Below are positions 1-64,000 of a stretch of DNA of 64,000 nt, in pieces. The first letter of the stretch is position 1. The number at the start of each line of letters is the position of its first letter. The translations under genes were made by a program, and so were the position numbers. Source of the stretch: Arcobacteraceae bacterium (lineage in GTDB: Bacteria; Campylobacterota; Campylobacteria; Campylobacterales; Arcobacteraceae); NCBI GenBank assembly GCA_028687375.1, contig JAQUAG010000001.1, positions 1 through 64,000 of the forward strand. The letters run 5' to 3'. The notes under the pieces are model-generated. The model saw only the letters and a list, made by a program, of their open reading frames with translations. It did no database searches and was not told the DNA's origin.

Positions 1-146
1 AAGATTATTTACAAAACCATTAACATTAGATTGTGTGTATAGAACATTTCTTTAAACTCTCAAAACCTTTTGGTCCGTCTGTTTAAGGACGGGAATTATA
101 ATGGGTTGATGCTTAAAGGTCTCTTAATGTGTGGGGAAATTTGGAA

Positions 147-170
147 AGTTTTTGAAATTTCTCAAAAACT
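147..170 (-). terminator. Hairpin downstream of purB
   Basis: A perfect 9-bp inverted repeat (AGTTTTTGA at 147-155, TCAAAAACT at 162-170) with a 6-base loop starts 13 bases beyond the purB stop codon. There is no long U-run after it, so it is a candidate terminator or 3' stabilising hairpin rather than a textbook one. Confidence 0.5.
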
Positions 171-182
171 CCCTAGAAATAG

Positions 183-1511
183 TTATTTGAATACTCTTTT
201 GAAGATAGCATCGACATTTTTTGTGTAATAATCAAAGTTAAAACACTCTCTAATTGCCTCTTCACTTAAAGAATTTCGTAATTCATCGTCAGCTAATAGA
301 TATTGAAGATATAAACTTTCACCTTTTTCATTCGTAGTTGATTTACCTTGTTGTATCTCTTCCCAAACTTTCATTGCATTTCTTTGTACTATTCTATATG
401 CATCTTCTCGGCTCACTCCTTTAAGTGGAAGTTCTAGTAAAACTCTTTGAGAAAATACAAGTCCACCTGTAAGATTTAAGTTTTTCATCATATTTTCTGG
501 CATAACACTTAAGTTAGCAATTACACTATTCATTCTATGTAACATAAAATCTGTTGTTATAAACGCATCAGGTAACCAAAATCTTTCAGTTGAAGAGTGA
601 GAGATGTCTCTTTCGTGCCATAAAGCAACATTTTCAAGAGCAGGAGTTACATAAGCTCTTATCATTCTAGCAAGTCCTGTGATATTTTCTGTTAATATTG
701 GATTTCTTTTATGTGGCATTGCAGAACTACCTTTTTGCCCTTTTGCAAAATACTCTTCACACTCATATACTTCAGTTCTTTGTAGATGTCTCACTTGTAC
801 TGCAAACTTTTCAACAGAAGATGCTAATAAAGCTAAAGCAGTTGCGAGTCTTGCATATCTATCTCTATGGATTACTTGATTTGAACAAGGTTCAGGTTTT
901 AATCCAAGCTCAGCCATCGCTAACTCTTCAAGTTCAAGTGGTGCATGAGCAAAGTTACCCATAGCTCCAGATATTTGCCCAACAGAAATAACTTCCATTG
1001 TTTGTTCAAGATTTAAAAGATGTCGTGCAACTTCATCATACCAAACAGCCAAAGTTAATCCAAATGTTATAGGCTCACCGTGAATACCATGGCTTCTTCC
1101 TACCATTAAAGTCATTTTATGTTCTTCGGCTCTTTTTTTAATAGATTCCATCAACATCTTTACATCTTCTATAATGATTTTTAAAGAATCTCTCATTTGC
1201 AGTGCAACACCAGTATCAACTGCATCTGAAGATGTCATCCCATAATGGAACCATCTTGATTCATCACCTAGTGATTCTGATACACTTGTATTAAAAGCGA
1301 TTAAATCATGTTTCGTAACAGCTTCAATCTCTTCAATTCTTTCAACTGAAAATGTAGCATTTTCTACGATTTTTTTACAATCTTCATCTGGAATAAGTCC
1401 AATTTTATTCCAAGCTTTTACAGCCGCTTTTTCAACTTCAAGCCATGCTGCGTATCTTGCTTGTTGAGTCCAGTGTTTTGTCATCTCTGGTCGTGAGTAT
1501 CTTTCTACCAT
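183..1511 (-). CDS. purB: Adenylosuccinate lyase
   Basis: This cytoplasmic enzyme of purine synthesis removes fumarate from SAICAR and from adenylosuccinate. The 442-residue protein has the usual family length. The fumarase/aspartase superfamily signature GSSAMPHKRNP lies at residues 261-271, the conserved GMTSSDAVDT block at 91-100, and the GRSHG motif with a catalytic His at 141. The start has an AGGA-type ribosome site a few bases upstream. It is divergent from purN across a 108-bp gap, so the two purine genes probably have back-to-back promoters. A hairpin follows the stop codon. Nothing odd is seen. Confidence 0.97.
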   Translation of the reverse strand: MVERYSRPEMTKHWTQQARYAAWLEVEKAAVKAWNKIGLIPDEDCKKIVENATFSVERIEEIEAVTKHDLIAFNTSVSESLGDESRWFHYGMTSSDAVDTGVALQMRDSLKIIIEDVKMLMESIKKRAEEHKMTLMVGRSHGIHGEPITFGLTLAVWYDEVARHLLNLEQTMEVISVGQISGAMGNFAHAPLELEELAMAELGLKPEPCSNQVIHRDRYARLATALALLASSVEKFAVQVRHLQRTEVYECEEYFAKGQKGSSAMPHKRNPILTENITGLARMIRAYVTPALENVALWHERDISHSSTERFWLPDAFITTDFMLHRMNSVIANLSVMPENMMKNLNLTGGLVFSQRVLLELPLKGVSREDAYRIVQRNAMKVWEEIQQGKSTTNEKGESLYLQYLLADDELRNSLSEEAIRECFNFDYYTKNVDAIFKRVFK

Positions 1512-1619
1512 AATAAATTCCTAATATATTTTTGTGGCATTGTAGCTAAAGTATGATTATTATATTATCAAAAGTGGTTTTATAGTAGAGTTCTATCAAA
1601 AATTTTACAAAGGTTATAT

Positions 1620-2183
1620 ATGGATAATATCGCTATTTTTGCTTCACACAATGGGAGTATTTTTGATACTTTATATGAAGCATCACTTAAAAAAGAATTA
1701 TTCATAAACATTTCACTTATTATTTCAAACAATCAAAATGCACCTATTTTAGAAAAAGCAAAAGAGAAAGCTATCCCTCATTTTGTAGTAAATGATAAAC
1801 TGTATAATGATGTAGATTTAACTCTTGTAAATTTATTAGAAGAGTACAATTGCAACTATATTATCTTAGCTGGCTATATGAAAAAAATATCTCCAAAATT
1901 AGCTAATCAATATCTTATTATCAATTCTCATCCAGCACTCTTACCCAAATATGGTGGAAATGGAATGTATGGAAGATTTGTCCATGAAGCAGTTATCAAA
2001 AATGGTGAAAAGATAAGTGGAGTTACTATTCATAAAGTAAATGAGAACTATGATGAAGGGGAAATTCTTTGTCAAAAAACTATTCAAGTAGATGAAAATG
2101 AAACAGTTGAAACACTCGAAAATAAAGTAAAAGAGTTAGAAAAGATAGCTATGGTTGAGGCTTTAAAACTATGTTTGAAGTAG
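1620..2183 (+). CDS. purN: Phosphoribosylglycinamide formyltransferase
   Basis: This enzyme transfers a formyl group from 10-formyl-tetrahydrofolate to GAR, the third step of purine synthesis. The 187-residue protein has the expected length. The formyltransferase catalytic trio is visible as Asn102 and His104 in NSHPALLPK and Asp145 in the later DEGEIL stretch. The N-terminal nucleotide site is less canonical than in E. coli (FASHNGSIF rather than a G-S-G-S-N loop). The last 13 bases overlap the next gene, which suggests translational coupling. It sits opposite purB, another purine gene. Confidence 0.93.
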   Translation: MDNIAIFASHNGSIFDTLYEASLKKELFINISLIISNNQNAPILEKAKEKAIPHFVVNDKLYNDVDLTLVNLLEEYNCNYIILAGYMKKISPKLANQYLIINSHPALLPKYGGNGMYGRFVHEAVIKNGEKISGVTIHKVNENYDEGEILCQKTIQVDENETVETLENKVKELEKIAMVEALKLCLK

Positions 2184-2770
2184 CTGAATATATAGGAATA
2201 GTTGCTTTTGCTATCAGTGGTTTCTTTGTTGCAGTTAGAAATAAGCTTGACCTTTTGGGAATTTTAATTGCTACTTTTTTAACCGCACTTGGCGGTGGAA
2301 TAATAAGGGATATTGCTGTTGATAAAATTCCTTACACTTTTTCAAATGATAACCCTGCGCTTATAGTTTTAAGTGTTTTGATACTTTTAATACTTTTCAA
2401 ATTTCATAAAAAAGAATCTATAGAGAGTAAACCGCTTTTTATTATCAGTGATAGTATCGGTCTTGTCTCATTTAGTATCACAGGTGCATTAATCGCAATT
2501 GAGCATCATTTCAATCTTACAGGAGTTTTAGCAATTTCATTTATCACTGCTGTTGGTGGTGGAATTGTACGAGATGTTATCATCAACGAAGTCCCCTTTG
2601 TTTTTAAAACAGGCTTTTATGGGACGGTTTCACTTTTAATGGGGATGGCTATTTATATTTTAAATAACTACCAAGTTATCTCTTTTCTTTCACTTTCAAT
2701 CATCTTTTTAATTGGTGTAACCATTCGGGTTGTAGCCTATTATCAAAAGTGGAAAGTACCAATTATTTAA
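2171..2770 (+). CDS. TRIC/YicG-type membrane channel protein (UPF0126)
   Basis: This is a 199-residue inner-membrane protein with about seven hydrophobic segments and two repeats, each carrying the family's Gly-rich motif: TALGGGIIRDI near residue 37 and TAVGGGIVRDV near 124. That internal duplication is the hallmark of the UPF0126/TRIC family, whose bacterial members form trimeric cation-selective channels, and one member has been proposed to transport glycine. It overlaps purN by 13 bases and panC begins 25 bases after it. The family is clear; the transported substrate cannot be told from the sequence. Confidence 0.88.
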   Translation: MFEVAEYIGIVAFAISGFFVAVRNKLDLLGILIATFLTALGGGIIRDIAVDKIPYTFSNDNPALIVLSVLILLILFKFHKKESIESKPLFIISDSIGLVSFSITGALIAIEHHFNLTGVLAISFITAVGGGIVRDVIINEVPFVFKTGFYGTVSLLMGMAIYILNNYQVISFLSLSIIFLIGVTIRVVAYYQKWKVPII

Positions 2771-2795
2771 CGATTCATAAGATATAATCCGCTCC

Positions 2796-3617
2796 ATGAA
2801 AATAATAACAGATAAACAAGAACTACAAAATATTACAAAAAATACAATACAAACTATAGGTTTCATCCCAACTATGGGAGCTTTGCATGAGGGACATATC
2901 TCACTTATTAAAAAAGCGAGAGGGGAAAATGAACTTGTTATCGTCTCTATCTTTGTCAATCCTACTCAATTTTTAGCGGGTGAAGATTTTGATAAATATC
3001 CAAAAAGAGATATCGCTGATAAAAAGATTTGCGAGCTTGCGGGGGTAGATATCCTTTTTATGCCAAATATTGATATGATGTATGAAAAAGATGAAGTAAC
3101 TATCAAAGCTCCAAATATAAGAGGGTTTGTTTTGGATGGATTTAAACGACCAGGGCATTTTGATGGAGTGCTACAAATCGTTCTAAAACTTTTCAATTTA
3201 GTGCGTCCAACAAATGCTTATTTTGGAAGAAAAGATGCGCAACAAGTGATACTTATAAAACAGATGGTTGAAAATCTTTTTTTACCTATCAATGTTGTGG
3301 ATTGTCCACTTATACGAGATAACAATGGATTAGCACTTAGTAGTAGAAATGCTTATCTAAGTGTTACTGAAAAAGAGGAAGCACTTAAAATTTCAAGAAG
3401 TCTTCAAAATGCAACTAAATTAATAGTAGCTGGCAACCTCAAAATAGATGAGATAAAAAAAGCGATGATGGAAACGTTAAAGGGAATCGATGTTGAATAT
3501 ATTGAGATAGTTTCAAGAGAACTTCTTATAATAGAACAAATTGAACTCAAAAATACAATTATCTTAGTAGTGGTAAAAATTGGCGCTACAAGATTAATCG
3601 ATAATATATGGATATAG
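2796..3617 (+). CDS. panC: Pantothenate synthetase
   Basis: This enzyme condenses pantoate with beta-alanine using ATP, the last step of pantothenate (vitamin B5, CoA precursor) synthesis in the cytoplasm. The 273-residue protein carries the nucleotidyltransferase motif MGALHEGH near residues 26-33, the NPTQF pantoate-binding stretch, and RPGHFDGV followed by the conserved YFGRKDAQQ block. No panB or panD lies nearby. Its end overlaps the following AAA ATPase gene by 10 bases, so the two are probably one transcript. Confidence 0.96.
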   Translation: MKIITDKQELQNITKNTIQTIGFIPTMGALHEGHISLIKKARGENELVIVSIFVNPTQFLAGEDFDKYPKRDIADKKICELAGVDILFMPNIDMMYEKDEVTIKAPNIRGFVLDGFKRPGHFDGVLQIVLKLFNLVRPTNAYFGRKDAQQVILIKQMVENLFLPINVVDCPLIRDNNGLALSSRNAYLSVTEKEEALKISRSLQNATKLIVAGNLKIDEIKKAMMETLKGIDVEYIEIVSRELLIIEQIELKNTIILVVVKIGATRLIDNIWI

Positions 3618-5374
3618 AAATGGATACAAATATGAATATGAGAAATACGATAGATTTTATAAAATCGGATAATTTAGAAGAACTTGATATTTTTGTGCAA
3701 CTTAAATGCCACAAAGATGAAGCACAACTTTTGCAATCGCTAACCAAACAATATGTAAGTGGTGCTACAAGTATTATGGTTGTTGATTTACTTGGAGATT
3801 TTTATAATGTTCAAGAGTTTCTTCACCTAGAAAAAATAACACTTGTAAAAAATCTTTTGGAACTTGGTTGGGTAGTACAAAATAGTATGATGCCAACAAA
3901 AGTAAGTGAGATGTCAAATCTTGAACTTCTGAACACTTCTATCTCACTTAGCTCTGCATTTTTAAAACTCCTTGAAGTTGGAAGTCTTGACCTTGTTTTA
4001 CCTGAAGTAAAAGAGTACAACGACCACCTTGAGTATCTTCAAGACCAATTTTTTAAGATAGATTTGGCGCAAAAATTGAATGTTGTAAAAAATAGTTTTG
4101 ATGATAACTCTCCAAATATCAATAGACTCAAATCAAAACTCACACTTCTTGAAAATAGAATCAAAGAGAGAATAGCAGCAACAACTGTAGAGATAATGTT
4201 AGAGAGTTTTTTCAAAGAACATGCTCTTGAAGATAAAGAACAGATGCTATTTTTGGCACTTTTAAAAGAGGAATATAGCGGTGGTGATGAATCGATACGA
4301 GATATGACTTCACTTATTACCCTTATCTCTAGTGATGATTATGAAAAGATAAAACATAGAAGTTTACTTGAAGAGAGTGGAAATCTTATCTCTAAAGGTT
4401 TGATAGATTATGATGAGATGCTTACCCCTTTTGGTGGGATAAATCGTAACTTTTTCATCCCAGAGCAAATTTTATACAAAATATCCCATCCAAATAAAAA
4501 AGATAAAAGAAAACAAAAAATTAAACTTGATATGCTTATTGGGGAACAAGAGATTTTTGAACTTATAGAGCCAAAAAAAGACCTTGATGAAGTGGTGCTT
4601 AATCCAAAAACAGAAGAGACTCTAAAAGCACTCCTCAAACAAATGGATAAAACCGTTGTCAATCGTCTAAAAGATTGGGGTATAAAAGATAAAAGAAAAG
4701 GGATTGATGCGAGAATTATCTTTTATGGAGCAGCTGGAACTGGGAAAACTATCACAGCACTTGCTATCGCAAAGTCTATGAAAAAACAAATTTTGAGTTT
4801 TGACTGTAGTAAAATTCTCTCGATGTATGTTGGGGAGAGTGAAAAAAATGTACGAAAAATCTTTGATAGCTACAAAGAATTGTGTATCAAAACAAAATCA
4901 GAACCAATCCTCCTCCTGAATGAAGCGGACCAATTTTTGAGTAATCGTGTGACTGGAAATTCAAGTGGTAGTGAAAAGATGCACAACCAAATGCAAAATA
5001 TCTTTTTGGAGCAAATTGAAAGATTTGATGGGATACTTATAGCTACGACAAACTTACTTGATAGTATTGACAAAGCTTTTAGTAGAAGATTTAACTACAA
5101 AATCGAATTTACAAAACCAACCAATGAACAAAGAAAAAAACTTTGGGAAAGTATGCTTCCTATTACTTTACCAGTTATTAAACCTTTAAATACTGAAAAA
5201 TTATCTACTTTTGAGCTTACTGGTGGGCAAATTGAGATGATTATCAAAAATACAGCTTACAAAATAGCAGTTGCAGATGAGCCAATTTTTAGTACTGAAG
5301 ATTTTATCGAGCAAATAGAAAAAGAGAAAAAGAATATGTTTGATAAAGAGCATAAAGTGGGATTTTTTCAGTAA
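3608..5374 (+). CDS. AAA+ ATPase of unknown role
   Basis: This is a 588-residue cytoplasmic protein with a long, mainly helical N-terminal half that I do not recognise and a C-terminal AAA+ domain. Walker A (GAAGTGKT) lies near residue 375, an LLLNEADQF Walker B near 438, and a sensor-1/arginine region (ATTNLLDSIDKAFSRRF) near 478. The first acidic residue of Walker B is Asn, as in some stand-alone AAA proteins. It overlaps panC by 10 bases. Several in-frame ATGs occur in the first 11 codons (residues 1, 5, 9 and 11) and no strong ribosome site picks one, so the exact start is uncertain. The substrate is unknown. Confidence 0.85.
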   Translation: MDIEMDTNMNMRNTIDFIKSDNLEELDIFVQLKCHKDEAQLLQSLTKQYVSGATSIMVVDLLGDFYNVQEFLHLEKITLVKNLLELGWVVQNSMMPTKVSEMSNLELLNTSISLSSAFLKLLEVGSLDLVLPEVKEYNDHLEYLQDQFFKIDLAQKLNVVKNSFDDNSPNINRLKSKLTLLENRIKERIAATTVEIMLESFFKEHALEDKEQMLFLALLKEEYSGGDESIRDMTSLITLISSDDYEKIKHRSLLEESGNLISKGLIDYDEMLTPFGGINRNFFIPEQILYKISHPNKKDKRKQKIKLDMLIGEQEIFELIEPKKDLDEVVLNPKTEETLKALLKQMDKTVVNRLKDWGIKDKRKGIDARIIFYGAAGTGKTITALAIAKSMKKQILSFDCSKILSMYVGESEKNVRKIFDSYKELCIKTKSEPILLLNEADQFLSNRVTGNSSGSEKMHNQMQNIFLEQIERFDGILIATTNLLDSIDKAFSRRFNYKIEFTKPTNEQRKKLWESMLPITLPVIKPLNTEKLSTFELTGGQIEMIIKNTAYKIAVADEPIFSTEDFIEQIEKEKKNMFDKEHKVGFFQ

Positions 5375-5413
5375 AAATAGGAGATAAGCTATAGATTAGT
5401 GCTAGTACTAGGC

Positions 5414-5453
5414 AGAAGTTTGAAAATTTGCTGGTTGCAAATCAAAAACTTCT
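5414..5453. terminator. Two-part hairpin between convergent genes
   Basis: The arms AGAAGTTT (5414-5421) and AAACTTCT (5446-5453) pair, and inside them ATTTGC (5426-5431) pairs with GCAAAT (5437-5442) around a TGGTT loop. It sits between the ends of the AAA ATPase gene and aroG, which converge, so a bidirectional terminator is the simplest reading. A further pairing, GAGATAA at 5381-5387 with TTATCTC at 5481-5487, encloses it. Confidence 0.55.
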
Positions 5454-5480
5454 AACAAAGCAATAGTGATAAGAGAGAGG

Positions 5481-6833
5481 TTATCTCGCCTCTTTCATTG
5501 TATCAGCTATCATAAATGCTAATTCTAAAGCTTGATCAGCATTTAGTCTTGGGTCACATTGAGTATGGTATCTACTTGTGAGGTCTTCTGCTGTGATATT
5601 ACAACTTGTACTTCCAGTACATTCTGTTACATCTTGTCCTGTCATCTCTAAGTGGATACCACCAGCAACGCTACCTTGTGCTTTATGGATTTGGAAAAAT
5701 TGTTTCACTTCACTTAAGATATTTGCGAAATCTCTTGTTTTGTATCCATTTGATGCTTTTTCAACATTTCCATGCATTGGGTCACAAGACCAAACTATTT
5801 TTCTCCCCTCTTTTTCAACACGAGCTAAAAGTTTTGGATAAACCTCAGCAACTTTAGAAGCTCCCATTCTAACAATCAGATTTAATCTTCCAGCTTCATT
5901 TTCAGGATTTAGAGCATCAATAAGTTTGATAAGTTCATCTTCATCCATAGATGGTCCAACTTTACAACCTATTGGATTTTTAATCCCTCTAAAATATTCG
6001 ATATGAGCATCGTTTAATCCTCTTGTTCTATCCCCAATCCATAACATATGAGCAGAGCAGTCATACCAATCACCAGTTAAACTATCTTTTCTAGTCAATG
6101 CTTCTTCATAGTTTAAAAGCAATGCTTCATGTGATGTATAAAGAACTGTTTCACTTAATTGTGGTGTATTTAAAGAGTTTATTCCACAAGATTCCATAAA
6201 TCTTAATGCATCAGATATTTTTGTAGCTAACTCTTCATATTTTTCACCCAGTGTATGGTCTTTCATATAAGTTAAATTCCATTTATGAACTTTATGTAAA
6301 TCAGCCATTCCACCTCTCGCAAATGCTCTTAAAAGATTTAATGTTGCTGCACTTTGGTTGTAAGCTTTAAGTAGTTTTTTTGGATTTGGATTTCTAGCTT
6401 TCATATCAGCATCGATATCATTGATGATATCTCCTCTATAACTTGGGTACTCAACTCCATCAATCATCTCAGTATCACTACTTCTTGGTTTTGCAAATTG
6501 TCCAGCGATTCTTCCCACTTTTACAACAGGTTTTCCACCACTAAAAGTCATAACCACAGCCATTTGCATCATAACTTGAAAAAGTGATTTGATATTTTGA
6601 GCATTAAAAGCATTAAAACTTTCAGCACAATCTCCACCTTGAAGTAAAAATGCTTTTCCATTTGCTACATCTGCAAGACTTGATTTTAATCTTCTAGCCT
6701 CTTCTGCAAAAATAAGTGGTGGATAAGAAGCTAGCTCTTTCTCTACCCTTTTTAATTTTTTCTTATCTTCATAATTTGGTTGTTGTTTAATTGGAAATTC
6801 TCTCCAACTATCTGGTGTCCATATAGTATTCAT
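5481..6833 (-). CDS. aroG: Class II 3-deoxy-7-phosphoheptulonate (DAHP) synthase
   Basis: This enzyme joins erythrose 4-phosphate and phosphoenolpyruvate to make DAHP, the entry step of the shikimate pathway for aromatic amino acids. The 450-residue length and blocks such as [12 protein letters not shown] near residue 62, [12 protein letters not shown] and the C-terminal [15 protein letters not shown] are those of the class II (plant-like, AroAII) enzymes. It lies 13 bases downstream of the transaldolase gene on the same strand, and transaldolase makes erythrose 4-phosphate, so the pairing is metabolically sensible. The symbol aroG is used loosely; this is not the class I E. coli protein. Confidence 0.95.
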
Positions 6834-6846
6834 CTCACCATCTCCT

Positions 6847-7839
6847 TTATTTTTTTAATTTTTTTAACATTTGAGCAAAAGAAACTTTAAAAGCTTCCAA
6901 ACCGTCTGTTAGCAATTTGTTACCAACTTGACCTAGACTAATATCCTGACTTGCCAATTTTACAAAATATTTGTCACATTCATCTTCACTTAAAAGAGTT
7001 GATATTAAAAACTCATCTCTTTTCATATACTCTTTAATTGTCCCAAGTGGTGCTGTGTTTACACTATGTGGGAAAATTAAATTTTCAATATAATAACTAG
7101 GATCTACTTCATCACCTTTTACTCCAGTGCTAGCAAAAAGTGTTCTTATATTTTTATTTTCTATTTTTAAAATCTCATGGTAACATTTTGTCGCATTAAT
7201 AATTCCACATTTCATTGGTTCCAAACCTTTTACTTTTAGTGTACTATCAAGCTCTCTATCAAATCTACTTACAAAAATAGAGATAACAGCTTTTGTCTCT
7301 TTTTTACTTTTTTCTATACCACTATTAAGAGCTTTTGCACACTCTATTGCTTGTGCTGGTGTAAAAATCAAAGTAGCATTAACATTGATTCCCATAGATG
7401 TTAAATTTTCCATAGCAACATATCCAGCCTCAGTTGCTGGTATTTTTATCATAACATTTGAGTGTCCAATTGCATGAAAAAGTCTCGTCCCCTCTTCAAT
7501 TGTCCCCATCGCATCATCACATAAAGTTGGATCTACTTCAATAGAGATAAATCCATCATCGCTATCAGCTTCATACAATGGATATAAAATCTCAGCTGCT
7601 CTTTTGATATCTGTAATTGCTAACTCTTCATAAATCTTTTTATTTTCATTTGCTTGAAGCATAGATATTTGTTGCCCATAAGCATCACTTGAAGATATCG
7701 CTTGCTCAAAAATAGCAGGATTACTTGTCGCTCCATGTATAATCCCCTCTTCAATCAATCCACCAAATTCATTTTCTAAGAAATCTCTCTCTATAAAATC
7801 ACACCAAAGTGAAAAGTTTATTGTTTTTTTAAAATTCAT
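6847..7839 (-). CDS. tal: Transaldolase
   Basis: This enzyme of the non-oxidative pentose phosphate pathway exchanges a dihydroxyacetone unit between sedoheptulose 7-phosphate and glyceraldehyde 3-phosphate. The 330-residue protein has the N-terminal GATSNPAIF motif (residues 36-44), DPTLCDD near 103-109, and the Schiff-base lysine at 132 in the IKIPAT motif. Its length and motifs match the bacterial subfamily also found in other Campylobacterota. It is probably transcribed with aroG, 13 bases downstream, which uses its product erythrose 4-phosphate. Confidence 0.95.
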
Positions 7840-7877
7840 ATTATTCCTTCAAATTTTTCTTTTTATTTTATTATTTT

Positions 7878-8213
7878 TTATTTGCACACTACATCTTTAT
7901 CGATATTGTGTTTAAAATCTTTAAGGATAAACCCTTTGCACTCTTTGTTTTGTTCTAAATCTTTAAATTTTACAAAATACTTATACCCTTGAATTTTTGT
8001 ATCAACATTTTCTACTTGTGTCACACTGTACACCTCTACATTGCCAATATTTTTATACCCAAGTTCAATTAAAATCTTTTTTGCTTTTGATGATTTACCA
8101 TTTTCAACCATAAAAAATACAGCTATCCCCAAAAGGATAATAATTCCAATCACTATAGACATATTTTTATTGATTTTTCTTACTTCTATTTTCTCTTCCA
8201 ATTTTTCTTCCAT
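7878..8213 (-). CDS. Small single-pass membrane protein, unknown
   Basis: I do not recognise this 111-residue protein. It has a charged N-terminus (MEEKLEEKIEVRKINK), one hydrophobic segment at about residues 20-36 and a 75-residue, probably periplasmic, C-terminal domain with a Cys pair near the end (KECKGF, VVCK). A longer start eight codons upstream is possible, but the chosen ATG has GGAG eight bases before it. It lies 38 bases upstream of the transaldolase gene on the same strand and may share its transcript. Confidence 0.65.
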   Translation of the reverse strand: MEEKLEEKIEVRKINKNMSIVIGIIILLGIAVFFMVENGKSSKAKKILIELGYKNIGNVEVYSVTQVENVDTKIQGYKYFVKFKDLEQNKECKGFILKDFKHNIDKDVVCK

Positions 8214-8343
8214 TTTAACTCCACCAATCATATACAATTATAAAGATATTTTTTAAGGCAAATATTTTAGCCAAAGAATAGTTAAAAGATAGATTATTAC
8301 TACTCTTTGGTATATCTAAACAATTTTAAGCTAGAATAATTGT

Positions 8344-9762
8344 ATGAAAAGAGTATTAATTTTATTAGATGGTATTGTTGCAAAAAATCTTTTGAAGCGA
8401 TTAGTAGAGCTAGACACGTCGCATAGTGTTTATGATGTTGTGTATATGAATGACTCTATTTTAACAGGGAAAAAACCAGTTAACTTCACATTTTATAAAT
8501 TTGACCCGACAAGCCTTTCTAAGCTAAAAATGATTATGTCTAAGGTTTCTTATAATGATGTTTTAGTTGTTTTAGGAAATAAAGATGACACCGTATCTGT
8601 TATAGAAAACATAAGAACAATCAATCCAACAATCAATTTCAATGTTTATAATGAGTGGGATATTGACCTTGCTGATAAAAATATCCAAAACTATAATGCT
8701 ATTGATATCCTTACAAGTGGGCTTATTGAAAGATTACCAAATGTACCTATAATTGCTCAAAATATTGGGTTAAAACAAGGTGAAATAATGGAGATTAAAA
8801 TCCCTTTTGGAAGCTCTTATGCCTATAGATATATAAGTAGTATCTCCCAAAAAGAGTGGAAAATTTTTGCCCTTTATAGAAATAATCTTATGGTAAATGT
8901 ACGACCATCACTTATCCTCAAACCAAATGATATTATTTTAGTTATTGGGAAACCAAAAGTGCTTTTACAAGCATATGCGGCTATTTCTATGTCTTCGGGA
9001 CATTTTCCTATGCCATTTGGGAAAAATATCTATGTCTATCTTGATATGTATTTACAAATAGAAGATGATGCTTTAAATGCCGTTAAAAAAGCCAGATACC
9101 TTCACGAAAGACTCAACAATACAAAACTTATCATAAGAGTTACAAGACCAGCATTAGTTGGTACAATAGATAAAATTAAAGATCTTGTAAAACATATCGA
9201 TAATAAAATTTTAGAGTTTGATTATCATAATCTAGGTGTTTTAAACTTAATGACTTCTGATATTAAAAAATATGAAGTTGGTATGTTTGTCCTTACAAAT
9301 ACCCTTTTGAAAGATCCAAAAATTATCCAAAAAGTATTAGTTTCAAAAAAACCTATTTTTAAAGTGGGAATAGAAAATATCAATAATATTAAAACAATTA
9401 CGATGGTTTTAAATTCACTTAAAGTATATGAGCAACTCTCCCCTATTTTGTTTGATATCTCTTCACAACTCAAATATAAAGTAAATGTTATAAATTCAGA
9501 CCCAATCGGTGATACAGATAGAACAAAACTCACTCACCATCTTGATAGTTTGGCAAAGATATTTAACCAAGAGATAAAAATTGAAACAAATGGGAAAAAT
9601 CCTATGGATGTTTTAAAAACAAAAGAGAATATTTTACAAATATTACCACTTAAAGAGGATATGTTTAAAAAAAGGGTTATCAGTTTCTTTACTACAAATA
9701 GTGACCTCCTCTCTTATGATTTAAAATATTTAAATCAAATCATCATCCCAATTGTCGAATAA
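8344..9762 (+). CDS. TrkA-type NAD-binding/RCK_C protein (COG3400-like)
   Basis: This is a 472-residue soluble protein. The N-terminal ~130 residues look like a diverged Rossmann TrkA-N domain (MKRVLILLDGIVAKNLL). Residues ~142-205 form an RCK_C (TrkA-C) domain with GEIMEIKIPFGSSY and KPNDIILVIGKP. The rest is less clear and may hold further Rossmann or USP-like folds. Such proteins regulate K+ channels or transporters by binding NAD or nucleotides, and this architecture is common in Campylobacterota. No Trk/Ktr membrane subunit is adjacent, so its partner is unknown. Confidence 0.75.
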   Translation: MKRVLILLDGIVAKNLLKRLVELDTSHSVYDVVYMNDSILTGKKPVNFTFYKFDPTSLSKLKMIMSKVSYNDVLVVLGNKDDTVSVIENIRTINPTINFNVYNEWDIDLADKNIQNYNAIDILTSGLIERLPNVPIIAQNIGLKQGEIMEIKIPFGSSYAYRYISSISQKEWKIFALYRNNLMVNVRPSLILKPNDIILVIGKPKVLLQAYAAISMSSGHFPMPFGKNIYVYLDMYLQIEDDALNAVKKARYLHERLNNTKLIIRVTRPALVGTIDKIKDLVKHIDNKILEFDYHNLGVLNLMTSDIKKYEVGMFVLTNTLLKDPKIIQKVLVSKKPIFKVGIENINNIKTITMVLNSLKVYEQLSPILFDISSQLKYKVNVINSDPIGDTDRTKLTHHLDSLAKIFNQEIKIETNGKNPMDVLKTKENILQILPLKEDMFKKRVISFFTTNSDLLSYDLKYLNQIIIPIVE

Positions 9763-9793
9763 TTTTAAACTAAATATATAAGGAATACAACAA

Positions 9794-10924
9794 ATGAAAT
9801 TTGAAAAATACCCTTTTGAAAGGCTTGCTCTTTTACTAGAAGATATTGTTCCAAATCCAAATTTTACCCCAAGCAGTCTTACCATTGGTGAGCCACAATT
9901 TGATACTCCAGAGTTTATTCAAGAGGAACTCAAAAATACAACGAACCTTTTAAATAAATACCCAAAAAGTGCTGGGGAAGAGTATCTCAAAAGTTCAATG
10001 AGAGGTTTTATAAAAACAAGATTTGGTGTCACTGTAACTGATGAGGAGATTATCCCTGTTTTTGGAACAAGGGAAGTACTTTTTAATTTTCCTCAATTTT
10101 TACTTTTTGATAAAGAAAATCCAACTATGGCTTATACTAATCCTTTTTATCAAATCTATGAGGGTGCAGCGATTGCTTCAAGAGCTACAGTTATCCATCT
10201 TGACTTAACTGAAGAAAATAACTATCTTCCTCAAATAAGTGATGAAGATTTAAAACTTTGCCATTTGGTAATTTTAAACTATCCAAACAACCCAACAAGT
10301 GCAACTATTAAAAAAGAGGAGCTTGTAAAGTGGGTCAAAAAAGCTTTAGAGTTTGATTTTGTTCTTATAAATGATGAGTGCTATAGTGAACTTTATTTTA
10401 GTGATGTTAAGCCTGTTTCACTCCTTGAAGCTTGTGTAGAAGCTGGAAATTCTAACTTCAAAAACTGCCTTGTTTTAAATAGCATCTCAAAAAGAAGTTC
10501 AGCACCAGGACTTCGTAGTGGATTTATAGCAGGTGATAACGAGATTTTAAAAGAGTATTTACAATACAGAACTTATGTAGGATGTGCGCTTCCTTTGCCA
10601 CTACAAAAAACAGCTGCACTTGCTTGGAGTGAAGAGTCTCATGTAGAATATTTTAGAACAATTTATAAACAAAATTTTGTTTTGGCAAAAGAGATTTTAG
10701 GAATAGAGATCCCTGAAGCTACTTTTTATATTTGGCTTCCAGTTGATGATGAACTCAAATTTACACAAGAGCTTTATAGAGCAAAAAATGTAAAAGTTTT
10801 GCCAGGAAGTTATCTTGGACGAAATGGTATTGGAAAAGGGTATGTAAGAATAGCACTTGTAGAAAATAATGAAAAAACTGCTGAAGTGCTCCATAGATTA
10901 AAAGATTTTATAGATAATATTTAA
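9794..10924 (+). CDS. dapC: Succinyldiaminopimelate aminotransferase (DapC-type)
   Basis: This is a 376-residue PLP-dependent class I/II aminotransferase. The PLP lysine is Lys233 (NSISKRSSAPGLRSG), with Asp194 in the NDECYSEL motif and the NYPNNPTSA substrate-loop motif near 163. In Campylobacterota proteins of this type are annotated as the N-succinyl-LL-diaminopimelate transaminase of lysine and peptidoglycan-precursor synthesis. The nearby murC fits a cell-wall role. Other aminotransferase substrates cannot be excluded from motifs alone. A helical protein gene follows 17 bases later. Confidence 0.8.
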   Translation: MKFEKYPFERLALLLEDIVPNPNFTPSSLTIGEPQFDTPEFIQEELKNTTNLLNKYPKSAGEEYLKSSMRGFIKTRFGVTVTDEEIIPVFGTREVLFNFPQFLLFDKENPTMAYTNPFYQIYEGAAIASRATVIHLDLTEENNYLPQISDEDLKLCHLVILNYPNNPTSATIKKEELVKWVKKALEFDFVLINDECYSELYFSDVKPVSLLEACVEAGNSNFKNCLVLNSISKRSSAPGLRSGFIAGDNEILKEYLQYRTYVGCALPLPLQKTAALAWSEESHVEYFRTIYKQNFVLAKEILGIEIPEATFYIWLPVDDELKFTQELYRAKNVKVLPGSYLGRNGIGKGYVRIALVENNEKTAEVLHRLKDFIDNI

Positions 10925-10940
10925 AAAAGAGAGGCAAAAA

Positions 10941-11522
10941 ATGACAGAAGAAGAATTAATGATGGCTAGAACAAATCCTGAATTTTTAGGATTTTTAGAA
11001 GAGAAAGAAAAAAATGCTATGGAGAGTAAAAATATCAGTGAACTGTATGAAGTACTTGATAGTTTACTTATCCTTGACCTTGATGATGAAAGAATCAATA
11101 AAGTGTATGAAACTATTTTGATGGTAGCTTTTGAAAATGTTCAAACAAAGTTAGATAACCATACAAAATTTTCTCTAGAAAACGATGATTTCTTTTATAT
11201 TCGAGCATTTTATGAGCATGGGATAGAAAAATGGAGTTATGGTAATTTTCAAGGGGCGAAAGAGCTTCTTTTTGTACTTTCACAAATAGTTGAGGATGAG
11301 CTTTTAAGTGAAGCTATCAATGTGAAACTACTAGCTTGTGATAAAGAGATTGACTTAAATAGTTTTTATGAATCAACTGTGATGCATCAACAAACAGCAA
11401 GAGATGAAAAATATGGTTATTTTATCCTTGATTTTAAATTTGATACAAAAAATTATTTACAGAGTAAAGCAAAAGAGTTAGAAGAGATTCATTCACAATT
11501 AAAACATCTATTGGAGGTATAA
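10941..11522 (+). CDS. Conserved-looking helical protein between dapC and murC
   Basis: I do not recognise this 193-residue soluble protein. It is acidic and strongly helical, with no signal peptide or membrane segment. The middle stretch (RAFYEHGIEKWSYGNFQGAKELLF) is reminiscent of a single TPR-like helical pair. An AGAGAGG-type ribosome site lies just before the ATG. It sits 17 bases after dapC and ends one base before the murC start, so it is almost certainly part of that operon and may serve cell-wall synthesis or division. Confidence 0.7.
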   Translation: MTEEELMMARTNPEFLGFLEEKEKNAMESKNISELYEVLDSLLILDLDDERINKVYETILMVAFENVQTKLDNHTKFSLENDDFFYIRAFYEHGIEKWSYGNFQGAKELLFVLSQIVEDELLSEAINVKLLACDKEIDLNSFYESTVMHQQTARDEKYGYFILDFKFDTKNYLQSKAKELEEIHSQLKHLLEV

Positions 11523-11523
11523 G

Positions 11524-12822
11524 TTGACAAAGGTTCATTTTATAGGTATTGGTGGTATTGGGCTTTCTGCACTTGCACGATTTTTAAATTTTAGAGGATA
11601 TGAGGTAAGTGGAAGTGATATAAAATCAACTCCAATTACAAAAGGGTTAGAAGGGGAAGGGATAAAAATAACTATTCCTCATTGTAGTAGTGCTATCAAT
11701 GGACAAGATTTGGTTATTTATAGTGCTGCTGTTACTTCAACAAATACTGAAAGACTTGAAGCTTTAAAACAAAACCTTACAATTGTGCCACGGAAAGATG
11801 CTTTACCAATTATTATGAAAGAGACAAAAAATTATTGTATCTGTTCTGCTCATGGAAAAAGTACAACAAGTGCGATGTTAGCAAGTATTTTAGGGTCAAG
11901 TGCTTTGATTGGAGCGATTAGTAAAGAGTTTGGAAGCAATTTTAGATATGTTGATGATACTTTGGTTTTTGAAGCTGATGAGAGTGATGAGAGTTTTATC
12001 CTTTCAAATCCTTACTGTTCAATCGTTATGAATACAGAACCTGAACATATGGAATATTATGACTATGATCTTAAAAGATTTTATGAAGCATATAAAAAAT
12101 TTTTAGATATAGCAACGATTAGGGTAATTAACTGTGAAGATCCATTCTTAGCAAGTTATCAAGAGGAGGCTATACGACTCTACCCATCACAAGATATTAA
12201 AAATATTGAATTCTTTTTAGAAGATGGTGAACCATTTACAAAGTTTGATCTCAAAGATTTTGGAACATTTGAAATATGGGGATTTGGAGAGCATATAGCA
12301 CTTGATGCTTCTATAGCTATTTTGGTTGCAAATGAGAGTATGAGTTTAGATCAAATAAGAACAAATATGAAACTTTATAAAGGGATTAAAAAAAGATTTG
12401 ATGTCGTTAAAAATGATGGTGATTTGATAATAATTGATGATTATGCACATCATCCAACTGAAATAAAAGTAACAATGCAGTCAATCAAACTTTATAAAAA
12501 TCTAACAAATTCTACAAAAAATATAGTTGTATGGCAACCACATAAATATAGCCGTACACGAGATAATCTTGAAGCATTTAAAGCTTGTTTTACTGGATGT
12601 GATGAGCTTATCATTCTCCCTGTTTGGACTGTAAATGAGCCTATTTTAGAGATTGATTTTGTTCATGAATTTGCTTCGTACAATCCTATTTTTGCAGACT
12701 CGGTCAAAAGATACGGTGATGTTTTAGAAGTTTGGAAAGATGAACATATTATTTTAACCATCAAAGAGGGGATAGTTCTTGGAGTTGGTGCTGGAGATAT
12801 AACGTATCAGCTAAGAAATTAA
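11524..12822 (+). CDS. murC: UDP-N-acetylmuramate--L-alanine ligase
   Basis: This cytoplasmic Mur ligase uses ATP to add L-alanine to UDP-MurNAc, the first peptide step of peptidoglycan synthesis. The N-terminal UDP-binding motif FIGIGGIGLSALARF lies at residues 6-20, the ATP P-loop SAHGKSTT at 109-116, and the DDYAHHPTEI and WQPHKYSRT motifs of the central and C-terminal domains follow. Translation starts at TTG, chosen because GGAGG lies six bases upstream and the N-terminal motif begins at once. The protein is 432 residues, slightly short for MurC. Confidence 0.95.
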   Translation: MTKVHFIGIGGIGLSALARFLNFRGYEVSGSDIKSTPITKGLEGEGIKITIPHCSSAINGQDLVIYSAAVTSTNTERLEALKQNLTIVPRKDALPIIMKETKNYCICSAHGKSTTSAMLASILGSSALIGAISKEFGSNFRYVDDTLVFEADESDESFILSNPYCSIVMNTEPEHMEYYDYDLKRFYEAYKKFLDIATIRVINCEDPFLASYQEEAIRLYPSQDIKNIEFFLEDGEPFTKFDLKDFGTFEIWGFGEHIALDASIAILVANESMSLDQIRTNMKLYKGIKKRFDVVKNDGDLIIIDDYAHHPTEIKVTMQSIKLYKNLTNSTKNIVVWQPHKYSRTRDNLEAFKACFTGCDELIILPVWTVNEPILEIDFVHEFASYNPIFADSVKRYGDVLEVWKDEHIILTIKEGIVLGVGAGDITYQLRN

Positions 12823-12843
12823 AAATGTAAAGGGGAAATTCCT

Positions 12844-13743
12844 ATGAAAAATATACTACTTGTTGTTGTTTTAACGTTAAGTTTATTTGGTGATGATATT
12901 TTTACAAAGTCATTGCTTACAATAGATGGAACATCAATTAGTATCCTTTTTGTAGTTAAATTTCTACTGATTTTTATCATTGGTTTTAGCTTAGGTTGGT
13001 TTTATAAACATAAAATCATCAACTCTTCAAAAATAGATGATAAGCTAAGCTCTTCTACCAAAACTATTTTAGGAAATCTTGGTTACTACACTATTATATT
13101 TCTAACCATCATTACAGCATTTAATTCAATTGGGTTAAATCTCTCCTCGTTAGCTGTTGTTGCTGGAGCTTTATCTGTTGGAATTGGTTTTGGTTTACAA
13201 AATATTGTGTCCAATTTTATCTCTGGGATTATTTTGATGTTTGAGAAATCGGTCAAAGTTGGAGATTATGTAGAGCTTGAAAATGGGGTAAGGGGAACAG
13301 TTAGAGAAATACGACTTCGAGCTACCATTATTACTACGAATGAACACATAGATGTAATCGTTCCAAATTCAAATTTTATCCAAAATAGTGTTACCAATCT
13401 TACCCTAAACGATGAAGTTTTAAGACTTCGTATCCCTTTTGGAGTAGCGTATGGGACAAAATTTGAACAGTTAGAAAATACAGTTTTAAAAGAGGTTTTG
13501 GAAGATGAAACTCTTCCCCATATCAAAAAGGATTCTAACTTAACCCCTCGAATTTGGATGACGGCTATGAATAGTAGCAGTGTGGACTTTGAACTTGTTG
13601 TTTGGATTGATGGAGAAAATACAAGAAAAGTGCTTGGGATAAACTCTATTTATCTTATTAAAATCTATGAGACACTCAATGCACATAATATCTCTATCCC
13701 ATTTCCTCAACTTGATTTGCATATAAAAGAGAGAGGGTTATGA
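12844..13743 (+). CDS. MscS-family mechanosensitive channel
   Basis: This is a 299-residue inner-membrane protein with a signal-like N-terminus, then hydrophobic helices near residues 35-55 and 75-100, and the pore helix with its Gly/Ala-rich stretch (GALSVGIGFGLQNIVSN) near 108-124. The beta domain follows (SVKVGDYVELENGVRGTV, then VPNSNFIQNSVTNL). Members open under membrane tension and release solutes during osmotic downshock. It ends in an ATGA overlap with the next gene, so translation is coupled. A 21-bp gap separates it from murC. Confidence 0.9.
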   Translation: MKNILLVVVLTLSLFGDDIFTKSLLTIDGTSISILFVVKFLLIFIIGFSLGWFYKHKIINSSKIDDKLSSSTKTILGNLGYYTIIFLTIITAFNSIGLNLSSLAVVAGALSVGIGFGLQNIVSNFISGIILMFEKSVKVGDYVELENGVRGTVREIRLRATIITTNEHIDVIVPNSNFIQNSVTNLTLNDEVLRLRIPFGVAYGTKFEQLENTVLKEVLEDETLPHIKKDSNLTPRIWMTAMNSSSVDFELVVWIDGENTRKVLGINSIYLIKIYETLNAHNISIPFPQLDLHIKERGL

Positions 13744-14804
13744 CTCTTTTAATTACTTTATTTTTTGTTGTTATTTTTATCTCCTTTCTTTGCTCTATTT
13801 TGGAATCTGTTTTATTATCCACAAACCTCCCTTATATTGCTGTTTTAGAGGAGGAAAATCCTGAAATTGGAAAATTATTAAAAAAACTCAAACAAGATAT
13901 TGATAAATCAATTTCAGCGATTCTTATTTTAAATACTTTTGCAAATACTTTAGGGGCAACTTTTATTGGTGTGGTAGCCCAAACAGTGTTTGGAAATGAA
14001 AGTGATTTGATTATCGTTATCTCTATTGTATTAACTTTTAGTATTTTATTTTTTTCTGAGATTATCCCTAAAACAATTGGTGCAGTGTATTGGAAAACTT
14101 TAGCTCCAATAGCTACAAGAATTATATATCTTTTTACCATCATAACCTATCCTATTATTGTTATTACAATGTTTGTCACAAAAAAAATCAATAAAAAAAA
14201 TGGAAAAGAGATTGTTTCAAGAGAAGAATTAATCCAATCTGCCCTTTTAAGTGAAGAGGGTGGTACTATAAACGATATCGAGCTAGATTTAATTGAAAAT
14301 ACTTTGAAACTGAAAGAGATAAAAATAAAAGATATTTACACTCCACGAAGTGTAGTTTTTTCAGTTCAAAAAGATACACCGATTCAAAATATACTTGAAG
14401 ATAAAAAAACATATAAGTTTTCTAGAGTTCCAGTTTATGGAAATAGTATAGATAATATTGTGGGGATTGTATTAACAAAAAGGATTTTTAAATATGCGAT
14501 TAAAAATCCAAATATCACAATAGAAAATATTATGAGAAAAGCAAATACAATAAACGAAAACATCCCTGTTTTAAAAGCTTTAAATCGTTTTACAAAAACA
14601 AAAGACCATATGCTGATAGTTGTCGATGGATATGGTCAAACCCAAGGGATTGTAACACTTGAAGATTGTCTTGAAACATTATTAGGGTTAGAGATTATGG
14701 ATGAACTTGATACCACTGAAGATATGAGAAAACTTGCGACAAAGATGATGAAAGTAAAAAGAAAGAAGTTCATACCGCAAGGAAAAAACAATGAACTCTT
14801 ATAA
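13740..14804 (+). CDS. CNNM/CorC-type transporter with CBS domains
   Basis: This is a 354-residue protein with a four-helix DUF21/CNNM transmembrane domain (about residues 1-150) and two CBS domains (about 190-315), the architecture of the CorB/CNNM family linked to Mg2+ and other divalent-cation export. The C-terminal CorC_HlyC domain of larger members is absent or very short. It starts inside the stop codon of the MscS gene and overlaps the DUF389 gene by 14 bases. With CorA downstream, the cluster probably handles divalent cations. Transport activity is inferred from family only. Confidence 0.87.
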   Translation: MTLLITLFFVVIFISFLCSILESVLLSTNLPYIAVLEEENPEIGKLLKKLKQDIDKSISAILILNTFANTLGATFIGVVAQTVFGNESDLIIVISIVLTFSILFFSEIIPKTIGAVYWKTLAPIATRIIYLFTIITYPIIVITMFVTKKINKKNGKEIVSREELIQSALLSEEGGTINDIELDLIENTLKLKEIKIKDIYTPRSVVFSVQKDTPIQNILEDKKTYKFSRVPVYGNSIDNIVGIVLTKRIFKYAIKNPNITIENIMRKANTINENIPVLKALNRFTKTKDHMLIVVDGYGQTQGIVTLEDCLETLLGLEIMDELDTTEDMRKLATKMMKVKRKKFIPQGKNNELL

Positions 14805-16701
14805 AAAAATATATCTTATAGTAGAAAGTTTGCAAGATGAAAAAACATTTGCAAATGTTATTTTACATCTTAAAACTCAATACAATCTAGAACCAATTAT
14901 CCAAAGTCATACTCAATCCATAGAAGAGGAGCTAAATGCACTCTATCTTCTTTATCTTAGTGATAATGAGATTAAAATATTTTTTAAAAGTTGTGTAGAA
15001 AGTAATATTGCTATTGCAATTATCCCAAATAATTTTTGCCCATTTAGTATGAAAAACTACGGTATCTCTAAAGATATTTTTGAAGCAATTGATGATGGTT
15101 TTAATCAAGAACTTTTAAGTAAAATTGACCTTCTACAGTGTAATGAGTTGATTGTTTTAAACCGTATCATTATAGGTGATATGCATGGGATGGGTCGATT
15201 TAATTTCAATGAAAAAAACTATTTTGAGAAACTAAAAATTTTTATAGACAACCTTAAGAATATCACATTTAAAAGCTATACAATTACCACATCAAAAGAT
15301 CAAAAAATACAAACAGCAGCTTCAGGAATAACGATAATCGACCACTTTATAGCAAATGAAAAATCAACTTTTAGTGAAACTTTATCGAATCATGATGGAA
15401 AGCTCAATGCTTTTGTTCTTGCTCCTTCATCATTGATATCTTATCTTTGGTATTTGATTTCAATATTTTTTTACCAAAGGATATCTACAGTTGAACTACC
15501 TAAAAGTTTAGGATTTATAAAAAGTTCAAAACTTATCATAAGCTCAAATAAATCAATAGACTTCACAGTTGACAATAACCTTTTAAGCACACAAGAGGTG
15601 GTAGTTGAAGTGTTACAAGACAGTATAAATCTCCATCTGGGAAGAAGTTTAAAAGATTTTATAAAATCTGATACCAATAAAATAGAAGAAAAAGACTCTA
15701 TAAGATTAAATTCCCTTCCACAAGGGGAGATTAATAATATTCTTATTGGTGGAGATTTACCATTTTTTCCAAGAGCAAGTGATGATGATTTTAAAGAGTT
15801 ATTTATAAGTTTAAGAAATAGTTCGAAGTTTTCATATGTATTTTTAATTTTAATGATATTAAGTACACTCTTAGCAACAACTGGACTTTTTGCAAACTCT
15901 GCCCCTGTTATTATAGGAGCAATGATTTTAGCACCTTTGATGTCTCCTATCGTCTCTCTTTCTATGGGTGTTATTAGAGCTGATAAATTTTTGCTTGAAC
16001 AAAGTGTTCGTACCCTTATTCTTGGGATAGTGATGGCATTATTCTGTTCTTCATTGTTTACACTTTTTATCCCACTTGAACAAATAACTCCAGAGATGCA
16101 AGGGCGACTTAACCCAAATTTATTAGACCTTATGGTTGCTATATTTTCAGGAATTGCTGGAGCTTATGCAAATGCTAAAGAGGAGGTTACTAAATCTCTT
16201 GCTGGCGTTGCAATTGCAGTTGCTTTAGTCCCTCCACTTAGTGTTACAGGTATTGGATTGGGATTGGGAAATTTTGAAGTTATTTATGGTTCTTTTTTAC
16301 TTTTCATCACAAATCTTGTCGGGATAACTTTAAGTGCTGCACTTACATTTATAATTCTTGGATATTCTCCTGTTAGAAGGGCAAAAAAAGGGATACTCTA
16401 CACAACAATTATGATGATTGTAATCACCATTCCCCTTATTTTATCGTTTCTAAAAATGGTAGAACAAAATGACTATATGAATAAACTCAAACCTCTTAAA
16501 TATATAACTTTAGAGAAAAGTAACATTGAATTAAATGTTAAAAATATTAAAATTAATGAGGGGGATATTGTTATCTCTTTAGAAGTATTAACAAACCATT
16601 CCCTTGAACAAAGTGACTTAATCTATATAAAAAATGAAATTCAAACCTATATCCATGAAAAAGTAACTTTAAATATCACTACAAAAATAATCGTTAAGTA
16701 A
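14791..16701 (+). CDS. DUF389 membrane protein with DAGK-like N-terminal domain
   Basis: This is a 636-residue protein in two parts. Residues 1-~290 resemble a diacylglycerol-kinase/NAD-kinase-like catalytic fold, including a C-terminal beta-rich half (SLGFIKSSKLIIS, IDFTVDNNLLST). Residues ~320-560 are a DUF389 (TIGR00341) membrane domain with GAMILAPLMSPIVS, AGVAIAVALVPPLSVTG and about six helices. A small soluble tail follows. No clear GGDGT kinase motif is seen in the N-terminal half, so lipid-kinase activity is doubtful. The gene overlaps the CNNM gene by 14 bases and lies 11 bases before CorA. The DUF389 function is unknown. Confidence 0.82.
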   Translation: MNSYKKIYLIVESLQDEKTFANVILHLKTQYNLEPIIQSHTQSIEEELNALYLLYLSDNEIKIFFKSCVESNIAIAIIPNNFCPFSMKNYGISKDIFEAIDDGFNQELLSKIDLLQCNELIVLNRIIIGDMHGMGRFNFNEKNYFEKLKIFIDNLKNITFKSYTITTSKDQKIQTAASGITIIDHFIANEKSTFSETLSNHDGKLNAFVLAPSSLISYLWYLISIFFYQRISTVELPKSLGFIKSSKLIISSNKSIDFTVDNNLLSTQEVVVEVLQDSINLHLGRSLKDFIKSDTNKIEEKDSIRLNSLPQGEINNILIGGDLPFFPRASDDDFKELFISLRNSSKFSYVFLILMILSTLLATTGLFANSAPVIIGAMILAPLMSPIVSLSMGVIRADKFLLEQSVRTLILGIVMALFCSSLFTLFIPLEQITPEMQGRLNPNLLDLMVAIFSGIAGAYANAKEEVTKSLAGVAIAVALVPPLSVTGIGLGLGNFEVIYGSFLLFITNLVGITLSAALTFIILGYSPVRRAKKGILYTTIMMIVITIPLILSFLKMVEQNDYMNKLKPLKYITLEKSNIELNVKNIKINEGDIVISLEVLTNHSLEQSDLIYIKNEIQTYIHEKVTLNITTKIIVK

Positions 16702-16712
16702 AGGAAAATACA

Positions 16713-17486
16713 ATGCATCTTGAAGATATAAATCCACTTCATTTGGAAGATATTAAAAATGAAAATCACCCTTCGGCTTTTTTTGAAGCGAAAGAGTATA
16801 AAGTGTTGATTTTGAGATATTTTGAAGAGAAAGAGAATAACCTCAATGTTTTTTCTTTAAGTTTTTTAATCAATGAAAAGTATGACTTTTTTTATTTCAA
16901 TAAAGAAGATGGCTCGATTAAAAAATTCTCACTCAAAGAATTTTATATTTTTGTAGATGATATGATTGATAATGGGACAAAATATCTTAACCATCTTGTT
17001 AAAAAAACAGAAGATTTGGAAGAGTCTATTTTTGAAAATACTGATACGATGAAACATTGGTTTGAACTTAAAAAACAAATTACAAGAATTGAGCGAATCC
17101 TTATACATATTTTAAAAATAGAAGAGCAATTTTATGACAGTATCAAAATAATTAAAGAGGATGTAAACTTAAAAACAGGCTTTGAAGATATCGATGAACA
17201 TCTCAATCGTTCTCTTAGAATATCTCAAGCGAATAACTTGAAACTTGACCATATTTACAATATTAGAAATGCTTTGATGAATGAAAAAACAAACAGTGTT
17301 ATGTATATCTTGACTGTTATCTCAGCAATTTTTTTACCACTTAATCTCCTTGTTGGATTTTTTGGGATGAATACTGATGGACTTTATTTTAGTGGAAATC
17401 CAAATGGGACTATCATTGTAACTACTATTCTTGGAACTACTATTTTATTGATGTCTTTATTATTTATGAAAAAACGATGGCTCTAA
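16713..17486 (+). CDS. CorA-like Mg2+ transporter
   Basis: This is a 257-residue protein with a long acidic, helical cytoplasmic domain and two C-terminal transmembrane helices (about residues 198-220 and 233-251). The signature GMN at 218-220 follows the first helix, as in CorA Mg2+/Co2+ channels. It is shorter than typical CorA (about 310-350), mostly in the N-terminal domain, but start codon and ribosome site (AAAGGAAAA) look sound. It ends the MscS-CNNM-DUF389-CorA run. Selectivity among Mg2+, Co2+, Ni2+ or Zn2+ cannot be judged. Confidence 0.88.
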   Translation: MHLEDINPLHLEDIKNENHPSAFFEAKEYKVLILRYFEEKENNLNVFSLSFLINEKYDFFYFNKEDGSIKKFSLKEFYIFVDDMIDNGTKYLNHLVKKTEDLEESIFENTDTMKHWFELKKQITRIERILIHILKIEEQFYDSIKIIKEDVNLKTGFEDIDEHLNRSLRISQANNLKLDHIYNIRNALMNEKTNSVMYILTVISAIFLPLNLLVGFFGMNTDGLYFSGNPNGTIIVTTILGTTILLMSLLFMKKRWL

Positions 17487-17511
17487 TTTTTAATTTTTAA
17501 AATAAAATTTT

Positions 17512-17543
17512 GATACCTTTTATTTACTTTGCTAACCTATAAT
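17512..17543 (+). promoter_or_regulatory. Promoter with tandem direct-repeat box before the response regulator
   Basis: The tandem stretches TACCTTTT and ATTTACTTT lie about one helical turn apart, followed 24 bases after the first T of TACC by a perfect TATAAT (17538-17543). The same box with the same 24-base spacing stands before the EF-hand gene (19542-19571). This is the layout expected for an OmpR-type regulator binding direct repeats at the -35 region, here autoregulating its own operon. Confidence 0.65.
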
Positions 17544-17572
17544 ACTCAAAAGAAAAATTATTAGGAACCTAT

Positions 17573-18265
17573 TTGATAAATATATTGATGATTGAAGATG
17601 ATAGTGAAATAGCTGAACTTTTAGAAGAGTACCTTTTACAATACAATATTCATCTTACAAATTTTGAAACTCCAGAGCTTGGATTGAGTGGTTTTAGACT
17701 CAAAAAATACGATTTAGTTATTTTAGATTTATCGTTACCTGAAATGGATGGGATAGAGGTTTGTAGACTTATACGAGAGAAATCAAATATACCTATAATT
17801 ATCTCAAGTGCAAGAAGTGATATAACAGATAAAACAAAATGTTTTGAACTTGGTGCTGATGATTATTTGCCAAAACCTTACGATTCACAAGAGCTTGTTT
17901 TAAGGATACATTCACTTTTACGAAGAAATAAATTAGTAGAAGATGAAGCACAAAGTAGCAAAAAAATATTTGAAATAGATAACTCTAAACATGAAATTTA
18001 TAAAAACAATCAACCACTAGAGCTTACAAATGCTGAATACAATATTTTAAAATATCTTATAACAAAAGCTAGTTATGCAGTTAGTAGAGAAGAACTACTT
18101 TTAAATGTTGAATCTATTAAATACGATAGCACTTATAAAAGTATTGATGTTTTAATTGGAAGAATTCGTGCAAAAATAGAGGAAAATCCAAAACAACCAA
18201 AATACATTATTTCACTTCGAGGGATAGGATACAAACTTGTTAATAGCACAAATACAAATGAATAA
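17573..18265 (+). CDS. OmpR-family response regulator, ArsR-like
   Basis: This is a 230-residue DNA-binding response regulator. The receiver domain (1-~118) has Asp9/Asp10, the phosphoacceptor Asp52 (VILDLSLPEMDG) and a Lys in LPKPYDS. The winged-helix domain (~130-225) ends with the usual RGIGYKL. Translation starts at TTG, with AGGA upstream; MINILMIEDD then matches the family N-terminus. The gene overlaps its kinase by 8 bases. Similarity is closest, by recall, to the ArsRS acid-response systems of Campylobacterota. It probably controls its own operon and the EF-hand gene. Confidence 0.9.
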   Translation: MINILMIEDDSEIAELLEEYLLQYNIHLTNFETPELGLSGFRLKKYDLVILDLSLPEMDGIEVCRLIREKSNIPIIISSARSDITDKTKCFELGADDYLPKPYDSQELVLRIHSLLRRNKLVEDEAQSSKKIFEIDNSKHEIYKNNQPLELTNAEYNILKYLITKASYAVSREELLLNVESIKYDSTYKSIDVLIGRIRAKIEENPKQPKYIISLRGIGYKLVNSTNTNE

Positions 18266-19535
18266 AAACTCACTTTTTTTTAAAATAACACTTTTTTTTG
18301 GGATTCTTATTGCGATAACCCATATTATTATTTATTTAGGTTACAACATCACAAAACAACAACAAATAGACCTTTATGTAACAAAATATCTCAAAACTTT
18401 TCACCAAATAAGGAAAAGTTTTCATCCAGAAGATATCCCTCATTCTCTAAATGGAGATTTTAAAAATAAAAAAGATTTTCCTTTTATGCTACCACCAAAA
18501 CCTGAAAAGATTGACCCTAAAAAATTTGACGAAGCATTAAAACTATATGATTTAGAAATTTCAAAAGTATCTTATGAGAAACTACAAAAAGATGGCAACT
18601 TACTAGCATATGAGAGGGAGTGGGAGTTTTATGAATATGAAGGATATAAGTATTTTTATCTCAAAGATAGATTTGATGATATTTTAATTAAAGATAATAT
18701 TACCGTTATTGATACTACTAAATATATTATTGCTTTAACTATATTGCTTAATATATTTTTTATCACTTTTTATATTTTCTTAATCAACAAATTAAAACCA
18801 CTCAAAACGCTCAAAGATAATATTTCAAAATTTGCAGATGGCAATTTAGAGATAAATACTTTGTGTGATGGGAAAGATGAGATAAGTGAAGTATCAAATG
18901 AATTTAATAATGCAATTGAACAAATAAGAATCCTTACAAAATCAAGAAACTTATTTTTACGAAATATTATGCATGAACTAAAAACACCAATTACAAAAGG
19001 GTTGCTAATCTCTAATTTATTAGAGAAAAGTAAGTTTCAAGAAAGTCTTAAAAAAGCATTTTTTCGTCTTGAATATCTTTTAAATGAATTTGCTAAAATT
19101 GAACAATTTACATCCTCAAATGTAAAAATAACTAAAAATACATTTTCTTTGGAAGATATAATTGATAATGCCCTTGATATATTATTTATCCATAAAGATG
19201 AGATAAATATTGAAATTCAAGAAAACTTTCTTATTGAAGTTGATTTTGAACTTTTTACTGTTGTAATTAAAAATTTAATAGATAATGCGATGAAATACAG
19301 CACTAAAAAGCCAAAACTTTTTATAGAAAACAACAGATTATTTATAATAAGTGAAGGGGAAAAACTACCTTATCCAATAGAAGAGTATCAAAAACCATTT
19401 AATAGAAAATATGAAAACAGTAGTGCTGGACTTGGACTTGGACTTTATATTGTTCATAGCATTTTAAAAGCACATAATCTTACTTTAGAGTATAAATTTA
19501 TTGAAAGTAACAATATTTTTACTATAAATTTCTAA
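18258..19535 (+). CDS. ArsS-like sensor histidine kinase
   Basis: This is a 425-residue inner-membrane kinase with transmembrane helices at about 8-28 and 156-177 around a ~125-residue periplasmic sensor rich in Lys, Asp, Pro and Tyr. A HAMP segment follows, then the H-box with His239 (RNIMHELKTPITKG), an N-box (NLIDNAMKYS) and a G-box (GLGLGLYIV). The 'IMHELKTPI.KG' box is typical of the ArsS family. I chose the ATG at 18258, which overlaps the regulator's stop codon; an upstream ATG seven codons earlier lies deeper in the regulator gene. The stimulus is unknown (acid in H. pylori ArsS). Confidence 0.9.
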   Translation: MNKNSLFFKITLFFGILIAITHIIIYLGYNITKQQQIDLYVTKYLKTFHQIRKSFHPEDIPHSLNGDFKNKKDFPFMLPPKPEKIDPKKFDEALKLYDLEISKVSYEKLQKDGNLLAYEREWEFYEYEGYKYFYLKDRFDDILIKDNITVIDTTKYIIALTILLNIFFITFYIFLINKLKPLKTLKDNISKFADGNLEINTLCDGKDEISEVSNEFNNAIEQIRILTKSRNLFLRNIMHELKTPITKGLLISNLLEKSKFQESLKKAFFRLEYLLNEFAKIEQFTSSNVKITKNTFSLEDIIDNALDILFIHKDEINIEIQENFLIEVDFELFTVVIKNLIDNAMKYSTKKPKLFIENNRLFIISEGEKLPYPIEEYQKPFNRKYENSSAGLGLGLYIVHSILKAHNLTLEYKFIESNNIFTINF

Positions 19536-19539
19536 ATCT

Positions 19540-19571
19540 GTTACCTTTTGTTTACCTTAAAAATATATAAT
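19540..19571 (+). promoter_or_regulatory. Promoter with the same direct-repeat box before the EF-hand gene
   Basis: The stretches TACCTTTT and GTTTACCTT (19542-19558) match the box before the two-component operon. A TATAAT at 19566-19571 lies 24 bases from the first T of TACC, exactly as there. It begins only a few bases after the kinase stop codon, so the EF-hand gene probably has its own regulator-controlled promoter. An AAAGGAG ribosome site follows at about 19585. Confidence 0.65.
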
Positions 19572-19596
19572 TTTTAAAATATCAAAAGGAGATAAC

Positions 19597-20502
19597 ATGA
19601 CAATATCTAGTAACAGTTACACAAGTAGTTTATTATCAACACAAACTACCCAAAGTACACAACAAAAACAACCACCAAGTGCCTCTGATTTAGTTTCAAA
19701 ACTGATGGAAAATAGTGATGTAAATGGAGATGGATTATTATCAGCGGATGAACTAAGTGGTTTAAGTTCTGAAAATTTTTCAGCAATGGATTCAAATAGT
19801 GACGGAAGTTTAAGTTCAGATGAATTAACAACTAGTTTTTCAACACTAATGGATGGTATACAAAATCAAGAGATAACACCAGAAGAGTTTGGAAGCTTTC
19901 TCTCTTCTATGGGACTTGATGTTCCTCCTCCACCTCAAGGAGGAGGGAAAGGTGGTCCAGATGTAGGAGCGATGGCAACGCAAATATTTGATGCAAAAGA
20001 TACCAATCAAGATGGATATGTTAGTGCCGAAGAGTTAGCCGTAGATAGCGATATATTCTCTTCAATAGATAGTGATGGTGATGGCAATATCACAAAAGAT
20101 GAGATGGAAAAAGGTCTAAAATCACTATTTGATAGTGCAAAAAATGGCGATATTAGCCAAGAAGAATTTAGTAGTATTATGGATCAACTAGGTGTAGAAG
20201 CACCACCTCCACCACCAAGTAAAGATGCAACACAAAATGACAATAGCTCAACATCTTCAACAACTTCTATGGAAGACTATACGTTAAAACTGATATCAAC
20301 TTTGATAGATGCTTTACAGTCTGAACAATCAAATAGTAGTACAACTACTAGTGATAATTCAACTTTAGATTTGAAAAAATTTAAAGAGATGATGAATATG
20401 GTAAATAACCAAACACAAAATTCTCAAACAGCTAGTGACCTTAGTGAGTTTTTAAAAAATCTCACATCAACTCTTAGCTCATCTAAATCTTCGTATGCGT
20501 AA
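19597..20502 (+). CDS. Four-EF-hand calcium-binding protein
   Basis: This is a 301-residue acidic, Ser/Thr/Gln-rich protein with no signal peptide or membrane helix. Four canonical EF-hand loops are visible: DVNGDGLLSADE (41-52), DSNSDGSLSSDE (65-76), DTNQDGYVSAEE (135-146) and DSDGDGNITKDE (158-169). Two tandem units (about 30-112 and 125-206) each hold an EF pair, a degenerate loop and a Pro-rich tail (VPPPPQGGG, APPPPPS). The last ~90 residues are low complexity. Such proteins bind Ca2+; whether it is exported (for example without a Sec signal) is unknown. It is the probable target of the two-component system just upstream. Confidence 0.85.
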   Translation: MTISSNSYTSSLLSTQTTQSTQQKQPPSASDLVSKLMENSDVNGDGLLSADELSGLSSENFSAMDSNSDGSLSSDELTTSFSTLMDGIQNQEITPEEFGSFLSSMGLDVPPPPQGGGKGGPDVGAMATQIFDAKDTNQDGYVSAEELAVDSDIFSSIDSDGDGNITKDEMEKGLKSLFDSAKNGDISQEEFSSIMDQLGVEAPPPPPSKDATQNDNSSTSSTTSMEDYTLKLISTLIDALQSEQSNSSTTTSDNSTLDLKKFKEMMNMVNNQTQNSQTASDLSEFLKNLTSTLSSSKSSYA

Positions 20503-20537
20503 AGATTATAAAATATCTACAATTAAATAAAGAGGAA

Positions 20538-20566
20538 TATATGGTTTTAGCAACATTAACCATATA
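20538..20566 (+). terminator. Hairpin after the EF-hand gene
   Basis: TATATGGTT (20538-20546) pairs perfectly with AACCATATA (20558-20566) around an 11-base loop, and is followed by a C- and T-rich stretch. It lies 35 bases after the EF-hand stop codon. The rest of the 283-bp gap before the surface-protein gene is AT-rich and probably holds that gene's promoter, with a TATAAT near 20670. Confidence 0.45.
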
Positions 20567-20785
20567 CTCCCCCTCCTTTACAAATAATTTCTACCATATA
20601 TACTAAATATTAACTACTTTTAGAAAATCTCTTTGTATCCATTTTGTAACATTTATAAAGAATAGTTATAATATATACACCGAATATCTTGAGATTTTAT
20701 CTTTTTTCTCTATCTTTTTGTATAAGTTTTTGTTACAATACTTCTTATTGAATAATCATTCATATTTTAATTTTAGGAGGAAAGA

Positions 20786-23700
20786 ATGTCAAAGTATATA
20801 AAAAAACTACTAATACCATCACTTATGATATCTAGTATAAATTTATATGGAATATGTACAGATGTTGGAGGGCAATGGTTAATTGATGGTAATCCAATGA
20901 ATGGTTTTTACAGCACTGAGCAAGAGTGCCTTGCTGCAGAAGGTGGAGGAAGTGGAGGGGACAACCTCCCAACATCTTCTGATAAGATTTTTACTACGTC
21001 ACTATCTACTGGAGATAACTATACCTTTAGTATTGAAGATTTTGCGTATGCTGATTTAGATAACGATCCGTTATCTGTTATTACTATTTCAACGACATAC
21101 CTTGCAGATGATACCCATGGTAGCTTTGATGGTGATATTTATATAGATGCAAATTCAAATGGAATTATTGATAGTGGTGAAAATATACCTGTAGCATACC
21201 TTTCAAATAATGTTTTATCGGCAGTTCAAGATGGAAAGTTAAAATTTAAACCATCGGCTGGTGGGATACATGATATCTATTTTGTGGTTGGAAATAGTAA
21301 AGCATATGCTGTAAATGCAAATAATCTTAAATTTACAGTTATTGAATCAATTAAATATACTCTAACATTTGAAGAAAATGGTGGTTCAACTGTAACAGAC
21401 CAATCAATTAATGAAAATTCAACAGCAACTGAACCTACAAGTCCTACTAAATCAGGTTATACATTTGGTGGATGGTACACAGATGTAGGGCTTACAAATG
21501 CTTATAATTTTTCAACACAACTAAGTGCAAATACAACACTATATGCAAAATGGACAATTATTAATAATGCACCAACAAATTTAACTTTGTCTGCTTCTAC
21601 AATTGCTGAAAATAGTGCACAAAATACAAAAGTTGGTGACTTCTCTACCACAGATGATGGTACTATTTTTACTTATAGCTTTTGTAATGGTGTAAATGAT
21701 GGTAATTTTACTATTTCAGGAAATTCACTATTAGTAAAAAATAATTTAGACTACGAAGCTGCAACTACTCAAACTATCTGCGTAAAAACAACAGATAGTG
21801 GCAGTCTAAGTTTCAGCAAAAATTTTACTATCAACGTTACTAATGTGAATGAAGCTCCAGTAATAACAAGTACAGCTATCACAAGTAACACAATAAATAC
21901 ACTCTATAGCTATACTCCAACTGCAACCGATCCAGAAGATGACAATATCACTTGGAGCGTAGGAACTGGAACGACACTACCTACTTGGCTCTCTTTTGAC
22001 AACGGTGTGAAAGTAAATCCTAATTTTACGATTACAAATACTTACAATATTACAAACTATTTAGTTGATATTTCAGAAAATTATACAACTGGTGATTTAT
22101 TAACTTTTGATAGTTCAAAATTGCCTTCAGGTGTAACTGGTAGTTTTGATGCAACAAAAGGATTACTAAAATTTACAGGTAGTGCAACACCAGCGAGTTG
22201 GCAAGAATTATTAAGAACTGTTAAAATGACATTTTCAAATACAAGTACATTAGCAAGGAAAGTAAGCTTTACAGAGGGTAGCAATGTTGGTTTAAAAATC
22301 AATGGAGTTATGCACTACTATGAGGTAGTAAATGAAAGTAAAAGTTGGACTAGTGCTAAAAGTGCTGCTGAAGCTAAAACATTCAATGGTTTAAAAGGCT
22401 ATCTTGTAACAATCACTTCTCAAGTAGAAAATGATTTTATTGTTCAAAAAGTTAATAGTGACTCTTGGATTGGTGCTTCAGATGCACAAACTGAAAGAGA
22501 ATGGAAATGGGTAACAGGACCAGAATCAGGTACTTACTTCTTCAACCAAATCTCACAAGGGGGAGGAAATGCTATCAATGGACTATACTCAAATTGGTCT
22601 TCTGGTGAACCAAATCAATATCTTGGTGCTAATGAAGACTATGGACATATCTATGCTTCAAATAAAAAATGGAACGACTTTCCAGAGTACTATGCAATTA
22701 GTTATATAGTGGAGTATGGTGGAATGGGTAATGATGCTAGTACAAGTGATATAACAAAAACAACTACAGTATCACCTTCTCCATTAAGACTTTATGGTAC
22801 TCCTACAGCAAATGGAACTTATAATGTAACTCTTAGTGTAACAGATAGTGGTGGACATACAACACAACATCCATTTAGTATCACGGTATCAAATAGTAAT
22901 CTTACACCAACCGTTACAAGTACAGCAATTACAACAGCAACAGTGGGAACTCCTTATGAGTATGTATTAGAAGCAAGTGATGACAATGGTGATACACTTA
23001 CGTGGAGTAGCTCAACGCTTCCTAGTTGGCTAACTTTAAGTTCATTAAATGGTATAACAAAATTAAAAGGAACTCCAACAAGTTCCAATGTAGGAGCAAA
23101 TAGTGTATCACTTAGTGTAAGTGATGGAAAACTATCAGCAACTCACAATTTTAGTATCACTGTAGAAGGAGTTCCAGCAATACAAATAACAAGCACACCA
23201 ACTGAAAATGCAACACTAACTTCTAGCTATATTTATTATCCAACAGCAAAAAGTAGCACAGGGAAACCTATCGCTTGGAGTGTTAAAAATGGGACAAATC
23301 TGCCAGCTGGTATCACTTTAGAGGTAGCAAATAGTATTGAAACTATAGCTAGTGGATTATCATACCCAGCAGGAATTATCACAGATATGAATGGAAATGT
23401 GTATGTTGCAGATAGAACAGCTTATAGTGTGAAAAAGATAGATACAAATGGGACTTTAACAACACTTATTGGTAGAAATAGTACAAATGAGATGCCAGAA
23501 GATATCACTATAGATAAAGATGGTTATCTTTATGTTGCTTATTATGCAAAAGATTATGTGAAAAAATTTAACACTACTGGTACTCTTATAGAAACAATCA
23601 ATAGTAAAGCTGGTTATTATAATTCTGAAATTGAAGTAGATAGTCTGGGAAATATATATTTACTTTCTTACAAATACAATAGTAACTTGATTGATACTGA

Positions 23701-24745
23701 ATATATAAGTCAAAAGATATCAAATGGTATATCTACAACTTTAACTACAGACAGTGGATTAAATAGATACGATGCCTTTGCAATAGATAACACCGATACA
23801 CTCTATATTCAGGATTCTATATCAAACTTATCTAAAATAACCTCAAATGGAACGAAAAGTTCTCTAGAGACAAGTATCCATGCTTATGATTTAGCTGTAA
23901 ATAATGGATATTATTACTATATCTCTAATCATAAACTTTACAAAATGTCTATTGATAGTGGAAATAGCACTGTTTTAGTAGGTAGTGGTTTAGGTTATTA
24001 TCCAAAAGATATAGAAATCGCAGATGACAATAGTACTATTTATATCGCTGATACATCGAATAAAGCAGTTAAAAAATACTACCAAACTTCAAGACTAAGT
24101 GGTACTCCTACTTCAAGTGGAACATACTCTATCACTTTAGTGGCTACTGATGGTGCTGGAAATAGTTTAGAACAAACTTTTAATCTTCTTGTTGATGCAA
24201 CTGAAAATAGTGCAAATCAAACTATCGCTTCAGGTGAAAGTACAATCACAAGTGACAATATCCCTATCTCTGTAAGCACGATTGGTAATACAAAAAAAGC
24301 AATAGCTATGATTGAGGGAAGTGATGGATTGGCAATACAAACTACTGTAACACAAACAACAAGTGGATATAGTTTAGCAAGTATGTCAGTAGGGGGAACT
24401 ACTTCAACTATTGAATCAACAAATAATAGTAATATAAATATTACTCCAACTGGGACAATATTTACAACTCAAAGTGGTTATGCTACGATAGATACAGCAG
24501 GTTTGATAAAAGGTTACTTCGGAAATAATGTTATTCATACATTTGGTAGTATGAATTTTAATGATCTAATAAATAGTAGTTATAATAATCTGTCAATTAT
24601 AGCATCTCCAACAAGTGCAACAATAGACGATGGTAGCAATAGCATCACTATTGGAGTAACAGGAGGAAGATTTACTATTGATGCATCAACTTCAAGAACA
24701 CCATCAATAAATCTAATTGGTAAAGGTACAATAAATGCTAATTAA
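20786..24745 (+). CDS. Large modular surface protein: lectin, Ig-like and NHL domains
   Basis: This is a 1319-residue exported protein with an N-terminal Sec signal peptide (MSKYIKKLLIPSLMISSINLYG). Domains in order: a Cys-containing start (~25-60); a region with an acidic DANSNGIIDSGE loop (~130); a Listeria-Bacteroides (InlB-type) repeat (~190-257) ending in FGGWYTD and TLYAKW; a cadherin-like domain (~260-355); a He_PIG/Ig segment (~357-405); a C-type-lectin-like domain (~509-650) with WIGASD and WSSGEPNQ; more He_PIG segments (~665-795 and ~800-850); an NHL-type beta-propeller (~850-1100); a last He_PIG; and a Thr/Ser-rich beta tail (~1145-1319). No LPXTG or obvious autotransporter barrel is seen. 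Likely an adhesin; the ligand is unknown. Confidence 0.8.
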   Translation: MSKYIKKLLIPSLMISSINLYGICTDVGGQWLIDGNPMNGFYSTEQECLAAEGGGSGGDNLPTSSDKIFTTSLSTGDNYTFSIEDFAYADLDNDPLSVITISTTYLADDTHGSFDGDIYIDANSNGIIDSGENIPVAYLSNNVLSAVQDGKLKFKPSAGGIHDIYFVVGNSKAYAVNANNLKFTVIESIKYTLTFEENGGSTVTDQSINENSTATEPTSPTKSGYTFGGWYTDVGLTNAYNFSTQLSANTTLYAKWTIINNAPTNLTLSASTIAENSAQNTKVGDFSTTDDGTIFTYSFCNGVNDGNFTISGNSLLVKNNLDYEAATTQTICVKTTDSGSLSFSKNFTINVTNVNEAPVITSTAITSNTINTLYSYTPTATDPEDDNITWSVGTGTTLPTWLSFDNGVKVNPNFTITNTYNITNYLVDISENYTTGDLLTFDSSKLPSGVTGSFDATKGLLKFTGSATPASWQELLRTVKMTFSNTSTLARKVSFTEGSNVGLKINGVMHYYEVVNESKSWTSAKSAAEAKTFNGLKGYLVTITSQVENDFIVQKVNSDSWIGASDAQTEREWKWVTGPESGTYFFNQISQGGGNAINGLYSNWSSGEPNQYLGANEDYGHIYASNKKWNDFPEYYAISYIVEYGGMGNDASTSDITKTTTVSPSPLRLYGTPTANGTYNVTLSVTDSGGHTTQHPFSITVSNSNLTPTVTSTAITTATVGTPYEYVLEASDDNGDTLTWSSSTLPSWLTLSSLNGITKLKGTPTSSNVGANSVSLSVSDGKLSATHNFSITVEGVPAIQITSTPTENATLTSSYIYYPTAKSSTGKPIAWSVKNGTNLPAGITLEVANSIETIASGLSYPAGIITDMNGNVYVADRTAYSVKKIDTNGTLTTLIGRNSTNEMPEDITIDKDGYLYVAYYAKDYVKKFNTTGTLIETINSKAGYYNSEIEVDSLGNIYLLSYKYNSNLIDTEYISQKISNGISTTLTTDSGLNRYDAFAIDNTDTLYIQDSISNLSKITSNGTKSSLETSIHAYDLAVNNGYYYYISNHKLYKMSIDSGNSTVLVGSGLGYYPKDIEIADDNSTIYIADTSNKAVKKYYQTSRLSGTPTSSGTYSITLVATDGAGNSLEQTFNLLVDATENSANQTIASGESTITSDNIPISVSTIGNTKKAIAMIEGSDGLAIQTTVTQTTSGYSLASMSVGGTTSTIESTNNSNINITPTGTIFTTQSGYATIDTAGLIKGYFGNNVIHTFGSMNFNDLINSSYNNLSIIASPTSATIDDGSNSITIGVTGGRFTIDASTSRTPSINLIGKGTINAN

Positions 24746-24761
24746 AACTAAGGAATCGATA

Positions 24762-25007
24762 ATGAAAAAAACAATATTAAAATCTATACTATTTTTTATA
24801 GTTATTCTTTTAAGTGGATGTGGTAGTGGTACTGATTCAACTAAAACTGTTATTACTATGGCTTTAGACCAGAACTATACAATCGAAAGTGGTGATGTTA
24901 TTACTACCACTTCAGATGATGCAAATGTAACAGTTACTCTCCAAGCAGAAGATGGAACAAGAATTGCTAGACTTGTAAGTGGTACGGCAATTATCGAGCA
25001 ATACTAA
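24762..25007 (+). CDS. Small lipoprotein after the surface protein
   Basis: This 81-residue protein has a signal peptide and lipobox LLSGC, so it is probably lipidated at Cys20 or nearby. The mature part is a short beta-rich, Thr/Asp-rich domain (TVITMALDQNYTIESGDVIT) that resembles in style the C-terminal tail of the preceding protein. The ATG used here has AAGG upstream; a longer start would lie inside the previous gene. It begins 16 bases after the surface-protein stop codon and may anchor or assist that protein. Function unknown. Confidence 0.7.
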   Translation: MKKTILKSILFFIVILLSGCGSGTDSTKTVITMALDQNYTIESGDVITTTSDDANVTVTLQAEDGTRIARLVSGTAIIEQY

Positions 25008-25016
25008 AAAACATAT

Positions 25017-25044
25017 GGTTGATAGAAAAAGATTTCTATCAACC
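25017..25044. terminator. Perfect 12-bp hairpin, convergent terminator
   Basis: GGTTGATAGAAA (25017-25028) pairs exactly with TTTCTATCAACC (25033-25044) around an AAGA loop. Read on the minus strand, it is followed by a run of six T residues near 25006-25011, so it best terminates the ABC exporter operon, and it also lies just past the lipoprotein gene. Confidence 0.75.
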
Positions 25045-25059
25045 TTGACTTCAAATAAC

Positions 25060-26163
25060 TTAAATACTCTTTTTAAATCTAAGAGCTGCTATAGTGATAA
25101 ATAAACTCCCAAGTGCCACAAGTGCTAAAAAATCATCTATCAAATCAAAAAAATCAGCACCCCTTAGAACAATTCCACGCATAATATCTATAAAATAAGT
25201 AGCTGGGATAATGTAACTTACAAGATAGATAATATCAGGCATACTCTCTCTTGGAAACATAAATCCAGAGAGTAAAATAGCAGGAAGCATCGTCAAAAAG
25301 GCATATTGAATCGCTTGCATTTGATTTTGGGCTTTTGTTGAGATAAGTACTCCAAGTCCGAGCATACAAAAAATATAAACCAAACTCATAAATAAAAGCA
25401 ACACAATGCTTCCTGAAATAGGCACTCCAAAGAGATACCGCATCAGTAAAAGAACAATGATAACTTGAAAAAAAGCGATGATATTATAGGGTGCTATTTT
25501 CCCAAGCATAAGTCCAAGAGGTTGGATTGGAGTTACTAAGATTTGTTCTAAAGTACCTTTTTCTTTCTCTTTTACAATCGATAGAGAGGTAAGGATAACT
25601 GTTGTGATATTTAAAATAACAGCGATAAGTCCAGGGACCATAAAGTTTGTCGTTTTAGAATCTGGATTAAATAACATCTGAGTTCGCACATCAATATTGT
25701 TTGTGGATACTTTTAGATTTTGCAAAGTGGTGGTAAGTTTCACACCAATTAGTGACGCTGCTTGCATAGCTTGTGAAGCCACAGTTGAATCACTCCCATC
25801 TATAAGGACAAGGACACTTCCACTTCTTTTAGCTAATAGTTCACTACTGTAATTTTGCGGAATTATAATCCCTACTTGTGCCTCTCCTCGCACAATCTCT
25901 TTGATAAGTTCCTCTTTACTATTTACTTCATTTTTCACTTTAAAGTAGCCACTATTTTCAAAACTCCAAAGTAACTCACTACTTTTTGCACTTCTATCTA
26001 AGTTTAAAACTACCGTTTTTATGTCACTTACCGTTGTATTGATAGCATATCCAAAAATAAGCAGTTGCATAATTGGTATCAAAAAGATAAAAATAAGTGT
26101 CGTTCTATCTCTTTTAATTTGTTTACTCTCTTTGTAAAAAATAGCTCCAAACCCTTTCAACAT
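25060..26163 (-). CDS. ABC-2 type exporter permease (YhhJ/YbhR-like)
   Basis: This is a 367-residue inner-membrane protein of the ABC-2 permease family: one N-terminal helix, a large periplasmic loop (about 45-170), and five C-terminal helices. The family motif KEKEKGTLEQILVTPIQP lies near residue 200. It directly abuts the ATP-binding gene, and a HlyD-like adaptor starts the operon, so the three form an export pump of the YbhFSR/YhiI-YhhJ type. Substrates of such pumps are usually drugs or hydrophobic compounds; nothing here identifies this one. Confidence 0.88.
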   Translation of the reverse strand: MLKGFGAIFYKESKQIKRDRTTLIFIFLIPIMQLLIFGYAINTTVSDIKTVVLNLDRSAKSSELLWSFENSGYFKVKNEVNSKEELIKEIVRGEAQVGIIIPQNYSSELLAKRSGSVLVLIDGSDSTVASQAMQAASLIGVKLTTTLQNLKVSTNNIDVRTQMLFNPDSKTTNFMVPGLIAVILNITTVILTSLSIVKEKEKGTLEQILVTPIQPLGLMLGKIAPYNIIAFFQVIIVLLLMRYLFGVPISGSIVLLLFMSLVYIFCMLGLGVLISTKAQNQMQAIQYAFLTMLPAILLSGFMFPRESMPDIIYLVSYIIPATYFIDIMRGIVLRGADFFDLIDDFLALVALGSLFITIAALRFKKSI

Positions 26164-27102
26164 CTAGTTATCCGCCAGTTTTGTTAAAGTTACAAAAACA
26201 TCTTCAAGCGACGGAGCGATAGCTCTTACCTCATCGCACTCAACATCATTCTCTTTTAAATAATTTATAATCTCATCATTTGAAATATTTTCTTGATAAA
26301 GTAAATGGACAAATCGTCCAAAGATAGTAGCTTCTTGTACAAATGGTGCATTTTTAAATATTTTAAGAGCTTTTGCTATTGGTGTTGCCATCACTTCAGC
26401 TCTTTTATATCCCTCAGGATTGACCTCTTTTAAAGCTCGAAGTTCATCAAGAGTTCCATTTGCTATTAGATTTCCTAGATAAATATATCCCAAACTACCA
26501 CATCTTTCAGCCTCATCCATATAGTGAGTGGTTACAAAAAAAGTCATTTTGTTTGCTGCATATTCAAAGAAAATATCCCACAAATCTCTTCTAGCAACGG
26601 GGTCGATTCCAGCTGTTGGTTCATCTAAAAAAAGCACTTTTGGCTCATGAAAAATAGCACAAGCGAAAGCAAGTCGCTGTTTCCATCCGCCACTTAGATT
26701 GCCAGCAAGTTTATTTTCAAATACACGAAGGTCTAGTTTATCAAGTAAAAAATTAGCCCTTGTATCTATTTGTTTTTGAGTAAGTCCATAGATTGAGCCA
26801 TAAAAATGCATATTTTCTAATACAGTCAAATCCTCATAAAGACTAAACTTTTGAGACATATAGCCCACATTTTTTCGTATCTCTTCCCCATCAATAACAG
26901 TATCAAATCCTAGCACACTCCCACTTCCACCATCAGGTATCAAAAGTCCACAAAGCATCTTTATAACTGTCGTTTTCCCAGAACCATTTGGTCCTAAAAA
27001 TCCATAAATCTCCCCCTCTTTTACTTCAATATTCAAATTATTTACTACAGAAATATTATTAAACTTTTTTGTAAGATTGGTGGTTTTGATAGTCGTTATC
27101 AT
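26164..27102 (-). CDS. ABC transporter ATP-binding protein
   Basis: This is a 312-residue cytoplasmic ATPase with Walker A GPNGSGKTT (residues ~38-46), a Q-loop, the signature LSGGWKQR near 139, Walker B VLFLDEPTAGIDP near 160, and the switch His in FFVTTHYMDEAER. The C-terminal ~80 residues are the extension common in drug-export ABC proteins. The signature has Trp in place of the usual Gln/Met after LSGG, a normal variant. It lies one base after the adaptor gene and zero bases before the permease gene, so all three are one transcript. Confidence 0.92.
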   Translation of the reverse strand: MITTIKTTNLTKKFNNISVVNNLNIEVKEGEIYGFLGPNGSGKTTVIKMLCGLLIPDGGSGSVLGFDTVIDGEEIRKNVGYMSQKFSLYEDLTVLENMHFYGSIYGLTQKQIDTRANFLLDKLDLRVFENKLAGNLSGGWKQRLAFACAIFHEPKVLFLDEPTAGIDPVARRDLWDIFFEYAANKMTFFVTTHYMDEAERCGSLGYIYLGNLIANGTLDELRALKEVNPEGYKRAEVMATPIAKALKIFKNAPFVQEATIFGRFVHLLYQENISNDEIINYLKENDVECDEVRAIAPSLEDVFVTLTKLADN

Positions 27103-27103
27103 C

Positions 27104-28069
27104 TTATTTTAAAAACACCTCAATTATCATCCCATTTTTTAAAATAGCATCTTTCACTTTTGCTTTAACTGCGAAAAGAAGATTGTCTCTATCATCTTTA
27201 GTGGCGATATTTTTAGGGGTAAATTCCGCTGATTGAGAGATATAAAAAACTTCCCCCTCATATTTTGTAGTTGAATTATCTATTGTGATATAAACTTTTT
27301 GCCCCAAAGAGATAAGATTTAGTTTTGTCTGTGACACATAAAATTTTGCATATTTTTCATCTTCTAAGTCAATTTGCACAATAGCTTGATTTGGATTGAT
27401 AAGGTCACCAATTTGAGCTGAGATATTTTGTACAATCCCATCACTTGAAGCTTTTATAATAGATTCTTTGAGATTTAATTTCGCTAAGTTTAGGTTTGCT
27501 TCTATCTCTTTGATACTCTCTTTTGCTAAACTTTTATCTTCATCTCTATACCCACCACTAAGAAGTTCAAGTTTTTTGGCACTAACCTCCTTTTGTGCTT
27601 TTGCTTGTAAATAGATACTTTGTGTATCATCATAATCTTTACTCGTTCCCACTCCACTTGCAAAGAGTATTTTTTGTCTTTCAAAGTTTACTTTAGCATT
27701 ATTTAAAACAGCAGATTTCAAATCCAAATCAGCTTTTGCACTCTCTATCTCCTCTTTTTGATAGCCATTTTTGAGTTTTCGTAAAGTGATTTTTGCTTGA
27801 TTATATTTCGTTTCTAAAAGGGCAATTTGAAGTTTTTGGGAATCACTATCTAAAACTATGAGATCTTCCCCTTTTTTAACACTATCCCCTTCATTTTTAT
27901 ATATAGCTTTTATTCTTCCACCAAATTTTGAACCTACATAAGCACTTTTTGAATCTATTTGACCACTAAAAGAGAGTTCTTTTGGCTTATTGAGAGGAAA
28001 ATTAAAATAGATATATCCACCAACTCCAACGATTAACAAAAGGATAAAAAAAGATTTAAAGAGTTTCAA
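27104..28069 (-). CDS. HlyD-family periplasmic adaptor
   Basis: This is a 321-residue membrane fusion protein with one N-terminal helix (about 6-24), a biotinyl-lipoyl half near 45-75 (VGSKFGGRIKAIYKNEGDSVKKGEDLIVLDS), a long coiled coil (about 80-195), a second lipoyl half (ASSDGIVQNISAQIGDLI) and a beta-barrel end. It is the first gene of the adaptor-ATPase-permease operon and would link the pump to an outer-membrane TolC-like channel, which is not encoded here. It is divergent from the CrtI-like gene across 162 bp. Confidence 0.9.
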   Translation of the reverse strand: MKLFKSFFILLLIVGVGGYIYFNFPLNKPKELSFSGQIDSKSAYVGSKFGGRIKAIYKNEGDSVKKGEDLIVLDSDSQKLQIALLETKYNQAKITLRKLKNGYQKEEIESAKADLDLKSAVLNNAKVNFERQKILFASGVGTSKDYDDTQSIYLQAKAQKEVSAKKLELLSGGYRDEDKSLAKESIKEIEANLNLAKLNLKESIIKASSDGIVQNISAQIGDLINPNQAIVQIDLEDEKYAKFYVSQTKLNLISLGQKVYITIDNSTTKYEGEVFYISQSAEFTPKNIATKDDRDNLLFAVKAKVKDAILKNGMIIEVFLK

Positions 28070-28231
28070 ACTGACTTCCTTATTTTTAATGATTGATTTT
28101 ATACCAATTTCAATTTATTCTTTCTAATTTCATAAAAAAGATTTATTACAGAACGATAAAACGACAAAATCACTATACTAAAATTCAACCTCTTAGATAC
28201 TATAATAAAAAATATTAAATGAAAGATTGCT

Positions 28232-29623
28232 ATGTATGATTTTATAATAGTTGGTGGTGGAATTGGCGGTGTTTGTAGTGCTGTTACCCTCAGTCAAAAG
28301 TACAAAACATTATTGATAGAAAAAGAACCCCATCTTGGTGGTTGTAGTGGAACTTTTACAAGGGGAAAATACTCTTATAATATAGGAGCTACTACATTTG
28401 CTATGTATCAAGAGGGGCAAGTGATGAAAAAGTTTTTTGATGCAAATAAACTTAGCTTTGATTTTATGAAGCTAGATATCCCTATTAGTGTTATCATCAA
28501 TCAAAAAACAATCCATAGATATAGTAATCTTGAGCGATTTATAACCCATATAAATGAAGTTTTTCCACACAACTCCCACCAAAGATTTTGGAATGATATA
28601 TTTACCCTTGCCCAATCATTTTATAAACAATACGATGTGTACTATAATAAATCAAATCTTTTTGAGCTTTCAAAAACACTTTTCTCTTTTGGAAAACAGT
28701 TTATATCGTTTGCTTCACCTATTTTAAAAAATGCAAACACCACCCTACTCTCCTATTATGGAGAGAATATCGATAAAGATTTTATAGAATTTATAGACAA
28801 TCAACTTTTAATCGTCGCCCAAACACATCTCAAAAATACAAACTTTCTCACTTTAGCACTTGCCCTTAGTTATCCATTTTATGATAATTTTTATATAGAG
28901 GGTGGGATGGGGAAGATTTTTGATGTGATAAAAGAAAAAGCTGGAGAGATTCATACAAAAGAGGAGTTTATCACAGCAGTTGAAAATAATGGCACCTATA
29001 AAGTTTACACTACAAAAGATGTTTATGAAACAAAAAAGATAGTATTTAATACCACATACCAAAATAATATCAAAGAGAAAAATCATCTCACTCAAAGTGC
29101 TTTTGTTCTCTATCTTACCCTTAAAAGTGAAAAAGAGTTTCACCATCACTATCAAATTATCCAAGAGAAAGTTTTTAACAATACTATCTCAAAATCTATC
29201 TTTGTATCCTTTTCACATAAAGATGATACTATAATGGCTCCAATTGGAGAGTATAGTGTCACTATCTCTATCCACACAGATACGACATTTTGGGATAGAC
29301 TTACAAAAGAGGAATATAGACAAAAAAAAGAAACTCTCCAAAAAGAGATAATTACTCTTTTTTGTAATACTTTAAAGATTGATACAAAAGATATTATCAA
29401 CTCCTTTGGAGCTACCCCAAATACTTTTGGACGATATATCAAAAGGAGAGCTTTAGGTGGAATGCATTTAGAGTTTAAAAACTATTTTCTAAAATTTGGA
29501 TCGCCAAAAGTAGGAGATTTTTATTATTGTGGGGATAATATTTTCCCTGCTCAAGGTTGGGCAGGGGTTGTTGCAGGGGTTGTTAATATGGAGAAAGTTA
29601 TAGATGCATCATTTAAAAATTAA
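28232..29623 (+). CDS. CrtI/phytoene-desaturase-like FAD oxidoreductase
   Basis: This is a 463-residue flavoprotein. The FAD-binding motif is at 6-17 (IVGGGIGGVCSA), followed by EKEPHLGGCSGTF, the arrangement of phytoene desaturases and carotene isomerases. The C-terminal FAD signature GDNIFPAQGWAGVVAG is also visible. No other carotenoid gene (crtB, crtE) is near, so a role in pigment synthesis is only a guess; related proteins act on other lipids or quinones. It overlaps the LytS-like kinase gene by 20 bases, which makes it the head of a regulatory operon. A TATAAT lies about 25 bases before the ATG. Confidence 0.8.
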   Translation: MYDFIIVGGGIGGVCSAVTLSQKYKTLLIEKEPHLGGCSGTFTRGKYSYNIGATTFAMYQEGQVMKKFFDANKLSFDFMKLDIPISVIINQKTIHRYSNLERFITHINEVFPHNSHQRFWNDIFTLAQSFYKQYDVYYNKSNLFELSKTLFSFGKQFISFASPILKNANTTLLSYYGENIDKDFIEFIDNQLLIVAQTHLKNTNFLTLALALSYPFYDNFYIEGGMGKIFDVIKEKAGEIHTKEEFITAVENNGTYKVYTTKDVYETKKIVFNTTYQNNIKEKNHLTQSAFVLYLTLKSEKEFHHHYQIIQEKVFNNTISKSIFVSFSHKDDTIMAPIGEYSVTISIHTDTTFWDRLTKEEYRQKKETLQKEIITLFCNTLKIDTKDIINSFGATPNTFGRYIKRRALGGMHLEFKNYFLKFGSPKVGDFYYCGDNIFPAQGWAGVVAGVVNMEKVIDASFKN

Positions 29624-30623
29624 AACAAAAGATTGGCTTTTTATCTTCCTTTTTGGTGTTTTTTTTGGGACACTTTTTGGAACTGCACTTTATATTCTAG
29701 CGAGCAGTAGTCCCTTTGATGGAGCAATTTTAGGTGGATTAAATGGCTTTTTTATCGCTTTAATGTCACTTTTATTTATCACCATTGGAAACAATTTTAT
29801 CCTTCCAAAAGTAGCTCCTAAATATTGGAATGGTATCAGTTTTGTTTTGGCATTTTTATCGGGTGTTTTTGGTAGTTTATGGGCATCATTTGCTGCAATT
29901 ATGGGTGGTGTATTTATCATAGATGGTTACTATAACAATCTCAATCTTTTCACTTTTTTAATAGGGCTTATCACTTATTTGATTGGTTTTGTGATGTATC
30001 TGTTTGTAAGTAGTAGAAATCAACAAGAGTTTACAGCGAAACAATATAAAGAAAGTAGATTGCATCTTTTACAAGCACAACTCAATCCCCATTTTTTGTT
30101 TAATAGTTTAAACTCAGTTGCTGAGCTTGTCTATGTTGACGCGAAAAAATCTGAAAGAGCAATTATGAATATCTCAAAGTTTTTACGAAGCACCCTTGAT
30201 GAGAGTCTTAAAGTGAGCCTTGAAAATGAGCTAGAACTTGTACAAAACTATGTAAATATCGAAAATATAAGATTTATGGAGAATATAACACTCCAAATAA
30301 ATAGAAATAATGAGGCGACAAAAGAGATATTTTTACCAAAATTTTCTATCCAACTTTTGATAGAAAATGCGATTAAACATAACAATGTAGCAAAAAAAAC
30401 CCTTACAGTAAAAGTGGAAATAGAAAAAATAGACACTCAAATCATCATCACTGTCACAGATAATGGGAAAGGGTTTGAAACTATACACTATGGGACAGGT
30501 TTAACAAATCTCAAAGAGAGATTAGAGTTTTTAAACAATGGGACACTTACACAAACAAGTGACACAAACAAAACACAATTTAAAATCACACTAAAGGATA
30601 ATTATGAAAATATTGGTTATTGA
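29604..30623 (+). CDS. LytS/YehU-type sensor histidine kinase
   Basis: This is a 339-residue inner-membrane kinase. The N-terminal ~135 residues form four transmembrane helices with almost no periplasmic loop, so it probably senses within the membrane. The His_kinase domain has the family motif QLNPHFLFNSLNS with His163, and the ATPase domain has LLIENAIKHN and a GTGLTNLKERL G-box. It overlaps the gene before and the LytTR regulator after it by 20 bases each. The signal is unknown; the co-transcribed flavoprotein may be its target or part of the same response. Confidence 0.9.
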   Translation: MHHLKIKTKDWLFIFLFGVFFGTLFGTALYILASSSPFDGAILGGLNGFFIALMSLLFITIGNNFILPKVAPKYWNGISFVLAFLSGVFGSLWASFAAIMGGVFIIDGYYNNLNLFTFLIGLITYLIGFVMYLFVSSRNQQEFTAKQYKESRLHLLQAQLNPHFLFNSLNSVAELVYVDAKKSERAIMNISKFLRSTLDESLKVSLENELELVQNYVNIENIRFMENITLQINRNNEATKEIFLPKFSIQLLIENAIKHNNVAKKTLTVKVEIEKIDTQIIITVTDNGKGFETIHYGTGLTNLKERLEFLNNGTLTQTSDTNKTQFKITLKDNYENIGY

Positions 30624-31293
30624 TGATGAACAACTAGCACTTGATAGGATGAAAAGAATTTTAGGGGAACTTGGATACAAAGATGTAACCGCTAGTTTAG
30701 AGTATTCCATAGCACTTGAACAACGATTTGATGTTGTTTTTTTAGATATTAATATGCCTGAAATAAATGGAATTGAGCTTGGGAAAATGGTACTTAAAAA
30801 CTTTCCACTTACAAAAATAGTATTTCAAACAGCTTATGATGAGTTTGCCCTTGATGCTTTTGAAGTTGGAAGTGTCGACTATATCTTAAAACCAATCGAA
30901 CTTGAAAGGGTTGAGAAAACACTTGCAAGGGTAAAAAAAATGGTAGCAAAATCAAATGAAAAACTTCTTGTGAAACTTGGAGGGAATAGCTATATTTTAA
31001 ATCCCTCTGATGTTTGCTATATCAAAGCTGATTTAGCTGAAGTGTATGTCAAAAGCAAAATTGCAAGTGGATATATGAGTAACAATATGTCTGATTTGGA
31101 ACTATCACTTGAACCTTTTGGATTTGTACGAGTTCATAGATCGTATCTAGTCAATCTTAACAAAATCAAATCTCTTTCAAGTATTGAAAATAGCAAGTTT
31201 GTTATCACTTTTTACGATATAGATGATGAACTAATCTCAAGTAAAGAGGGTGCGAAGTACCTTCGTGGATATCTTGAAAATATTACAATTTAA
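30604..31293 (+). CDS. LytTR-type response regulator
   Basis: This is a 229-residue regulator. The receiver domain has Asp7/Asp8, phosphoacceptor Asp48 (VVFLDINMPEINGIELG) and the KP of YILKPIELE. The LytTR DNA-binding domain (~120-227) includes FVRVHRSYLVNLNKI. It pairs with the LytS-like kinase, whose gene it overlaps by 20 bases. Members bind direct repeats upstream of target promoters; the 162-bp gap before the CrtI-like gene is the most likely site, though I could not pick out a convincing pair there. Confidence 0.92.
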   Translation: MKILVIDDEQLALDRMKRILGELGYKDVTASLEYSIALEQRFDVVFLDINMPEINGIELGKMVLKNFPLTKIVFQTAYDEFALDAFEVGSVDYILKPIELERVEKTLARVKKMVAKSNEKLLVKLGGNSYILNPSDVCYIKADLAEVYVKSKIASGYMSNNMSDLELSLEPFGFVRVHRSYLVNLNKIKSLSSIENSKFVITFYDIDDELISSKEGAKYLRGYLENITI

Positions 31294-31306
31294 AAAGGAA
31301 AAATAT

Positions 31307-32269
31307 ATGAAAATGAAAATAGCAGTCTCGGATTGTCTTTTGGGAACAAAATGCAACTACTCAGCAGGGCATAATAAAGATGATTTTATCTTTAATGAAC
31401 TTGGAAATTTTGTAGAATTTATCCCATTTTGTCCAGAAATTTTGATGCTTGGAACTCCAAGGGAAACGATACGACTTGTCAATATTGATGGGAAAGAGTG
31501 TGTGATTGGAAATAGCACCCAAACAGATTACACAGATGAACTTACACAAATCAGTAAAGAGTTGATTGAAAAAATTATGAAACAAGAAGATGTTTGTGGA
31601 TTTATTTTTAAATCAAAATCACCCTCTTGTGGAATCGAGCGAGTGAAACTTTATTCTACAAAAAACAACTCACTTGAACCATATACAACTGCTGGTGTGA
31701 TGGCTAAAATGGCTATCTTAAACTATCCACTTCTTCCAATTGAAGATAATAGTCGTCTTATAGATTCGTGGCTTAGGGAAAATTTTGTGATGCAACTTTT
31801 CGCTTATTTTGATTTTGAACAGTTTAAAAAAGGGGCAACAAAAGTAAATGACTTAGTAATTTTTCACACAAGTTACAAATTTTTAATGATGTCAAAAAGT
31901 ACAAAAACATACAATGAATTAGGCTCAATTGTTGCAAATAGAGTAAAGCTTAGTTTTGATGAGCTTCTAGCAACTTATGAGAAAGCTTTTAAAGAGGCTT
32001 TAAAACTCAAAAATAGCAGAAAAAAAAGTTTCAATGCATTACAACATATGTATGGATTTGTGAAAGATTTTGTCGGTGAAGATGAAAAAGAGGCTATTTT
32101 AGAGCAATTTGAAGATTTTAAAAATGGAACAATCCCAATCATCTCCGCTGTTTCAATGCTTGAACTTTTTGCAAAAAAATATGAGTGTAAATATCTTTTA
32201 GGGCAAAAACTATTACATCCCTACCCAAAAGAATTAAGGCTAAGAAGCGATATCAAAGCTTTTAAATAA
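31307..32269 (+). CDS. DUF523/DUF1722 (YbgA-type) protein
   Basis: This is a 320-residue cytoplasmic protein: DUF523 (about 1-150) with conserved cysteines in SDCLLGTKCNYSAGH and CGFIFKSKSPSCG, then DUF1722 (about 195-315) with LLGQKLLHPYPKELRLR. The fused form is widespread in bacteria, and the Cys pattern suggests metal or Fe-S binding, but no function is established that I can name with certainty. The chosen ATG has AAGGA upstream; a longer frame starts inside the regulator gene. It ends the CrtI-LytS-LytT operon, 13 bases after the regulator stop codon. Confidence 0.85.
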   Translation: MKMKIAVSDCLLGTKCNYSAGHNKDDFIFNELGNFVEFIPFCPEILMLGTPRETIRLVNIDGKECVIGNSTQTDYTDELTQISKELIEKIMKQEDVCGFIFKSKSPSCGIERVKLYSTKNNSLEPYTTAGVMAKMAILNYPLLPIEDNSRLIDSWLRENFVMQLFAYFDFEQFKKGATKVNDLVIFHTSYKFLMMSKSTKTYNELGSIVANRVKLSFDELLATYEKAFKEALKLKNSRKKSFNALQHMYGFVKDFVGEDEKEAILEQFEDFKNGTIPIISAVSMLELFAKKYECKYLLGQKLLHPYPKELRLRSDIKAFK

Positions 32270-32345
32270 GGTTATATTTTAGGATAAAGCCAAACTTACT
32301 AAAATTTTGTTATTATTGTTCAAATATAAAAAGTAGGAATTTATT

Positions 32346-32603
32346 ATGCAAACTTTAACTTTACAGGTTCAAGATAGTTTCGTTCCCAATTTACTCAATT
32401 TTCTAGAACAATTTAAAAATGAAGTTGTTATTCAAAAAGATAAAAATTTAGAATATGACCCGTATTTTTATGAAAGACAAAAAGAACTTCAACAAATCAG
32501 AGCTGATATCAAAAGTGGGAAAAGTGAATTGATTTCATTTGAAGATTTTGAAAATAGAGTCAACAATTTTGAAAAAGAACTTGAACAAAAATATACAAAT
32601 TAA
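32346..32603 (+). CDS. Orphan antitoxin-like small protein
   Basis: This 85-residue protein begins MQTLTLQVQDSFVPNLLNFL, closely resembling in layout the antitoxin at 35075 (MQTIELQIPDNIYNQL), and has a charged helical C-terminus. TAGGA lies just before the ATG. No toxin-like frame follows: the next gene is convergent on the other strand, 25 bases away. It is therefore an antitoxin gene that has lost its toxin, or an unrelated small regulator. Toxin type cannot be assigned. Confidence 0.55.
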   Translation: MQTLTLQVQDSFVPNLLNFLEQFKNEVVIQKDKNLEYDPYFYERQKELQQIRADIKSGKSELISFEDFENRVNNFEKELEQKYTN

Positions 32604-32628
32604 ACTTATTTGATGATTTCCTTTTACC

Positions 32629-33090
32629 TTACAAAATCAAAAATGATTTGAAGTAGTGTTTGATAAGCCCTTGTTTGTCCTCTTTTGTTTTTGGAAGTTT
32701 GATTTGTAAATCTTTGTATCGTTTCGTAAATAGATACTTTTCAATCAGTCCAAGATTTGCTAATTTTTGATAAATTCCTAACACAAAAGCACTATTTTGT
32801 TTAATCTCTTTTGCGATGGCTATACTATAAATCGTATGGATATTTTCTATATCTTCAAGAGTTTCGATAGCTAATCGAAGAGCTAAAATATACTCTATCT
32901 CTTCTAATTTAAACTCACCAGTTATTGATTTTGAATATTTTTCTAGGAGCATTTTGCACTCACGAAGTTCATCATATTTATTATCGCCGTTTTTCAAATA
33001 CTCATAAAGCTTTGGTTTTGTAGTTTTCCAATTATTAAAAGTAAATCTCGTTACCTCAAACTGTTCCGTCACTTCTTTATTAGAAAGCAT
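32629..33090 (-). CDS. Small helical protein with HTH-like N-terminus
   Basis: I do not recognise this 153-residue protein. Its N-terminus (SNKEVTEQFEVTRFTFNNWK) reads like a helix-turn-helix of the MerR/excisionase or phage-regulator sort, followed by a Lys/Glu-rich helical body. No membrane segment is seen. Its upstream gap contains two copies of a 16-bp sequence that may be its operators (33124 and 33259). The next gene on the plus strand, a tiny membrane protein, lies beyond that gap. Confidence 0.6.
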   Translation of the reverse strand: MLSNKEVTEQFEVTRFTFNNWKTTKPKLYEYLKNGDNKYDELRECKMLLEKYSKSITGEFKLEEIEYILALRLAIETLEDIENIHTIYSIAIAKEIKQNSAFVLGIYQKLANLGLIEKYLFTKRYKDLQIKLPKTKEDKQGLIKHYFKSFLIL

Positions 33091-33123
33091 AAATTATTCC
33101 TCAAAACTTTTTAAAGTATTGTA

Positions 33124-33139
33124 ATTGTTAAATAATTTA
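33124..33139. repeat. 16-bp repeat, copy 1
   Basis: ATTGTTAAATAATTTA occurs here, about 34 bases upstream of the HTH-like gene start, and again exactly at 33259-33274. An inverted partial form (TTAACAATATAAATTATTAA) lies between them near 33211. Two perfect copies around a divergent gap suggest operators for a local regulator. Confidence 0.5.
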
Positions 33140-33258
33140 TCGCATTTAATAGTTATCAAAACAAATTAGTATGTTTATTCAGCATAATTTATTTATAATT
33201 TACATTACTTTTAACAATATAAATTATTAATCATTTCTGTGAATATTAAAGAGCCAAA

Positions 33259-33274
33259 ATTGTTAAATAATTTA
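33259..33274. repeat. 16-bp repeat, copy 2
   Basis: An exact second copy of the 16-mer at 33124, in the same orientation and 135 bases away, lies 27 bases before the ATG of the small membrane protein at 33301. The AT-rich composition raises the chance of coincidence, but the 16-base perfect match at both ends of one divergent gap is notable. Confidence 0.5.
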
Positions 33275-33300
33275 CAACTAAATTTAAAATGGAGATGATT

Positions 33301-33441
33301 ATGAAAAGTTTTATTATGGGTGCAGCGATAGCTGGTGGGATTTTATTTTTGTTTGTTTCACAAACTTGGATTGTTGTAGTTGCATTTTGGGCAATCATCG
33401 CTTTGTTTACTTATTTATCAAGTAAATTTTCAGACAAATAA
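33301..33441 (+). CDS. 46-residue membrane protein
   Basis: A short frame from ATG to TAA encodes 46 residues beginning MKSFIMGAAIAGGILF, with two short hydrophobic stretches (about 5-19 and 21-38) and a charged tail (SSKFSDK). GGAG lies eight bases before the ATG. It is 17 bases upstream of the lipoprotein gene on the same strand, so the two are probably co-transcribed. The function is unknown. It could be a small inner-membrane peptide or a toxin-like peptide. Confidence 0.55.
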   Translation: MKSFIMGAAIAGGILFLFVSQTWIVVVAFWAIIALFTYLSSKFSDK

Positions 33442-33458
33442 ATATTTTAGGAATCAAA

Positions 33459-34844
33459 ATGAAAAAAATTAATTTAATAACTATTCCATTAGCTGTAGTT
33501 TCACTTTTATTTGGTGGTTGTGCAAGTAAATACGAACAAGAACAGCAAGAACGAGCTTTAGTAATACAGAAAGAAGCAGATAAGCTTGGACTTACAGTTT
33601 CAGAGTATAAAAATTATCAGGAAAAAGAACAGCAAAAAGTAGAAGCTGAAAAACAAAAAGCTATATTTGATAGAATAGCTCAATATGAGATAGACTATCT
33701 TAAAGAATATGAAGATATAAAAAAACAAATTCCCGAACTAAAAATAGCTTGGGTACAACCAAAAAATAAAAAAGAAGATTGCAAAGTTTATGTTGACTAT
33801 CACGATAAAAATCCAACATTAGATGAATCATATAAATTATTTTGGGATGGGGAATGCAAAGATGGTTATGCTTATGGACTTGGCAGAGAAATAGTAAAAG
33901 CGAATTTAGAAGACAATTGGCAAATAGGTATCTATGAAAAAGGGATACCAACTGGTGGCATTATCATTAAAGATAATTTGCATAATGTGTTAACTGAGGG
34001 CGAAGCTAATTATGGTGGCTCTATGTATGCTGTTACTAGGGTAATATCTGAAGAGAATAGAGATATAAATATAGTTTATAAAAGTGGAATTAGTGGTAGT
34101 AAAAATGAACCAGCTTTATTTGTGGCAACTTCACCATTTTGGAATCAAACACAAGTTTATCAAAAAGCTTATCCAAATTTTTGCTATGGCTTGGCACATC
34201 ATAGCAATAATGATGAACAAACTGTTGATTTCTTATTTTCACTTTATGATAAAAATGGTAAACGGCACGGCTGGGCTATTGAAAAAAATAAAAATCAAAA
34301 CATGCAAACTGCAGAGTATATAAATGGAAATAGGCAAACAATAACATTTCCAAAAGAATATAATGGTAAAGCAGATGAGATTATCAGTGAAATATCTCAA
34401 GCTGAAGAGAAGGCATTTAATGCTCAAAATCAAGCTCAACTTGTCAAAAAACAATATCTTAGAAAGATTTGTAAAGAGAGTGTAAAAGTTAATTTTATGG
34501 ACAATGAAGAGTATAAAGAAGTTTGTGATGATAAGGCTGAAAAAGAATTAATGGCTAAAATTGATGCAAAACTTCAAAAACTTACCCAAGCAAAAATAGT
34601 AAGGATTGAACAAAAGAAACAAGAACAACAGCAATTATCAGAACAACTATATCGACAACAACAACTAGCAATTCAACAAAGACAAGTAGAAGAACAAGAG
34701 TCTGCTAGAAACTCAAATCAAGTAATACAAGGTATAAATCAATTAACACAAAATCTAAATAATATAAATTACAATTCACAGATACGACAGCAAAATTTTC
34801 AGCTTCAACAATTAAATAATAATCTAATGTACAAAAAATGGTGA
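33459..34844 (+). CDS. Large lipoprotein with Gln-rich coiled-coil tail
   Basis: This 461-residue protein has a signal peptide with lipobox LFGGC, giving a lipidated mature form. After a charged coiled coil (about 22-80) comes a ~220-residue globular part with MORN-like phrases (DGECKDGYAYGLGRE, GIYEKGIPTGG), then a second long helical, Gln-rich coiled coil to the end (about 330-461). I do not recognise the family. The architecture suggests a periplasmic envelope protein. A 46-residue membrane protein gene precedes it by 17 bases. Confidence 0.7.
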   Translation: MKKINLITIPLAVVSLLFGGCASKYEQEQQERALVIQKEADKLGLTVSEYKNYQEKEQQKVEAEKQKAIFDRIAQYEIDYLKEYEDIKKQIPELKIAWVQPKNKKEDCKVYVDYHDKNPTLDESYKLFWDGECKDGYAYGLGREIVKANLEDNWQIGIYEKGIPTGGIIIKDNLHNVLTEGEANYGGSMYAVTRVISEENRDINIVYKSGISGSKNEPALFVATSPFWNQTQVYQKAYPNFCYGLAHHSNNDEQTVDFLFSLYDKNGKRHGWAIEKNKNQNMQTAEYINGNRQTITFPKEYNGKADEIISEISQAEEKAFNAQNQAQLVKKQYLRKICKESVKVNFMDNEEYKEVCDDKAEKELMAKIDAKLQKLTQAKIVRIEQKKQEQQQLSEQLYRQQQLAIQQRQVEEQESARNSNQVIQGINQLTQNLNNINYNSQIRQQNFQLQQLNNNLMYKKW

Positions 34845-34927
34845 TATAAATAAGAGGGAATCAGTGGTAAGCATACCATTTAACTTTTATTGATATTTTT
34901 CACTAGCTTCCAATGTCCACATTGGGA

Positions 34928-34955
34928 GTTTCTCTCAATCCATAAATCTTAAAAT
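34928..34955. repeat. 28-bp direct repeat, left copy
   Basis: This 28-mer starts GTTTCTCTCAATCCA and matches 26 of 28 bases with 35607-35634. The toxin-antitoxin pair lies between the copies. Upstream of this copy the sequence (TTGATATTTTTCA) also resembles the 3' end of the toxin gene, as if it were the remnant of another toxin copy. Confidence 0.65.
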
Positions 34956-35074
34956 CATCACTTGAAACTAAATTCTTGAACCACTTTTATCGGCTTCAAA
35001 CGATAGATAATTTTTTAGAAAAATAAGGTTATAATCTTTAAAATTGATTTTAAATCAAAAGAAGGAACTTTACA

Positions 35075-35323
35075 ATGCAAACGATAGAACTTCAAATTCC
35101 AGATAATATTTACAATCAGTTAGTTAAAAGTGGGATTGATATCAAGCAACAACTTCAAGATAATCTTTATGATTTATTGGATGATGGATATCCGTCTATC
35201 ACAACCCAAGAAGCGACAAAAAGAGTGAGTGATGCAGTGAGAGATTATGAATCAGGAGCTATGAAAACTGTACCTTATGAGCAAGGTATGGATAAAATCG
35301 ATAATTGGTTAAAAACTATTTAA
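35075..35323 (+). CDS. Antitoxin of a ParDE/RelBE-type pair
   Basis: This 82-residue acidic protein has the usual small-antitoxin layout: an N-terminal beta/helix part (MQTIELQIPDNIYNQLVKSG) and a charged C-terminal tail (DKIDNWLKTI). An AAGGAA ribosome site lies before the ATG. Its stop codon overlaps the ATG of the toxin frame by one base, the typical coupling. The toxin downstream is frameshifted, so this antitoxin is probably functional but without a working partner. A TATAAT near 35030 could be its promoter. Confidence 0.75.
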   Translation: MQTIELQIPDNIYNQLVKSGIDIKQQLQDNLYDLLDDGYPSITTQEATKRVSDAVRDYESGAMKTVPYEQGMDKIDNWLKTI

Positions 35324-35606
35324 TGCCTTTTATGATTGAAAAAAATCCAGCCTTTGATGACAGTTTATTTGCAATTTTAAAATATATCGCAAATGATAGT
35401 CCAAATAATGCTAGAAAATTTAAAAGTAAGATTGACAGAACAATTAAAAACCTTTTAAATATGCCTTTTAATTTAGAAAATCTCACTACTATCAATCAGA
35501 AAATGTAAGAGATTTAATCTTCAAAGGATATACAATCCCTTATGTGATAGATAGCGATAAATACAAGATAGTTGTCCTTGATATTTTCAAGTGGAGTGAT
35601 AGATAA
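35323..35606 (+). pseudogene. ParE/RelE-type toxin, broken by a one-base deletion
   Basis: The frame begins MPFMIEKNPAFDDSLFAILK and runs to codon 61, where it stops early at 35508. Adding one A in the AA at 35470-35471 restores a frame that reads on as MPFKFRKSHYYQSENVRDL, then IFKGYTIPYVIDSD, and ends at the TAA at 35604-35606. Those are the conserved C-terminal blocks of ParE-type toxins (RDLIFKGYTIPY), giving a normal ~95-residue toxin. So the gene is recently broken, or the read has an error in a short A-run. Confidence 0.82.
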
Positions 35607-35634
35607 GTTTCTCTCAATCCACAAATCTCAAAAT
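35607..35634. repeat. 28-bp direct repeat, right copy
   Basis: This copy starts immediately after the toxin stop codon and matches 26 of 28 bases with the copy at 34928. Together they bracket the toxin-antitoxin pair across about 680 bp. This is consistent with a duplication or replacement event at this locus. Confidence 0.65.
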
Positions 35635-35692
35635 ACTAAGTTTCAACCTAAATTTGCAAAACCAAAAATAAAGTACAAAAATATTTCGTACT

Positions 35693-36004
35693 CTACTCCC
35701 TCACCAAGTTAGCATTTGTAATTGCACTTAATGGTTCATTTACATTGAAAATCTTTGCTCTGATATTTGTATATCCAAAAGACTCAAGTCTTTTAGTATG
35801 TTTATCTAAATATCTTTGCACATCATTTTCATTATCAAAAAGATAGATTCCACCAGCTTCTTTTGTTGCTTCATTTTCAGTCCAGATTTTCCAAATCAAA
35901 CCATCTTCATTTGCTATATCTTTTGCCAAATCTTCAAAAGCTTCTGCCATTTTTTCCCCAAATATCCCATCGTGTGGGAAATCTACTTGTAAAAGGTATT
36001 TCAT
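35693..36004 (-). CDS. YdhR-family putative monooxygenase
   Basis: This is a 103-residue small ferredoxin-like-fold protein of the YdhR family (PF08803): MKYLLQVDFPHDG at the start, EDGLIWKIWTENEATKEAGGIYLF in two adjoining stretches, and the final FNVNEPLSAITNA. Members are dimeric and thought to be monooxygenases acting without added cofactors, but substrates are not known. It is divergent from a MarR-type regulator across about 65 bp, which probably controls it. Confidence 0.85.
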   Translation of the reverse strand: MKYLLQVDFPHDGIFGEKMAEAFEDLAKDIANEDGLIWKIWTENEATKEAGGIYLFDNENDVQRYLDKHTKRLESFGYTNIRAKIFNVNEPLSAITNANLVRE

Positions 36005-36069
36005 GTTATACTCCTAAATATTTTTTGAAAATATACAATAAAATATAAATTATGTCAACTAGGTTTACA

Positions 36070-36486
36070 ATGTCAATATGTTTTTTATCTTTAGAAACAA
36101 GTAAAATATTTAATAAATTAATCTTAAATTGCTTAGAAAATAATGGTTTTGATGGGTTGAGTGAAGCTTTAATCGTTTTATTTCCATACATCGATGCAAA
36201 TGATAAGATTACCGTATCACAACTATCGAAACAAGTGGGATATACTCGTCAAGCTATCCACAAAAGTATAAAAAAGCTTGAAGAGTTCGGATATATTACA
36301 TTGGTTTTAGAAAATCAAAAAGAGAAATTTATCCACTTTACACCCAAAGGTGAAAAATTGATGTTGATCGCAAATGAGTTTATTTTGGAGATTGAAAATA
36401 ATTTAGAAAAACTTATTGGTTCAAAAGAGTTAGCAAATCATATAAAAAATCAAATGGCAATTTACAAATATTTACAAGAAAAATAA
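36070..36486 (+). CDS. MarR-family regulator
   Basis: This is a 138-residue winged-helix regulator with the DNA-recognition helix in VSQLSKQVGYTRQAIHKSIKKL (two adjoining stretches) and the wing FIHFTPKGEKL. An alternative ATG six codons upstream (36052) lies in frame; the one used has AGG seven bases before it. It is divergent from the YdhR gene and probably represses it in response to a phenolic or electrophilic ligand, as many MarR proteins do. The ligand is unknown. Confidence 0.85.
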   Translation: MSICFLSLETSKIFNKLILNCLENNGFDGLSEALIVLFPYIDANDKITVSQLSKQVGYTRQAIHKSIKKLEEFGYITLVLENQKEKFIHFTPKGEKLMLIANEFILEIENNLEKLIGSKELANHIKNQMAIYKYLQEK

Positions 36487-36598
36487 ACTTCCTCCTATTG
36501 TATCAACACAATGTAATCAAGAAAGAGTAAACACTTTTAAATAAATTCAATTATAAGAATATGTTGTATAATTTGGCATCAAAATTTAGGGGTACTTT

Positions 36599-38062
36599 AT
36601 GAATAAAATTCGCCAATTTATAATTGTCTTTCTTTTTATCACTTTTTTTAGTGGTTGTGGTATCCCAGCTATTCATCAAGCAATTGCAACCAAAAACAAT
36701 CAACAACTTGAAACCCTTGTCAAAAATGGTGAAGATATTGAAGAAAACTATAATGAATATTTACCTTGGACACCTCTTATGTATGCCATCCAAACAGGAA
36801 ATGTAGAAGCTGCAAAACTACTTATTAACCATGGAGCAGATGTAAAAAAAGAGTACTTAGGCTCAAATTCCCTATTTTTAGCTGCAAATCTTGGAAATGA
36901 AGAGTTAATCAAACTCATCCTTGATAAAGGATTAGATATCAACTCAAAAAATAATCTAGGTGAGACGATTCTTTTTCCAGTTACTCGTACTGGAAAACTT
37001 CCTGTTGTTAAATATTTGTTAGATAATGGTGCTGATGTTCATATTTTAAGTGATGGAAAAACCACTGTTTTATTTTCAGCAGCTACAAGTGGAAATGTGG
37101 AACTTATCGATTTATATATTAAAAAAGGGCTAAGTATCAATGATGCAACTCAATCTGGCATCACTCCTATTTTTAATGCCGTGGCATTTGCTCGCCTTGA
37201 TGCCTTGAAATTTCTCATAAAGAATGGGGCAAATCCCAATCAAAAAACAACTGAAAATAAAACACCACTTTATAACGTAACAATTACAATCAAAACAAAA
37301 TTAGATGCGATAAAATTGTGGTCAGCGTATCCAACATTACAAGAATTTATTAAAACAGAACGAAAAAATATTGACAACTTAATTGAGTGTTGGAAAGTTC
37401 TCATTGATGCAAAAGTAGATCCAGATAGTGTTGATATTTATAATAAAAAAGCATTGGATTATTTAAGTGAGTATCCAGAGTATTATAATATTTTGGCGAA
37501 ATATGCACAAAATAAAAGCAAAGTAATCGTGGAAGAGAAAACAAATAATGAGATTCAAGCAAAAGTAAATAGTTTGCTTGAAAAAGAAGATTTTGAAGGG
37601 TTAAAACTACTAACAGAACAAAATCCAAACTCTGTAAATTATATCCAAAATGATGAACTTCGACTTATGCTTACTGGTCCAAAAGGGATGAAAGTTGGGG
37701 ATATCAAAAAACTTCTTAATAATGGAAAAAGTGATACGATAGTAGTTTCACTCATAAAAAGGGTACAGACTCCATATAAAGAATATACGATTGATGAGAT
37801 TGATATCCTTTCTAAAATGGGACTTAGCGATAGAGTAATAGCTGCTATGATAGATGTTACTACTGAACTTTTAAAAGATGATAAAAAGAAAAAAGAACAA
37901 GAAAAATATCTTACAGAGCAAAAAAAGATATCAGAGCAAAAAACTGAAACAAAAGTTATTTACCAAAACAATGGTGTACAAGAGAGTAATCCTGTAGTTG
38001 ATACTCTGAAAAATGAAGCAACAAAACAAATCGGTAAAATGATATTTGATAGATTATTTTAA
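36599..38062 (+). CDS. Ankyrin-repeat lipoprotein
   Basis: This 487-residue protein has a signal peptide with lipobox FFSGC, so it is lipidated and exported. Residues ~53-220 hold about five ankyrin repeats (TPLMYAIQTGNVEAAKLLINHGADV and similar). The second half is helical, with a Lys/Glu-rich coiled coil near 430-460. Ankyrin lipoproteins occur in several Gram-negative bacteria, sometimes as protectants or in protein contact, but no role is clear here. It is convergent with the TIGR03915-like gene with a gap of only three bases. Confidence 0.82.
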   Translation: MNKIRQFIIVFLFITFFSGCGIPAIHQAIATKNNQQLETLVKNGEDIEENYNEYLPWTPLMYAIQTGNVEAAKLLINHGADVKKEYLGSNSLFLAANLGNEELIKLILDKGLDINSKNNLGETILFPVTRTGKLPVVKYLLDNGADVHILSDGKTTVLFSAATSGNVELIDLYIKKGLSINDATQSGITPIFNAVAFARLDALKFLIKNGANPNQKTTENKTPLYNVTITIKTKLDAIKLWSAYPTLQEFIKTERKNIDNLIECWKVLIDAKVDPDSVDIYNKKALDYLSEYPEYYNILAKYAQNKSKVIVEEKTNNEIQAKVNSLLEKEDFEGLKLLTEQNPNSVNYIQNDELRLMLTGPKGMKVGDIKKLLNNGKSDTIVVSLIKRVQTPYKEYTIDEIDILSKMGLSDRVIAAMIDVTTELLKDDKKKKEQEKYLTEQKKISEQKTETKVIYQNNGVQESNPVVDTLKNEATKQIGKMIFDRLF

Positions 38063-38065
38063 TCT

Positions 38066-38797
38066 CTAGTTGCTAAACTCAGTCATAAATGTACGGTAAA
38101 GTAACGGTACCATTTGTCTTTGGAGCTTTTTGTTTGTTCGTGACTCGATTGAAACACTAGCAAAAAAAGTTTTCCAAAGATTTGAAAACTTCTCTTCATT
38201 GACACTCATCGTTGGTTCATCAAAAGTGGCTACCTCTTGCACTCCTATCAAACTCTCATTTTTGATAAAAGCTAGTTTACGGCTTATGTCGTGGATGATG
38301 TAGTTTTGGTTGTTAAATCTCTCAAGAAAATGAATCCCAAGATGATAAACAATATTAAACTTTGTCTCTATCTTCCCATACAGCATCCCATCATCAAGCT
38401 CAATAAATCGTATAAATCCAGTCATTTTATGGTTATATCTAAAAAGTTCTTTTTGTAAATTCTGAATATTAAAAATAAAAGGATGATTGATATTTTCTAA
38501 CTCTTTTTGGCTCCTAAATCCTAAAATAATAAAGTGCAATAGATCAAGTTCAAACTCCACACTATCACACATAAAAATATTAAATATTGTTTCAAAATTG
38601 TTCTTCGTAAACTTTTTGTTGAGTGCTTCCAAAACTTTCAAACTCTTCTCCTCTTGATACTCAACAACTAAAATATCATCAAGGATAAGTGTATTTGGAA
38701 CCTCTCGTAAAATCTTTGAAGTGGTAATTTTTCGATAGTAAACATCATACACTAAAGTTAAAAATCCCTCAAAACTCCCATCATAGACAACTAACAT
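38066..38797 (-). CDS. TIGR03915-type putative DNA-metabolism protein
   Basis: This 243-residue protein starts MLVVYDGSFEGFLTLVYDVYY, the typical opening of the TIGR03915 (DUF4130) family, and ends in the characteristic RQMVPLLYRTFMTEF. The family is known to be encoded beside a radical-SAM partner (TIGR03916) and is fused or linked to uracil-DNA-glycosylase-like domains in other lineages; no such domain is fused here. The next gene upstream is that radical-SAM partner, one base away. A DNA repair or modification role is inferred from family and neighbour. Confidence 0.85.
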   Translation of the reverse strand: MLVVYDGSFEGFLTLVYDVYYRKITTSKILREVPNTLILDDILVVEYQEEKSLKVLEALNKKFTKNNFETIFNIFMCDSVEFELDLLHFIILGFRSQKELENINHPFIFNIQNLQKELFRYNHKMTGFIRFIELDDGMLYGKIETKFNIVYHLGIHFLERFNNQNYIIHDISRKLAFIKNESLIGVQEVATFDEPTMSVNEEKFSNLWKTFFASVSIESRTNKKLQRQMVPLLYRTFMTEFSN

Positions 38798-38798
38798 T

Positions 38799-40037
38799 TT
38801 AAAACTCCCCAGTTATCACACTATAGTCAAAATCAAAAAGATTGGGTGCTTTAATTATCTTTGGAGGATTAAGTGCTAGTTTTATCTTATCGCTATACAT
38901 CGGAACCTCTTTTTGGTACACTCCATTGCAAGTGATAAAATATTTTGCATTTTTTACTGAAATTTTAAGCTGTTTGAGACTATCAAAAGTGAGCTTCTTA
39001 AACCGTCTTGCATTGATAATTTTCATTGCCCCCTTTGTTCCAATTCCAGGAATTCGTATCAATTCCTCTTTCGTAGCTTTGTTTATCTCCATCGGAAAAA
39101 GATGGAGATTATTCAAAGCCCAAAACATTTTTGGGTCAAGCTCCTCATCCAAATTTGGATTATCAACATTAACTATCTCATCAGCTTTAAAATCATAAAA
39201 TCGAAGTAACCAATCAGCTTGATAAAGTCTATGTTCCCTTAAAAGTGGTGGTTTTGAAGTGGCAAGGGCTGGAAGGTTTTTGTCATTATTCACTGGAATA
39301 TAAGCACTATAATATACCCGTTTCAGAAGTGCTTTATCGTACAAAGCGGAGCTTAGTTTTAAAATATCTCTATCACTTTCAGGAGTTGCTCCAACGATAA
39401 GTTGGGTACTCATCCCTATTGGTTTATTCGTACGCTCCATACTAAAATCTCGTGCAAGTTTGAGTGGTTGCAACACTTTTTCTTTTGTTTTATTTGGGGC
39501 TAGGAGTTTGAGACTTGCATCACTTGGAAGCTCGATATTTGAACTCACTCGACTTGCAAGTTTCACGACTTCTTCAATAAGTTTAGCATCACTCCCTGGG
39601 ATAAGTTTCACATGGATGTAGCCATTAAATTTATACTCATGCCGTAAAATCCGAAGAGTTCTCAAGATAAGTTGCATCGTATGGTCTTCACTCTCAATGA
39701 TTCCACTACTTAAAAAAAGCCCCTCTATATAGTTTCTTTTGTAAAAATTTATCGTGATGTCAGCAAGTTCCCTTGGAGCAAAAGCAGTTCGTGGAATATC
39801 ATTTGAAACTCGATTGATACAATACGCACAATCATAAATACAAAAATTTGTAAGCAAAACTTTGAGCAACGATACACACCGTCCATCACTTGTAAATGTG
39901 TGACAAATCCCACTACTAGCAGTAGCTCCAAGCTCCCCCGTTTTGTAATTATTTTCACTTCCACTTGAACTACAACTCACATCGTATTTGGCACTATCAC
40001 TTAAAATCTGCATCTTTTGGAAAATATTTTTTTTCAT
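38799..40037 (-). CDS. TIGR03916-type radical SAM protein (putative DNA repair/modification)
   Basis: This is a 412-residue radical SAM enzyme. The 4Fe-4S site is C66-X3-C70-X2-C73 (NFCIYDCAYCINR). Early cysteines (SCSSSGS) are also conserved in the family. A helix-hairpin-helix lies near the C-terminus (LIRIPGIGTKGAMKII), which points to DNA binding. It is the partner of the TIGR03915 protein encoded one base later. The reaction is unknown to me. Confidence 0.88.
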   Translation of the reverse strand: MKKNIFQKMQILSDSAKYDVSCSSSGSENNYKTGELGATASSGICHTFTSDGRCVSLLKVLLTNFCIYDCAYCINRVSNDIPRTAFAPRELADITINFYKRNYIEGLFLSSGIIESEDHTMQLILRTLRILRHEYKFNGYIHVKLIPGSDAKLIEEVVKLASRVSSNIELPSDASLKLLAPNKTKEKVLQPLKLARDFSMERTNKPIGMSTQLIVGATPESDRDILKLSSALYDKALLKRVYYSAYIPVNNDKNLPALATSKPPLLREHRLYQADWLLRFYDFKADEIVNVDNPNLDEELDPKMFWALNNLHLFPMEINKATKEELIRIPGIGTKGAMKIINARRFKKLTFDSLKQLKISVKNAKYFITCNGVYQKEVPMYSDKIKLALNPPKIIKAPNLFDFDYSVITGEF

Positions 40038-40202
40038 TTGTTTATAAATTTATTCACTTCTATTTTTTGAGTATCATAGCAAAAGTAAATATTTTTATTG
40101 AAAAGTATTGCAAATTGATATACTTTTGTGTTTAATTTCTTTGTTGTCTATTGTAATCACTTAGATTTAAAAAAATCATCAAACAAAAAAATCTTAAGAA
40201 GT

Positions 40203-42920
40203 TTATAAAAGCTCTGGTTCTGCCTTTCCGTAGTACCAACCTTGTGCATAGTCAACCCCTAAAGATTTTACGAGTGCATCAACTTCTTTTGAACTTACAA
40301 ACTCAGCTATCGTTTTCATATTTGATTTTTGTGCAAAATTTACCAAAGATTTTACCACTTCAACAGCTCTATCATCTTCTAAAATATATTTTATAATTGA
40401 CCCATCTATCTTTACATAATCTGCTTTTAGTGAAATAAGATAACTATAATTAGAATATCCACTTCCAAAATCATCTATTGCAATTTTTACCCCAACAGCT
40501 TTAAATTTATTGATAATCTTAGTGATAGAGTCATTATCTTCTATCTCTTCTGATTCCACTATCTCAAGGACAAGTCGTTTAAATACACCTTTTTGTTCAG
40601 CATAATCATAAACAAACTGCATCAACTTCTCATTCATCAAATCTTCTATACTAAAATTAATCGAAAATTCTTCCAAACAATTTGCAAACTTATCGATTGA
40701 TTTAGCAACTATTTTATAGGTTAATTCTGGATATAACTTTGTTTTTTTAGCAACTGGCAAATAATTATCAGGAAATACCACTTGCCCATCTTCTAAAAGT
40801 CTCATAAGACACTCATATTTTTCTATTTTCCCTGTATGATAGTTATATATTGGTTGATAATATGGGACTATTTTATCCTCTTCAAGAGCTAGATGAAGCT
40901 TTTTAACCCATAAAATATTTTGTTTGTACTCTTGGATATTATTCATAGAATCTTCATACACTTTTATTCTAATTTTTTTATTTTTAGCTTCACTTAATGC
41001 CATATCTGCATATGTAAATAAATTCTCATTATCCAATGCTATACCAGCAGTGTAGGTGAGTATAAAGCTATGTTCATCTACGATATATGGTTCTTTACCT
41101 ATCGTATCCATAAAAGTAGCCACTTTACCAAGTACCGTTTGTACCTCATCTTTTAAGGTATAAAAAGCAAAAACATCTGCCTGAACTCTATACAAACTAT
41201 ATTTATCATCAGCAATAAAATTAAACAATCTAGCCCCAAGTTCTTTTATAATAGCATCACCAGTAATATGTCCTCTAATATCATTCACCTCTTTAAATCT
41301 ATCAATATTTATAAGGACTAAGACCCCATTTTTATCGTGATTTAAAGCATCTATTAAACTTACTCTATTCCCAAGTCCAGTAAGAGGGTCCGTACTAAAA
41401 ATACTTTTAAGTTTCGTTCTTTTTTCTATCAATTCAGTAACATCATAACCAGATGATATGTACTCTATAATATTTCCATTACTATCTTTTATTGGTACAA
41501 TCGTTGTACTGTTATAGTAACTTTCTCCATTTTTCTTTTTATTTTTAATTAAACCTTTCCAAATATGCCCTTTTGAAATTCTTTTCCAAAGTTTTTGAAA
41601 TTGTGTTTTTGGTGTTTGTGGATGTCTTACAATATTGTGATTAGCTCCTATTACTTCCTCTTGTGTATAACCACTGACTTTTGTGAAATTATTATTTACA
41701 TATGTCAATATTCCATCTATATCTGTTTTTGATACGACCGAACTTGAATCTAAAATAAGTTTATATTGCTCTAGCATATTCATATGCTCTTTTTGTGATT
41801 GTTCAATTTTTTTAATTCGTCTAGAGATAAATAATGCCGAGAGTAAACTAAGAATTATCAAAATACTTAATATAAAAAATATCTTTTGTAGATTGTCATA
41901 GAGTGATTGTTTTAGTAGTCTCTCCTCTTCTGCATGTATTTTTTTTAATTCAGTTAAATAAAATCCTGAACCAATAATCATATTCCACTCTTTGATAAGA
42001 TGAACATAAGATATCTTTTCATCTATTATTTTAGTGTCAGGAAGTTCCCACATATAGCTTATGAACCCCTCTTTTTTTTCTAAAACAAGTTTACTAATAT
42101 TTTGAAATAGATACTGCCCATCATGTGTTTTAAAATCTTTTAAATTAGCTCCAATCAATTCTTTTGATGGATGCATGAACATTGTATAATCTAAATCATT
42201 GATCCAAAAATAACCATAATTTTGTTCTCCAAATCGCTCGTGTTCAAGTTCTTTAAAAATCATTTTTTGCACTTTTTTTTCAAATTCATTTTTATAGATT
42301 CCAGCAGCAATATAGATATTTAAGTGTTCTAATTTTTTTGCATATACATATTTTTGGTATAGTTCATTGGTGTTTGTATGAGGTTTTAGCCAATGATAAC
42401 TACCAAAATTTTCATTCTTTTTCAAAGTATTTTTTATAAAATCTTCAAGTTCTTTATCATTTTGCAATAAATTTAAAATATTTTTATTGACAAATGAACT
42501 ATTACTACCATGATAGAGGATAATCCCATCACTATCAAAGATATAAAAGTAACCACTTTCATTGTCCCATTTGAGTAAATCTAACTCATTTTTGTATTTT
42601 GCTAAGAGTTGTTTTTTTGTAAGTGAATGATTGACTGGATTTGTAAACATAGCGTTTACAAAGTCCACCTTTTCTTCAAGATCATCTCTTATTGAATTAT
42701 AAGAGATAGTATTTAGAGTATCAATTCTTTTGATTATTCTTGTTATCTCATTTTTAACAAGTTCTTTATTCCTTTTTATGTAGGTTTCTTCTTGTTGTTT
42801 TACTCTTGTTTCATAAGAATTATTTGTGATGATTACCGTAAATATACCAATGACCAAAGTAAATACAATGGCTGTAACTACGATGTTTAAGAAACTAATT
42901 TTAGATAATGACCATTTCAT
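40203..42920 (-). CDS. Cache-PAS-GGDEF-EAL signalling protein
   Basis: This 905-residue inner-membrane protein has helices at about 10-30 and 347-370 around a large periplasmic double-Cache sensor, then a PAS domain (~385-500), a GGDEF domain (~505-655) and an EAL domain (~665-905). The GGDEF site is degenerate (YRVQADVFAF), so it is probably not a cyclase. The EAL domain keeps ECLMRL, the DDFGSGYSNYSYL block and a Lys in VKIDGS, so it probably hydrolyses c-di-GMP. The Cache region suggests an external small-molecule ligand. Confidence 0.9.
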   Translation of the reverse strand: MKWSLSKISFLNIVVTAIVFTLVIGIFTVIITNNSYETRVKQQEETYIKRNKELVKNEITRIIKRIDTLNTISYNSIRDDLEEKVDFVNAMFTNPVNHSLTKKQLLAKYKNELDLLKWDNESGYFYIFDSDGIILYHGSNSSFVNKNILNLLQNDKELEDFIKNTLKKNENFGSYHWLKPHTNTNELYQKYVYAKKLEHLNIYIAAGIYKNEFEKKVQKMIFKELEHERFGEQNYGYFWINDLDYTMFMHPSKELIGANLKDFKTHDGQYLFQNISKLVLEKKEGFISYMWELPDTKIIDEKISYVHLIKEWNMIIGSGFYLTELKKIHAEEERLLKQSLYDNLQKIFFILSILIILSLLSALFISRRIKKIEQSQKEHMNMLEQYKLILDSSSVVSKTDIDGILTYVNNNFTKVSGYTQEEVIGANHNIVRHPQTPKTQFQKLWKRISKGHIWKGLIKNKKKNGESYYNSTTIVPIKDSNGNIIEYISSGYDVTELIEKRTKLKSIFSTDPLTGLGNRVSLIDALNHDKNGVLVLINIDRFKEVNDIRGHITGDAIIKELGARLFNFIADDKYSLYRVQADVFAFYTLKDEVQTVLGKVATFMDTIGKEPYIVDEHSFILTYTAGIALDNENLFTYADMALSEAKNKKIRIKVYEDSMNNIQEYKQNILWVKKLHLALEEDKIVPYYQPIYNYHTGKIEKYECLMRLLEDGQVVFPDNYLPVAKKTKLYPELTYKIVAKSIDKFANCLEEFSINFSIEDLMNEKLMQFVYDYAEQKGVFKRLVLEIVESEEIEDNDSITKIINKFKAVGVKIAIDDFGSGYSNYSYLISLKADYVKIDGSIIKYILEDDRAVEVVKSLVNFAQKSNMKTIAEFVSSKEVDALVKSLGVDYAQGWYYGKAEPELL

Positions 42921-42965
42921 AAGTTACCTCTTCAAAAGTGATAACTTTATTGTATCTTAATTTAA

Positions 42966-43088
42966 TTATATTTTTATTATCAAGTTTTTATCTTCCTCTT
43001 TTTGAAAATAACTATTATAAAACTGTTTTGCAGTTCCAATATTATCACTTTGATACTCTATAATAAGATGTCTACGGTTTGATTCATA
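42966..43088 (-). pseudogene. Possible gene remnant between two genes
   Basis: On the minus strand an open frame of about 40 codons without a start reads NRRHLIIEYQSDNIGTAKQF and on to a stop, with a protein-like composition. It lies in the 219-bp gap between the EAL gene and the membrane protein gene. It looks like the C-terminal end of a lost gene, but the family is not recognised. The frame could be chance. Confidence 0.3.
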
Positions 43089-43139
43089 TTATCCCCTTAA
43101 ACTATTTTTTTTGCTATTTTTATTTTCTATATGCTAACT

Positions 43140-44000
43140 CTATTTATTTTGACGAGAAAACCAATTATACACACCTGTACCAATGATGAGGAGCGTTACG
43201 CCAAGTACTAAATAAAATGCATTTATTAATTTACTATAATCATCCAAAGCAATTTTAAATACAGCCATTAAAGACTCAATAGACAATGCAATAATTATAG
43301 ATGTCAAGAATTTACTAAGTGTTTTACTTTGTAAATCATTGCCATAATTGAATGTTTTAAATAACACATCGTTTTTCACAATAGTTTTCGCCAAATCATA
43401 AATGGCAAGACCGATGGTAATAGAGATAATTGAAGTAAATATTTCATGCATCATATCTTGCCCTGCATTTTGAGAAAATAGCATATGTAAAAAAATATAT
43501 CCGCCATAAAGTATTAAAAAGACAGAAACAATGCCAAGCAACAAACCACCGCCTCCCATAATGTAAGTATTAACTTTTTCAAAAACACTGTTATGTTCGA
43601 TAAGGCGAAGTTCTTCAAGAAGCTTCAGTAAATCAAAATCTACTACAAAATACTCATCATTATGTCGCTTTACTGCAGTAAGTGTAGGCAATCCTGTAAC
43701 ATGATGAAGATAAGGATTACTAATATGTACAAGTTCTTCATTAAAGCTTACCCATTTAAAATAAAATGATTTATCTGTATCTTTTCGACTTTCATCCACA
43801 TACTTTCTACCAATAGATGACGTAGATTGAACAAAAGAGCTATTTACAGAATAGACTATTTCTGCAGCTTTTTCAAAATCAAAAAAACGATGCATGTCTT
43901 TCTCATCACTAGAGATAGGAGAAAATCTTTCCATTGTGTTACGAACATAGTACTGAACACTATTTTTATTTTCTGTATAAATAATAATAACTCTTTTCAT
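43140..44000 (-). CDS. Membrane protein with PDC/Cache-like N-terminal domain
   Basis: This 286-residue protein has an N-terminal soluble part (~1-140) reminiscent of a PDC/Cache sensor fold (KYVDESRKDTDKSFYFKW, NPYLHHVTGLPTLTAV), then four transmembrane helices (about 147-170, 185-205, 230-250, 257-278). No signal peptide precedes the first domain, so it is probably cytoplasmic unless the topology is unusual. Similar proteins occur in Campylobacterota with unclear annotation. No output domain is attached. The function is unknown. Confidence 0.65.
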   Translation of the reverse strand: MKRVIIIYTENKNSVQYYVRNTMERFSPISSDEKDMHRFFDFEKAAEIVYSVNSSFVQSTSSIGRKYVDESRKDTDKSFYFKWVSFNEELVHISNPYLHHVTGLPTLTAVKRHNDEYFVVDFDLLKLLEELRLIEHNSVFEKVNTYIMGGGGLLLGIVSVFLILYGGYIFLHMLFSQNAGQDMMHEIFTSIISITIGLAIYDLAKTIVKNDVLFKTFNYGNDLQSKTLSKFLTSIIIALSIESLMAVFKIALDDYSKLINAFYLVLGVTLLIIGTGVYNWFSRQNK

Positions 44001-44087
44001 AAAAATCCTCCTATGCTTAAACTCTTATGAAAGTTATAACACTCATCAGATTAAGAGTGATATATGATAAGAACATAGTAAATATAT

Positions 44088-44648
44088 TTAAGAAATACCC
44101 TTTGATGTATCAAAACAAAGTTCATAATAATTGTTATTGTTATACGAAAACTCTTGTATCACTTCAAGCCCAATTTTTCTTGTATGCGCTTCGTAAGAAC
44201 GAGGATTTATTTTATTTATAAATGTTACAAGTATTGGATAGCGTTTTGCCATACTTTTTCTCGCAAAGTCGAAAATATTTTTAAGTACTTCTGTCCCTCT
44301 TACACTTTTATCTATACATATTGGACCATATTGGTAAGAGTTTTCGACACTTAGTTTTTGTCCCAAATATTCAAGCTCCCCAAGATGCTCTATCATAAAA
44401 GCAAACATTGGCCATTTTGACCAAAACTGCCAAGATGCTGACATCACATAAGCTACTACTTCATCATCTTGAAGTGCTATAAAAAGTCCTTGCTCTTGTT
44501 CGATAAGTTCACTAAGTTGTTCTTTTGTAAAAGGAGTTGTGACAAAACCATCTTTTTTATCTTCCTCTTTTATGCTATCAATTTGATACCTAAAGTGCAA
44601 TTCCAATACTTTTTCTATATCACTTAATTCTGCTATTTTTAGTTTCAT
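44088..44648 (-). CDS. GNAT-family N-acetyltransferase
   Basis: This 186-residue protein has GNAT features: MKLKIAELSDIEKVLELHFRYQ at the start (two adjoining stretches), ALQDDEVVAYVMSA in strand 4, and GPICIDKSVRGTEVLKNIF as the acetyl-CoA binding region, in which the P-loop is diverged (RGTEVL in place of the usual R/Q-x-x-G-x-G/A). The substrate is unknown. It lies 53 bases downstream of the amidotransferase gene on the same strand, so it may be the third gene of the Ogt-like operon. Confidence 0.78.
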   Translation of the reverse strand: MKLKIAELSDIEKVLELHFRYQIDSIKEEDKKDGFVTTPFTKEQLSELIEQEQGLFIALQDDEVVAYVMSASWQFWSKWPMFAFMIEHLGELEYLGQKLSVENSYQYGPICIDKSVRGTEVLKNIFDFARKSMAKRYPILVTFINKINPRSYEAHTRKIGLEVIQEFSYNNNNYYELCFDTSKGIS

Positions 44649-44701
44649 TGTAGTTCCTTTTTTAATAAAAATCTCCCTTTTAGTTCATAGATAGATTAAA
44701 A

Positions 44702-45364
44702 CTATTCTATCCATTTATCGAGTAATTGAAATAGTGCTAGATTTGTGTTTTGAATATGGCAAGTTCCTGCATAAATCGTATCAATATCACTAATATATGG
44801 TGAATCAAAATCAAGATAATCACCATCAGCATTTAAAAGTCCATTCATACTTTCTTTAGTAGTTTCAAAATGAAATTGTGTTGCAATAATATCTCCATTT
44901 GGTGTGGCAAACGCTTGATTTTCAAAAGCATCATTGGAAGCTATTCGTATTGTCCCTTGTGGCAAGTCAAATGTGTCGCCATGCCAATGAAATACAGTTT
45001 GAATCGGCTCCAAAGACTCAGTTAAAGGGTGTGGAAGTATCTTTATATCTCGCCATCCTGCTTCGCGTGTATGCGATGGATAAACAGATGCACCCATAGC
45101 ACTTGCGATAAGTTGTGCACCTAAACAAATACCAAAAGTTTTCCCTCCCTCATTGATGCGTTGTTGTAAAAATTCAATCTCGTTATGGATAAAATCTAAA
45201 TCATCATAAGCACTCATAGACCCACCCAATACAATCAAAAGGTCATCTGCTTCAAGTGGTTCATTTTCCCAACATCGAATAACTTTGTAAGAGATTCCTC
45301 TCATCCGTGCCCAGTCGCCTATTGCAGCTTCATTTTCAAAAGGTACATGTTGCCAAATTGTCAT
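44702..45364 (-). CDS. Class I glutamine amidotransferase, GMP-synthase-like
   Basis: This 220-residue stand-alone amidotransferase has the nucleophile Cys80 in KTFGICLGAQLI and the His165/Glu167 of a QFHFE triad motif. It lacks the synthetase half of GuaA, so it belongs to the GATase1-like group whose partner or substrate is often unknown; some members hydrolyse gamma-glutamyl compounds. The start overlaps the end of the methyltransferase gene by four bases (an ATGA-type overlap), so they are one transcript. Confidence 0.85.
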   Translation of the reverse strand: MTIWQHVPFENEAAIGDWARMRGISYKVIRCWENEPLEADDLLIVLGGSMSAYDDLDFIHNEIEFLQQRINEGGKTFGICLGAQLIASAMGASVYPSHTREAGWRDIKILPHPLTESLEPIQTVFHWHGDTFDLPQGTIRIASNDAFENQAFATPNGDIIATQFHFETTKESMNGLLNADGDYLDFDSPYISDIDTIYAGTCHIQNTNLALFQLLDKWIE

Positions 45365-46032
45365 AATAAAACTCCTGTAATATTTAGTTTGTAATTGAAT
45401 CCCAGAGGTAAGTTATTCTCTTTAGAAACTGATTCGTAAGCTATTAAATTTTTCTTTCTTTCAATACCCCAACGGTAACCACTCATCGCACCACTTTTTG
45501 CTATAACTCTATGACATGGGATAAGGTAACCAACATGATTTTTCCCAATGGCACTTGCAACTGCACGAACAGATTTTGGTTTATCAAGAAAATTTGCCAT
45601 ATCTTGATAGGTTGCAACCACTCCATTTGGAAGATTTAAAAGTGCTTTCCAGACATTGACTTGAAAATTTGTCCCTTTAACTAAAAGGTTGTATTTTTTG
45701 TTTTTGATAAAAATATTTTCTAAGTATTCATTTGCTTTATCATCGTTATGAACTAAAGTTGCATTTTCCCAAAACTCTTGAAACCTACTAAATATCAACT
45801 CTTTGTTGTTGTCGATAAAGCCCAAATAACAAATACCTTTATCCGTATATGCTATCAAAGCTTCACCAAAAGGTGTCTCTCCATATCCAAAAGTGATACA
45901 AACATCTTTCCCTTTTTCTCTCCACTCTTTTGGAGTTATCCATAAAACCTGCTCTTTAAAGTTGTCGTCGATATAGCGAATCGCTTTTTCTATTTGTTCA
46001 TAATGACTATTTGAATCTGTAAAACAATTCAT
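45361..46032 (-). CDS. Ogt/Ada-like O6-methylguanine methyltransferase lacking its HTH core
   Basis: This 223-residue protein repairs O6-alkylguanine by self-transfer of the alkyl group. The acceptor is Cys173 in the PCHRV motif, with the usual N-terminal ribonuclease-like half (TPFGEALIAYTDKG) before it. The first ~28 residues (HYEQIEKAIRYIDDNFKEQ) match the opening of the AraC-type HTH domain of Ada-like fusions, and residues ~33-50 (TPKEWREKGK) match its far end, so about 75 residues of the DNA-binding core are missing. It is probably a working repair enzyme without transcription-factor function. It heads a short operon. Confidence 0.88.
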   Translation of the reverse strand: MNCFTDSNSHYEQIEKAIRYIDDNFKEQVLWITPKEWREKGKDVCITFGYGETPFGEALIAYTDKGICYLGFIDNNKELIFSRFQEFWENATLVHNDDKANEYLENIFIKNKKYNLLVKGTNFQVNVWKALLNLPNGVVATYQDMANFLDKPKSVRAVASAIGKNHVGYLIPCHRVIAKSGAMSGYRWGIERKKNLIAYESVSKENNLPLGFNYKLNITGVLL

Positions 46033-46058
46033 AGATAAACCTTATATGATTTTGTAAA

Positions 46059-46100
46059 AGTATAACTCAAAGAGAGAAAAGAAACAATCCAAAAATTGCT
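46059..46100 (-). promoter_or_regulatory. Promoter of the Ogt-like operon (shared 42-bp block)
   Basis: On the minus strand this contains TTGTTT, a 17-base spacer and TATACT, a plausible -35/-10 pair, preceded by CAAT-N6-ATTG. The 42 bases match 38 of 42 with the block before the EamA gene at 47044-47085, and both have the same spacing to -10. The 20 bases at the upstream end are identical. Confidence 0.68.
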
Positions 46101-46128
46101 AATAAATTTATTTGCTATTAACTTCCAG

Positions 46129-47016
46129 TTATAAACTTTTTCTTTTTAAATTAAACAACACAACTGCTATAAATGCAAGGATACACCCAATAATAGTTGA
46201 CATTTCTAACTTTTCTCCAAATACAAAATAGCTTGATACAATAGCTCCAATAGGGACAATAAACATAAAAACAGATGCTCTATGAGCACCTATTTTACTA
46301 GCCGAGATGAAAAATAATGTCGTACTAAAAGTACCAGATAAAAGCCCCATAAATAAAATACTTATCCAAAAAGTCTGGTCATACGCACCTAAATCAAAAG
46401 GATGATAAGGTAAAGCAAAATACATATTCACCAATGAAGTTACGGCAAATACCACTAAAGTATAAAACATTGGATTTGATTTTTGTGAGGCTTTTTGAGA
46501 GAGTAGAGTTACAAATGTCCAAACGATAGCACACAATACAAAATAGATACTATCAACATTTAAAAATCCAAACCCCTCAAAAGGTATCTGAAGTAAGATA
46601 ATCGCACCAATAATCCCTATGCTTAAAGCGATAATTTGTCTTGTTGAAACTTTTACCCCAAAAATAGCTATCGATAAAAGATATGTGATAATAGGAGATA
46701 ATGAAGTTACTAAAGTTCCTCCATAACCAGCTTGTCCATGGGCAACACCAACAAAAAAGAGATAATTAAAAAGTGCTGTCAAAAGCCCAGCCCCAACCAT
46801 ATAAACTAATCCTAATTTATCACTTTTAAAAGGTGTTTTTAAATACCAAATCAAAGGGAGTATTGAGATAAAAGATATTGCATATCTCCAAAAAGCAGAT
46901 ACTTCAGCATTTGAGTGAGCAACGGCAATTTTACCTACAGTCCAAGCTATACCCCAAAAAAGCATCGCAACAATCATCGCTATAAAATATTTCATTGAAT
47001 GATTTGTATTTTCCAT
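46129..47016 (-). CDS. EamA/DMT-family transporter
   Basis: This is a 295-residue inner-membrane protein of the drug/metabolite transporter superfamily with ten hydrophobic helices in two homologous EamA halves (PF00892) and the typical opening (IAMIVAMLFWGIAWTVGKIA). The ATG at 47016 is chosen because AAGG lies eight bases before it; a longer frame begins 20 codons upstream. Substrates of such carriers include amino acids, purines or metabolites and cannot be inferred. It shares a near-identical promoter block with the Ogt-like gene downstream. Confidence 0.86.
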   Translation of the reverse strand: MENTNHSMKYFIAMIVAMLFWGIAWTVGKIAVAHSNAEVSAFWRYAISFISILPLIWYLKTPFKSDKLGLVYMVGAGLLTALFNYLFFVGVAHGQAGYGGTLVTSLSPIITYLLSIAIFGVKVSTRQIIALSIGIIGAIILLQIPFEGFGFLNVDSIYFVLCAIVWTFVTLLSQKASQKSNPMFYTLVVFAVTSLVNMYFALPYHPFDLGAYDQTFWISILFMGLLSGTFSTTLFFISASKIGAHRASVFMFIVPIGAIVSSYFVFGEKLEMSTIIGCILAFIAVVLFNLKRKSL

Positions 47017-47043
47017 CTCAATAGCCTTATAAATTTTTTGGAA

Positions 47044-47085
47044 GTATATCCCAAAGAGATAAAATAAACAATCCAAAAATTGCTA
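47044..47085 (-). promoter_or_regulatory. Promoter of the EamA gene (shared 42-bp block)
   Basis: On the minus strand this contains TTGTTT, 17 bases and TATACT, with CAAT-N6-ATTG just upstream, as in the block before the Ogt-like gene. The two blocks are direct repeats about 1 kb apart, each a short distance before a start codon. A common regulator or a duplicated promoter is the natural explanation. Confidence 0.68.
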
Positions 47086-47191
47086 AAATCTAAACAAAAA
47101 ATACCATTTTCTAACACTAAATTTTGTAAAAAATCTGTTTCAATTTTTCTATTGAAGTAGAGATTATATTTCTGATGATGGTGATAATTTA

Positions 47192-47929
47192 CTAAAAAAA
47201 GAGTTCATACTTTATATCTATTTTTGTAATCAATAAAGAATCATTAGAGGGGATAAGCCCTTTTTTCAAAAGTGCATTTTTTACAATCGCTTTATTGTAA
47301 AGTAAAACATCTTCACGAGTAAGGTATTCATCTACATCTATCCATCTAGCTTCCATTATCTCATCATCATCCATAATTGAAATCTTCGTTGATAATGGTT
47401 TTGCAAGAGAAACAACATACAAATTTGACTCTCCAAATTGTGCTGGGGAAAAATGCCCTAAACTGATAACAGAATCAAACTCAACTTCTATCCCAGTCTC
47501 TTCAAAAACTTCTCTAACCACTGCTTGAGAGATATTTTCTCTATCATCTATAAAACCACCAGGAAGTTTGTATGACTGCCAAATTCTATCTTTTACAACC
47601 AAAAGATTATTTTCATTCATCACAACAACACCAACTCCTAAAGTATGATTGACAGCTGTTGGTATTATCGCATTTTCTACAACTCTTTTTACCAAAGTTA
47701 TATCTCGTTCATTACAGTGGTGGAAAATAAAACCATGCTTTGTTAAAATAGGGATAAAGTTTGATTGTTCAATAGAAAGTTTTATCCAAATAAGTTTTTT
47801 ATCTTTTTGACTTTCTAAAGTATTTTCTATCTCTTTTTCAAATTCTAAAACACTGTATTGTGTAGTAAAACTCTCAATTCGCATACCATTATATCTATCT
47901 TCTGTAAGATGAAAAAAGCTATTTTTCAT
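47192..47929 (-). CDS. Nudix hydrolase with N-terminal pre-Nudix domain
   Basis: This 245-residue protein has a Nudix domain with GGFIDDRENISQ and REVFEETG (residues about 124-147), preceded by an ~85-residue domain (YNGMRIESFTT, then FIPILTKHGFIFHH) like the one in NUDT6-type hydrolases (PF18290). Such enzymes cleave nucleoside diphosphates linked to another moiety; the substrate here is unknown. I use the ATG at 47929, just after the HxlR stop codon; an in-frame GTG lies four codons earlier. It is probably co-transcribed with the HxlR regulator. Confidence 0.87.
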   Translation of the reverse strand: MKNSFFHLTEDRYNGMRIESFTTQYSVLEFEKEIENTLESQKDKKLIWIKLSIEQSNFIPILTKHGFIFHHCNERDITLVKRVVENAIIPTAVNHTLGVGVVVMNENNLLVVKDRIWQSYKLPGGFIDDRENISQAVVREVFEETGIEVEFDSVISLGHFSPAQFGESNLYVVSLAKPLSTKISIMDDDEIMEARWIDVDEYLTREDVLLYNKAIVKNALLKKGLIPSNDSLLITKIDIKYELFF

Positions 47930-47931
47930 CA

Positions 47932-48276
47932 CTAACCACACGCTATTGTTATATTTTTATTTTGTGCATAGTCCAATCCCCATACTATCATCATCTTTAA
48001 AATTGGACGTAGGGCTTTTCCGTGTTCTGTTAAAGAATATTCAACTTTTGGCGGTATTTGTTCATAAATTACACGTTTTACGAGTCCATTTTCTTCCATC
48101 TCTCGAAGTTGTTGCGTGAGCATTTTTTGAGTGATTTTTGGCATAAGCCGAAGCATTTCTCCATTTCGTAACACCTCTTTATCGTGTAAATGCCATAAAA
48201 TTAAACCTTTCCATTTGCCACCTATAAGTTCAAGTGTTAGTTCAAATGGACAATTAAAGTTAGATTGTATCATCAT
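47932..48276 (-). CDS. HxlR-family regulator
   Basis: This 114-residue winged-helix regulator has the family markers FELTLELIGGKWKGLILWHL (about residues 11-30) and a Cys at position 9 (NFNCPFE), which in YodB/HypR-like members is the redox or electrophile sensor. It is divergent from mdaB, a quinone reductase, which fits control of a quinone or thiol-stress response. TAGTAT motifs occur near both promoters (48287 and 48329), 42 bases apart. It is followed by the Nudix gene. Confidence 0.88.
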   Translation of the reverse strand: MMIQSNFNCPFELTLELIGGKWKGLILWHLHDKEVLRNGEMLRLMPKITQKMLTQQLREMEENGLVKRVIYEQIPPKVEYSLTEHGKALRPILKMMIVWGLDYAQNKNITIACG

Positions 48277-48315
48277 AGTTACCTTTTAGTATGTATAGTA
48301 CTTTTTAGTTCGTTC

Positions 48316-48344
48316 TTGTTTTAAATCATAGTATTGTATATAAT
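48316..48344 (+). promoter_or_regulatory. Promoter of mdaB
   Basis: TTGTTT (48316-48321), a 17-base spacer and TATAAT (48339-48344) form a strong sigma70-type promoter. The spacer contains TAGTAT (48329), also found at 48287, which may be part of an HxlR operator. AGGAG lies at 48361-48365 as ribosome site. Confidence 0.65.
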
Positions 48345-48370
48345 GACAACTTAAATACTAAGGAGTGAAA

Positions 48371-48961
48371 ATGAAAAATGTTTTAATCATCAATGGGCAT
48401 CAATATTATGAGGGGTTTGCGGAAGGAAAATTAACTCAAGAGTTTATTAGCAAAGCAGATGAATTCTTTGAAAAAAATGGTTTTACTGTACAACATAGTG
48501 TTGTTGATAAAGAATATGATGTAACTGAAGAAGTGGAAAAATTCGGATGGGCTGATTTTATACTGTTTCAATATCCTGTTTATTGGATGACTTTACCTTG
48601 GAAAGCAAAAAAATATGTCGATGAGATATTTTCAGCAGGTGTTGGAAAAGTAACATATACAAGTGATGGAAGAAGCAGAGATGATGCCAGTAAAAAGTAT
48701 GGTTCAGGTGGTTTGATGAATGATAAAAAATATATGTTAAGTCTAACATACAATTGTCCAACAAGTGAATTTGATAATAAAGATGGCTTCTTTGAAGGTT
48801 TATCTTTAGATGAAGCGAATTATGCTGTTCACAAAACATTTCAATTTTGTGGAGCACAACAACTTGAAACATATTCTATTCATGATATTTTTAAAGGTGA
48901 TTTGGATTTGAACAAAGAGTTGGGAAAATTTGAAAATTTATTGATTAAAAATTTTCTTTAA
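48371..48961 (+). CDS. mdaB: NAD(P)H:quinone oxidoreductase MdaB-like
   Basis: This 196-residue flavodoxin-like flavoprotein (PF02525) reduces quinones by two electrons, avoiding semiquinones. Visible blocks are NVLIINGHQYYEGFAEGKL, QYPVYWMTLPWKAKKYVDE and LSLTYNCPTSEF. The family's H. pylori homologue MdaB protects against oxidative stress. The ATG has AGGAG five bases before it; a GTG two codons earlier is less likely. It is divergent from an HxlR regulator that probably controls it. Confidence 0.9.
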   Translation: MKNVLIINGHQYYEGFAEGKLTQEFISKADEFFEKNGFTVQHSVVDKEYDVTEEVEKFGWADFILFQYPVYWMTLPWKAKKYVDEIFSAGVGKVTYTSDGRSRDDASKKYGSGGLMNDKKYMLSLTYNCPTSEFDNKDGFFEGLSLDEANYAVHKTFQFCGAQQLETYSIHDIFKGDLDLNKELGKFENLLIKNFL

Positions 48962-48968
48962 AAATATT

Positions 48969-48988
48969 CCGACGATAAAATCGTTCGG
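48969..48988 (+). terminator. Hairpin after mdaB
   Basis: CCGA-CGAT pairs with ATCG-TTCGG with a single bulged base around an AAA loop, and starts eight bases after the mdaB stop codon. A T-rich stretch follows at 49001-49010. Confidence 0.55.
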
Positions 48989-49018
48989 TAGAAAATTGCT
49001 TTTCATAAAATCTTAAAT

Positions 49019-49555
49019 TTATAGATTTTTTAAATTTGGAGGGGTAAAGTGTTTCTCTTTATACTCTTCAAGTTTCCCTTTATTATCGAGTTTTACAGCC
49101 CAATTTTTAAGCTCATTTCTCTCTCTTTTGTACTCCATAATTGGAACTGATTCCCCACAACTAGACTCAACTGCATAGATATACAACTCAAAAAAGTCCC
49201 TCACCAAACTCTCTTTTTCTTTGAAAAGTTCAAGATAATTATAAAATGCTTCACTTCTTGGTTTGATAATATGAGCTTTACAAAATAGCCTAAGGATTTT
49301 TGCATCACCCTCAAAGGCATTAAATACAAGGGTAAACTCCCCATTGTTTGCTGCATCTGTATAGGTACGATTTCCACTTCCAGGATAGTTTAAAAATACA
49401 AGGTGATTCTCATTTAAAACTCTTATGCTGTCATATCCTTTTGGCGAAAGATTTACCTCTTTGCCAGAACAACTCGCGATATAAAATAGTTTTTGTTCTT
49501 TGATAAACTCTATATCATCTATTGTTAAACTTTTATACTGTTTCCCCAACTTCAT
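49019..49555 (-). CDS. PNPOx-fold flavoprotein (pyridoxamine 5'-phosphate oxidase family)
   Basis: This 178-residue protein has the FMN-binding split-barrel fold (PF01243): IEFIKEQKLFYIASCSGKEVN, LSPKGYDSIRVLNENHLVFLNYPGSGN and DAKILRLFCKAHIIKP in separate stretches. True PdxH is about 215 residues and lacks this profile, so it is not pyridoxal synthesis. Members bind FMN, F420 or haem. Function is unknown. It lies 96 bases downstream of another split-barrel gene, and the two may be unrelated copies or a small operon. Confidence 0.8.
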   Translation of the reverse strand: MKLGKQYKSLTIDDIEFIKEQKLFYIASCSGKEVNLSPKGYDSIRVLNENHLVFLNYPGSGNRTYTDAANNGEFTLVFNAFEGDAKILRLFCKAHIIKPRSEAFYNYLELFKEKESLVRDFFELYIYAVESSCGESVPIMEYKRERNELKNWAVKLDNKGKLEEYKEKHFTPPNLKNL

Positions 49556-49650
49556 TTCCTTTTGGACTCTTTTCTTTGGAAGTGATTATAAAATAATACA
49601 ACTTTAAGAAAAGTTTAAAAAAGGCAAAATTAAAGATATTTCTCTTTTTT

Positions 49651-50064
49651 TTAGAAAATAATAGTGGCGATATCTTTCTCTTTTAAATTATCTTCTATAG
49701 TCCAAAAAGTTGCTTTTGAGTCACAGAGGGTAAAAAGTAAAAAAGTTGGGTCATCTCTATCAAACCCTTTGAGGTAATCTTTTGTATCTATAAGATGTTG
49801 TTTTATCTTTTTATCATCGATTATTTTGATATTTGTTTCTATCCTTAACATCTTAGAAAAATCAGCTTTAAGATAACACAATTCGCTTTTACTATTGTGT
49901 TGTATCTGTTTACCAACACTTTTTGTAGATGAGGTTGTAAAATAAAATTTATCATCAATGATATTTGTTAAAAAGGCTCTTGTGTGAGGTTGCTCTCCTT
50001 CACAAGTTGCGATATTACAGATTGGATTTTGTTTGATAAATTCTACAATATTTTGATAGTTCAT
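49651..50064 (-). CDS. Small PNPOx-fold protein
   Basis: This 137-residue split-barrel protein begins MNYQNIVEFIKQNPICNIATC with the phrase PHTRAFLTNIIDDKFYFTTS, typical of the small PNPOx-like family (PF01243/COG5015 type). Members bind FMN or similar flavins. The exact role is unknown. It lies 84 bases downstream of an AraC regulator gene on the same strand and may be under its control. Confidence 0.8.
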   Translation of the reverse strand: MNYQNIVEFIKQNPICNIATCEGEQPHTRAFLTNIIDDKFYFTTSSTKSVGKQIQHNSKSELCYLKADFSKMLRIETNIKIIDDKKIKQHLIDTKDYLKGFDRDDPTFLLFTLCDSKATFWTIEDNLKEKDIATIIF

Positions 50065-50148
50065 ACTTTCCCCTTTATTTTTTTATAATAGTAATCAAAA
50101 AATGGGTAAAAAAATAGGACAAAATCATCAAAAACTATAACAATATTC

Positions 50149-51018
50149 TTATTTATTTCTTTGCTGAAACTCTTTTGGTGTTTCGTTGTAGCTGTTTTTA
50201 AAGATTTTTGAAAAATAAGATGGTGAGTTAAAACCACATTGCCTTGATATATCGGTGATAGTTAGCTTGTGAGATAAAAGCATCTTTTTTGCATTTTGCA
50301 GTCGTATATGTGTGAGGTATGCCATAGGTGTCATATCCAAACTAGCACTAAAGAGTTTGAGAAAATGGCTCTTTGAAAGGGTTGAAAGTGTAGCTAAATC
50401 ATCTAACGATAGCTCTTTTTCATAGTTGCTATTGATATGCTGTATCACAATATTGAGTTTTTGATTTTGGATAGTTTGAGTTTTATTTGCACCAAATCCC
50501 AAAATAGTGCGGATAATCTCATGGGTCAAAAGGGAAGCTGTATTTTCTAAAATGATACTTCGTGATGGATGGGTATTGTGTGATTCACTGATAAACTTTT
50601 TTATGTAGGTATCGATATGTGAATTTTGGATATTGATAGTTTTTGTATCGAAAGAAAATGGTTCATTTGTATAAAGTTGCAAAGCTTTTTGAAATCGAAT
50701 CTCATCTATAAAAAGAGCACAATATTTTGGTGGTATGTAGTTTTGCATCTCGTGGTGTGGAATATTTGGTGAGAGACAAAACATACTTTGGGGATAACTC
50801 TCAAACCTCTTATCAGCCACATAAATCGTACTTTGGTCATCGTAACTCACCACAAACATATACGAAGGATGGGTATGCGATGGAGTGATAGCATAACCAC
50901 AATTTCCCCCTATTGGGATAAAAATTCCAAACCATTTATAAATATAACTATCAACAAAAGAGAGATTTTCTTTTGTGATGGCATCGCCGACTAATCTTTT
51001 TATTGTTTCTAAACTCAT
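50149..51018 (-). CDS. AraC-family regulator
   Basis: This 289-residue transcription factor has an N-terminal cupin-like domain (THPSYMFVVSYDDQSTI, PNIPHHEMQNYIPPKYCA) and a C-terminal double HTH_18 domain (about 185-287) with LDDLATLSTLSKSHFLKLFSA and the family tail FNSPSYFSKIFKNSYNETPKEF. The cupin part suggests binding of a small molecule. Likely targets are the PNPOx genes just downstream on the same strand. Its ligand is unknown. Confidence 0.9.
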   Translation of the reverse strand: MSLETIKRLVGDAITKENLSFVDSYIYKWFGIFIPIGGNCGYAITPSHTHPSYMFVVSYDDQSTIYVADKRFESYPQSMFCLSPNIPHHEMQNYIPPKYCALFIDEIRFQKALQLYTNEPFSFDTKTINIQNSHIDTYIKKFISESHNTHPSRSIILENTASLLTHEIIRTILGFGANKTQTIQNQKLNIVIQHINSNYEKELSLDDLATLSTLSKSHFLKLFSASLDMTPMAYLTHIRLQNAKKMLLSHKLTITDISRQCGFNSPSYFSKIFKNSYNETPKEFQQRNK

Positions 51019-51100
51019 TTGAACCTTATTTTAATAATGTTTTTAATTTTTTACCACGCAATAGCTTCACTCTTATTTTCAAAACCGTTGGTTGTATTCG

Positions 51101-51132
51101 TTATCCATAAAGTTATATTTTTTCATGGATAA
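51101..51132 (-). terminator. Hairpin after the Avs-like gene
   Basis: TTATCCAT (51101-51108) pairs with ATGGATAA (51125-51132) around a 16-base A/T-rich loop, about 75 bases beyond the stop codon of the Avs-like gene on the minus strand. It lacks a clean U-run, so confidence is moderate. The rest of the 190-bp gap shows nothing else clear. Confidence 0.4.
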
Positions 51133-51208
51133 GTTTCAATCCATATTCAAATGGTTTTTTAAATATGCTACTTTACAGAATTTTGTTTCGTACATTATTC
51201 TCTTGTTT

Positions 51209-54200
51209 TTATTCAATTTTACAATCTATTAAACTTTCTTTATGATTGCTATTCATATTCTTTATTTGAATCTTTCCATTTTCAACTTTATCATTATCTA
51301 AATACGCATAACCATTGATTTGCATAAGTCCGAAAAATTCATCATGTCTTCCATAAAGTGGCATATGAATTTGTTTTTCTCCAATTATTGTCCAAACTAT
51401 AGTTAAATCATTGTCATTTAAAAATTTAAGTAGATTTTCTTTTTTAACTAATAAACATTGATGTGTTTCATTATCGACACTGGCTTCAAAACATGTAAGA
51501 TTATTACTTTTATCAATGAACTCACCATCTTTTTTTGAATATCTCATGTTTAATCCATCAAAAAGTATTTTAGATGGTTTTAAAATACTGAAAGATCCTT
51601 CTTTTGAATAGTCATACTCATCTTCCCAATAATATTGGTCAGTTGTTAATGCAACTTTATGAGCATACTTCTTTGCATATGTACCATATCCAGGTTCTAT
51701 TTCAGTCCAATCTTCATGACCACCATAGTATGGGTTTTGAAAAAACTTATAAGCTTCAGACCAATAATGCTCTCTATTAAACATTTGGGAATGACCTTTT
51801 TCACTAGGCATCCAATCATTCCAAAACCATTGTTTATCTGCCCAGAGCTTAAAATCATTTAACTCTTTTTTGGGAACTAAATAACTTCTAAACTGATACC
51901 ACAAACCTTTATGTATTACTTTATATTTATCATAACCTTTTTTTATTGGCTCATCCCAATCGGGGAATGAATTTAATGCAATCCATTCCTCACTATTTTC
52001 ATCAATTACATTTAAAATATTTTGAGGATTTGGTAAATCAGCTACATGATTTACCCAAGTAGTATTATCCATACCCCAGTCGATATTAACTTTTGAAGTC
52101 CACCAAAAAGTTTTATTTGATTTTTTATCTATTTTTGTCTCTTTAATTAGAATTGTTGGATCAATATCTCTTACACATGGTTCAAAAGGACCTTGATATT
52201 GTATTTCTTCTTTTTGATCTCCCCAACTACTAGCATCGTACATTTTAAAATTATCAGTTACTCTTGCTAAAGTATCAAAAAATGCTATCCATTGGTATTT
52301 TTTGCCAATTCTTTCTGTGCTGTGATTATGTCTATCGTATCCTCTCTTCATACTACTTATTGCCTTTTCAGCATCATTGAAAAATTCTCCACTATAACCA
52401 TACTCTTCAAATATCTTTTTTGTAGCATAATTACTAATTAACTGTGCATCTTTCTTGCATTCAAAATCGTACAACTTACTTTCAAAAACATATCTTCCAA
52501 AATCTCCATAACCTCCCTGACCATAGCCATATTCAGTCATCATGGATGATATTATTCTACTTTGATGATAATCTTTACCTCTATCTTGATACTTGTCTAT
52601 ATCCTCTTTCTTCGGCAATTCACTAATTTGTGGAAATTCACTATTATAAGGTGGCATAATTTTATTAAAATCTAAATCAAGAGTAACCCCTATATAGGAT
52701 ATATAATCAATAGTGTTTTTAGCATAATCTCTCAATAAAATATGCGGATAAACTTCATCTTTATTAAAAATAGTGTTGTAAATATATTCTCCTAATTCTT
52801 TTAAATGATCATAGTTTTCTAATCTTATTACTACACCAAGTGAAACTGCAAATAATCGTTCGTAAATATACGGTTCAGTTATATTTTCAAACTTTTTTAG
52901 AAGTGATAAAACAACTGTAACTCTATTTTGTAAAAGTGATATTAACGCTTTAGTTGCATAATCTCTTAGCTGTCTATTTGAAGATATCAATAGCCAAGAT
53001 AAAGCAATAGAAGTTAATAAAATAGAATCAGTAGATATATAACTTTTATCTTCATCTGACCAAGCCCAGTCAATCAAGCGTTTTATTGGATTTGTTTCAT
53101 AATTCATATATATGCTATTTAAAAGAGGTATCAAAAAAACATCTCTATCTTTCATTGTAAACTTTGACAAGTAGTCAAACAGTAAATTTGCATTGAGTGG
53201 ATGTTGTGGATTTGAAGCTGTAGAAAACAGTATTTTATAAATATCCTCCTGAAAGTGTTCATTATCAATATTTTTCATAATTCTATCTATAACATTTGGT
53301 GTTATACTGTCAACTTTTCTCCAAACTAAACTATTCAAAAAGCTATCAATGATTTCCTCATTTTGTTCAACAACATCAATTAACTCAAAAGAAGCTCTCT
53401 CTGGTAATTGTATACACATAGCATCAATAACACCACGATTAAAAAATATATTATTCCCTTCAAAATAAGTAGATAATGACTTTTTCTCAAAAGACTCTTT
53501 AGGATTCTCTTTGTCCAAATAATTATCAAAAAGATATTTTACTTTTAAATTATCTTCAAATCGTTCATAGGCAAAATATATTTTCTCAAAAAGTTCATTG
53601 TTTTCATAAAAAATATTTTTAGTAAGTAGTCCTTCTGAAATCAAATCCTCTAATAAGCCTGATGCTATTCTATACTTTAAAGAAATACTTTCAACTATTT
53701 CAAAAGCTGTATCATAGGCTATTATTTGGTTATTTATCATTTCACTAACTAGAGTATCAATTACTTTCTCTACAAGTTTTAAACTTTTTATATTTTCATA
53801 TTTTTTTAATAATTTCTCTTCAACACCTTCTATAAAAAATCTTATAATATTTGTAATCCCTTCATACCCATCAGGTACATGAGTTAATCCTTTCTTATTC
53901 AATCCTTCACAAAATAATTTTAAAAGAAGAGGATTCGAGAATTCAGGATGCAATAAAGGTATAGATGGTTGTAAGATATTATAATTTTCAAAAAATAATT
54001 TGGAAGCATTGTACTCTACCCCTTCAAACCCAAAATGGGTTATTGGTATAGCTAAACCTTTTTCAAATATTTTTCTAGGAACTATCAAATCAAAATATGA
54101 ACTTCTTATGCTCAATACTAATCCAAGCCATTCATACTGTTTAATAGATTCTATAAAACTAATTAAAAACTCATTCCAAAAATCACGACCTTTTCCCTCA

Positions 54201-55513
54201 TTGATTGCATCTATAAATATTATCAGTCGTTTATTCTGTGACTCTGCTTTTGCATTTAAAGCACCTAGAAACTCAGCTTCATTACAATTTAGTCTTAGTA
54301 AGTCATTTAAGATTTGACTCCAAGGATGTATTTCATTTTTAAATTGTTGCCCCAATAAAAAAATAGAATTTGAATTTTCTTTAATTCTTTCATTCACAAT
54401 ATCAGCAAGAAGATGAGATTTCCCAATTCCTGCTTCTCCATCTAAAATCATAAATGGATTATTTACAAACATTAATGTCCTTGAATTAATAATCCCTTTA
54501 AATTGATATAAGTTAGATAGATAGTCTCTCAAATTTTTTACATTACTATCATATTTTGTAGATGTTCTATAACCTTCAGGAGAAGTTTTTATTTTTTGTT
54601 CTTCAATCTCTTTTCTATTTATTTCATCCAAAGTGTCACTTAATTCATAGGATATATTACCTATTTCTTCTAAAAGTTTCTCAATTTGCTTAAATTCAAT
54701 ATATGCTACTCCATCAAATATTATGTGTTCATATAATACTTCCAAAGCATTTATTTTATCAGTTAATTGAATCACTGAAGATTCAATATGTTCATTTTTT
54801 TCATATAAGTGGTCTAAAAAATTTCTATATGAAACCATAAATTCATGATAAAAATTATCTACTTTATTTTTAAATCTTTCATTACGACTTAACGCATCAA
54901 AATTTTCTACTATGTCAAGTTCTACATTGATTTCAGGAGTATATCTTTTATCTAAATCAGCTATTGCAAGCTTATTTTGGTTGTCAAACCAATCATTTGA
55001 TAAATCAATATCACCGAAGAAAAAACTTTTTAATCCTGCATTCTTTTCTTCACTTAATCGCGTAATAAAATCTGAACTTCCCCAGTAAATAAACTCAATT
55101 TCTTTACCATAAGTATCTTTTGCAAATTTTTTCCATTTTTTAACTTTATCATCCCATTTTTCCATAAAGGATGAACGGTTAGGTATTCTAGGGTCAGCTC
55201 TATCTTGAGGGATAGCCACATAATAAGTGACCATATTAGGATGTTTTTGTAAGGCTGTTTCAAATGAATGTTCAATTTGATTCCATTGAGTGTCTTGAGG
55301 AGTAGATAAAAACCATTTAGCTTGAAATCCTATCTCATAACCGTTATTTAAGACAACATAACATTCAACTCCACCATCGGGATTGCCAACTTTTTTGAAC
55401 TTTTTTTTGTTTTGAATATCTTCTTTTTTTGCTAATTGACATAGCAACTCTTCAAACGCATCATTTTGAGAGCTATTCAAACTTATGATATTTGTCCAAT
55501 GAAAATTACTCAT
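51209..55513 (-). CDS. Avs-like STAND NTPase with N-terminal Mrr-like nuclease (antiphage defence)
   Basis: This 1434-residue cytoplasmic protein has an N-terminal PD-(D/E)XK nuclease of Mrr type (about 1-170; NPDGGVE with Asp46/Glu50, then FQAKW with Lys66), a helical linker, and a STAND-type P-loop NTPase: Walker A DGEAGIGKS (residues 358-366), Walker B LIIFIDAINEG (430-440), and SIRSSYFD (468-475) after it. A long helical and beta C-terminal part (~500-1434) would be the sensor. This is the layout of Avs proteins, which detect phage portal or terminase and then cut DNA; the Mrr-type nuclease is most like Avs4. It is a single gene with its own TATAAT (55538-55543, minus strand) and GGAGA ribosome site. 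Family by motif only. Confidence 0.75.
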   Translation of the reverse strand: MSNFHWTNIISLNSSQNDAFEELLCQLAKKEDIQNKKKFKKVGNPDGGVECYVVLNNGYEIGFQAKWFLSTPQDTQWNQIEHSFETALQKHPNMVTYYVAIPQDRADPRIPNRSSFMEKWDDKVKKWKKFAKDTYGKEIEFIYWGSSDFITRLSEEKNAGLKSFFFGDIDLSNDWFDNQNKLAIADLDKRYTPEINVELDIVENFDALSRNERFKNKVDNFYHEFMVSYRNFLDHLYEKNEHIESSVIQLTDKINALEVLYEHIIFDGVAYIEFKQIEKLLEEIGNISYELSDTLDEINRKEIEEQKIKTSPEGYRTSTKYDSNVKNLRDYLSNLYQFKGIINSRTLMFVNNPFMILDGEAGIGKSHLLADIVNERIKENSNSIFLLGQQFKNEIHPWSQILNDLLRLNCNEAEFLGALNAKAESQNKRLIIFIDAINEGKGRDFWNEFLISFIESIKQYEWLGLVLSIRSSYFDLIVPRKIFEKGLAIPITHFGFEGVEYNASKLFFENYNILQPSIPLLHPEFSNPLLLKLFCEGLNKKGLTHVPDGYEGITNIIRFFIEGVEEKLLKKYENIKSLKLVEKVIDTLVSEMINNQIIAYDTAFEIVESISLKYRIASGLLEDLISEGLLTKNIFYENNELFEKIYFAYERFEDNLKVKYLFDNYLDKENPKESFEKKSLSTYFEGNNIFFNRGVIDAMCIQLPERASFELIDVVEQNEEIIDSFLNSLVWRKVDSITPNVIDRIMKNIDNEHFQEDIYKILFSTASNPQHPLNANLLFDYLSKFTMKDRDVFLIPLLNSIYMNYETNPIKRLIDWAWSDEDKSYISTDSILLTSIALSWLLISSNRQLRDYATKALISLLQNRVTVVLSLLKKFENITEPYIYERLFAVSLGVVIRLENYDHLKELGEYIYNTIFNKDEVYPHILLRDYAKNTIDYISYIGVTLDLDFNKIMPPYNSEFPQISELPKKEDIDKYQDRGKDYHQSRIISSMMTEYGYGQGGYGDFGRYVFESKLYDFECKKDAQLISNYATKKIFEEYGYSGEFFNDAEKAISSMKRGYDRHNHSTERIGKKYQWIAFFDTLARVTDNFKMYDASSWGDQKEEIQYQGPFEPCVRDIDPTILIKETKIDKKSNKTFWWTSKVNIDWGMDNTTWVNHVADLPNPQNILNVIDENSEEWIALNSFPDWDEPIKKGYDKYKVIHKGLWYQFRSYLVPKKELNDFKLWADKQWFWNDWMPSEKGHSQMFNREHYWSEAYKFFQNPYYGGHEDWTEIEPGYGTYAKKYAHKVALTTDQYYWEDEYDYSKEGSFSILKPSKILFDGLNMRYSKKDGEFIDKSNNLTCFEASVDNETHQCLLVKKENLLKFLNDNDLTIVWTIIGEKQIHMPLYGRHDEFFGLMQINGYAYLDNDKVENGKIQIKNMNSNHKESLIDCKIE

Positions 55514-55553
55514 AACTTATCTCCTGCATTCAGCTTGATTATAAAGTCTAATC

Positions 55554-55901
55554 TCATCCAAGTAACACCCTTTCCCTCTTACTCAATTTCCCATAAACCA
55601 ACTCATAAGAGTGGTCGATAAGCTCTTTTAAAAGTTCATCATCCACATCACCACCTAGACTTACTGTGTTCCAGTGTTTTTTATTCATATGGTAGCCAGC
55701 TTTGATTGACTGATACAAAGAGCGAAGCTCAAAGGCATAGATTGGGTCGCATTTGAGGTTTATGCTCAGATTTTCTTCATCTACCATCAGTGCAAACATC
55801 TTATCTGCTATGCGATATACTCGAACCTCTTCATCAAATGGATAGTCAAAAGTTGCACCTTGTTTTGAAAGCAAGTAGTTATCTAACTCTTTAAAATTCA
55901 T
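55554..55901 (-). CDS. MmcQ/YjbR-family protein
   Basis: This 115-residue protein begins MNFKELDNYLLSKQGATFDYPF and contains AGYHMNKKHWNTVSLGG, the conserved core of the YjbR/MmcQ family (PF04237). Members have a CyaY-like double-wing fold and are often called DNA-binding, but no precise function is known. It is followed by the Avs-like gene 40 bases downstream on the same strand; a promoter in between suggests separate expression. An ATG with AAGGAATAAG upstream supports the start. Confidence 0.88.
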   Translation of the reverse strand: MNFKELDNYLLSKQGATFDYPFDEEVRVYRIADKMFALMVDEENLSINLKCDPIYAFELRSLYQSIKAGYHMNKKHWNTVSLGGDVDDELLKELIDHSYELVYGKLSKRERVLLG

Positions 55902-56011
55902 CTTATTCCTTTAGTTCAATGTCTAAAAATTAGTCAGTTTGGTAAGAAAATCGGTATTTCCGACTTTCTTCATACTCGTATTATTTTCTAGTTTGCTTTT
56001 ATAGTAATTTT

Positions 56012-56581
56012 TTAGTGAACCCTTACACTATCCACCAAAAATTCCATCCCAACTCTTCCGATATTTTCTAGGTGGATATGATTTTTGTCATCTACAGAAT
56101 CATCATCGATATAAATCTTTTTTATCTCTAAAATCAGCGGTTCGTATCTATTCCCTAAATCTATAGTTTTTACAAATTCACAAAACAAAGCACATTTTGC
56201 ATTTGCAACCATTGGTGGGAAACCAGCTAGGATATGTTTTGTTTCTATGTTAAATTTTTCACATTCACTTATTTCGTGTGGTAACTCTTCACTTGAGTTT
56301 ATTAAGTCACCAAGCAAATCTTTATGGGCTAGATTTATGGTGCAAACTTTGTGTTTTAGGATATTTGCAAAGGTATCTTTTTGTGTTCCATCTTCTTTAT
56401 GAGCGATAGAAACTATAAGAAGCGGAGGTTCAGAACTAAGTGGTGTAAAGTAGCTAAATGGTGCTAGATTTATTATCTCCTCATCTTGTGTTGTTATCCA
56501 TGCGATTGGTCGAGGGAAGATTGTGTTACTCAAGGTAGAGTATTTTTTCCCTTCACTTAAATTTTCAAAATCCAAAATCAT
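56012..56581 (-). CDS. Flavin reductase-like FMN-binding protein
   Basis: This 189-residue protein has the flavin-reductase split barrel (PF01613): PRPIAWITTQDEEIINLAPF near residue 24, FTPLSSEPPLLIVSIA, and KDTFANILKHKVCTINLA. Members bind FMN and supply reduced flavin or act as flavoredoxin. Its partner oxygenase is not evident. It lies 25 bases downstream of the Kef-type antiporter gene on the same strand and could be co-transcribed. Kef-like systems often pair with small flavoproteins, but that link is inference. Confidence 0.87.
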   Translation of the reverse strand: MILDFENLSEGKKYSTLSNTIFPRPIAWITTQDEEIINLAPFSYFTPLSSEPPLLIVSIAHKEDGTQKDTFANILKHKVCTINLAHKDLLGDLINSSEELPHEISECEKFNIETKHILAGFPPMVANAKCALFCEFVKTIDLGNRYEPLILEIKKIYIDDDSVDDKNHIHLENIGRVGMEFLVDSVRVH

Positions 56582-56606
56582 TTTAGTCTCCTTTTTTATA
56601 GTTTCC

Positions 56607-58205
56607 TTATCTTGCTTTTTCTACCAATAATTCAGCAGTACAATCATAAATATCAACAAAATTTTCACTATCAATTGTTTCAGGAAGAGCACTTATTTTT
56701 GTCACTTTTGCCAAAATTTTCACTTGTGAATTTAGTTCTTTAATCGTATGAGATAAAAGTTCTATACTCTCAATATCATGTAAAGCAATAATCACAGCTT
56801 TTGCTTTAGCGATACCAGCTTCTTGTAAAATATGTTTTTGCACAGGGTTTCCAAATAACACTTTTTCCCCATGGGAAAGTGCATTTTCAAAAAATTCATA
56901 ATTGTCAATAATAGTAATATGCTCGATGTTTTGTTTTTTAAGATTAAGAAGAATTTGTTTTCCAAAACTACCATAACCACACACGATGATATGATTTTGA
57001 AGCGAGTGTTTATCTACATTGAGCACTTCACTTTTTATATCTGTTCGCTTTAAAAGTTTATTGCTGATATGCTCAATATTTTTTAAAAGGAAAGGGGTGA
57101 TAACCATCGAGATGATAACGGCAAGTGTAAGTAATTGTCCAGTTGAAGCATCCAAAAGTTTAGTTTGTGTCGCTTGTGTGAATACAACAAATGAAAACTC
57201 CCCAACTTGTGAAATCACTAAAGAGGTTTCAAGTGCCACTCTTTTCCCCACAAAGAAGTACATAAAACCAAAAATAATCAAAGCTTTAAAAGTCATAATA
57301 ATAAAACTCAATCCAAAAACTGCTCCAAGATGTGTGATGAAAAATTGAATATCGATTTGCATCCCAACAGTTACAAAAAAGAGGGCTAAAAAGAGGTCTC
57401 GAAATGGGATAAGGTCAGCTTCAACTTGATGTTTATAGTGAGTTTCAGCGATAAGCATACCACCAATAAAAGCTCCCATAGAATAGGTAAAACCTAAATA
57501 ATGTGCCACATAACTTGCACCTATTGCGATAATCAAAACAATCATTATAAAAAGCTCGTGAGTATCCGCTTTGTTTACAAGTTTTAAGATATGGTCTAGA
57601 AAATATTTACCAAATATCAACATCACAATAAGTAAAATAATTGCAGAAAATACTATATCCACAAGTAAAGTGCTGATATTACTTTGACTATTTGATAAAA
57701 TCGTCATAACAAGTAAAATAGGGATAACCGCTAAATCTTGGAAAATAAGCATCCCTAAAGAGTTTTGCCCATATTGTTTAGTGATGTTATTTGTGTCGTT
57801 GAGGATTTTTAGAACAATTGCTGTTGAGGAAAGTGATAATGCCCCACCAATTACAATCGAAGCTTTGATATCTAAGCCAATTAAAAAATGAGACACAAGG
57901 GTAAAGAAAAGCATAGATAACCCAACTTGAAGTCCACCATAAGCAAAGACTTGTTTTCTCATCTGCATAAGATTTTCAAGCTTCATCTCAAGCCCAATAG
58001 TAAACATCAAAAATACTATCCCAAACTCTGCAATTTGTTCCAAAGTATGGGAATTTTGTCCATCGTTTCCTATAATATTTACTAAAATAATACCAGATAA
58101 TATATACCCAACAATAGGCGGAACATCAAACCTTTTTAAAATAATCCCTAAAATAACTGCAACTACACCAGTAGATAGCATCAGTAATATCACTTGATCC
58201 ATCAA
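56607..58205 (-). CDS. CPA2/Kef-type cation:proton antiporter with TrkA-N domain
   Basis: This 532-residue inner-membrane protein has about twelve transmembrane helices of the Na+/H+ exchanger (PF00999) fold, with GGALSLSSTAIVLKIL near 125 and a gly-rich YVAHYLGFTYSMGAFIGG block, then a TrkA-N Rossmann domain (~405-525) with CGYGSFGKQ. This is the architecture of K+/H+ or Na+/H+ antiporters such as KefB/KefC, though the ligand (glutathione or NAD) is not evident. It is the first gene of a probable operon with the flavin reductase downstream. Confidence 0.9.
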   Translation of the reverse strand: MMDQVILLMLSTGVVAVILGIILKRFDVPPIVGYILSGIILVNIIGNDGQNSHTLEQIAEFGIVFLMFTIGLEMKLENLMQMRKQVFAYGGLQVGLSMLFFTLVSHFLIGLDIKASIVIGGALSLSSTAIVLKILNDTNNITKQYGQNSLGMLIFQDLAVIPILLVMTILSNSQSNISTLLVDIVFSAIILLIVMLIFGKYFLDHILKLVNKADTHELFIMIVLIIAIGASYVAHYLGFTYSMGAFIGGMLIAETHYKHQVEADLIPFRDLFLALFFVTVGMQIDIQFFITHLGAVFGLSFIIMTFKALIIFGFMYFFVGKRVALETSLVISQVGEFSFVVFTQATQTKLLDASTGQLLTLAVIISMVITPFLLKNIEHISNKLLKRTDIKSEVLNVDKHSLQNHIIVCGYGSFGKQILLNLKKQNIEHITIIDNYEFFENALSHGEKVLFGNPVQKHILQEAGIAKAKAVIIALHDIESIELLSHTIKELNSQVKILAKVTKISALPETIDSENFVDIYDCTAELLVEKAR

Positions 58206-58272
58206 AAACCTTTATCCTTTAAATAATAATTTATATGTTAGCATAGATGAGATTTAAGGTTTATTGAGAAAG

Positions 58273-58548
58273 CTAGTATATAACAACATCTGAGGAATAT
58301 ATCGAATCGAAGAATTCTCCAATAGGAACATCAAGTGCTTTTGATATTTTATAAAGATGTTCAAGGTTAAAATGCTTATCGTATTTTGTATTCTCACAAT
58401 TTGAGTAAAAAGCAACTGACTTGATACCAATCTCAAGGGCTAAGTCAAGCTGGGTAATGCCTCTTTCCTCCCTTAATTTTCTTATTTTCTTTCCAATCTC
58501 TGTATAAAAAGCATTTATTTCTTGTTTATTTGTATTGCTAAAGTCCAT
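58273..58548 (-). CDS. XRE-family regulator
   Basis: This 91-residue protein has a Cro/C1-type HTH (about 15-72) with ITQLDLALEIGIKSVAFYSN and AFYSNCENTK, a complete small repressor without effector domain. It is divergent from an unusual histidine kinase gene. Its start is overlapped by half of a TTTATCC-type operator (58555-58566), and a perfect palindrome lies near the kinase promoter (58611-58628), so it probably represses itself and the kinase. Confidence 0.87.
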   Translation of the reverse strand: MDFSNTNKQEINAFYTEIGKKIRKLREERGITQLDLALEIGIKSVAFYSNCENTKYDKHFNLEHLYKISKALDVPIGEFFDSIYSSDVVIY

Positions 58549-58554
58549 CTTTTA

Positions 58555-58566
58555 TTTATCCTATAG
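58555..58566. promoter_or_regulatory. Degenerate operator half-site near the XRE start
   Basis: TTTATCCTATAG lies just upstream of the XRE ATG and covers its GGA ribosome site on the minus strand. It repeats the left arm and centre of the perfect palindrome at 58611. Binding here would block the regulator's own translation initiation region or promoter. Confidence 0.5.
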
Positions 58567-58610
58567 AATTAATTACTAATTAAACTTTAGTGTTATAAAA
58601 TCTTTTAATC

Positions 58611-58628
58611 TTTATCCTATGGGATAAA
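58611..58628. promoter_or_regulatory. Perfect 18-bp palindrome, probable XRE operator
   Basis: TTTATCC (58611-58617), four central bases, then GGATAAA (58622-58628) form a perfect dyad 26 bases before the kinase ATG. Together with the half-site at 58555 it brackets the short divergent gap. This is the expected form and place of a Cro-like operator. Confidence 0.65.
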
Positions 58629-58654
58629 TGAAAAAAGAATTATAAGGATGTATT

Positions 58655-59383
58655 ATGTCCAATGAACAAGATGCAATTTTTCGAACATTAACAAAAAAAG
58701 CAACATTGGGCGATATGATATCTATGATTGCACACCAGTGGAAACAACCTTTATCTGTTATTTCAGTTTTAAATACAGGCATGGACTTACAATTAGAACT
58801 AGATAACTTTGACAAACAAAAGTTTCTATCTTATAACAGACAAATAAAAGAACAAATCGATTATATGAGTGAAACCATAAATGATTTTAGAAATTTTTTA
58901 CAAGAAGATAGTAAAAAAAATATTCTTGATATAAAAGTTTGTATACAAAAAGCTTTAAAATTTACCGCCATTGCTTTGACAAAAAATGACATCTTATTTG
59001 AAGTTAACTTTTATACTGACAAATGTAAATTTCTTGGCTTTAATAATGATGTTACCCAAATACTTATTGTTTTTATCTCAAATGCGAAAGATAAATTATC
59101 TTTACTTGCTCTTGAAACTAAAAAGATTACGATTGATGTAAATGAAGAAAATGAAAATTTATTGATAAGTGTTAAAGATAATGGTGGAATTATTGACGAA
59201 AGTATTATAAATGATATTTTTATTGAACATTTTACAACTAAAAAAGAACCCAATGGAAATGGCATAGGACTTTATATAGCGAATAAAATTGCAAAAGAAC
59301 ACTTACATGGAAAAATTTGGGTTGAAAATAATAAAGAAGAAAATAGTGTTACATTTACTTTAAGTATCCCTTTAAAAAAGTAA
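58655..59383 (+). CDS. Cytoplasmic histidine kinase without sensor domain
   Basis: This 242-residue soluble kinase begins almost at the dimerisation helix: His27 in MISMIAHQWKQPL, then an N-box (VFISNAKDKL) and G-box (PNGNGIGLYIANKI). It lacks Cache, PAS or membrane parts, which usually precede this kinase type in Campylobacterota. ATAAGG lies just before the ATG. No response regulator is adjacent; MutY is convergent. It may be the shortened end of a larger kinase kept under control of the XRE regulator, or it may use other sensors. Confidence 0.85.
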   Translation: MSNEQDAIFRTLTKKATLGDMISMIAHQWKQPLSVISVLNTGMDLQLELDNFDKQKFLSYNRQIKEQIDYMSETINDFRNFLQEDSKKNILDIKVCIQKALKFTAIALTKNDILFEVNFYTDKCKFLGFNNDVTQILIVFISNAKDKLSLLALETKKITIDVNEENENLLISVKDNGGIIDESIINDIFIEHFTTKKEPNGNGIGLYIANKIAKEHLHGKIWVENNKEENSVTFTLSIPLKK

Positions 59384-59386
59384 CTT

Positions 59387-60316
59387 TTAGTTGAAAAACT
59401 TTTTTGCTTTCTTTGTTAAAGAGGATACAGGAGAAGTATCTAATTTATCTAAATGAGTCCAGACGATATCCCCATCAAAGCTATCTAGTTTATAGAGATT
59501 TACAGTTAGTCGATATTTTGTATAAGAGTGTTTGAAACTTCCTAAGAAATTTTCATCTATTGGGTCAACTATAGGAAGTTCTAGCATCTTCTTATACATT
59601 TTTCCAGTTGATGGAGTGAGTGCTATTTGATTATTTTGTATTAAAACTCCATAAAAAAGTTCTAAATTTTCATACTCTTTTTTCTTTGTTTTGGTGTAGA
59701 TTTCTGGTTCATCTTTCCCAAGACAAACTTCTTGTAGTGGGCAAATATCACACTTTGGATTTTTTGGGAGACAAATAAGTGAGCCTAAATCCATCAAAGC
59801 TAGATTATGATCCCTTGAATCTTTGTGATTTAAAAACTCATCGGCTTTTTTCCAAATCAAATCATTTGTAGATGTTTCCAAAGCAAAATATCTTTTCATA
59901 ACTCGTGCAATATTGGTATCCACTACAGGGATATTTTGGTGGTACCCAAAACTACAAATCGCACTTGCAGTATATTGACCGATTCCTGGGAGTTTTTCTA
60001 AAGCTTTTGGACAATCTGGTAAACCATCTTTTGATAAAATAGCAGTTTTGTGTAAATTTCTAGCACGACTATAATATCCAAGCCCACTCCAAGAGGCAAG
60101 TACCTCATCAAGTGGTGCATCTGCTAAAGCTTTTAATGTTGGGAATTTCTCTAGAAATTGAGGATAATACTCATCTCTTACACGATTAACTTGTGTTTGT
60201 TGGAGCATTATTTCACTTAGATAAATATGGTAAATATCATTTGTATTTCTCCAAGGAAGCTCGTGTCTACCAAATATTTCGTACCATTTTAGAAGAGTGT
60301 TTTGCATTTTTTTCAA
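59387..60316 (-). CDS. mutY: A/G-specific adenine glycosylase
   Basis: This enzyme removes adenine mispaired with 8-oxoguanine in base-excision repair. The 309-residue protein has the HhH-GPD motif (LPGIGQYTASAICSF) with catalytic Asp near 139 (PVVDTNIARVMKR), and the 4Fe-4S site C-X6-C-X2-C-X5-C near 192-208 (CLPKNPKCDICPLQEVC). The C-terminal MutT-like domain (~220-305) is short but present. It is convergent with the histidine kinase (three-base gap) and divergent from thiD. Confidence 0.94.
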   Translation of the reverse strand: MKKMQNTLLKWYEIFGRHELPWRNTNDIYHIYLSEIMLQQTQVNRVRDEYYPQFLEKFPTLKALADAPLDEVLASWSGLGYYSRARNLHKTAILSKDGLPDCPKALEKLPGIGQYTASAICSFGYHQNIPVVDTNIARVMKRYFALETSTNDLIWKKADEFLNHKDSRDHNLALMDLGSLICLPKNPKCDICPLQEVCLGKDEPEIYTKTKKKEYENLELFYGVLIQNNQIALTPSTGKMYKKMLELPIVDPIDENFLGSFKHSYTKYRLTVNLYKLDSFDGDIVWTHLDKLDTSPVSSLTKKAKKFFN

Positions 60317-60462
60317 GTTTATTTCTCAAATTACTTTTTTATAAATTTTAAGGGGATTATACAAAATTTATAAACAAAACTTTCAAAATAAAAACCAATC
60401 GACAAAAATCGACTACAAAAATAATTTTCACATACTACAATAAAAGAAAAATTGGAGAGAAG

Positions 60463-61257
60463 ATGAAAGTAGTTTTAACAATAGCTGGAAGCGATAGTAG
60501 CGGTGGTGCTGGGGTACAAGCTGACCTTAAAACATTTGAAGCTTTTGGGGTCTTTGGAACTTCAGTTTTAACAGTCTTAACTGCCCAAAATACAAAAGGG
60601 GTAACTGCAATAAGTGAGCTAAACCCTAGTTTTATCAAAGCTCAATTAAACGCTGTTTTTGATGACTTTGAAGTAAGTGCAATTAAAATTGGGATGCTTT
60701 TTTCAAATGAGATAATCGATGTCGTAAGGGAGTTTATCAAAGATTTAAAGATTCCAATTGTTTTTGACCCTGTATTTATCTCAAAAGCTGGTAGTAAACT
60801 TTTAAGTGATGATGCAGTTACTAATATGAAATCACTCATCCCTTATGTGACACTTATCACACCAAATCAGTTTGAAGCTTTTGAGCTTTTTGGATATAAA
60901 TTTGCCTCTACAGATAGTTTAGAAAAGATTATAAAACTTCCAAGTGCTGTAGTTATCAAAAATCATATTCATGAGATAAATCTCCATAAAAGAAGTGTTG
61001 ATACCCTTTATATAGGAAGAGATAAATTTATCTTCGATACACCCTATTTGGAAACTTCAAATACTCACGGTACTGGTTGTAGTTTTTCAAGTGCAATAGC
61101 TTCTAACTTAGCATTAGGGAAAACTTTACAAGAATCTATCTCTATATCTAAAAAGTTTATCTATTTAGCTATCAAAAATGCACCAGATTTGGGTGGAGGA
61201 AAAGGTCCAATTGCACATAAAATAGGAGGTGAAATATGCCATATAGAGAAAATTTAA
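60463..61257 (+). CDS. thiD: Hydroxymethylpyrimidine/phosphomethylpyrimidine kinase
   Basis: This enzyme phosphorylates hydroxymethylpyrimidine twice in thiamine synthesis. The 264-residue protein has the ribokinase-like opening [19 protein letters not shown] and the C-terminal [15 protein letters not shown] anion-hole motif. GGAGAGAAG before the ATG is a good ribosome site. The gene overlaps thiE by 22 bases. No TPP riboswitch (THI box) is recognisable in the 146-bp gap upstream. Confidence 0.95.
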
Positions 61258-61871
61258 AAGGTCTTTATGTTATCACTGATGACACTTTAACCCCATCAAA
61301 TACAATTTTTTCACAAGTGGAAGAGGCACTCAAAAGCGGAGCTACAATAGTGCAACTTAGAAACAAAAAAGACAGCGATGATGTGGTTAAATATATGGCT
61401 ATACAACTGCAAACATTGTGCCGAAATCATAATGCTCTTTTTGTCCTCAATGACAGAATAACTCTAGCAGTAGAATATAGCTTCGATGGGCTTCATATAG
61501 GGGAAAGCGACTATGAAATCTTTACCAAAATACGACATAATTTCAAAGGAATCCTTGGAGTTTCTTGCTATGGTGATATAGAAAAAGCGAAATATTTTGA
61601 ATCTTTAGGTGCAAATTATATTGCCTTTGGCTCATTTTTTAGTTCCCCTACAAAACCAAACTCCTCCCTTGTTCCTCTAGAGATTCTTCAAAAAGCAAAA
61701 AAAAAGCTCTCTATTCCTATTTGTGCGATTGGTGGGATAAATAGTGAAAATATAGATGAAGTGATGGAATATCAACCAGATATGGTAGCAGTTATAAGTG
61801 ATATTTGGAAAAGTGTTGATATAACTTCACAAGTCACATTTTTTACAAAAAAATTTATATCGAATATATAA
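61236..61871 (+). CDS. thiE: Thiamine phosphate synthase
   Basis: This enzyme joins HMP-PP and thiazole phosphate to give thiamine monophosphate. The 211-residue protein has the TIM-barrel opening GLYVITDDTL, VQLRNKKDSDD, the phosphate motif YIAFGSFFSSPTKPNSS and CAIGGINSEN. The ATG is inside the end of thiD, preceded by AGGAGG at about 61227, so translation is coupled. The two form a small thiamine operon; other thi genes are not in the window. Confidence 0.94.
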   Translation: MPYRENLKGLYVITDDTLTPSNTIFSQVEEALKSGATIVQLRNKKDSDDVVKYMAIQLQTLCRNHNALFVLNDRITLAVEYSFDGLHIGESDYEIFTKIRHNFKGILGVSCYGDIEKAKYFESLGANYIAFGSFFSSPTKPNSSLVPLEILQKAKKKLSIPICAIGGINSENIDEVMEYQPDMVAVISDIWKSVDITSQVTFFTKKFISNI

Positions 61872-61977
61872 GTAATATGGTTTAGAAAATACCTTAATAA
61901 AAGATTAAAAACGATACACTATTTTTTAAAATATTAAGAATACTTATATCCAATTTTTACTATTGCAAGGAAATATT

Positions 61978-64000
61978 TTGCTAGAAAATCTCAGTACCAA
62001 AAACAAAACTTTTTTATTTATCTTTATAATTCTCTCTTTACTTTTATCTTCAATACTATTTTTTATATACACTCAAGAACAAAGTCGAATCCATGATATA
62101 AAAATACTCAATATCAATAAAATTCAATCATCTTATGATAAAAATATTGTAACTCATTTGGAAGATTTTTATATACAAAAGGGGGAATTACTCCTTTCAC
62201 CAAAGGTTATAGATGCTGTTTATAAGAAAGACAGACTCGCACTAGAACAGCTTATAGAGAACAACTATAATGATTTAAAACTTGAAGATATCTATCTTCA
62301 ACAAGTTCATTTTCACCTAAGTGATGGAACTTCGCTTTATCGTGCTCATAACCCACAAAATTTTGGAGACAATATTGCAAAACTTCGCTCTATGGTTACT
62401 ATCGTTCATCAAGAACAAAAAATTGTAAGTGGTTTTGATGCAGGAAAAGCTGGTCTTACTTTTAGAGTTTTTTTACCTATCTTTAAAGAAAAAGTGTATA
62501 TTGGAGCTTTAGAGATTGGGGTAAGTGCCGAAAAACTTCTTGATGTTGTTTCCTATTTTAATAATATAGATGCTTTAATTTATATGGAAAAATCAAAATT
62601 ACAAAAAGATTCAAAAGAGATAGTTTATACAAATGTTAAAAATAAAGAGATTTTAAAACGATTGCCTAAAGATTTTGATATTGAAGATGAACTTACAATA
62701 GATATTGATGGAAAATATATTTTTGCATATAGCATAGATATGAAAGATTTCAATAATGACACGATAGGGAAATTTATATTTTTTGAAGACCTTACAAAAG
62801 AGTATACTTATTTTTACAACACCATAAAACAAATTAGTTTTATATTTATTGTCATATCTGTATCTCTTTTTATCATTATAAATTATACTTTTTCAAAACT
62901 TATAGGTACACTTGATAAAACTAAGTTATTTACAGATTCTATTTTAGATAATTCTGCCCATGCCATCATTGCCACAGATACAAAAGGGATAATAACCCTC
63001 TTTAATAAAAAAGCTCAAACGATGCTTGGATTTAGTGAAGAGGAACTTGTAGGGAAATTCACCCCAATTATTTTTCATAAACAAGAGGAGATGGAGGAAA
63101 AACTAAAAAAATACAATAAAGAGTTTGGCGTCAATCTTACACTATCGTTTGAACTATTTACTTTAAAAACAAAATTAGGACTCATAAATCATGAAGATTG
63201 GATATATGTCGCTAAAGATGGTGTTGAACATCCTGTATCAATATATATCACACCACTTTATGATATAAATAGAAATATAACTGGCTACTTAGGAATTGCA
63301 GAAGATATTGGTGCTATTAGACAAACTGATAAACTTTTACAAGAATATGTAAAACTAATTGATAAAAATATCATCACTTCAACTACAGATTTAAAAGGGA
63401 ATATCACTTATGTTTCGGAGGCATTTTGTGAAATCAGTGGCTATAAAAAAGAGGAACTTATAGGGGAAAACCATCGGATTATAAAACATAAAGATATGAA
63501 TGAAGAGGTTTATAAGAATTTATGGAACACTATAAATATAGATAAAATTTGGAATGGTGAGCTAAAAAATCTTAAAAAAGATGGTGGATACTATTGGGTA
63601 GATGCAACAATCTCTCCAATTTATAACAATCAAAAGCAAAAAATAGGATACACTGCAATAAGACAAAATATCACAGATAAAAAATATATTGAACATATCT
63701 CTATTACTGATGCATTAACTAATATTTATAACAGACGACATTTCAATGAGATATTTCCAAAAGTTATCAGCACAAGTAAAAGAAAAAATGAACTGGTATG
63801 TTTTTTAATAATGGATGTAGATCACTTTAAACAATACAACGATACCTACGGGCATCAAAAGGGTGATGATGTTTTGAAAGCTATTGGAAAAACTTTAAAA
63901 GAGAGTTTAAAAAGAGCTAATGATTATTGTTTTAGACTTGGTGGTGAGGAGTTTGGCGTTGTATTTGTCGTTGAAGATAAAGAGAAAGCTTTGACATATG
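61978..64000 (+). CDS. Cache-PAS-PAS-GGDEF diguanylate cyclase, cut by window end
   Basis: This frame has no stop before the window end, so 674 residues are seen and the C-terminus is missing. TTG is the start, with AAGGA six bases upstream. A TM helix (~12-30) and a second (~284-306) enclose a periplasmic Cache-like sensor (FHLSDGTSLYRAHNPQNFG). PAS domains follow near 320-440 and 455-570. The GGDEF domain starts near 575 and keeps an intact LGGEEFG site at residues ~654-660, so it is probably an active cyclase making c-di-GMP. Confidence 0.88.
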   Translation, partial: MLENLSTKNKTFLFIFIILSLLLSSILFFIYTQEQSRIHDIKILNINKIQSSYDKNIVTHLEDFYIQKGELLLSPKVIDAVYKKDRLALEQLIENNYNDLKLEDIYLQQVHFHLSDGTSLYRAHNPQNFGDNIAKLRSMVTIVHQEQKIVSGFDAGKAGLTFRVFLPIFKEKVYIGALEIGVSAEKLLDVVSYFNNIDALIYMEKSKLQKDSKEIVYTNVKNKEILKRLPKDFDIEDELTIDIDGKYIFAYSIDMKDFNNDTIGKFIFFEDLTKEYTYFYNTIKQISFIFIVISVSLFIIINYTFSKLIGTLDKTKLFTDSILDNSAHAIIATDTKGIITLFNKKAQTMLGFSEEELVGKFTPIIFHKQEEMEEKLKKYNKEFGVNLTLSFELFTLKTKLGLINHEDWIYVAKDGVEHPVSIYITPLYDINRNITGYLGIAEDIGAIRQTDKLLQEYVKLIDKNIITSTTDLKGNITYVSEAFCEISGYKKEELIGENHRIIKHKDMNEEVYKNLWNTINIDKIWNGELKNLKKDGGYYWVDATISPIYNNQKQKIGYTAIRQNITDKKYIEHISITDALTNIYNRRHFNEIFPKVISTSKRKNELVCFLIMDVDHFKQYNDTYGHQKGDDVLKAIGKTLKESLKRANDYCFRLGGEEFGVVFVVEDKEKALTY

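Follow-up and report, generated by a model that had tools for sequence, protein, structure and literature searches.

A STAND protein of the Avs2 family with an Avs4-like PD-(D/E)XK nuclease in an Arcobacteraceae bacterium

Among the Avs proteins, the large terminase subunit is the trigger of Avs1 to Avs3, and the portal is that of Avs4 (PMC12724215). The E. coli Avs2 combines a C-terminal sensor, ATP-dependent oligomerization, and a toxic N-terminal effector, and a Klebsiella Avs2 binds Ksap1 in addition to the terminase (PMC12724215). The nuclease effectors of Avs1 to Avs4 cleave phage DNA as well as host DNA (PMC12931631). Avs2 is a known and widespread family, and the gene described here, which lies in a 64,000-nucleotide stretch of Arcobacteraceae DNA (the window), is a well-preserved further member of it and represents no new system. 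Its product is an intact Avs2 in which an Avs2 chassis carries an Avs4-like PD-(D/E)XK nuclease.

A preliminary description of this DNA had proposed an Avs-type antiphage STAND protein. We found that all six PADLOC matches of the protein were Avs2 models, the best of which scored 1643 bits and aligned residues 3-1421 of the protein with positions 2-1374 of the 1379 positions of the model. The NCBIfam Avs2 equivalog NF041813, which spans the STAND core and the sensor without the effector, gave 1253.2 bits against a cut-off of 1000, and the nearest solved chain was the Avs2 9o4e (E = 3.3e-241), with an alignment beginning at residue 170. Generic Pfam STAND, NACHT, and AAA models gave subthreshold scores only. 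A single protein thus holds an N-terminal effector, a STAND NTPase with intact Walker motifs, and a long C-terminal sensor, as summarized in Table 1; the plus strand of the same interval offers no comparable frame, its translation being full of stops. The nuclease motif and both Walker motifs are where the preliminary description had placed them, and this motif set is no chance pattern, since curated Avs2 models match the full length at E = 0 and K365 and D435 are retained in nearly all homologues (Table 1). The profile check against PADLOC models that the preliminary description had suggested therefore came out in favor of its proposal, as did the homology of the C-terminal part to an Avs sensor and the retention of the nuclease residues in homologues.

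Table 1. Positions of the avs2 gene, its protein domains, and motifs in the window
Feature	Positions	Strand	Basis or remark
avs2 gene, 1434 aa + stop	51209..55513	minus	Single uninterrupted ATG-to-stop frame
Ribosome-binding site AGGAG	55521..55525	minus	7 nt upstream of avs2 ATG, from sequence
PD-(D/E)XK nuclease effector, Avs4-like, residues 1-165	55019..55513	minus	Profile and AlphaFold2/Foldseek, both 8dgf
Catalytic motif, residues 46-66 (D46, E50, Q64, K66)	55316..55378	minus	Conserved in aligned effectors
Variable effector-NTPase linker, residues 166-345	54479..55018	minus	Identity drop versus NTPase
STAND/NACHT-type NTPase, residues 346-560	53834..54478	minus	Avs2 models; subthreshold NACHT/AAA matches
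Walker A DGEAGIGKS, residues 358-366	54416..54442	minus	K365 in 96/97 homologues
Walker B IIFIDAINEG, residues 431-440	54194..54223	minus	D435 in 96/97 homologues
Avs2 sensor, residues 561-1434	51212..53833	minus	PADLOC, 9o4e profile, fold model
Sensor insert site (insert absent here), residues 1004-1067	52313..52504	minus	Bimodal lengths in family
Avs2 signature ERIGKKYQW, residues 1067-1075	52289..52315	minus	Conserved across 97 homologues

No match exists between the first ~165 residues and the N-termini of the E. coli and Vibrio Avs2 proteins, which are unrelated. When a profile of 48 homologous N-termini was searched against solved chains, one significant match was obtained, to residues 3-173 of the Avs4 8dgf (E = 8.8e-12), and the catalytic G-E...Q-x-K was aligned between the two. 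With an AlphaFold2 model of the effector (mean pLDDT of 94.6), Foldseek again ranked the Avs4 8dgf first (E = 6.9e-5), and the restriction endonucleases R.BspD6I and EcoO109I were among the weaker matches. The catalytic motif reads NPDGGVE...QAK, in which E50, Q64, and K66 are invariant in the 48 aligned effectors and D46 is kept in more than 90% of them; the PADLOC model PDLC02162 covers the nuclease over 173 residues with 227 bits. These data indicated that the nuclease is akin to that of Avs4, whose N-terminus ranks first both in the profile search and in the fold search. The preliminary description had spoken of an Mrr-type nuclease as in Avs4, of which the kinship to the 8dgf N-terminus stands; the Pfam Mrr_cat domain was rejected, its best score of 12.0 bits lying below the gathering threshold of 21, and "Mrr-like" fits as a loose label only, by way of Avs4.

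Such an effector would also be present if the whole protein were an Avs4 with a portal-sensing C-terminal sensor, the type to which the nuclease had been taken to point in the preliminary description. Yet no Avs4 model of PADLOC or NCBIfam matched, even at E values of up to 10, where the PADLOC matches were exclusively Avs2, and the sensor profile retrieved 9o4e alone among solved chains and missed 8dgf, while the sensor fold led to the Avs3 8dgc (see below). The assignment to Avs4 was rejected on these grounds, and we regard this reading as extremely improbable. By its STAND core and sensor, the protein is an Avs2 (AVAST type 2).

How this combination is distributed was examined in a broad sample of homologues. 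A single-sequence scan of genome contigs for close relatives returned none. With an alignment as the query, 289 relatives were reported among 84,980 species genomes, spread over archaea and a wide range of bacterial phyla. Eighty of them were kept, and after removal of fragments and addition of plasmid, viral, E. coli, and Campylobacterota members, an alignment of 97 proteins was obtained. The signature ERIGKKYQW is nearly invariant in it (K1071, K1072, and W1075 in 97/97 and G1070 in 96/97). A nuclease of the window type was found in 64 of the 97, a figure that is biased and gives no unbiased frequency because five of the seven rows of the search alignment itself had this nuclease; all 64 keep E50, Q64, and K66, and 60 keep D46. 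Avs2 with an Avs4-like nuclease was the commonest combination in this sample, and the pairing is already modeled in PADLOC. Archaeal Avs2 proteins with the window-type nuclease were seen in a member of Halobacteriales (L138) and in methanogens (L130 and L133). Other N-termini in the Avs2 clade appeared, by eye, to be of the E. coli type, trypsin-like, membrane spanning, or nearly missing; in two Bacteroidota proteins (L113 and L128), the first ~230 residues resemble by eye a trypsin-like protease (TAxHCL ... GFSGSG).

The alignment of homologues places the boundary of effector exchange near residue 170, and the linker that follows (residues 166-345) shows 43 to 52% identity to the nearest homologues versus 70 to 78% for the NTPase. 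On a tree of 93 homologues, from which the effector columns had been left out and which was built by a quick method without a mixture model, the effector label changes 11 times, and at least 9 of these changes are forced by strongly supported branches; a long-branch warning was issued for the tree, which does not touch the clade of the window protein. Effector swapping is thus frequent in the Avs2 family, and the effector type should not be used for assigning the Avs type.

The sensor (residues 560-1434) matched 9o4e with 950 bits in a profile search and PDLC02162 with 939 bits. Its predicted model (mean pLDDT of 90.6) comprises a helical solenoid that extends to about residue 1090 and a beta-rich domain that starts near residue 1168. 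The structure comparison of the C-terminal part, likewise suggested in the preliminary description, led to an Avs sensor as well, since the sole significant PDB fold match in Foldseek was the terminase-bound Avs3 8dgc (E = 8.8e-9; TM-score of 0.29, a low global value being usual for a flexible solenoid). 9o4e was absent among the 50 fold matches listed for the sensor, and the comparison with Avs2 was therefore made by sequence. No Avs3 family model matched in PADLOC.

The sensor comes in two lengths. In the 97 Avs2 proteins, the region corresponding to residues 1004-1067 measures either 56 to 71 or 155 to 194 residues, and a single protein has 94. The short form is found in the window protein and the long one in the E. 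coli Avs2. The insert of ~100 residues occurs in about one-third of the sampled proteins and changes between presence and absence seven times on the tree. This dimorphism offers a ready comparison for locating the ligand-reading part of Avs2. It also bears on a reading in which the main target of the sensor in this clade is a different phage protein from terminase, whether Ksap1-like or not, and the short form is a different binder. The binding of Ksap1 besides terminase by a Klebsiella Avs2 (PMC12724215) is in line with it, as are the lack of the ~100-residue segment here and the position of the last 234 residues among the less conserved parts of the protein (54 to 61% identity to the nearest relatives versus 70 to 78% for the NTPase). 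Nevertheless, the rest of the sensor aligns collinearly with its homologous counterpart in the E. coli Avs2, as the 950-bit match shows, and the short form is that of ~2/3 of the sampled Avs2 proteins, so we judge a mainly non-terminase ligand to be unlikely and favor terminase sensing.

The window protein falls into a small clade of Campylobacterota only (five rows, support of 100), which includes Campylobacter majalis. The suggestion of a divergent Campylobacterota branch in the preliminary description is borne out in the composition of this clade, but the protein is not especially divergent, given its 1643 bits over the whole Avs2 model. Full-length relatives were present in 4 of 397 sampled Campylobacterota genomes, the host included, and the NCBIfam Avs2 cut-off was passed in 3 of 399 genomes of the order of the host, one of which (G444) was missing from the matches of the first, 397-genome sample. 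Members of the C. majalis type are clearly related; the one tested, from G170, reached 942 bits, just under the NCBIfam cut-off. That the short-sensor clade of Campylobacterota has shifted from terminase to another conserved phage protein while keeping the Avs4-like nuclease is conceivable, and we consider it quite unlikely.

Two further proteins were noticed. In the same family as the host, genome G374 encodes a 1549-aa protein (L040:6215-10861) that is distantly Avs2-like and has an N-terminal nuclease of the type seen here; it scored 417 bits with a PADLOC Avs2 model and 283 of the 1000 bits of NCBIfam Avs2 and may represent an undescribed Avs2-related branch. In a Campylobacteraceae metagenome-assembled genome, a sister of the window clade (L089:5591-9612) has an Avs2 body with ~32 residues ahead of the linker, and a 105-aa frame lies before it and overlaps it; its effector has either been lost or is encoded by a small separate gene.

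The avs2 gene is flanked by genes for an AraC-type regulator, PNPOx-like proteins, YjbR, a flavin reductase-like protein, and a transporter that was named KefB-like by eye. It stands alone among housekeeping genes, as the preliminary description had held: neither Pfam nor PADLOC revealed an adjacent defense system, the helix-turn-helix matches at 58273-58548 being generic. No tRNA gene was found in the window. The body of avs2 is slightly lower in G+C than its flanks (about 0.26 to 0.30 versus 0.29 to 0.34). A genome of the same genus follows the left flank as far as position 51114, with a match of 97%, and has other genes beyond, and the transporter of the right flank is located elsewhere in it. 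A clean empty site was rejected for this reason, and the arrangement fits gain or loss of avs2 at this site. In genome G397 (L022:1616-2753), the neighboring AraC-type gene is 97 to 98% identical to that of the window and lacks ~300 bases in its middle. Candidate defense genes were seen near avs2 in two Campylobacterota relatives, one PDC-S05/RhuM-like (L037) and one DUF262-like (L039). Elsewhere in the window, a 1319-aa protein (20786-24745, plus strand) shows repeat, lectin-like, and beta-propeller-like stretches by eye and is apparently a large exported adhesin.

The isolation of the gene among housekeeping genes, with no other recognized defense gene beside it, speaks for a STAND ATPase that has decayed or been repurposed and plays no role in defense. 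The frame is intact, however, with every catalytic residue present, and the homologues are patchy in distribution and often lie on plasmids or viral contigs, as defense genes do. Decay or repurposing is consequently a reading to which we give hardly any credence, and a functional antiphage protein is favored.

Taken together, these results make it highly probable that the window Avs2 works as a single-protein antiphage receptor, in which terminase sensing would lead to oligomerization and to DNA cleavage by the nuclease. By analogy with characterized Avs2 proteins, the C-terminal ~870 residues would recognize a protein conserved among phages, most probably the large subunit of the terminase, upon which the ATP-bound STAND NTPase would assemble an Avs2 oligomer. 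The oligomer would bring the N-terminal PD-(D/E)XK domains together and thereby activate the nuclease, whose cutting of DNA would stop the phage and usually kill the cell, as in abortive infection. As the STAND core and sensor are of the Avs2 type, the expected trigger class would be terminase and not portal; we infer this ligand from other Avs members, and terminase-triggered cleavage is likely since the sensor is homologous to that of Avs2 and its fold is closest to the terminase-bound Avs3. The ligand range need not equal that of the E. coli Avs2, given the different effector and the missing sensor insert of ~100 residues. Neither of two Pfam terminase families was found in the host genome, which hints that there may be no obvious self-trigger.

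In comparison with known systems, the protein resembles the E. coli Avs2 (9o4e; NF041813; PDLC02162) in its homologous STAND NTPase and sensor, which run in the same order from residue 170 to the C-terminus, and in being likewise a single-gene system; it differs in its N-terminus, which is unrelated to that of the E. coli protein, and in lacking ~100 sensor residues that the latter possesses. The PADLOC Avs2 model PDLC02162 includes an N-terminal nuclease as found here. With the E. coli Avs4 (8dgf), the window protein shares a homologous N-terminal PD-(D/E)XK nuclease of ~165 residues, whereas the sensors of the two have no detectable similarity and no Avs4 model was matched. The terminase-bound Avs3 (8dgc) is the best fold match of the sensor region, although no sequence similarity to it was detected and no Avs3 model was matched. 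An Avs2 chassis joined to a nuclease of the Avs4 kind is thus a clear example of modularity in bacterial NLR-like immunity.
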